Shown here: piece by piece, positions 1-28,092 of the stretch
How positions within the stretch are numbered: the first letter of the stretch is position 1
How the letters are laid out: each line of letters starts with the position of its first letter
DNA from: Stramenopiles sp. TOSAG23-2
Lineage: Eukaryota; Sar
Direction of reading: 5' to 3'
Length of the DNA: 28,092 nt
Assembly: GCA_900128395.1 (NCBI GenBank)
Contig: LT649408.1
Coordinates: 1-28,092 of the forward strand
The notes under the pieces: generated by a model
Told to the model about the DNA's origin: nothing
The model's input: only the letters and a program-made list of their open reading frames with translations
The model's database searches: none
Translations under genes and position numbers: made by a program

Positions 1-451
1 GTAAAGTTAAAAAAAGAAGTGGTGGTGCAGTGGTGATGACATCACCATCATCATAGGATGGATTTCCTGGATTCTTGTTGCTCTTAGTGTTGTGGTAGTG
101 CTATTCGTCTTCCAGGAAAGAGGTTGACCAAATGATGCAAAAAATCCCCTCGATTCCTTGGATCATAAGATGTCATATTATATTATATATATATATTGTT
201 TCGTGTTATATATTTGTATGTATTATTTGTATCTACATTACAGCTGTATATATATGTAGTATATTTTATTCAAATTATATATATGCACGCACCTTCGTTT
301 TGTAAAGTTAAAAAAAGAAGTGGTGGTGCAGTGGTGATGACATCACCATCATCATAGGATGGATTTCCTGGATTCTTGTTAGATTACATTACTGTCTTAG
401 TGTTGTGGTAGTGCTATTCGTCTTCCAGGAAAGAGGTTGACCAAATGATGC
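1..451. repeat. Spaced direct repeat, about 140 bp, two copies
   Basis: Positions 1-138 recur at 302-451, about 301 bp downstream. The copies are almost identical except for one small block: copy 2 carries about a dozen extra bases near 391-404. The left copy is cut by the window edge, so the repeat may extend further. Each copy contains a short inverted pair (TTTCCTGGA and TCCAGGAAA) that could form a long-looped hairpin. No open reading frame runs through it. The small indel looks like allelic or old divergence rather than a pure copy. Confidence 0.9.
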
Positions 452-1061
452 TCTGTCCAGCTGTTATAGCATGCCAGGCATGCAAAAAATCAAAAAATTC
501 AAAAGTGGTAGAGCTACCCTACTCAGAACATGAAAGTTAACTTTGTTATAGTACAATGATCCTATAATAGCATGCAATGCTGTAAGTAGTAAATATTATC
601 CACTCGTTACAGCACAGGAACAATATCCACCAATATGGGACCTAGATAGAAATCAATTTGAATACTTACATGATATGATGAACTTAAAATGATTGCATTA
701 AACTTCTTTGAAAATTTTGGAATACATTTACTGAACAAAACTAAATAATAAAATATAAATGATGCATAATTAAAATTATGAGATCTATGCTATGAAATCC
801 TGGAACATCATGTTCCAGGATTTCCAGATTTCCTCTAATAACGGCTTCTATGTAATAGCTTATACATGTACACAGACTAGGATATATGTTCACATACATA
901 AATTATATCCATCAATCAAGTATTTAATGTCATTATTATCAAACGATTTCTTTTTGTAAAACCGTTGAGAAGATATAGAATAACATTTACATATTAAAAT
1001 TGACCATATATACCGACAATATTTACTAACTGAAAAAAAAAGAATATATATATATATACAT
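452..1061. other. Non-coding AT-rich region upstream of the LRR gene
   Basis: No convincing open frame on either strand. It holds a 15-bp palindrome at 469-483 (GCATGCC, one central base, GGCATGC), a perfect hairpin at 795-823, and an (AT)n tract directly before the ATG at 1062. It probably contains the promoter and 5' leader of the downstream gene; I see no recognisable TATA or initiator element that stands out from the AT-rich background. Confidence 0.5.
795..823. repeat. Perfect 13-bp hairpin with 3-nt loop
   Basis: AAATCCTGGAACA is followed by TCA and then its exact reverse complement. It lies in non-coding DNA 240 bp upstream of the LRR gene, so a terminator role is unlikely in a eukaryote. 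The TCCTGGA core echoes the inverted pair inside the 1-451 repeat, which hints at remnants of one mobile or foldback sequence family. Function unknown. Confidence 0.75.
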
Positions 1062-2488
1062 ATGGAGAAACGACATCGGTTGGATCATTTTTTGCAAAAT
1101 CATCATGATTCACCATCATCGAAACTAATAGAAGATGAAGAAAAGAAAATGTCATCATCACCAAAAAGTAGTAATTCAAAAAAGAAAAAGAAAAACAAAG
1201 GCTCGCCTACATCACCTTTATCTCCAAGTGCTAATGATAAAATACGAAATCAACCAAAATGGGCATGGCATCAAAAAAAGAAAGAAGAAAGAAGTCATAG
1301 GAAGCAATTATTTTTATATGAAGGCCCCGAGGATGGTCCTGTAAATTTGCACAACGATGGAGCAGGAGGTAACATGGCATATAGAAGAGAGAAACGAAAA
1401 ATAAGACGTTTAAAATTACATCGAAATCGAAGGCGCTCTTCACCATATTCAAAACATATATCAGAGCAAGATGAAAACCAACAACGAGAATGATGACGAA
1501 GAAGATGATGTCGACATCGTACAAAAAAGTGGCATTACTGGTGGCATTACTGAAAGCAGAGAAGCTGCTATAACAAAACGCCAACACGAGGCACGAGAAT
1601 GATGACGAAGAAGATGATGTCGACATCGTACAAAAAAGTGGCATTACTGGTGGCATTACTGAAAGCAGAGAAGCTGCTATAACAAAACGCCAACACGAGG
1701 CAGACTTAAGACGACAACGAAAACAACGTTTGATGTCAAGGCTGACAGGTGTACCTGGATTCGATGGAAGAATCGGAATTGAAGGCGCTAGGGCGGTGAA
1801 AGATATGCTAACTATGAACAATACATTGACTGAACTAGATATAAGTCACAATGTCATTGGTAATGCAGGCATTAAATTAGTCTGTGAGGGATTGAAAGAT
1901 AATACTGGCTTAGTAGGAATTGATTTAAGCGATTCTAATATAAACGAACAGTGTGGAAGGCATGTCAGTAAAATGTTGAAAGGCCGAGCTGATTTGAATA
2001 TGTCGTTACGATACATGGTCTTTTGGGGTGCTGAAATTGGCCAGACACAAATAAATTTAATTCAAGCTGCATCTGCTAGGCAATGGATAACAATATGGGC
2101 ATATGATGATAATCCGTTGTTTTACATGCCTGATCGTGATGATGATCCAGAAAAAGATGTACGTGAAGTGGAAGAAAAAATAAAAGAAAGACAAGAAGTA
2201 TTGAAAGGTATGTCAAGGTATTTAATGTATCATGAAGATTTTCCATATTGTTGCCGTCAATGTGGTTTAAATGATAATTTTGAAAAGATTGAAAATGTTA
2301 CAATAAGAACAGAATTGCAAGAAGCAGTTGCAAGTGGAAACCAAAAATTGTTAGACAAATTGTTAGATCGTGTAACAGCTGAAAATCATATAGCAAAAGC
2401 AGAAGAGCAGAAGGAGGAGATAAGGGATAAAAGGTCGAAAGGTATTATTGGAGATGATGAATTACCAAATAACATCAAGAAGAAGTGA
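1062..2488 (+). CDS. Leucine-rich-repeat protein with lysine-rich N terminus; reading frame broken
   Basis: Two open segments belong to one gene. The first, from ATG 1062 to the TGA at 1491, encodes a very basic, serine/lysine-rich, low-complexity region. The second is open from about 1592, with its first ATG at 1733, to the TGA at 2486-2488. It holds ribonuclease-inhibitor-type LRR repeats (LTELDISHNVIGNAGIKLV, then a second repeat with GIDLSDSNI), followed by a charged, coiled-coil-like region and a lysine-rich C terminus. The break coincides with a perfect 109-bp tandem duplication (1485-1702). Removing one copy does not alone restore the frame, because the upstream segment is still off by one base, so a second 1-nt indel between about 1411 and 1491 is implied. 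LRR proteins of this type are usually protein-binding scaffolds; the partner is unknown. It could be a pseudogene, but the rest reads cleanly and assembly error is as likely. Confidence 0.6.
1485..1702 (+). repeat. Perfect 109-bp tandem duplication inside the LRR gene
   Basis: 1485-1593 and 1594-1702 are identical and abut with no spacer. The unit encodes an acidic stretch (ENDDEEDDVDIVQKSG and onwards) in one frame. Because 109 is not a multiple of three, the two copies cannot both be read in one frame, so the duplication disrupts the gene. Confidence 0.95.
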
Positions 2489-2624
2489 GAAAAGAGAGAG
2501 TGGAGACCACATTAGACAGAATGTGCATGCTTTGCATTTATTTATAAGTATTATAATGAGGTGGTATTTAAGGTATTATTGGAGATGATGAATTACCAAA
2601 TAACATCAAGAAGAAGTGAGAAAA
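2439..2624 (+). repeat. 55-bp direct repeat of the LRR gene's 3' end
   Basis: 2439-2493, covering the last 16 or so codons and the stop codon, recurs exactly at 2570-2624, offset 131 bp, after 76 bp of unrelated sequence. The second copy is stranded in the 3' flank and would not be translated. Confidence 0.9.
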
Positions 2625-2916
2625 AAATTTGTGGTGTGCGTGCGTAAAGTGTATCTTTGAAAAGGGGAAAGAAGAGAACCCTGCAATTTATAAAATAAAT
2701 AAAAATAGATGTACGAACTTCGTGTTGTACGTACTTCTCTCGTTAATGAAAAACCGCTGCGGGGGGCGTCTTTTTTAAAAAATTGTGAAAAAAATAAAAA
2801 TTTAACGTAATAGACTAGATATATATTATATATATATATTATTTTTTATCATGCATATCATACGAACGTCGTATCAGGGAGAAACCTGATCATATGTGTG
2901 ATATATTTTTATAAGT
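2625..2916. other. Convergent intergenic region
   Basis: AT-rich DNA between the LRR gene (+) and the complex I gene (-). It holds a short GC patch around 2755-2770 followed by poly-T/A, and an (AT)n tract at 2820-2842. No gene seen; it presumably holds 3' UTRs and polyadenylation sites of both genes. Confidence 0.4.
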
Positions 2917-3154
2917 AAAAAGAAATGATAAAGATGCACGAAAAAATTCAACCTCCGCCCTTTTTTTTATTTAAAAAACTCCCATCAAAATATAATATTA
3001 TATATATTTATTACGTATTACTTCATTCTTTTCATAAAAAGAAATGATAAAGATGCACGAAAAAATTCAACCTCCGCCCTTTTTTTTATTTAAAAAACTC
3101 CCATCAAAATATAATATTATATATATTTATTACGTATTACTTCATTCTTTTCAT
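2917..3154. repeat. Perfect 119-bp tandem duplication at the 3' end of the complex I gene
   Basis: 2917-3035 and 3036-3154 are identical and abut. The second copy ends one base before the NDUFS8 stop codon complement at 3156, so the duplicated unit is that gene's immediate 3' flank. A short frame running through copy 2 from 3044 has no recognisable product and is not called as a gene. Confidence 0.95.
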
Positions 3155-3155
3155 T

Positions 3156-3770
3156 TTAACGATATAAATGTTCAGAAGCTAAATTTGCTGCAATCAATGG
3201 TTCCCATCGGTCACCATTTGCAATCAATTTTTCTTTATCGTACAACAATTCTTCATGCGTTTCTGTTGAAAACTCATAATTTGGTCCTTCAACAATAGCA
3301 TCAACTGGGCATGCTTCTGCACAAAAACCACAGTAAATACATTTCGTCATATCAATATCATATTTCGTTGTCCTTCTACTGCCATCAGCGCGCGCCTCTG
3401 CCTCAATGGTAATTGCTTGTGCTGGACATATTGCCTCACACAATTTACAAGCAATGCACCGTTCCTCACCAGATGGATATCTTCTTAAAGCATGTTCACC
3501 ACGGAAACGAGGGGATAATGGACCTTTTTCATGTGGATAGTTAATCGTTGCCTTGTTATCAAAGAAAGCTTCAGTACAAATGACTAAACCTTTAAAAATT
3601 TCATTCATAAACAATACACGACCGAGCCTATCAGCAATCGCATACGCCGAGTTATCCTTTGGCGCAGCATCACATGTTGGTGCAGTTGGTTTAAACGTAC
3701 TCAACGCACGAGTAACAGGTGTTGGGTTCTTTCTAACAACTTGACTAATAACACGACGTCCTAATAACAT
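3156..3770 (-). CDS. NDUFS8: NADH:ubiquinone oxidoreductase 23-kDa subunit (NDUFS8/TYKY/NuoI), mitochondrial
   Basis: This 204-residue protein has the two classic [4Fe-4S] ferredoxin motifs of complex I subunit Nuo[13 protein letters not shown] (C105, C108, C111, C115) and [12 protein letters not shown] (C144, C147, C150, C154). In the family these form clusters N6a and N6b, which carry electrons along the peripheral arm toward ubiquinone. The first 30 or so residues are rich in Arg, Lys and Ser with no acids, as expected of a mitochondrial targeting peptide. I place the start at the ATG complement at 3768-3770; an in-frame ATG 13 codons upstream adds only a Tyr-rich leader. Length and the conserved [15 protein letters not shown] block match the family. 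The gene is convergent with the LRR gene, and its 3' flank is tandemly duplicated. Confidence 0.96.
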
Positions 3771-3934
3771 GGTGTTCAACTTTACACTATATATATATCT
3801 ATATATCAATATACAAATATTATTTCCTACTGAATATAATGTTTCTTTTGCACTTTATATATACCTAATATCTGTATCTACAATATGTCTATATATATGA
3901 AACAAACAAATGTATAGTTGTATAATTGTATTGG

Positions 3935-4157
3935 TATATTACTACAACTACATACATTTATAAGGATATTTAACGATCATTACTATATACTGTATATAAA
4001 ACCAACACACACGTGCCCTATTTATTCATTTTTTTATTCTTCATCATATATTACTACAACTACATACATTTATAAGGATATTTAACGATCATTACTATAT
4101 ATAAAACCAACACACGTGCCCTATTTATTCATTTTTTTATTATTATTCTTCATCATC
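3935..4157. repeat. Imperfect tandem duplication, about 112 bp
   Basis: 3935-4046 and 4047-about 4157 align along their whole length. The differences are a short deletion of a TGTATA-like step, one CA dinucleotide, and an added ATT repeat block. Microsatellite-type differences of this sort look like two alleles or an older duplication, unlike the perfect copies elsewhere. It lies upstream of NDUFS8 (-). Confidence 0.85.
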
Positions 4158-5056
4158 ATCTGGCCATCATCATCATTTTTTATAGCCTTTCAGACAGTGT
4201 CGAAAATTGGTGATTGGGAAGGTGATAATGCTATTTTCATATACTATTGGCCAAGGATTCCAAAAACCATCAACTCAAATTGACTGCACCCAAGAACTGC
4301 TGCAGCAACTGCACACACACATAATCTAATTAGACGACTAATAAAAACAAGCTTATTCGTATAGTATTAGATATAGTACTTGTTATATACTAATACCAAC
4401 CAAACTCCTACCATATGATGATATCTCCATTCTAATAACCAATTCGGATTGTAATTGTTAATTGTATCTCAATGCTTATTATAAGAAAATGAATGAACCA
4501 TCATTTTTTATATTTTTATTCTTATACCAAGTAAGGCAAGTACCATCATTTTTACATGATTAGTAGTTTTATTTCATAATAAACTAACAACAAAAAAACA
4601 TTGCAGGTAGAGGAAAAGTGGAGTAAGGCAAGTACCATCATTTTTACATGATTAGTAGTTTTATTTCATAATAAACTAACAACAAAAAAACATTGCAGGT
4701 AGAGGAAAAGTGGAGTAGACATTATTATATAATATAGAAGATATATATATATATATATTGATTTTCACTGAAGAACTTATATATATTTACATATAGTTAT
4801 TAAAAAAAGAGAAGATTTAGATAACGTCAAGATAGAAAATAATATTGTAGATATATATTGTTTATTATTATTGGAATTATTATAATAAGTAGTTAAATAA
4901 TAATAAATAGTTTTAGTATATTATTTATCATATTAGGTATTTGTTAGGTTTTATATTTAGCTTTAATAGTTTTCATTTTTGATTATTCCGTCTTTTTTTC
5001 TTCATAGTTAGACGCATATATACGTATATATTAGTTTTTTATTATAGTAGTTAGTG
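4158..5056. other. Divergent intergenic region between NDUFS8 and NOT2
   Basis: No open frame of note. A somewhat more complex stretch at about 4160-4330 is followed by AT-rich DNA, a 92-bp tandem duplication (4531-4714), an (AT)n tract near 4740, and T-rich sequence running to the NOT2 start codon. Promoters of the two divergent genes must lie here or in the adjacent repeat. I cannot point to a specific element. Confidence 0.45.
4531..4714. repeat. Perfect 92-bp tandem duplication upstream of NOT2
   Basis: 4531-4622 and 4623-4714 are identical and abut with no spacer. They are non-coding and lie about 340 bp upstream of the NOT2 start codon. Confidence 0.95.
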
Positions 5057-6949
5057 ATGTATGGAAATCAGAGACAAGGTAACTTTGCAGGCAATGGTGG
5101 TTATGCGCAACCGCCTGTAAATTATCAACAACCAAACGGTGGATATATGATGCAACAGCAAGCAATGCCACCAGGTATGAATGGCATGAATATGGGAATG
5201 CAACAAAATCGTTATGCTGGAAATAATATGAGACCGGGACAACCATCTTACCAACAGATGGATCCATCCGGTATTAGACCGGGCATGGGTGGCAATGGCG
5301 GTTATGGTAGAGGTCCAATGGATGGCCAACATCAAATGCAACAAATGGGTGGTGCTATGAATAATATGCATGGACAGCCAAATGGTTATATGAATCCAGG
5401 CATGGGACAAAATAATTATCAAAACACTAGAGGATATTACAATGACGGCGGACAGCGCAACAATATGATGGGCGGCAGTGGAAACCCACGGAATCCAATG
5501 CAAGGCAATATTATGGGAAAAGGAAATTTAGGCGGTGGGAGAATGGGAAACGGAGGTATAAATGGTTTTAATAATGGTGGAATGGATGGCGGGTTTAACA
5601 ACTCGGATTTTCCAGCGATAGGTGGCGGGATGATGAATCAAAATGGTGGCATGGGTGTAAATTCATACCAAAACGCATTGCAACATATGCCAGCACCGCA
5701 ACCACCAAAACCAGAGTTCAATATGGACGACGAAGATTTTCCAACGTTAGGCGGACCAGCAAAAAAAAAAGGAGGAGGAGTAGGCGGTGGCGATACTAGT
5801 AGTTCAAAAGATGGCGATAGTGGTGTACCACAGCAACAACAAAATAATTCAGATAATATGAATGAAACGAAGCAAGATGTACAGCGAATGCGGCATAGGC
5901 GTCAAGACCAACCAAATCAACAGCAATACCAGCAACAAGGAATGCCATCAGTGTCACATCAACAACGCCAACCAAATAATCAGCAGCAGCAGCAACGTAT
6001 GACAAACCAGACACAGCAGCGACAGCAGCAAATGTCACAACAACAACGTCAAGTACAACAGCAACAACGTATGCAACAACAACAGGTAGGCAATAGGCAA
6101 GGTGTAAATCAAGCCCCAATTCAATCCAGGCAACAACAACCACCGGCACCGCAGCAACAGGCACCGGGAGTACAGCAAAATTCGTTTAATTCTATACGAC
6201 AGCAGCAACCAATTCAGCAACCTCTTTCCAATGCTAATAATCACAATCAACAGCAGATGAACGATACATTAGCAAGTGGGCAAACAACACAGGGTCAAGC
6301 AGCTCAAGCACAGCAAATGAATGCATTGAAAAATACGTTGATTGATATTGGCAGAGGTTCGCGTGCAGTTGAAAAGAAAGGTTTGAAAGAAAATCGATAT
6401 GGAATATTAGGTTTGTTAGACATTATACAAGGAGGCGATCCCAGTATTAGCATATTATCGCTAGGCTTAGATTTGAAAGAAATATCCCCACAAGCTGGGG
6501 CTAATAGTGGGAAAATGTATGCTCAATTTTCATCCCCATGGTCGAACGAACCGTCAACAAAAGCACCACCATATTTTACACCGTCTTGTTACATGATACC
6601 ACCACCAGCTTTAAAAGCGGGACATTTAAAAAAATTCAATATACAATCATTATTTTACGTATTTTACGCAATGCCACGTGATATCTTGGCAATTTATGTA
6701 AGCAAGGAATTATATCGTCGAAAATGGATGTATAATAAAAAAGCAATGTCGTGGTTTATTCAGGAAGATGGGAAGATGTTACAGTATTTCGATACAAAAT
6801 CATGGAATGTAAAACCTTATAATGGTGGAAACATTTCATTGGACGTTTTAATGGCAAGTATGATGCCAATAAACGAATTACAAATGCAGGAACGACAACA
6901 ACAACAGCAGCAGCAGCAACAACAACAACAAGGTCAACCTCAAAAATGA
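5057..6949 (+). CDS. NOT2: CCR4-NOT complex subunit NOT2 (CNOT2-like)
   Basis: The C-terminal region (residues about 448-610) matches the NOT2/3/5 (NOT box) domain: YGILGLLDII, a DPSISILSLGLDL block, SSPWSNEP, FYVFYAMPRD, then ELYRRKWMYNKK and a YFDTKSWNV segment. In CCR4-NOT this domain pairs with NOT3/NOT5 to form the NOT module bound to NOT1, acting in mRNA deadenylation and decay. Two DFP-type motifs (SDFPAIGGG near 183, EDFPTLGG near 225) resemble the DFPALPG motif of CNOT2, which favours NOT2 over NOT3/5; no NOT3/5 N-terminal coiled coil is present. The first 250 residues are Met/Gly/Asn/Gln-rich, residues about 260-410 are Gln-rich, and the protein ends in a second Gln run. The ATG at 5057 is used; a GTG at 5054 is not credible as a eukaryotic start. 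The product is 630 residues. Confidence 0.92.
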   Translation: MYGNQRQGNFAGNGGYAQPPVNYQQPNGGYMMQQQAMPPGMNGMNMGMQQNRYAGNNMRPGQPSYQQMDPSGIRPGMGGNGGYGRGPMDGQHQMQQMGGAMNNMHGQPNGYMNPGMGQNNYQNTRGYYNDGGQRNNMMGGSGNPRNPMQGNIMGKGNLGGGRMGNGGINGFNNGGMDGGFNNSDFPAIGGGMMNQNGGMGVNSYQNALQHMPAPQPPKPEFNMDDEDFPTLGGPAKKKGGGVGGGDTSSSKDGDSGVPQQQQNNSDNMNETKQDVQRMRHRRQDQPNQQQYQQQGMPSVSHQQRQPNNQQQQQRMTNQTQQRQQQMSQQQRQVQQQQRMQQQQVGNRQGVNQAPIQSRQQQPPAPQQQAPGVQQNSFNSIRQQQPIQQPLSNANNHNQQQMNDTLASGQTTQGQAAQAQQMNALKNTLIDIGRGSRAVEKKGLKENRYGILGLLDIIQGGDPSISILSLGLDLKEISPQAGANSGKMYAQFSSPWSNEPSTKAPPYFTPSCYMIPPPALKAGHLKKFNIQSLFYVFYAMPRDILAIYVSKELYRRKWMYNKKAMSWFIQEDGKMLQYFDTKSWNVKPYNGGNISLDVLMASMMPINELQMQERQQQQQQQQQQQQGQPQK

Positions 6950-7777
6950 TACATGTTACAGATATGATATTTGAAATGTATATTACTAATATATGATTAT
7001 ATATTTTAGTATACATCAACAAATATTATACCAAAATGGAAAAACATATCATATATATATATTTTTTAATGTAATAATTAGAAAGTTTTATTTAGAATTA
7101 AATGGATGAGGTGGTATTAATTATAATATGAAAAACGTGTTGTTTGTTTGATGTTATTAATTGCTGTTTGCAATTGAAATATAATTTTATTTCTGCGTGT
7201 AGGTATTGAAAGTAACTACTTGTGATTAGTGTGTGAATGAATGTCATATATAATGCATTAATAGGATGCATCTAACAAAAATGTACAGTTTTTAGTTTTT
7301 ATAAAAACATCATAATTAATAGTTTAATAGAGTGGAAGGCGAGAGTATAGCGAGAATAGACGCACACGCGAAAAGTTTTTAGATATCATAGGACTTTTTT
7401 TTAAAAAAGATTCAAAATAAATATTTTATGTTTTTTTTAAAACACAAACTGTTTGTTATAAAAATTTATTTTTTATACGACGGTCCCACATATATTTTGA
7501 CCGACACACACAAAAAATTAAAACTCTCTCTTTCAGTTCAACATTTTTTTAATACGAATTCGTAAGCTAGCAGTAGTATAAAAAAAAATTGAGCACGCAT
7601 CCATCATGACTGAAATGACGAACCAACCCATATTCAACAAAAAAAAAAATAGAAGAGTAGCAAAAAACCATAGAAGCAACATTCAAAAGATATGTAAAGA
7701 ACAAACAATAAAGAATATCTTACCATATCAACATAACAGCAACTCAATATTTTGAACACGACAAGAACAAATTCACA
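6950..7777. other. Intergenic region and glutamate synthase 5' leader
   Basis: AT-rich with long T and A runs. A pyrimidine-rich CTCTCTCTTTCAG patch near 7525-7537 could mark a transcription start or a splice acceptor of a leader exon. The last 180 bp is A-rich like a 5' UTR and contains a 49-codon upstream frame. The 10-mer GACGGTCCCA at 7479-7488 recurs at 20599-20608. No other gene seen. Confidence 0.4.
7606..7755 (+). other. Upstream open reading frame, 49 codons, before glutamate synthase
   Basis: ATG at 7606 opens a frame to TGA at 7753-7755. It ends 22 bp before the glutamate synthase ATG at 7778 and lies in another frame. The product would be Lys/Asn/Gln-rich with no recognised domain. 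If transcription starts upstream of 7606 this frame would reduce or regulate initiation at 7778. It may simply be chance in A-rich leader sequence; start-site mapping would decide. Confidence 0.3.
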
Positions 7778-10700
7778 ATGTTAACTATTATATCTTCGTC
7801 AGTGAAAAAAAATGTTTTCAAACAACATGTTCATTTTAAAAAAATCAATAATAACAAAAATGTAATAATAACAACACGTCGTACTATGGCGACAATGAAA
7901 AAATGGAGAGATTATATTAAAGAAAATCCATACTCATATGAACGTGGAGGGGAAGGATATAAGAAGATAGAGGAGATTATAAATAATTTAAGTCATTCGG
8001 AATTGCAAATTTTCGTTAATTTAAGTGGTGCTGCAAAATCATTTGGTTCATTGAGTAAAGAAGCATGGTCCGTAGAACATTTAGGTTTTAATATTGCAAG
8101 AGAAGTTGTCGGTAGACGATTAGGTGTCTCAATGGAAGAAGCACCAGGTCCAAGGTCAAATTCTGGGGAAGGTGGACAGCTAATGGATGATCCAAATTCA
8201 AAAGCATCCATTGTGCAAGTCGCTAGTGGACGTTGGATGGGTGATTCGCCATTGAAATATCTAGCCGATGCAGAAGAGATTGATATCAAAATTGCACAAG
8301 GTGTTAAACCAGGCGACGGTGGACATTTGCCGGGAACAAAAGCTACGCCATTAATTGCGCGTGTGCGCGGTGCAAGGCCTGGAAGAGATTTATATTCACC
8401 ACCACCACACCACGACATTTACTCCGTAGAAGATTTAGCACAACTTATACATGATTTGAGGCAAGTCAATCCTCAGGTAAGAAAAATATGGGTGAAATTA
8501 GCATCACGTAGTGGTGTTGGACCGATTTCATTAGTAGTAGCCAAAGCAGGTGCTGGCGTTGAAGTGACTGGATTTGGTGGTACTGGTGCTGCAAAAGCAG
8601 AGAGCAAACATTTTTATGTAAGAGACAATACACCTGGAATTTTGGAGGTGCGAAATAGTTTAATATCAGAAGGTTTATGGCCAATAGATTTAGCAGCCAG
8701 TGGCCGTATACAAACAGCAGAAGATATCGCACGTGTCGTTTTCATGGGTGCGAATCGTATCAATATGGGCACACCACTCATGCTTGCGAATGGATGCGTG
8801 AAAGCAGATTCTTGTCAAAATGATGATTGTCCAGTAGGTATTGCGACGCAACAAGAGCATTTAATAGAAAAATTCCCAGGAAGGCCAGAAAATGCAATAC
8901 GTTTCCTTTCTTTTCTATCAAAGCAAACCCAACGAATATTTGATCAATATGGATTAGATTTTCATAGTGCACGAGGCCGTGCTGATTTGTTACAAGTTGA
9001 AATGAATGAGTCAATACGTACAGGATTGCCTGAATTTTTGAAGCTGCCGGAGCCTCCAGCATGGGCAGCATCACTATCAAAAACGCAACGTGTACCGCAT
9101 GATTTGTTCGATAAAACAACGGAGCAAAAATTAATTGCAAATATTGCATTGTTACCAGATTCCTTAAACGAAAAAATTGTTTTGAATGAATCTATAACAA
9201 ACAAGCATAGAACGTTTGGTGCATTGCTTTCGAATCATATCGTTCGAAACAAAGATTTTGAAGAGAAAATTAATAAAAATGGATTAAGGATTAATTGTGA
9301 CGGTGTTGGCGGGCTAAGTTTTGGCACTGGATTACCAAAAAACGTTGAATTAGTTGTAGATGGACCGGTTAACCATGGTGTAGGCAAAGCATTAAGTGGC
9401 GGAACAATCATAGCGCAAGTGATGGGCGATCAAGCTGGATATGGTGCTGGAAACGGTACATTGATCACCCGCTCAATCGGCGATCGTGCTGCAATTCGGA
9501 GTTATGAATTAGATGTCTTAGTCGAGACGACTGGTGATATGAGCTCTTGTTACCGTACTGGTGGCCATTTTTTCGTTCTAGGGCATCCATCACATTACAA
9601 TAGCAGTAGTACATTTAAAGTTGGTAATTATAAAAGTATGGATCTATGGTCAAATAACCATGCAATGGGTCCAGGTATCGGTGGCGGTATGGGTGGTGGC
9701 GTAATTGTCCTACCACGTCAATTGCATGAGGAGAATGTATCAAATATGAGATATGCACCATCATTACAAAATGTTTTGCCCCGTGATATGAAACCAGAAG
9801 AGACGCAGTTGCTTGTAAATTTATTGACTCAAGCAAATGGTGCTTTAAAAGATTGCCAGCTGATGGAAGCACTATTAAATGAAGGCGAAACGTTTTTAAA
9901 TAAACATATGGTTGTCCTTGATCCAGTTGCTGCCCAACCAATTGCCAAAGGAAAACATCATCCAAATGTTACATGGAAAAAGCACGAATCAGAGAATTCC
10001 GTATTAGCAATCGATTGGGAAAAAGGAAACGAACGTTCAATGAGTGCCTTGAATATTGCGCAAAGTAAAGGATTTTTCGATGTATTTCAAGAATTAAGCG
10101 GGACAAGTCTTAAAAGAGAAGAATCCAGCGCTTGTGGTGTGCATTTTTTAGGTGCAAAACAAGGATCATCGAAAGAGGTAGTTGACCGGTTGTTACATAG
10201 CTTACATTTAATGGCTCATCGTGCCGGTTATGCTGATCCAAAATCATGTGATGGCGCTGGCATAAATTTAAAAATTGACGCTGAATTCTGGAAAAACAAG
10301 TTCCCAAATTTTAAAGATGTTTTTGAGGACAATAATTATGCCATCGTTGCATCGTTTATTCCAGAGGAAGCAAAAGCGGGGGAGAAATATATCGCGCGTT
10401 TTGAAAAACATTTAATAAATGAAGGTTTGACATTAAGTGCAAAGCGTGAAGTTCCGATGAATAGAGAGCATTTTGGTGTTGTTGCCACTACACAGCAATT
10501 ACCTATCATGCAATTTTTAGTACTGCGTCCAACTGATATGCCCAGTGCTAAATTTGAGGCGGCATTGTTACGATTTCAAACACGCATGGATTATGAAACA
10601 TTAAAATCAACGTGGGACCTAGAGAAAAAACCTTCTATCATATCAGCAGAGCCGGATGGTAATGTTATTTACAAAGGTTTAATGGCTCCAAGCGATTTAG

Positions 10701-13700
10701 CAAATGCATTTCCAGATTTAAAAGATCCATTATGTAAAGCATCTCGCGGTTTAGTTCATGATAGATTTTGTACAAATGCACCAAAAGGTTTAGATAAAAT
10801 CCAGCCACTATCCATTATAGCTAATAATGGGGAAATGAATAGTCTATCATCATTATACCAATTTATGACAAACGATAGTAGCTTTTTAGATTTTCTGGGC
10901 CTTGAAGAGAGTGCCAAGTTATGGGACGAAACGTTGGAAGGGGAAGTTCCATTGAGCGATTCGTACATGTTGAGTGTCTATTTAAGATACTTATTAGCAA
11001 CGCAGCCGGAAAAATCATTTGTGGATCATATTGCCTCGTTGATACCGAATGTTGTAAATAAGCAAGAAGATCCTGAGCGTTACTTATCGACATTTTTAGC
11101 CGCTGTAAATTATGTCGGTCCTTTAGCCGGCGTATTTTCATGGTCTGGTAAAGTAGTAGTTGGTGTTGATCCAAATGGTTTCCGCCCATTATGTGCTACT
11201 GAATTTACAAATGAAGAAGGTACAGAGTTTTTGCAATTTAGTTCAGAATGGATAACGGATATTGACGGAGCAAAGTATTCCGTCGTACATCCAGGCCAAG
11301 TATTAGAATTAGATGCTACAAATGGTAATATTATCCCAGCAAATATGGGCGAACCGTGGAATGAGCATCCGGCAAATAGCAACAGCAAAGGGACGAAAAA
11401 GAAAAAAAGTGAGGGGACTTTTGGAATATATTTTTATCCTCCAAAGAGCAAGAACGATGTTTCACCAATACAGGATTTAAATACTGAAATTCTTCATGCA
11501 TTAAAACCAATGGTTGGATGGAATCAGGATAATGATAAATATGTCAAAGATCTTTGCCGTGGTAAACTGTCGATTGAATCCATGGGCCATGCAGGGCCAA
11601 CTGCTAGTGAAGTTCGTGGCAATGTTGCGCCAAATAGTTTTGATTTGCTAAATCATAGTTTTGCGCAAGTTAGTAACCCTCCATTGGCGTGGAGAGAGGA
11701 AGGTGATTATATGTCCTTGGATACGCGTGTTGGTCCATATCTATTGCCGTCCCCTTTTCTATCTAATGCAATGATAAATTCGTTGCAAGAAAAACTAGAG
11801 TCAAAAGTAGTATCCACCACATTTCCAGTGCATACAATGGCACCAGGAATGAGGGTGTGTCTTCAACGCATCGTAAATGACGTTGTAGAAGCAGTTGAAG
11901 AAGGAAAACGATTTATAGTCTTATCAGAACTTGATATTAGTCCTAGCAACGGACCATGCCCATTAAATCTAGTCGTTGGTTCTGTTCATCAATCCTTGCT
12001 TAAATTAGGTTTGAGAAAGGATGTACACTTGTGCGTGCAGAGCATTTCCGCTTTGCGTCCAGGTCATTTTTCACAATTATTAGCAATGGGTGCTGATACA
12101 ATTCACCCAGTATTACTGCTAGATCCTCGCGTAAATGCATCATTGGAGGAAACTAATACCGATGAAGATTCTGTAAATATTTCTATGGAAGAACACTCTG
12201 CGAATGTTTTATCTGGCTGTGACGAAGGTTTGAAGCATTATATGTCAACGGTTGGTTTAGGAACTATCAGTTCATATCGTGGCGGATCTCACATTTGGCA
12301 AGCAGAAACATTGAATACTGAAGTTGCGGATTTAATGGGTTTGCAACCACCAAGATTTTCCGGTATTGGCTTTGGAAGATTAGCGAAATGGCTGTATACC
12401 ACTTGGTTTTTCCCATCTAAAGAAGGACCAGGGTTGTACCAATACAACGGACAACGTGCAACTGTTCCTGTTTGGTCAGCTGAATACACTCGTGCAGTAA
12501 GACGTATGGCAGCAGATGAAAAAGAAGATGAAACCATGATCCAAGATATGGAAGTTGCTTGCGACAATGTCAATGTAATTAAACGTAGTGCTTGGAGTAT
12601 GTCCCGTATACCATCAAAAATGTGGGGGCCTGAAAATCCAATGAATATATGCGTAGTAGGTGGTGGCGCAGCAGGGTATTTTGTAACTAACGAATTGCTT
12701 GAAGCGGATATCCCAGCCAATGTCACCATGGTAGAAAAAAATTTAATCAATGGTGGTGGTGTTGTATATCGTGGCCTTTCTCCATTGCATCATTCAACGA
12801 AACGAAATACGTTGAAAAGGCTATTAAATATTCATAAAAGTGGAATAGAAAAAGGCGCCTTAAGCTATGCTGGTGGTGTTCAAATAAATAAAGGAGATTT
12901 AAAAAAGTTATTATCCACCTTTAGTGTAGTCATTGATGCATCTGGATCATCAACGGCAAATCACTTGAGTTGTCCAGGTCATCAACATGCAACCGAAGCG
13001 GCAGAAATTTACAGCAGATACAATCAAATCATGGATCCAACCTCAATAAAAAGTAGTGTCGACTCCCATTGGCATGGTTCTTTAAATCGCTTTAATCGCG
13101 CTACGGTAGTTGTTGGAGGTGGAAATGTTGCATTTGATATTTTATCTGTATTGACATTGAGTAAACATTTATTCGAACCACATACAATTAATCAAAAATT
13201 TATCGAAGCGCGAGATGAATATGGCTCTACACATGTTGTGTCATTAATACGCAAGCAACCGTGGGATTTAGCCAGTGACGTCCATGTTTTGAAAGAATTT
13301 TTTTCATTAATGCAAAAATCAAATGTCAAGATTCAAGTTAGTGGTGTTAGTAAATTGGAGCCTACAGATGACATGACAGAGCAAGAACGGGCAAAATTAG
13401 AATTATTTTTAGAATATGTAGATAAAGAAGATAAATTGAATGAAGAATTTTGGCCTGAAGCAAGAGATGGTCGTAGTGTCCATTTCCGCTTCGGACAAGA
13501 AGTGTCGAATATTGAACGTTTAAAAGGTGGTTTAAAAGTTACCATTGGCCAAAATGGACAATACGTGAAAGAATTTCAAGCATACCAAGTGATTGAAGCT
13601 ATGGGTTATGTTGGTGAGGATAAATTTGAAATATTTGGGGAAAACAACGGTGCATTAGAAAGCTTATCAGCGGAAGAAAAAAAGCAAATATATCAAGCCG

Positions 13701-14341
13701 GGTGGGCATTTAAACCTGGGAATTTAGCATCTGCTGAAGGTTCTGCGAAGAAAATTGTTGGAGAAATCACACGAAATTATCACATGGGAGTTTTCCATGG
13801 ATTGGGCAAAAGCTCTATTCAAGGTGCACAAATTGAACCGCTACTTGCCTCTGCACCAGTTGATACAAGTACACAAGAAAATATTTTTAATTATTTACTT
13901 GAAGTTGGTCGTATCGAGGAGGCGGAAGATTATTTCAATGCAAGATCATTTGTTAGTATGGAAATGGCAGCAAATTTTGAAAGGTCTTTGTCAAATATAC
14001 ACACGCCACCAGCAGTTGATAGCGTTGATGATGTATTGGTTGGCGCAGTATCGAATGTTCGTGATGGCTTTTTCGGCTTTACGGATGATGGTGGTGATTT
14101 TATTGAATATGCAGCAAATGATGCACGTTTAGATGAAGTTATTGGATGTACTGGTAGTTGCGATGGTGCAAAAACTTGTTTGGATTGTGTTGTTGATGTA
14201 ATTGGAAAAGAGGTAGATGCAGATGCATCAGAAACTAGATTATTGGCTCAAATTGGGATGTTTAAACCAAATAGAATTTTGAGTTGTTGTCATACGGCAA
14301 AGGAGGTTGAAAAATCAACTGTTAAGTCAGTTGAGGCTTGA
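7778..14341 (+). CDS. Circularly permuted glutamate synthase fused to adrenodoxin-reductase-like and [2Fe-2S] ferredoxin domains
   Basis: One 2,187-residue exon. Order seen: basic, acid-free leader (1-40, likely mitochondrial targeting); FMN glutamate-synthase domain (about 44-420, with GAAKSFGSLS, SNSGEGG, SPPPHHDIYS and the 3Fe-4S cysteines C340-x5-C346-x4-C351 before PVGIATQ); GXGXG domain (about 505-665); linker; class II glutaminase (786-1185, with C786 in SACGVHF, CDGAGI, NNGE at 1016-1019, DPNGFRPL); GOGAT central domain (about 1237-1575); FAD/NAD(P) module (about 1620-2000, GxGxxG at 1628-1633, GGGNVAFD at 1780, GWAFKPGN near 1974); C-terminal ferredoxin (C2128-x5-C2134-x2-C2137 and C2170/2171). 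Canonical enzymes run glutaminase, central, FMN, GXGXG, with a separate or C-terminal GltD. Here the order is permuted, and the reductase resembles adrenodoxin reductase rather than GltD, whose N-terminal 4Fe-4S domain is absent. Inferred reaction: glutamine plus 2-oxoglutarate plus NAD(P)H to two glutamates, in mitochondria. Confidence 0.9.
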   Translation: MLTIISSSVKKNVFKQHVHFKKINNNKNVIITTRRTMATMKKWRDYIKENPYSYERGGEGYKKIEEIINNLSHSELQIFVNLSGAAKSFGSLSKEAWSVEHLGFNIAREVVGRRLGVSMEEAPGPRSNSGEGGQLMDDPNSKASIVQVASGRWMGDSPLKYLADAEEIDIKIAQGVKPGDGGHLPGTKATPLIARVRGARPGRDLYSPPPHHDIYSVEDLAQLIHDLRQVNPQVRKIWVKLASRSGVGPISLVVAKAGAGVEVTGFGGTGAAKAESKHFYVRDNTPGILEVRNSLISEGLWPIDLAASGRIQTAEDIARVVFMGANRINMGTPLMLANGCVKADSCQNDDCPVGIATQQEHLIEKFPGRPENAIRFLSFLSKQTQRIFDQYGLDFHSARGRADLLQVEMNESIRTGLPEFLKLPEPPAWAASLSKTQRVPHDLFDKTTEQKLIANIALLPDSLNEKIVLNESITNKHRTFGALLSNHIVRNKDFEEKINKNGLRINCDGVGGLSFGTGLPKNVELVVDGPVNHGVGKALSGGTIIAQVMGDQAGYGAGNGTLITRSIGDRAAIRSYELDVLVETTGDMSSCYRTGGHFFVLGHPSHYNSSSTFKVGNYKSMDLWSNNHAMGPGIGGGMGGGVIVLPRQLHEENVSNMRYAPSLQNVLPRDMKPEETQLLVNLLTQANGALKDCQLMEALLNEGETFLNKHMVVLDPVAAQPIAKGKHHPNVTWKKHESENSVLAIDWEKGNERSMSALNIAQSKGFFDVFQELSGTSLKREESSACGVHFLGAKQGSSKEVVDRLLHSLHLMAHRAGYADPKSCDGAGINLKIDAEFWKNKFPNFKDVFEDNNYAIVASFIPEEAKAGEKYIARFEKHLINEGLTLSAKREVPMNREHFGVVATTQQLPIMQFLVLRPTDMPSAKFEAALLRFQTRMDYETLKSTWDLEKKPSIISAEPDGNVIYKGLMAPSDLANAFPDLKDPLCKASRGLVHDRFCTNAPKGLDKIQPLSIIANNGEMNSLSSLYQFMTNDSSFLDFLGLEESAKLWDETLEGEVPLSDSYMLSVYLRYLLATQPEKSFVDHIASLIPNVVNKQEDPERYLSTFLAAVNYVGPLAGVFSWSGKVVVGVDPNGFRPLCATEFTNEEGTEFLQFSSEWITDIDGAKYSVVHPGQVLELDATNGNIIPANMGEPWNEHPANSNSKGTKKKKSEGTFGIYFYPPKSKNDVSPIQDLNTEILHALKPMVGWNQDNDKYVKDLCRGKLSIESMGHAGPTASEVRGNVAPNSFDLLNHSFAQVSNPPLAWREEGDYMSLDTRVGPYLLPSPFLSNAMINSLQEKLESKVVSTTFPVHTMAPGMRVCLQRIVNDVVEAVEEGKRFIVLSELDISPSNGPCPLNLVVGSVHQSLLKLGLRKDVHLCVQSISALRPGHFSQLLAMGADTIHPVLLLDPRVNASLEETNTDEDSVNISMEEHSANVLSGCDEGLKHYMSTVGLGTISSYRGGSHIWQAETLNTEVADLMGLQPPRFSGIGFGRLAKWLYTTWFFPSKEGPGLYQYNGQRATVPVWSAEYTRAVRRMAADEKEDETMIQDMEVACDNVNVIKRSAWSMSRIPSKMWGPENPMNICVVGGGAAGYFVTNELLEADIPANVTMVEKNLINGGGVVYRGLSPLHHSTKRNTLKRLLNIHKSGIEKGALSYAGGVQINKGDLKKLLSTFSVVIDASGSSTANHLSCPGHQHATEAAEIYSRYNQIMDPTSIKSSVDSHWHGSLNRFNRATVVVGGGNVAFDILSVLTLSKHLFEPHTINQKFIEARDEYGSTHVVSLIRKQPWDLASDVHVLKEFFSLMQKSNVKIQVSGVSKLEPTDDMTEQERAKLELFLEYVDKEDKLNEEFWPEARDGRSVHFRFGQEVSNIERLKGGLKVTIGQNGQYVKEFQAYQVIEAMGYVGEDKFEIFGENNGALESLSAEEKKQIYQAGWAFKPGNLASAEGSAKKIVGEITRNYHMGVFHGLGKSSIQGAQIEPLLASAPVDTSTQENIFNYLLEVGRIEEAEDYFNARSFVSMEMAANFERSLSNIHTPPAVDSVDDVLVGAVSNVRDGFFGFTDDGGDFIEYAANDARLDEVIGCTGSCDGAKTCLDCVVDVIGKEVDADASETRLLAQIGMFKPNRILSCCHTAKEVEKSTVKSVEA

Positions 14342-14629
14342 GATTTTATCATATTTTTATATTATAATATTATATATATTTTTAGAAAAGTATAGGAATT
14401 ATTTCAATTATCATGAGTAAATTAAAAAATAAAATTTTAACTGCGTAAAACTAATATAATATTATTTTTATATATCTTGAAGAGTAGGAATTATCATGAG
14501 TAAATTAAAAATAAATTATGCGTAAATTAAATTATTATAAAAGATAAAAAAAAAATAAAAAATATACTTTTGTATTTAAATTTATAATATTAATAGGATA
14601 TCTGGTTATATTTTATAAAAATGAAAAAC

Positions 14630-14839
14630 TTTTTATGATCCTTTTTTCTTCTTGTTGTCTCTAATATCAATTTTCTGAGACGCGATTACAAAATACTTTT
14701 TTTGACAAATATTGTGTGTGTTTTGGAAAAAAAAAAATAAAACACTTTGCCCATGTATTCCCCATTTTCTCTAAATTTTGATTTTTTTATGATCCTTTTT
14801 TCTTCTTGTTGTCTCTAATATCAATTTTCTGAGACGCGA
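14630..14839. repeat. 56-bp direct repeat (first of a nested set)
   Basis: 14630-14685 and 14784-14839 are the same sequence, offset 154 bp (core GATCCTTTTTTCTTCTTGTT through GAGACGCGA). The second copy starts where the first copy of the next repeat (14689-14786) ends, so the two repeats interleave. Confidence 0.85.
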
Positions 14840-15006
14840 ACAATAATACGTTTTTTCATTAAAACATATTTTTTGGTACAGTAGAGGGAGAGAGAGGTTT
14901 TTTTATTGTTCAAAATACTTTTTTTGACAAATATTGTGTGTGTTTTGGAAAAAAAAAAAAAAACACTTTGCCCATGTATTCCCCATTTTCTCTAAATTTT
15001 GATTTT
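14689..15006. repeat. About 97-bp direct repeat, offset 222 bp
   Basis: 14689-14786 matches 14911-15006, differing only in a homopolymer A/T run (one copy has AATAAAA, the other all A). Part of it (from ACACTTTGCCCATG to GATTTT) appears a third time at 15098-15142 through the next duplication. Confidence 0.85.
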
Positions 15007-15231
15007 GTTATTTTTAATATTATATATAATATACTACGTGTGTATAAAAATATACTTCCTATGTTTGAATTAATCAGTTTGTTCCTCTTCAGTTGAAAAC
15101 ACTTTGCCCATGTATTCCCCATTTTCTCTAAATTTTGATTTTGTTATTTTTAATATTATATATAATATACTACGTGTGTATAAAAATATACTTCCTATGT
15201 TTGAATTAATCAGTTTGTTCCTCTTCAGTTG
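14960..15231. repeat. Perfect 136-bp tandem duplication covering the SDR gene's 3' end
   Basis: 14960-15095 and 15096-15231 are identical and abut. The second copy includes the last eight codons and stop of the SDR gene (15206-15231); the first copy leaves a stranded C-terminal fragment of that gene at 15070-15095. Confidence 0.95.
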
Positions 15232-16342
15232 ATGATGTACGTTCCCTCCTAACTAATGGAACATCATTACCAGTCGGTACGAAACCTTTCCAATTAGCTT
15301 GCCAAAAGCTAGGTGGACTTTGCATTTCACCTCTTAACGCTTTCATTACCCTATCATTAGGTACATTACCATCGACATCTGTAAAGCCAAATTCAGCACC
15401 TAATTCATGTGACATAACTACTTTGCCACTTTTTTCCATTGTACGTCTACCATTTTCATCAGCTGATAAAAAAACAACCGCTCTACCTACAAATTCTGGA
15501 CTTTCTGGAGCTTTTGATTTACTAATACGATCGCCTCTCGGACCCATTAATAATCTTTCAGTTTTGATTAACCCTGGCCACATCGAGACCATTGCAATAC
15601 GATGTGGTTTTAAATCCTCAGCGCAATCGCGAGTAAATCTATCTGTAGACGATTTAGCAATACCATAAGGGACACTTGTATAACGTTTCATACCGCCGAA
15701 ACTAGAGATGTTTACAATCAAACCATTCAATGGTCCATCGTTACTATTATTACTTCTTTTCTTTGCTTTTGCCCTTTCTACCATGGCTTTGGAGGCTAAC
15801 ATAGCACAGAAATAGTGAGATCGTAACCCAACGCGAGTATGATTATCAAAATGTTCCATAGTATCACGTTCCCACCATGATTCGCCATTTTGATTAATTC
15901 CACTACCAGCATCGCATGCATTATTTACAAGAATATCAAGGCATCCATGGTTGTCTCTTAAAAGTTGATTAAAAACATTATTTGTATCTTCATCATTTGC
16001 GTGGTCACAATACATTCCTACACAAGACCCACCAAGACCAGCAGCTTCAGCAGCTGCATTAATAGCTTCTGTTGCTTCATCAATGGAACCTGGTAATTTG
16101 GATGTGCCAACTTTGGTACGACCTGTGATGTAAACCTTACATCCAGCTTTTGCCAATGCTAATGCACAACCACGGCCTATACCTCTGGTTGCACCTGTTA
16201 CTAATGCTACTTTCCCTGTTAAAGGTGGGATAGCTTGTTCATTACTACCGGTAAAATGTTTAAATATTGCATTTAAACGTCTATTTGCTGCTTTATTTAT
16301 TACTGGTGTAATATCATTATGTGGTATTCTTGGACATTCCAT
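15206..16342 (-). CDS. Short-chain dehydrogenase/reductase, DHRS1-like
   Basis: 378 residues with the classical SDR signature: TGATRGIG cofactor loop (49-56), CD at 112-113, NNA (140-142), catalytic Ser at 213/214 in NISSFGG, and YGIAK (Y226, K230). The TGR after the second strand suggests NADP(H) preference. The surrounding blocks (NHTRVGLRSHYFCAMLASKAMV, split here as VGLRSHYFCAM and its flanks; VSMWPGLIKTERLL) resemble dehydrogenase/reductase SDR family member 1. It is longer than typical SDRs (about 250-310) because of a 42-residue N-terminal extension and a charged C-terminal tail; the extension is moderately basic but not a clear targeting signal. The substrate cannot be told from sequence. 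Both ends of the gene are inside perfect or near-perfect tandem duplications (14960-15231 and 16270-16449), which leave stranded copies of its first 24 codons and last eight. Confidence 0.9.
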   Translation of the reverse strand: MECPRIPHNDITPVINKAANRRLNAIFKHFTGSNEQAIPPLTGKVALVTGATRGIGRGCALALAKAGCKVYITGRTKVGTSKLPGSIDEATEAINAAAEAAGLGGSCVGMYCDHANDEDTNNVFNQLLRDNHGCLDILVNNACDAGSGINQNGESWWERDTMEHFDNHTRVGLRSHYFCAMLASKAMVERAKAKKRSNNSNDGPLNGLIVNISSFGGMKRYTSVPYGIAKSSTDRFTRDCAEDLKPHRIAMVSMWPGLIKTERLLMGPRGDRISKSKAPESPEFVGRAVVFLSADENGRRTMEKSGKVVMSHELGAEFGFTDVDGNVPNDRVMKALRGEMQSPPSFWQANWKGFVPTGNDVPLVRRERTSSTEEEQTD

Positions 16343-16449
16343 TTTTTTTTGTTACGTTTGCATTTAAACGTCTATTTGCTGCTTTATTTATTACTGGTGT
16401 AATATCATTATGTGGTATTCTTGGACATTCCATTTTTTTGTTACGTTTG
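16270..16449 (-). repeat. Near-perfect 91-bp tandem duplication over the SDR start
   Basis: 16270-16360 and 16361-16449 abut and differ only by two T residues in a poly-T run (9 versus 7). The unit contains the first 24 codons of the SDR gene plus about 18 bp of leader. The outer copy carries a second ATG (complement at 16431-16433), but reading from it enters the inner copy out of frame, so it would not extend the protein; in a transcript spanning both it would be a decoy start. Confidence 0.95.
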
Positions 16450-17141
16450 TTAATTAATCTACATGTATATGACATCATCTAACTACACATATATATATTC
16501 CTGTGTGGAGTTGAAGCTGTTATAAATTTAAATTAATGGCTCTGATGGATCGTTGTTGAAAAATAATGGGTAGACGCAAAAAGAAGAAGAAGAAGAAGAT
16601 TCACACCCCTCCGGATGATCACAATGCTATCCTCATGTTAAATGAATGATGAGTTTTACTGATCGTTATAATCATTGCACTCATTGTGAACAACTTTATT
16701 TGATTTTCTGGTCTGGGAGCTCCAGGAGCTCACTCTCTCACTCAGTGCCTCAGATCAGTCAGGGAGATAGAGAGATATGCCTGTTGAAATGTGAAAGCTG
16801 TACTTAAACAACTATATATAATACGCCATATATACCTATATCACGGGTATAGTCCTGCTGTGTCCTTACTGCTGTGGTGTGTTCCTCCTGTGATGTCCTG
16901 TGGCTGGATGTCCTATCCGCCTGTGTCTGTTTGCGACGTCGTGGTCCAGTGAATAACTTTCTGGTGCCTATTTCCCTGCTATTTTACACGTGATGGGCAC
17001 ACATTATAGACGACCTACCATTAACAATGGCTAGCCAGTGGCTAGAAATGCATCAAAAATGGAGAGAGAGAGAGAAACATACACACATTGTTGAACATCA
17101 ACATATGGTCAAAACAAACAAACTAACAAAAAAATAAATAC
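16450..17141. other. Divergent intergenic region with a less AT-rich island
   Basis: Between SDR (-) and PABP (+). No open frame. Roughly 16600-17010 is clearly less AT-rich than other intergenic DNA, especially 16850-16990, which is rich in TGTCCT/CCTGTG steps. It also holds an AGCTCCAGGAGCT palindrome-like patch near 16718-16730 and a (GA)n run near 17061. This could be shared promoter DNA or an unrecognised non-coding RNA. I could not match it to a tRNA or spliceosomal snRNA. Confidence 0.4.
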
Positions 17142-17351
17142 AACAAATCTTAGCTATTTAAACGTATATATTATTTATTATTTAACACAAATACATAATA
17201 TATAAACAAAAAAGATAAAAAAAAAAACAGAAAAAAAAAAGAGTAAAACAAATCTTAGCTATTTAAACGTATATATTATTTATTATTTAACACAAATACA
17301 TAATATATAAACAAAAAAGATAAAAAAAAAAACAGAAAAAAAAAAGAGTAA
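17142..17351 (+). repeat. Perfect 105-bp tandem duplication with oligo(A) tracts upstream of PABP
   Basis: 17142-17246 and 17247-17351 are identical and abut. Each unit ends in an A-tract series (roughly 17207-17240 and 17312-17345) interrupted by single T, C or G bases. The repeat ends about 145 bp before the PABP ATG and so may lie in its 5' leader. Confidence 0.93.
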
Positions 17352-17496
17352 GTTGATCATTGTCATATAATAACTTTACTTAAATTATTTCTATAATTTA
17401 TTTTTGTACGCAACAAAACCTTTCATACTAACACCCTTTTAATATATATATATATATTTATACAACAGAAAAATTAAAAAAAATATCAAAACAAAT

Positions 17497-19329
17497 ATGC
17501 AAACTCAATCAACACCACAAGTTAATGCACAACAACAAGCAGCAGCACAAGCAGCTTTCTTGCAACAACAACAACAACAGCAAGGTGCACAAGCAAATTT
17601 ACAACCTGGTTTTACCCAAAACAACGCATCGTTATATGTTGGTGACTTGGCACCTGCTGTAAACGAGGCAAAACTTTTCGAAGTTTTCAATGCAGTTGGC
17701 CCTGTAGCAAGTATCCGCATTTGTCGTGATGCTGTCACAAGGCGCTCCCGTGGTTATGGCTATGTTAATTTCCACAACCCAGCAGATGCAGAACGTGCAC
17801 TTGATACTATGAATTATCAAAATATCGATGGACGTCCATGCCGTTTGATGTGGAAACAATCCGACAAAAATTTACGTATTTCTGGTGCTGGAAATATTTT
17901 CGTGAAAAATTTGGATGAAAGTATCGACAACAAACAATTGTACGACACCTTCAGTTTGTTTGGTAACATCTTGAGCTGTAAAGTTGCTACTGACCGTGAA
18001 AGTGGCAAAAGCAAAGGTTATGGTTTTGTTCATTATGAACGTACCGAATCTGCAGAGAAAGCAACTAAATCGGTAAATGGTATGACAATTGCAGGGAAAG
18101 AAGTTGTGGTGACTAAATTCAAACCAAGAAATCAAAGACAAACTTTAGTTGCATGGACAAATATTTACATGAAAAATATCCCAAACGACTGGAAAGAGGA
18201 AAACTTAACCAAAATGTTCGATGGTTTAGGTGAAATCACATCGTTGAAACTTGCAGAAGCAGCAGAAGGCAAACCAACAACATTTGCATTTGTCAACTTG
18301 GCCTCCCATGAGGAAGCAAAAAAAGCAGTTGAGCAATTGAATGGTTTCAAAGTTGGTGAAAAAGAGGACGGCGGTGAACTTTTACTTGAAGTAACAAGAG
18401 CACAAAAGAAATCAGAAAGACAAAAGATCTTGTCCCAGCAATTTGCTAAACAAAAAATGGATCGTATTAACAAGTACCAAGGATTGAACTTGTATGTAAA
18501 AAATATCGATGATTCCATCGATGATGCTAAATTGAACCAACATTTCCAACGTTTTGGTACAATTACGTCTGCACGTGTTATGCAAACCGAAAGTGGTGAA
18601 AGCCGTGGATTTGGTTTCGTATGCTTCAACGATGCAGCAGAAGCAACCAAAGCTGTTACCGAAATGAACGGTAAAATGTTAGCCGGCAAACCATTATACG
18701 TTGCTTTAGCACAACGCAAAGAAACACGCCAGCAGCAATTGGCCCAAGCACACAATGCACGTGGAATGGGCCGTGGCGGTCCAATGATGTTCCCAGGCAT
18801 GATGCCAGGAATGATGATGATGCAACCTGGTGGAGCAAGACCAATGTTCCCAATGGGTATGCAAGGCGGACCAATGTCTATGTACCCTCGTCCTATGTTC
18901 AACCAAATGCAACAGCAACGTGTTGCAAGAGGCCCACGCGGTCCACAACAACAACGTGTAAAATTCAACCAAAACGCTCGCAACATGGCAAATGCCCCAC
19001 GTGCACCACAAAGCAACGGAGGTCCACAACCACCTCAACAATCCATGCAACAACCACAACAACCACCACCATTGACCGCCTCCGCATTAGCTGATGCCCC
19101 AGCTGAAAGAAGAAAAAATATGATCGGAGAAAGAATTTATCCTTTGATCCATCAATTGCAACCACAACTTGCTGGTAAAATTACTGGTATGCTTTTGGAA
19201 TTCGAAAACAGTGAATTATTAAATTTATTGGAAAGTCCACCTGACTTAAAGAAACGTGTGAACGAAGCTATTGAAGTATTAAATGCTCATCAAAAAAGTG
19301 GAAAATCACAAGCAGCTATTCCACGTTAA
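17497..19329 (+). CDS. PABP: Cytoplasmic poly(A)-binding protein
   Basis: 610 residues in the full PABPC layout. RRM1 starts at 46 (LYVGDL, RNP1 RGYGYVNF near 85), RRM2 near 134 (IFVKNL, KGYGFVHY), RRM3 near 223 (IYMKNIP) and RRM4 near 331 (LYVKNI, RGFGFVCF). A Met/Pro/Gly/Gln-rich linker (about 415-530) leads to a C-terminal MLLE/PABC domain (about 535-600, containing KITGMLLEFEN). The family coats poly(A) tails, bridges to eIF4G through RRM1-2, and recruits PAM2-motif partners through MLLE; it links directly to the CCR4-NOT deadenylase, of which NOT2 is encoded at 5057-6949. The N terminus carries a Gln/Ala-rich run of about 35 residues before RRM1, which is unusual. The start at 17497 follows a stop-rich A-rich leader. 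A 3' UTR of at most 240 bp separates it from the convergent ankyrin gene. Confidence 0.97.
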   Translation: MQTQSTPQVNAQQQAAAQAAFLQQQQQQQGAQANLQPGFTQNNASLYVGDLAPAVNEAKLFEVFNAVGPVASIRICRDAVTRRSRGYGYVNFHNPADAERALDTMNYQNIDGRPCRLMWKQSDKNLRISGAGNIFVKNLDESIDNKQLYDTFSLFGNILSCKVATDRESGKSKGYGFVHYERTESAEKATKSVNGMTIAGKEVVVTKFKPRNQRQTLVAWTNIYMKNIPNDWKEENLTKMFDGLGEITSLKLAEAAEGKPTTFAFVNLASHEEAKKAVEQLNGFKVGEKEDGGELLLEVTRAQKKSERQKILSQQFAKQKMDRINKYQGLNLYVKNIDDSIDDAKLNQHFQRFGTITSARVMQTESGESRGFGFVCFNDAAEATKAVTEMNGKMLAGKPLYVALAQRKETRQQQLAQAHNARGMGRGGPMMFPGMMPGMMMMQPGGARPMFPMGMQGGPMSMYPRPMFNQMQQQRVARGPRGPQQQRVKFNQNARNMANAPRAPQSNGGPQPPQQSMQQPQQPPPLTASALADAPAERRKNMIGERIYPLIHQLQPQLAGKITGMLLEFENSELLNLLESPPDLKKRVNEAIEVLNAHQKSGKSQAAIPR

Positions 19330-19568
19330 AAAGAGAAGAGGGACAAGTGAGAAAAAGGCACATTATTTTTAAAATAATTACACGCGTATAACTTTTTAGA
19401 TTTTTTATTTTTGTAAAAAATATAATGTATACGAAGTACTCGTATATTTTATATATATTATTTTAAAAATACTTCCTTTGTGGTACACGTAAACATAATG
19501 CATGTAATTTCTTACACTTACACACACACACATACTCGTATATATCTATGTCCAGGTTGTACGAAATA

Positions 19569-20480
19569 TCACACGTATTTTCTATCAAATCTGCTCTTTA
19601 ATACACCAAAAATATTCGATATAAATTTAATAAAACGTAGTGTAGATTTTTCTTCTGAATCACTTCTTTCTTCTTCTTCCTCGAGTATCTTACCCTCCAA
19701 TTCTAACAATAATTTATAGATGTCTCTACTATTATTTTTCGCTCGGTTTTTTAGAGATACATACTGTTGTTTTTTACTTTCATTTGCAACAATTTGATCT
19801 TCTTCTTCTTGATTTTTTTTTTTAGAAAGGCAATAAAATGATTTGATTTGATTGTAACAATTATCGATTAAAAATTTGACAGCTTCAATATTATTGTTCA
19901 GTACTGCTTTATATAATATCGTTCTACAATGTCTTATATTTCCATGTGCAATATTTACATCTGCACCATGCTCTAACAGTAATTTCATAACTTCAATACG
20001 TGATTCATCACATGCATACCACATTGGGGTATATCCACATTGATCTATGCTATTTACTTTAATATTTTTATGGTTTAAAAGAAGCTTAACAGTTGGTAAA
20101 TGTCCACAATACGAGGCAGAAGCTAATGGATGAAATTTTTTTTTAAAATTGACATCAAACATACCAGAGAAAAAATCATTATTTTGCTCTGCATCAATCA
20201 TAATCTTTGCATCGTTCCATCTACCTCGTAAGACAGCCTCCCCCAATGCCTCCTCACAACAATATTTTTCATATCTAAAATATCTTAACATACATATGTT
20301 TAATGCTTTCCTACAGAGTTTATAATTATATTTATTTGTAATTGAGAACATATACAAGGATTTCACATCATTTTTTTGTATGAGGCTTTTAGTAACGTCA
20401 TTGTAAAGCGTACATGATATGAAATGTATAATAATTAAATTTAAATCATGTGGTAAGGTATCAAGGTAGGGAGTTGTCAT
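19569..20480 (-). CDS. Ankyrin-repeat protein, 303 residues
   Basis: Central residues about 110-215 hold three or so ankyrin repeats: HPLASASYCGHLPTVKLLLN, then GYTPMWYACDESRIEVMKLLLEHGADVN (quoted here as its two halves GYTPMWYACDESRIEV and MKLLLEHGADVNIAHG), then ILYKAVLNNNIEAVKFLIDN. The first residues (LPHDLNLIIIHF) have the spacing of a degenerate F-box, which is common upstream of ankyrin repeats, but the match is weak. The C-terminal part is rich in Lys and Glu, with an acidic EEEEERSDSEE patch. It is convergent with PABP. It is probably a protein-binding adaptor; the partner is unknown, and no catalytic domain is seen. Confidence 0.85.
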   Translation of the reverse strand: MTTPYLDTLPHDLNLIIIHFISCTLYNDVTKSLIQKNDVKSLYMFSITNKYNYKLCRKALNICMLRYFRYEKYCCEEALGEAVLRGRWNDAKIMIDAEQNNDFFSGMFDVNFKKKFHPLASASYCGHLPTVKLLLNHKNIKVNSIDQCGYTPMWYACDESRIEVMKLLLEHGADVNIAHGNIRHCRTILYKAVLNNNIEAVKFLIDNCYNQIKSFYCLSKKKNQEEEDQIVANESKKQQYVSLKNRAKNNSRDIYKLLLELEGKILEEEEERSDSEEKSTLRFIKFISNIFGVLKSRFDRKYV

Positions 20481-20894
20481 TTTCGTTGTTGCAGTTGTCT
20501 TCTTTCTATTTTACACATTGTTACTCTTTTTATTTCATTTATCTTGAATCTATATTTTTGTAGTAGAAGTAGAGGTATGAGTATATAGAGTATTATAAGA
20601 CGGTCCCAGACGACCAGATCTCAGAGGTCTTTTTTCAACAAAAGTTTTTTTTTTGTTTTATTATTTAATTCTTATATACACTAGTATGTAGTAGTCTTTT
20701 ATAACCCTATGTGCCTATCATGAGCATAAAGGGGGTTAATATTTTATAAAGGAGAACAAATCAAATATTTACACGTGAGAAAAGTGATGCAGTCTCTATA
20801 CAAATTATATATATGTATATACCATCACTTGATCTATGTCTGTGTGATGTATGAACGTATTAAAAAAAGAATATATATACATACATATATATAT
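20481..20894. other. Intergenic region, no gene seen
   Basis: Upstream of the ankyrin gene and downstream of the FkbM fragment. It contains the 10-mer GACGGTCCCA (20599-20608), shared with 7479-7488, embedded in a short imperfect inverted patch ending in AGAGGTCTTTTTT. The rest is (TA)n and poly-T sequence. Confidence 0.4.
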
Positions 20895-21395
20895 TTACAA
20901 TCTCCCACCTTCCCATAATTGATGTTTAGAACAAGTAGGATCAATGGAACGTGGTATAAACAAGACATCCGTAGTAAATGTTCTTGGCAATACAATATCA
21001 CAATAACCAATTGATAATCTCCCACCTTCCCATAATTGATGTTTAGAACAAGTAGGATCAATGGAACGTGGTATAAACAAGACATCCGTAGTAAATGTTC
21101 TTGGCAATACAATATCACAATAACCAATTGATACTAATTCACGATATGTCTTCGTATTTGCTTCTGCTTGTGGATGCCTTTCGATACCCCAACCAACTTC
21201 GACAATGAAAATTGGTAATATTTTCTTTTCTAATGAAATTTGACGCAACCAAGGTAATGCACCTCGAATTACCATCCCTTCAAACCCTTCTACATCTATT
21301 TTAATCACTGATACATCATTTGAAAATTTCTGGTTTAATGAATGAAATACTGATGATAAAGAACAGCACAAGTAATGTTTTCTGTAGTATGTCAA
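20895..21395 (-). CDS. FkbM-family methyltransferase, C-terminal part only, with duplicated C terminus
   Basis: 166 residues. VSVIKIDVEGFEGMVIRGA (29-47) followed by ILPIFIVEVGW is the hallmark of FkbM/Methyltransf_21 proteins, SAM-dependent O-methyltransferases often acting on sugars or secondary metabolites. The usual N-terminal half with the SAM-binding GANIG-type motif is missing: upstream of 21395 every minus-strand frame soon meets stops, while the plus strand is open (21375-21557). So the ATG at 21395 is probably not the true start; an unseen upstream exon, a rearrangement or a misjoin is likely. The last 39 residues are exactly doubled (89-127 and 128-166) by an in-frame 117-bp tandem duplication. 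The single-copy form would be the expected protein end. Confidence 0.7.
   Translation of the reverse strand: MTYYRKHYLCCSLSSVFHSLNQKFSNDVSVIKIDVEGFEGMVIRGALPWLRQISLEKKILPIFIVEVGWGIERHPQAEANTKTYRELVSIGYCDIVLPRTFTTDVLFIPRSIDPTCSKHQLWEGGRLSIGYCDIVLPRTFTTDVLFIPRSIDPTCSKHQLWEGGRL
20899..21132 (-). repeat. Perfect 117-bp tandem duplication, in frame, in the FkbM gene
   Basis: 20899-21015 and 21016-21132 are identical and abut. The unit is 39 codons and begins two bases inside the stop codon boundary, so the frame passes through both copies. The encoded repeat starts SIGYCDIVLPRT and ends LWEGGRL. Confidence 0.96.
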
Positions 21396-21557
21396 AATAT
21401 TGCATCTAATTATTCTGATGCATACTATTCATATGCAATAACATCAAACTATGTAGATATTGAAGCGGTAACTTTAGGAAATGTTACAACAATAACAAAA
21501 ATTATGAAGGACACATGCAGAAAGTTTATTGATATGCAAACTACAAATTCTACCTAA
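21375..21557 (+). CDS. Short ORF or gene fragment of unknown function, head-to-head with the FkbM fragment
   Basis: 60 codons open on the plus strand, overlapping the first 21 bp of the FkbM frame. Its codon use looks like neighbouring genes and the other five frames here are broken by stops. The product (for example YSYAITSNYVDIEAVTLGN) has no domain I recognise, no signal peptide and no membrane segment. Stops lie immediately upstream of the ATG, so if genuine it is either a tiny gene or the last exon or tail of a larger gene whose front end is missing. Chance openness is possible. Confidence 0.35.
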   Translation: MFSVVCQNIASNYSDAYYSYAITSNYVDIEAVTLGNVTTITKIMKDTCRKFIDMQTTNST

Positions 21558-21776
21558 ATTAAATTATATTTTTTTTAACAAAGATGTGTTTGAGGCCTGT
21601 GGTACATATAAGATTTGAGGCATTTGGCACATGTGATATACAAACTTCCCTTTAATAATATACGAATAATTTGTACTTAAATATTAGATAGTAAAATGAC
21701 CCTTTCTTAGCATACTAATATTTATACTTATTGAAAACATATAATACTATGTTAGTAGGGGACATATTGGGATATA
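21558..21776. other. Intergenic region, no gene seen
   Basis: AT-rich DNA with a small local repeat, GAGGC-CTGTGGTACAT near 21592-21607 and GAGGC-ATTTGGCACAT near 21617-21632. Nothing else recognisable. Confidence 0.35.
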
Positions 21777-21984
21777 TTATTGAAAAGTTAAGAATGCATC
21801 TCTTGGCACGCACACATTTTTTTACACAATGTTCAACTTTCCAGACATAACGACACATGCATGCCCAGAAATATACACTTTTATTGAAAAGTTAAGAATG
21901 CATCTCTTGGCACGCACACATTTTTTTACACAATGTTCAACTTTCCAGACATAACGACACATGCATGCCCAGAAATATACACTT
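21777..21984 (-). repeat. Perfect 104-bp tandem duplication over the PhzF gene's 3' end
   Basis: 21777-21880 and 21881-21984 are identical and abut. The inner copy contains the stop codon (21926-21928) and the preceding 18 or so codons. The outer copy leaves a stranded duplicate of that C-terminal coding tail in the 3' flank. Confidence 0.96.
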
Positions 21985-22876
21985 TATTATCGTTATCATT
22001 TAATGTCAATGATAAATCACCTCCACGTTTCGAACATTGTCTAGCTACGAAATTTTTTTGGCCATTGAATTTTGTGCTCCAATATGGTGTTAAAACAGTA
22101 TGCGCACTTCCTGTTACAGGATCTTCTGGTATTCCAACCCATGGTGCAAAATAACGAGATAGAAAATCATATTTTATGGATGTATTATCATCATCATCTT
22201 GTTGATTATTTGTCTCATCTATTTTAAATGTTATTATAACACCTTTTACATTATTTCCTGAAGCAATTTCATTAGTTTGATCAATCTGGGTTAAGCCATC
22301 AATATTTGGTTTCAATGCTTCCAATTTTGTTCTATTAAAATTGTTTAAACATATTAATAATTTTTTCGTAGTAATTGAATATGCTAATTCTTGAAAATCG
22401 TCCAAATTAAAGTTCATACATTGAAATATTTGTTTATGGATAGCACTAGGATTCGAAACTATTACTGGTGGATTATTTGGTAGTGTCATTTTAATTTTAC
22501 CAGTGTTTAAATTTTTTTCAGCTATTAAAATACCAGATAATGTATGAAATAATATTGAATTTCCTACTTTATCGCCATATTCTTGAAAAATGATAGCAGC
22601 TGCTGAAAGGGTACCATGCCCGCATAAATTAACCTCAACAGTCGGAGTCATCCATCTTAACTCCCATACATTTGTTAACGTACGTTCATGGAAAGTTATA
22701 AAAGATGTTTCTGAAATATTCATTTCCGTAGCAATATTTTGCATTTGTTTATCTGATAAACTCCATTTCCTATTATTATTACTATCATCATCTGCTCGTG
22801 GTACTATGCATACACCGGCTGGATTGCCACTAAATGGCGTTTCCGTGAATGCATCTACTGTGAATATTGATACCAT
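21926..22876 (-). CDS. PhzF-family isomerase/epimerase-like protein
   Basis: 316 residues spanning the whole PhzF/diaminopimelate-epimerase fold family. It opens with FTVDAFTETPFSGNPAGV; SETSFI near residues 55-60 contains the conserved catalytic glutamate (E56 by analogy with PhzF family members). The first domain ends in VNLCGHGTLSAA, and the second domain carries the GIPEDPVTGSAH signature and a C-terminal SGKLNIV. PhzF of phenazine synthesis isomerises a dihydroxyanthranilate intermediate, but most eukaryotic members have unknown substrates, so only fold and general isomerase chemistry can be claimed. I use the ATG complement at 22874-22876; the open frame runs two codons further to a TTG. 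An acidic D/N-rich insert (QQDDDDN) sits before the second signature. The 3' end is in a tandem duplication. Confidence 0.93.
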   Translation of the reverse strand: MVSIFTVDAFTETPFSGNPAGVCIVPRADDDSNNNRKWSLSDKQMQNIATEMNISETSFITFHERTLTNVWELRWMTPTVEVNLCGHGTLSAAAIIFQEYGDKVGNSILFHTLSGILIAEKNLNTGKIKMTLPNNPPVIVSNPSAIHKQIFQCMNFNLDDFQELAYSITTKKLLICLNNFNRTKLEALKPNIDGLTQIDQTNEIASGNNVKGVIITFKIDETNNQQDDDDNTSIKYDFLSRYFAPWVGIPEDPVTGSAHTVLTPYWSTKFNGQKNFVARQCSKRGGDLSLTLNDNDNKVYISGHACVVMSGKLNIV

Positions 22877-23112
22877 CTTCAATCAAATATATATACGTAT
22901 ACTATTTACCTTTTTTTTTATATATACATATATATCATCATCCATACAACAACCTACATTGTATCTATCTATTTCATAAATTCAATAATAAATTAAAAAC
23001 AACAAAAAAACATATCTTTTCTTATTTTTATTTATTATGTTTTTGTTGTGTATACGTTGCTCAAAATATGGAGAAAAAGAGAGTAAAAAAAGGTGCTATT
23101 CCCGTGTTAATA
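22877..23112. other. Intergenic region upstream of the PhzF gene
   Basis: AT-rich, with T-rich and (TA)n stretches directly upstream of the PhzF start; it likely holds its promoter. Short plus-strand frames here are low-complexity and not called. Confidence 0.35.
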
Positions 23113-23302
23113 TACTCTATGAAAAGGATAATAAAATCGTATAGTAATACTCATACTAATACGAGGATTTCTTGAGTTCGAACTCGTCGAATCGTCGAAC
23201 TCGAATGTACTCTATGAAAAGGATAATAAAATCGTATAGTAATACTCATACTAATACGAGGATTTCTTGAGTTCGAACTCGTCGAATCGTCGAACTCGAA
23301 TG
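23113..23302. repeat. Perfect 95-bp tandem duplication overlapping the left inverted repeat
   Basis: 23113-23207 and 23208-23302 are identical and abut. The inner copy is part of the left arm of the long inverted repeat; the outer copy duplicates that arm's terminus. The unit includes the 12-bp palindrome GAGTTCGAACTC followed by GTCGAATCGTCGAACTCG, a segment able to form several hairpins. Confidence 0.95.
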
Positions 23303-23374
23303 AGAATTTTGAAGATGAGAATTTTGACATAATAATGGCAAATTTATCCTAACCGACGATTTTGGTACATGGCA
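23215..23374 (+). repeat. Left inverted repeat arm, 160 bp
   Basis: Exact reverse complement of 24608-24767. It includes the nested palindromic TTCGAACTC region, two close copies of GATGAGAATTTT-like sequence near 23297-23327, and ends with CGACGATTTTGGTACATGGCA. Confidence 0.93.
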
Positions 23375-23547
23375 ATATTTTGATAAATTTGGCTAGTTCC
23401 CTTAATTATACTGTAATGCTATGTACCTATAGATATATATAATATAGACACAGCACTAATGCCATTGAACCAACTATTAATCTATTCCAAAATGAGAAAC
23501 TCAATCTAAGAAGTTTCTAGCTTAAGTTTGAACGCTCCTCACACGAT

Positions 23548-24384
23548 TCATCTTTTTAGGAAATTTAGTAGAACTGGTACTGGTAATGTAGGATCGGCTA
23601 TTAAAGGTATGCTGATTTTATCCATAATACTTTTGGCTGGAATAGGAAATTGCTTTTGCAAAAGATCTGGCACACCTTCTGTACTTGAGCTATTATTATT
23701 GCTACTATTGCAACTACATTGATCATTATGTTCAACATGATTTGTCAGCACATATCCAGGTATATCTTTTACTTTGAATATTGTATATCCTGTCTTAGCT
23801 TCACATGTTTTATAATTTTCACACCGATATAACGTTCTTTTGTTGAGAACTAATCCATGCATGTAAGCCATATCATGTTTTAGCATTATCAAATCAATAT
23901 AGACACTTTCAACTGGTAGTTTATATTGCAATCTTATATCATCGGCCTTTGCTTTAGCATTTTCAAATACCTTTCGTTGATATTTACGCCTCCGAACTAC
24001 GTTTCGTTTTGCATCCATATTTTTTGATGGGCTGGTTTGACTGTATACATCTTCAACATTAGAATCATTAATTTCACTATTGTGTTGATATTTACGCCTC
24101 CGAACTACGTTTCGTTTTGCATCCATATTTTTTGATGGGCTGGTTTGACTGTATACATCTTCAACATTAGAATCATTAATTTCACTATTGTCATTGAAAT
24201 TGACCCCCTCATAATTATCATCGCCATTGTCATCATTGTTGGCATTATCAACATTGTTATTATTGTATGCTGATACATCAATAATATTTTCATACACACC
24301 AATATTGTAATCACGTTCTATTGTCTTTAGGATTTCAGCTGAAATCTCCACTTCAGGTATATTTGTTGTTTTTCTTTTAGACAT
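23548..24384 (-). CDS. FLYWCH-like zinc-finger protein with a 36-residue internal tandem repeat
   Basis: 278 residues from the ATG complement at 24382-24384 (the frame runs four codons further to a TTG). The N-terminal third is acidic, with an Asn/Asp-rich run (about 40-75). Residues 66-100 and 102-136 are identical (NSEINDSNVEDVYSQ through RRRKYQ) because of an in-frame 108-bp tandem duplication. The C-terminal half holds C188-x5-C194-x21-H216-x2-H219-x3-C223 in the context LYRCENYKTCEAKTGY and NHVEHNDQC, the spacing and flavour of FLYWCH/WRKY-GCM1 zinc fingers used for DNA binding by MULE transposases and derived host proteins. It is followed by an Asn/Ser run and a tail with several Pro/Leu pairs. 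It lies between 160-bp inverted repeats. The domain call is by eye; no transposase catalytic region is present. Confidence 0.6.
   Translation of the reverse strand: MSKRKTTNIPEVEISAEILKTIERDYNIGVYENIIDVSAYNNNNVDNANNDDNGDDNYEGVNFNDNSEINDSNVEDVYSQTSPSKNMDAKRNVVRRRKYQHNSEINDSNVEDVYSQTSPSKNMDAKRNVVRRRKYQRKVFENAKAKADDIRLQYKLPVESVYIDLIMLKHDMAYMHGLVLNKRTLYRCENYKTCEAKTGYTIFKVKDIPGYVLTNHVEHNDQCSCNSSNNNSSSTEGVPDLLQKQFPIPAKSIMDKISIPLIADPTLPVPVLLNFLKR
23976..24191 (-). repeat. Perfect 108-bp in-frame tandem duplication in the zinc-finger gene
   Basis: 23976-24083 and 24084-24191 are identical and abut. The unit is 36 codons, so the frame is kept; the junction creates a His (H101) not present in the first unit's start. 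Confidence 0.96.
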
Positions 24385-24588
24385 TTTGTATTGCAAATAT
24401 AGAAATTTATATGCATTGTATATGCAATATATAACATGTGCAATAGAGTATGATATGATATGAAATAAAATACTTGTACATATATATATTTATTAAAAAT
24501 ACATTTATTCATTAGATATTATTACAAGTCTTGAATGACAACATTTAGTTGATAATATCTAAAAATAACTAATTTTTTAAGGACTTTA
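24385..24588. other. Upstream flank of the zinc-finger gene, inside the inverted-repeat unit
   Basis: AT-rich DNA with TATGATATGATATGA-type short repeats near 24450-24463. It is probably promoter or leader of the minus-strand gene. No other gene seen. Confidence 0.35.
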
Positions 24589-24823
24589 TCAAATTTTACA
24601 TCAAATATGCCATGTACCAAAATCGTCGGTTAGGATAAATTTGCCATTATTATGTCAAAATTCTCATCTTCAAAATTCTCATTCGAGTTCGACGATTCGA
24701 CGAGTTCGAACTCAAGAAATCCTCGTATTAGTATGAGTATTACTATACGATTTTATTATCCTTTTCAAATTTTACATCAAATATGCCATGTACCAAAATC
24801 GTCGGTTAGGATAAATTTGCCAT
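24589..24823. repeat. 59-bp direct repeat flanking the right inverted-repeat arm
   Basis: 24589-24647 recurs exactly at 24765-24823 (offset 176 bp), so the inner end of the right arm (ATGCCATGTACCAAAATCGT and onwards) is repeated outside the arm. Together with the duplicated left terminus, this leaves extra copies of arm sequence outside each end of the unit. Confidence 0.92.
24608..24767 (-). repeat. Right inverted repeat arm, 160 bp
   Basis: Exact reverse complement of 23215-23374. A plus-strand frame (24652-24876) reads through it but is an artefact of the repeat. Confidence 0.93.
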
Positions 24824-25016
24824 CGCGGCACACTTTTACAAAAAGATATGTATCTTTTTTGTGTATTAAGAGATAGATATCTCGCTATATTCATTTGCTA
24901 CGACGGATTGTGAAAAGATCAAAACAACTACGTGAATAGAAAGATCGTTGTGGTAGATATTTAGAAATAAATAGTGAAAACACTATATATACATATATAA
25001 CAAAGTGAAATATACC

Positions 25017-26279
25017 ATGTCTGTATTAAAAATAATATTATTATTGATAGTATCAACATCATGTTTTATAACAGTTTTGTCAAGGGGTAGGCATGTAAAA
25101 ATTGAACACGTATCAAAGGATAAACGTCAATTGCATGTTAAGTTATTTTACACAGCAGCTGCTGGTCAACAATATGCTGTAAGAAATGCAAATACAGCAA
25201 CTGGAGATGGAACTTTCTCGGTTGCTAATGGTGGCTGCGGTGGAGCTAATACATTTGGATCCAATGGTGTCACAGAAGTGGCAGATGGAGCAAAGGTAAC
25301 TTTACGAATTGCTTATAATGGTGGACACGCGTCTCAAGCCAATCAATTTAAAATGTATTATGGTTGTGGTGCGCAAAACACTGGACCAACGGTCGAAGTA
25401 CCAGCTGCAAATTGCGATCAGCCATATCCTGCCACTGCACCGCAAGGTTCTGGTAGTGGGCCTCAAACAATCTCATGCACATTACCTCCTGCACCAGCTG
25501 GTCAAACGGATTGTGCTGTATCTTTACAAGACCAACGTAACTGGGGTGGTTGTGCAGATTTGAAAATAACTCCGAATGCGGCGCCTGGAAATCCACCTCC
25601 TGGTGGGGCTGATAATACACCACCACCATCTTCTGGTGCGGACGGTGACGTCATCAAACCATCTGGTAATCAAGAGGACTGTTGTAGTTTATCAAAAGCA
25701 AATATTAAAGTGAAAAAAATATCTGATGATAAATTTGAATTTAGCGGTACCGCTAGTGGAACATGTACCGCTCAAAGTTTTGACACGATAACTTTAGCAC
25801 AAGTTACAGCAACTATGGTTTTAGATAAGGGTGGTACAACATATCGTACGCAAAAAGATAATACTGGTAAAAATATTATTATTACATATAGTGGTGGAGA
25901 AGAGCCATTTGAAATATCGTTAAATGAAAATGTATTGCAATTTACCAACATGGGATTGACTACACCAAAAATATGCGATGGAAAAATAGTTCTTGAAAAA
26001 GGTAATGATGCGGATATTGTTTTAATTGTTGTAATAATAATTGTTGTACTCGTTATTTGTTGTGCTGCATATATTTTTATCGTTATGCGAAGAACAAGGG
26101 AATATAAAGATGAAGGGAATCCAACATCAAATCCAGCCGTTGCGACAAAGGCTGCTGGTGGTGGTGGTGGTGGTGCATTACCAAGTGGTTGGGATGCAGT
26201 TGTTGATAAGGAGTCTGGTGATACATATTATCATAACAAAAAGACAGGAGAAACAACTTGGGATAAACCAACAGCATAA
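25017..26279 (+). CDS. Type I membrane protein with Cys-rich ectodomain and cytosolic WW domain
   Basis: 420 residues from ATG 25017; a GTG four codons upstream is not a credible start. Residues 1-26 form a signal peptide (hydrophobic ILLLIVSTSCFITVL). The ectodomain (about 27-330) has many cysteines, including GGCGGANTFG, MYYGCG, SCTLP and DCAVSLQDQRNWGGC, a Pro/Gly-rich hinge (PGNPPPGG), and a second Cys-containing domain. A single membrane helix (about 333-357, IVLIVVIIIVVLVICC) is followed by RRTREYK, a positive stop-transfer. After a poly-Gly linker the tail ends in a WW domain (about 386-418: LPSGWDAVVDKESG, TYYHNKKTGETTWDKP) with both tryptophans and the final Pro. WW domains bind PPxY/PP-containing partners. 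I do not recognise the ectodomain. A surface receptor or adhesion protein linked to cytosolic proline-motif proteins is an inference. Confidence 0.85.
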   Translation: MSVLKIILLLIVSTSCFITVLSRGRHVKIEHVSKDKRQLHVKLFYTAAAGQQYAVRNANTATGDGTFSVANGGCGGANTFGSNGVTEVADGAKVTLRIAYNGGHASQANQFKMYYGCGAQNTGPTVEVPAANCDQPYPATAPQGSGSGPQTISCTLPPAPAGQTDCAVSLQDQRNWGGCADLKITPNAAPGNPPPGGADNTPPPSSGADGDVIKPSGNQEDCCSLSKANIKVKKISDDKFEFSGTASGTCTAQSFDTITLAQVTATMVLDKGGTTYRTQKDNTGKNIIITYSGGEEPFEISLNENVLQFTNMGLTTPKICDGKIVLEKGNDADIVLIVVIIIVVLVICCAAYIFIVMRRTREYKDEGNPTSNPAVATKAAGGGGGGALPSGWDAVVDKESGDTYYHNKKTGETTWDKPTA

Positions 26280-26437
26280 AAAAAGAAAAAGAGTGTTTGT
26301 GTGTGTAATTATTCCAATATTAAATATTTTTATTAAAATTTAAATGTTTTTGCGGAGAGAGAATTTTAAAAAAGCCTTTTTTTTAATATTTTACCACACA
26401 CTAACTCTACCACGGAAAACTTGAAAACATATTTTTT

Positions 26438-27556
26438 TTACCAACCAGATAATGCACCACTATTCACATCATGCGCTAAGCCTCCATCAATATTTGGAAA
26501 GACATTCTTACCATTATTCGTTGATCTTCTCTTGCTTTCATAACTTCTACCACGAGATTTCTTACCAAACCCTCTAATAGTAAATTCAGAATGATCTGCT
26601 GTATTTTTCTTTTGTAAATGATGATTATCGTCACGAAAATTTTTTTCAACAATTTTAACTACTGTGGGATGGTTATTATCATTAGTAGTAATAATACCAA
26701 CATTATTATTATTACTACTATCATTACTACTAGTAATATTAGCGGCAAGTTGGCTGTTGGTAATTCCTCGTATTAGACTGGAAGATGATGTATTAAATGA
26801 ATTTTTCTTCAAACTATATTTTTCATATTGCTGTTGTGGACTTGGACGAGTATTTGATATATTCGACGATAATTGAGAATTCTTCTTATTATTATATAGT
26901 CTTGATGAAGATAGATTATTCAAGAATTCATATTGCCTAAAAGCTTTCTTTCTATTTTCAGCTAACTTGCTAGAAATCACATCGTTGTTCTCCAAAACCG
27001 TATCATGAACTGGGGCAGTATTTGGTCTTGCCTGTTGTAAAGCATGTAAAGCGTTGTTATCAAATCTAACATTATTTTGATTGCCGTTATTATTATTATT
27101 ATTCATATTTCCACTACTACTATTATTAGTATTTATAGGTGATCCAGGGAGTGTTCCAGACAATGATGATTGGCGAGATTTAGTTGCAGTAGATGGTCTT
27201 TGTTGTCGAATGCCTGGTGTAAAACTACCTAGACGGCGTTGTTGGTTTTGTTGCATTTTCGATCGGGAATGATGATTATCATATGCAGATGAATTTTCAA
27301 AATCTCGTGCAGCTGGTTTTGCCTTTGCAATACTCAAACCTAAATGAGTAGCATCTACACTAACTTTCTTCGATTTGGAATTATATTCATTTATACGAAA
27401 ATCTATTGTTGCATTTAAATATGAGACATATTCTAACATTGCTGATATTTGTGGTTTCATTTTGTGACTCCTCCATGCATCCCACTTTCTTCTTTCGCGA
27501 TAATCGTTTTTAAATGGTGTTCCAAAACGTGAAGCAGGGCCTTCCGTTGATTGCAT
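26438..27556 (-). CDS. Acyl-CoA-binding-domain protein with long Ser/Asn-rich tail; true start lies upstream
   Basis: The frame shown is 372 residues. Its beginning (MQSTEGPASRFGTPFKNDYR, then ERRKWDAWRSHKMKP and AMLEYVSYL) matches the C-terminal two-thirds of an acyl-CoA-binding protein, including the KWDAW signature. The remaining helix is encoded just upstream in the same frame (27557 to about 27630: NYVHQHRTLFTSEEALEFYGLW), so ATG 27556 is internal. That upstream frame has no ATG before a stop; a single missing A in the A-run at 27642-27645 would join it to an ATG at 27648, giving a start MFLSLDVAS. A short upstream exon is the alternative. Residues about 90-372 are low-complexity Ser/Asn/Gln/Arg with an RGFGKKSRGRSYESKRRS basic patch near the end. 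ACBPs carry long-chain acyl-CoA in the cytosol; the tail's role is unknown. Confidence 0.75.
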   Translation of the reverse strand: MQSTEGPASRFGTPFKNDYRERRKWDAWRSHKMKPQISAMLEYVSYLNATIDFRINEYNSKSKKVSVDATHLGLSIAKAKPAARDFENSSAYDNHHSRSKMQQNQQRRLGSFTPGIRQQRPSTATKSRQSSLSGTLPGSPINTNNSSSGNMNNNNNNGNQNNVRFDNNALHALQQARPNTAPVHDTVLENNDVISSKLAENRKKAFRQYEFLNNLSSSRLYNNKKNSQLSSNISNTRPSPQQQYEKYSLKKNSFNTSSSSLIRGITNSQLAANITSSNDSSNNNNVGIITTNDNNHPTVVKIVEKNFRDDNHHLQKKNTADHSEFTIRGFGKKSRGRSYESKRRSTNNGKNVFPNIDGGLAHDVNSGALSGW

Positions 27557-27597
27557 CCATAACCCATAAAATTCTAATGCTTCTTCAGATGTAAATA

Positions 27598-27858
27598 ATG
27601 TACGATGCTGATGGACATAATTGGAAGCTACATCCAGTGATAAAACATATTAATGACAATGTATCGTTTACAAATGATCATCTCCCTGTGTATGTAAATA
27701 AACAAAAAGAAATCAATTGGGATCAAAAACGTTTATTTCCTTCCTCCGGTGATTTATTTTCGTCTCTTGGTTTATCAGAGAAAAACAAAAAACAATCATC
27801 TTTGTTTGCTGAAAGTGGTGAGCTGGCAAAATCGTTGCGAATCGGTAAAATAAAATAG
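27598..27858 (+). CDS. Possible small ORF or last exon, overlapping the start of the ACBP gene
   Basis: 86 codons, plus strand, ending in TAG. The product (for example GDLFSSLGLSEKN and FAESGELAKSLRIGKIK) has ordinary composition and codon use for this window but no domain I recognise. Its only ATG lies within the coding region of the minus-strand ACBP helix, so both cannot be simple full genes as they stand. If real it may be a terminal exon whose acceptor lies after the overlap (an AG is at 27627-27628), or a fragment joined head-to-head. It may also be chance. Confidence 0.3.
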   Translation: MYDADGHNWKLHPVIKHINDNVSFTNDHLPVYVNKQKEINWDQKRLFPSSGDLFSSLGLSEKNKKQSSLFAESGELAKSLRIGKIK

Positions 27859-28092
27859 CCCTTTTTTACGTATGAAATATGAAATATGAAATATATTTAT
27901 CCTCTCTCAAGTACAAAAAATACCTAATCTGGCCTATCAAATATATCAAAGACTACAAATCTACTTAGTATATGAAAAGGACGATATTAAGTACAAATAT
28001 GATAGGAAATGAAAAACAGAAAACATGGCAGAAAAACATAATTTTCACACGTAAAATGTTGAAAGGCCTGTGTCCATGCTAATTTCTAAATG
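27859..28092. other. Terminal AT-rich segment, no gene seen
   Basis: Contains a short tandem run of GAAATAT (three units near 27871-27891). Nothing else recognisable before the window edge. Confidence 0.35.

Follow-up and report, generated by a model that had tools for sequence, protein, structure and literature searches.

The window, a stretch of 28,092 nucleotides from Stramenopiles sp. TOSAG23-2, encodes a protein (P0001) that we read, with a probability of about 0.8, as a circularly permuted and self-contained glutamate synthase, which has its own adrenodoxin reductase (FDXR)-like module and ferredoxin and is probably cut before Cys786. It arranges a familiar and central enzyme of nitrogen assimilation in a new way: the halves are swapped, and a different reductase and ferredoxin pair takes the place of the usual electron-supplying subunit. 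Glutamate synthase has been described with one domain order, glutaminase-central-synthase-beta-helix, and with two electron supplies, a GltD-type subunit or free ferredoxin (PMC8097209). Our search of the open-access literature found no description of such a permuted glutamate synthase. Features are collected in Table 1, and residue numbers refer to the 2187-residue open reading frame.

The catalytic core of P0001 is a circularly permuted glutamate synthase. Pfam, alignment and profile place the domains in the order FMN/synthase, GXGXG beta-helix, glutaminase, central, FAD reductase and [2Fe-2S] domain, and the four core domains all scored above their Pfam cut-offs (GATase_2, 141.1 bits; Glu_syn_central, 119.7; Glu_synthase, 250.7; GXGXG, 69.8). 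In the alignment to 6s6s_A, residues 780-1537 correspond to 31-792 of that chain and residues 115-604 to 907-1415. A profile of 115 canonical proteins likewise produced two matches in swapped order, with profile positions 870-1406 falling on residues 73-603 and positions 12-779 on residues 776-1537. The NCBIfam equivalog model for the large subunit gave 500.1 bits, below its cut-off of 1047. The earlier note was concerned with the C-terminal quarter of the gene and did not mention the permuted order. An ordinary fused NADH-dependent glutamate synthase was rejected on this order and on the absence of a Fer4_20 domain.

Table 1. Features of the permuted glutamate synthase gene, with positions in the window
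Feature	Position	Strand	Basis or remark
Whole uninterrupted open reading frame	7778..14341	+	2187 residues; encodes P0001, the permuted enzyme together with its reductase and ferredoxin modules
Basic N-terminal extension that may be a targeting peptide	7778..7993	+	Residue composition
FMN/synthase domain (Glu_synthase, PF01645)	7994..8956	+	Placed first rather than third; Pfam, canonical profile
Expected [3Fe-4S] ligands, C-x5-C-x4-C (C340/C346/C351)	8792..8830	+	Alignment
GXGXG beta-helix domain (PF01493)	9194..9706	+	Pfam
Apparent end of the canonical chain, followed by a variable linker before the glutaminase	9707..10132	+	Alignment by eye; predicted cleavage at the end
Class II glutaminase domain (GATase_2, PF00310), starting at Cys786	10133..11338	+	Pfam, alignment
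Cys786, internal equivalent of glutaminase Cys1	10133..10135	+	Alignment, conserved in 6/6 permuted rows
Central domain (Glu_syn_central, PF04898), including its end	11558..12388	+	Pfam, canonical profile
Adrenodoxin-reductase-like FAD/NAD(P) module	12635..13972	+	Pfam, PDB-sequence and profile comparisons; weakly Foldseek
Adrenodoxin-type [2Fe-2S] ferredoxin domain	14063..14338	+	Fer2 in P0122, profile, cysteine pattern

The Pfam match to the synthase domain starts at residue 22 and the canonical profile match at residue 73. Residues 1-45 contain eight lysines, three arginines, one aspartate and no glutamate, and the first 44 are free of acidic residues. This basic extension may be a targeting peptide, such as the mitochondrial one that the earlier note assumed.

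The source assembly is fragmented (793 contigs), which might suggest a chimeric assembly or mis-joined genes. Against this, the frame of 2187 codons is uninterrupted and five further, non-identical proteins of several origins show the same order, so that the permuted order cannot reasonably be taken as an accident of assembly, and we give this explanation almost no weight. Apart from P0002, an identical database copy, the order is common to P0003 (63% identical to P0001), P0004, P0005 and P0008, the last of which is without the synthase domain; these four are 29-66% identical. P0122 is a fifth relative with the complete layout. In a tree, the permuted rows lie on one side of a branch with an SH-aLRT support of 100. 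The permuted form occurs in three divergent lines, and the reductase and ferredoxin were seen in two of these. In the first database search, the best 120 of 719 matches were examined for domain order; a later search listed the best 120 of 7938 matches, 116 of them new, and P0122 was the one examined for order among the new matches. Scans of prokaryote genomes and viral contigs with single sequences (six peptide patterns each) and alignments (two each) confirmed no relative, and these are weak negatives. Poly(A)-binding protein, beta-ureidopropionase and FkbM are names that we presume to fit proteins known here by Pfam domains or by eye.

Class II glutaminases require their catalytic cysteine at a free N-terminus, after removal of a propeptide. 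Because the core is permuted, the nucleophile lies within the chain in P0001, and the active form of the enzyme may consist of more than a single polypeptide; the internal position of Cys786, together with the need for an N-terminal cysteine, leads us to predict an internal cleavage into two chains, with the cut probably falling just ahead of Cys786. The residues beside Cys1 in the active site we take to be Arg, Asn, Gly and Asp. C786, R996, N1017 and G1018 are kept in all six permuted rows, and so is an acidic residue at position -4 to the cysteine; the site could be located in 114 of the 115 canonical rows, and 111 of these have Glu at -4. Asp1061 is invariant in one alignment and replaced by Gly in the P0004 row of another, which is probably an alignment shift. 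The cysteines expected to bind the [3Fe-4S] cluster are kept in the five permuted rows that hold the region, which P0008 lacks.

The glutaminase might alternatively be dead or decoupled, since the cysteine that should be N-terminal sits at residue 786, and the protein would then be an ammonia-dependent glutamate synthase or have some other role. The greater divergence of the glutaminase domain fits this idea: P0001 keeps 40 of 67 near-invariant canonical columns there (27 changed), compared with 88 of 115 in the synthase domain. However, the cysteine, the acidic residue at -4 and the other presumed site residues are kept in six rows that differ by up to 70%, and we see no reason for their retention if the site were not used. 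We therefore consider loss of the glutaminase function unlikely, and prefer a working glutaminase released by cleavage.

By sequence, the FAD module resembles adrenodoxin reductase far more closely than GltD, as the earlier note had proposed from three motifs, which are present at residues 1780-1789 (GGGNVAFDIL), 1836-1842 (HVLKEFF) and 1975-1982 (GWAFKPGN). When residues 1619-2041 were compared with PDB sequences, adrenodoxin reductase 1cjc matched with an E-value of 5.7e-7, FprA with 0.0075 and GltD 2vdc with 0.043. A three-member family profile gave 6.3e-25, 5.6e-22 and 5.0e-7 for the three, and the P0122 reductase gave 8.2e-26 for FDXR against 2.5e-9 for the best GltD. The FDXR match covers roughly 225 residues from the start of the module. 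A structure predicted from three sequences for the FAD and ferredoxin parts was poor (pLDDT 39.9); the top seven Foldseek matches of this model were FDXR/FprA chains over 424-474 alignment columns, which lends weak support. Scoring 7995 candidates with the 589-residue C-terminal piece yielded no stand-alone reductase-ferredoxin relative at E <= 0.001.

These comparisons bear on another explanation, namely that the reductase is a GltD whose 4Fe-4S part at the N-terminus has been lost, and that the enzyme is an ordinary NAD(P)H-glutamate synthase in rearranged form, which would be compatible with the other alternatives discussed here. Both P0122 and P0003 are matched by NCBIfam models for GltD (TIGR01317, 49.2 and 27.3 bits, respectively), and the best GltD matches of P0122 start 28-29 residues ahead of the first FDXR-matched residue, which might be a remnant of the GltD linker. 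The NCBIfam matches included no adrenodoxin-reductase model, so the library may be one-sided here, and the direct comparisons above favour FDXR. In addition, the 4Fe-4S domain of GltD and DPYD (Fer4_20) had no match in P0001 at E <= 1 and none in P0122, and residues 1505-1620 of P0001 contain a single cysteine, which bears out the claim that this domain is absent; a ferredoxin domain follows instead. A GltD origin is thus rather improbable, and an adrenodoxin-reductase-like module is the reading we retain. Of the two outcomes that the earlier note would have taken as a refutation, a clearly better score with GltD and C-terminal cysteines unlike any 2Fe-2S fold, neither was observed.

An adrenodoxin-type ferredoxin after the reductase, also claimed before, is supported by the sequence comparisons, and P0122 is the clearest case, with a Fer2 score of 27.4 bits in its homologous domain against a cut-off of 21. 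The P0001 domain, with 14.7 bits (E 0.029), falls below that cut-off, and the ferredoxin part of P0003 alone had no Pfam match at E <= 10. Judged by its residues, the P0001 ferredoxin is divergent with the cysteine pattern retained: C2128, C2134 and C2137 form C-x5-C-x2-C and the fourth cysteine is C2170 or C2171. Between the third and the fourth cysteine the spacing is thus 32 or 33, within the 32-34 of the permuted family and below the 36-37 of two separate adrenodoxins of the host. Against the PDB, its best match was a ferredoxin (E 0.47), followed by an unrelated photosystem protein (0.68). The family profile retrieved 22 chains up to E 10, 16 of which were ferredoxins, putidaredoxins or terpredoxins, and none of the 22 was better than E 0.025. 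Alignment of the ferredoxin parts with the two host adrenodoxins by hhalign gave a probability of 20.6% and an E-value of 0.0011, which, like the scores below the cut-off and the shorter cysteine spacing, counts against the assignment.

Adrenodoxins are general electron carriers and this domain stands at the distal end of the polypeptide, and it could be argued that it works wholly or mainly for acceptors other than the synthase domain. Yet the synthase would have no visible electron donor without it, and the two separate adrenodoxins mean that a general carrier is not lacking in the host. We regard such a role as improbable and favour the synthase as the acceptor. Searches for a second FDXR in the host with the FAD parts of P0001 and P0122 as queries returned the gene itself only, the best candidate alone being scored.

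P0001 shares with the NAD(P)H-dependent glutamate synthases (GltB with GltD, and the fused eukaryotic NADH form) the four large-subunit domains, the 3Fe-4S cysteines and the glutaminase site, and the fused form resembles it further in carrying a pyridine-nucleotide-type FAD module within one polypeptide. Unlike them, it is permuted, lacks the 4Fe-4S part of GltD, has a reductase nearer to FDXR with a ferredoxin appended, and its glutaminase cysteine is internal. As in the ferredoxin-dependent enzyme of cyanobacteria and plastids, electrons would be expected to pass via a [2Fe-2S] ferredoxin into 3Fe-4S/FMN, whereas here the ferredoxin is of the adrenodoxin type, it and its reductase are in the chain, and the order is permuted. 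Adrenodoxin reductase or FprA with adrenodoxin has FAD and NADP motifs in common with P0001, as well as the GGGNVA segment of FDXR type and a C-x5-C-x2-C...C ferredoxin, but without fusion to a glutamate synthase, and the ferredoxin of P0001 is divergent with a shorter spacing between the third and fourth cysteines. In archaea, glutamate synthase domains are encoded by separate single-domain open reading frames (PMC8097209). These are individual genes and no permuted fusion; as such modules can stand alone, they could be put together again in another order.

We suggest that P0001 would function as a ferredoxin-type glutamate synthase with built-in ferredoxin and reductase. NAD(P)H would reduce the FAD of the adrenodoxin-reductase-like module, glutamine would be split at Cys786 with the ammonia tunnelling to 2-oxoglutarate, and FMN would reduce the imine to glutamate. 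The predicted cut would leave two chains that stay assembled: the N chain would comprise the synthase and beta-helix domains, and the C chain the glutaminase, central, reductase and ferredoxin domains. A broader proposal, on which we are evenly divided, is that in this protist family the synthase half is the propeptide of the glutaminase, that self-cleavage before Cys786 produces a two-chain enzyme, and that the built-in FDXR-ferredoxin chain is a third type of electron supply.

Searches of the host assembly found no second glutamate synthase, no GltD and no ELFV-type glutamate dehydrogenase domain, and P0001 is the sole glutamate synthase found there, alongside a glutamine synthetase match. 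If our reading is true, neither the ammonia tunnel nor the coupling of glutaminase to synthase need be lost when the chain is connected differently. The permuted form would also allow one to test directly whether a class II amidotransferase can have its N-terminal cysteine freed from deep within a chain.

The permuted glutamate synthase is encoded by a single unbroken frame of 2187 codons at 7778-14341 (+) of the window, and the feature singled out in the earlier note lies in its last quarter. Canonical glutamate synthases are described in PMC8097209 as running from glutaminase (1-422) through the central and synthase domains to a C-terminal beta-helix. In the window protein the canonical second half is placed first, as found in its Pfam domain order and in alignments to a structure chain and to a profile. 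Residues 31-792 of PDB chain 6s6s_A align with query residues 780-1537, and residues 907-1415 with 115-604. Likewise, when 115 canonical proteins were combined into a profile, its positions 12-779 matched residues 776-1537 of the window protein and its positions 870-1406 matched residues 73-603. The relatives P0003, P0122, P0004, P0005 and P0008 each gave two or three matches to this profile, also in swapped order; the canonical proteins P0006 and P0080, themselves members of the profile, gave a single end-to-end match each. The new N-terminus directly precedes the synthase domain. When the alignment was judged by eye, the tail of the canonical chain seemed to be retained C-terminal to the beta-helix, and its junction with the glutaminase was a variable linker.

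Features of the permuted protein and of other genes in the host assembly
Feature	Position	Basis or remark
Glu_synthase	residues 22-393	Pfam scan of window protein
GXGXG	residues 473-643	Pfam scan of window protein
GATase_2	residues 786-1187	Pfam scan of window protein
Glu_syn_central	residues 1261-1504	Pfam scan of window protein
Pyr_redox_2	residues 1623-1814	Pfam scan of window protein
Dihydropyrimidine-dehydrogenase-like + carbon-nitrogen hydrolase fusion	L008:1018-5577 (G000:C132)	one 1519-aa frame
Separate adrenodoxin-type ferredoxins	L003:1435-1908, L004:1411-1914	43% identical to each other

After the permuted halves were reordered to the canonical order, the window protein kept 88 of 115 near-invariant columns in the synthase domain, 31 of 48 in the beta-helix, 40 of 67 in the glutaminase and 18 of 31 in the central domain. 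Cys786, Arg996, Asn1017 and Gly1018 were conserved in all six permuted rows, Asp1061 in five of the six (six of six in the alignment judged by eye), and the three 3Fe-4S cysteines in all five permuted rows containing that region. The glutaminase cysteine was located in 114 of the 115 canonical rows, at residue 13-60, and 111 of these 114 have a Glu four residues before it (position -4); the six permuted rows had Glu (four) or Asp (two) there. Such a conserved residue on the propeptide side would be compatible with retained cleavage.

A protein database search with the window protein gave 719 matches, of which the best 120 were aligned with the query. Six of these 121 rows were permuted by motif order, namely the window protein, its identical copy P0002, P0003 (63% identity over 95% in the search), P0004, P0005 and P0008, which is without a synthase domain. 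Among the 115 remaining rows, motif order was canonical in 94 and left undecided by the script in 21; we counted these 21 as canonical too, because all of them have the PPPHHDIY synthase motif where canonical proteins have it, at 987-1018 in chains of about 1500 residues. By Pfam scan, P0003, P0004 and P0005 are indeed permuted, as is P0008 for the domains present, and P0006 is canonical. An alignment-based search added P0122 (2103 aa), which has the whole layout including a C-terminal Fer2 match. In the alignment judged by eye, identity to the window protein was 66% for P0003, 30% for P0122, 33% for P0004, 34% for P0005 and 29% for P0008. P0004 and P0008 end inside the FAD domain and P0005 ends upstream of it, as would an open reading frame that reads into an intron. 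A quick tree was made from the six distinct permuted rows together with every fourth of the 115 canonical ones (29 rows); in it the permuted rows formed one side of a branch (SH-aLRT 100), with three deep lines. This is compatible with a single origin of the permuted form and does not prove it, because the branches are long, the tree is unrooted and its canonical rows are bacterial where named, eukaryotic ones not being knowingly included.

The earlier note had placed the FAD part nearer to adrenodoxin reductase (FDXR) than to GltD. This was confirmed with residues 1619-2041 against PDB sequences (E values: FDXR 5.7e-7, FprA 0.0075, GltD 0.043), and a three-member family profile gave the same ranking (6.3e-25, 5.6e-22 and 5.0e-7, respectively). 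The P0122 reductase scored 8.2e-26 with FDXR, 1e-23 with FprA and 2.5e-9 with the best GltD. Speaking against this placement, GltD models in NCBIfam recognise both P0122 (49.2 bits) and P0003 (27.3 bits), and the best GltD matches of P0122 begin upstream of the Rossmann core, in what could be a relic of GltD. In direct comparison FDXR outscores GltD for the window module, P0122 and the profile. The Pfam scan gave no match to Fer4_20, the 4Fe-4S domain of GltD, in the window protein, as the earlier note had said. Because neither the canonical domain order nor Fer4_20 was found, the protein is neither a canonical GltB nor a canonical GltD. It is predicted to function in the manner of ferredoxin-type glutamate synthases, with a reductase and a ferredoxin built into the protein. 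The earlier interpretation, adrenodoxin reductase-like and adrenodoxin-like modules in place of GltD, largely holds, but the main point of the finding is the circular permutation, with the glutaminase cysteine internal. Among the matches listed from the open-access literature (titles and abstract starts; all preprints on bioRxiv and the majority of subscription papers lie outside this scope), we found no report of a glutamate synthase that is permuted or that is joined to adrenodoxin reductase or ferredoxin.

The neighbouring genes in the window are of eukaryotic type by Pfam. One encodes four RRM domains and an MLLE domain, the architecture of poly(A)-binding protein; others encode a NOT2/3/5 C-terminal domain protein and a protein with two 4Fe-4S motifs. 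An ORF at 20895-21395 (-), which we take by eye to be FkbM-like, has a C-terminal direct repeat of 39 residues (SIGYCDIVLPRTF...EGGRL, twice), and another at 23548-24396 (-), with no Pfam match, contains an internal repeat that is perfect over its 35 residues (NSEINDSNVEDVYSQ...RRRKYQ).

In the host assembly (17.45 Mb, 793 contigs), which is possibly incomplete and in which introns weaken the searches, we found no second glutamate synthase with GXGXG and whole-protein searches and no light-harvesting protein. A search with Fer4_20 showed no GltD either, its sole match lying in a dihydropyrimidine-dehydrogenase-like protein that is joined in one frame with a carbon-nitrogen hydrolase. The hydrolase part is presumably beta-ureidopropionase-like, and the fusion would unite two steps of pyrimidine breakdown in one protein. 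Fer2 matched two separate adrenodoxin-type proteins, one of which has an additional cysteine adjoining the cluster motif, and a xanthine-dehydrogenase-like protein; the search did not return the divergent ferredoxin of the window gene itself. A glutamine synthetase domain was matched in part (positions 16-172 of 344). The ELFV glutamate dehydrogenase domain, the only family of this enzyme searched, was absent from the host search, again within the limits of introns and a possibly incomplete assembly, and present in all 14 control genomes. If this absence is real, glutamate may be formed mainly by the permuted enzyme in this organism.
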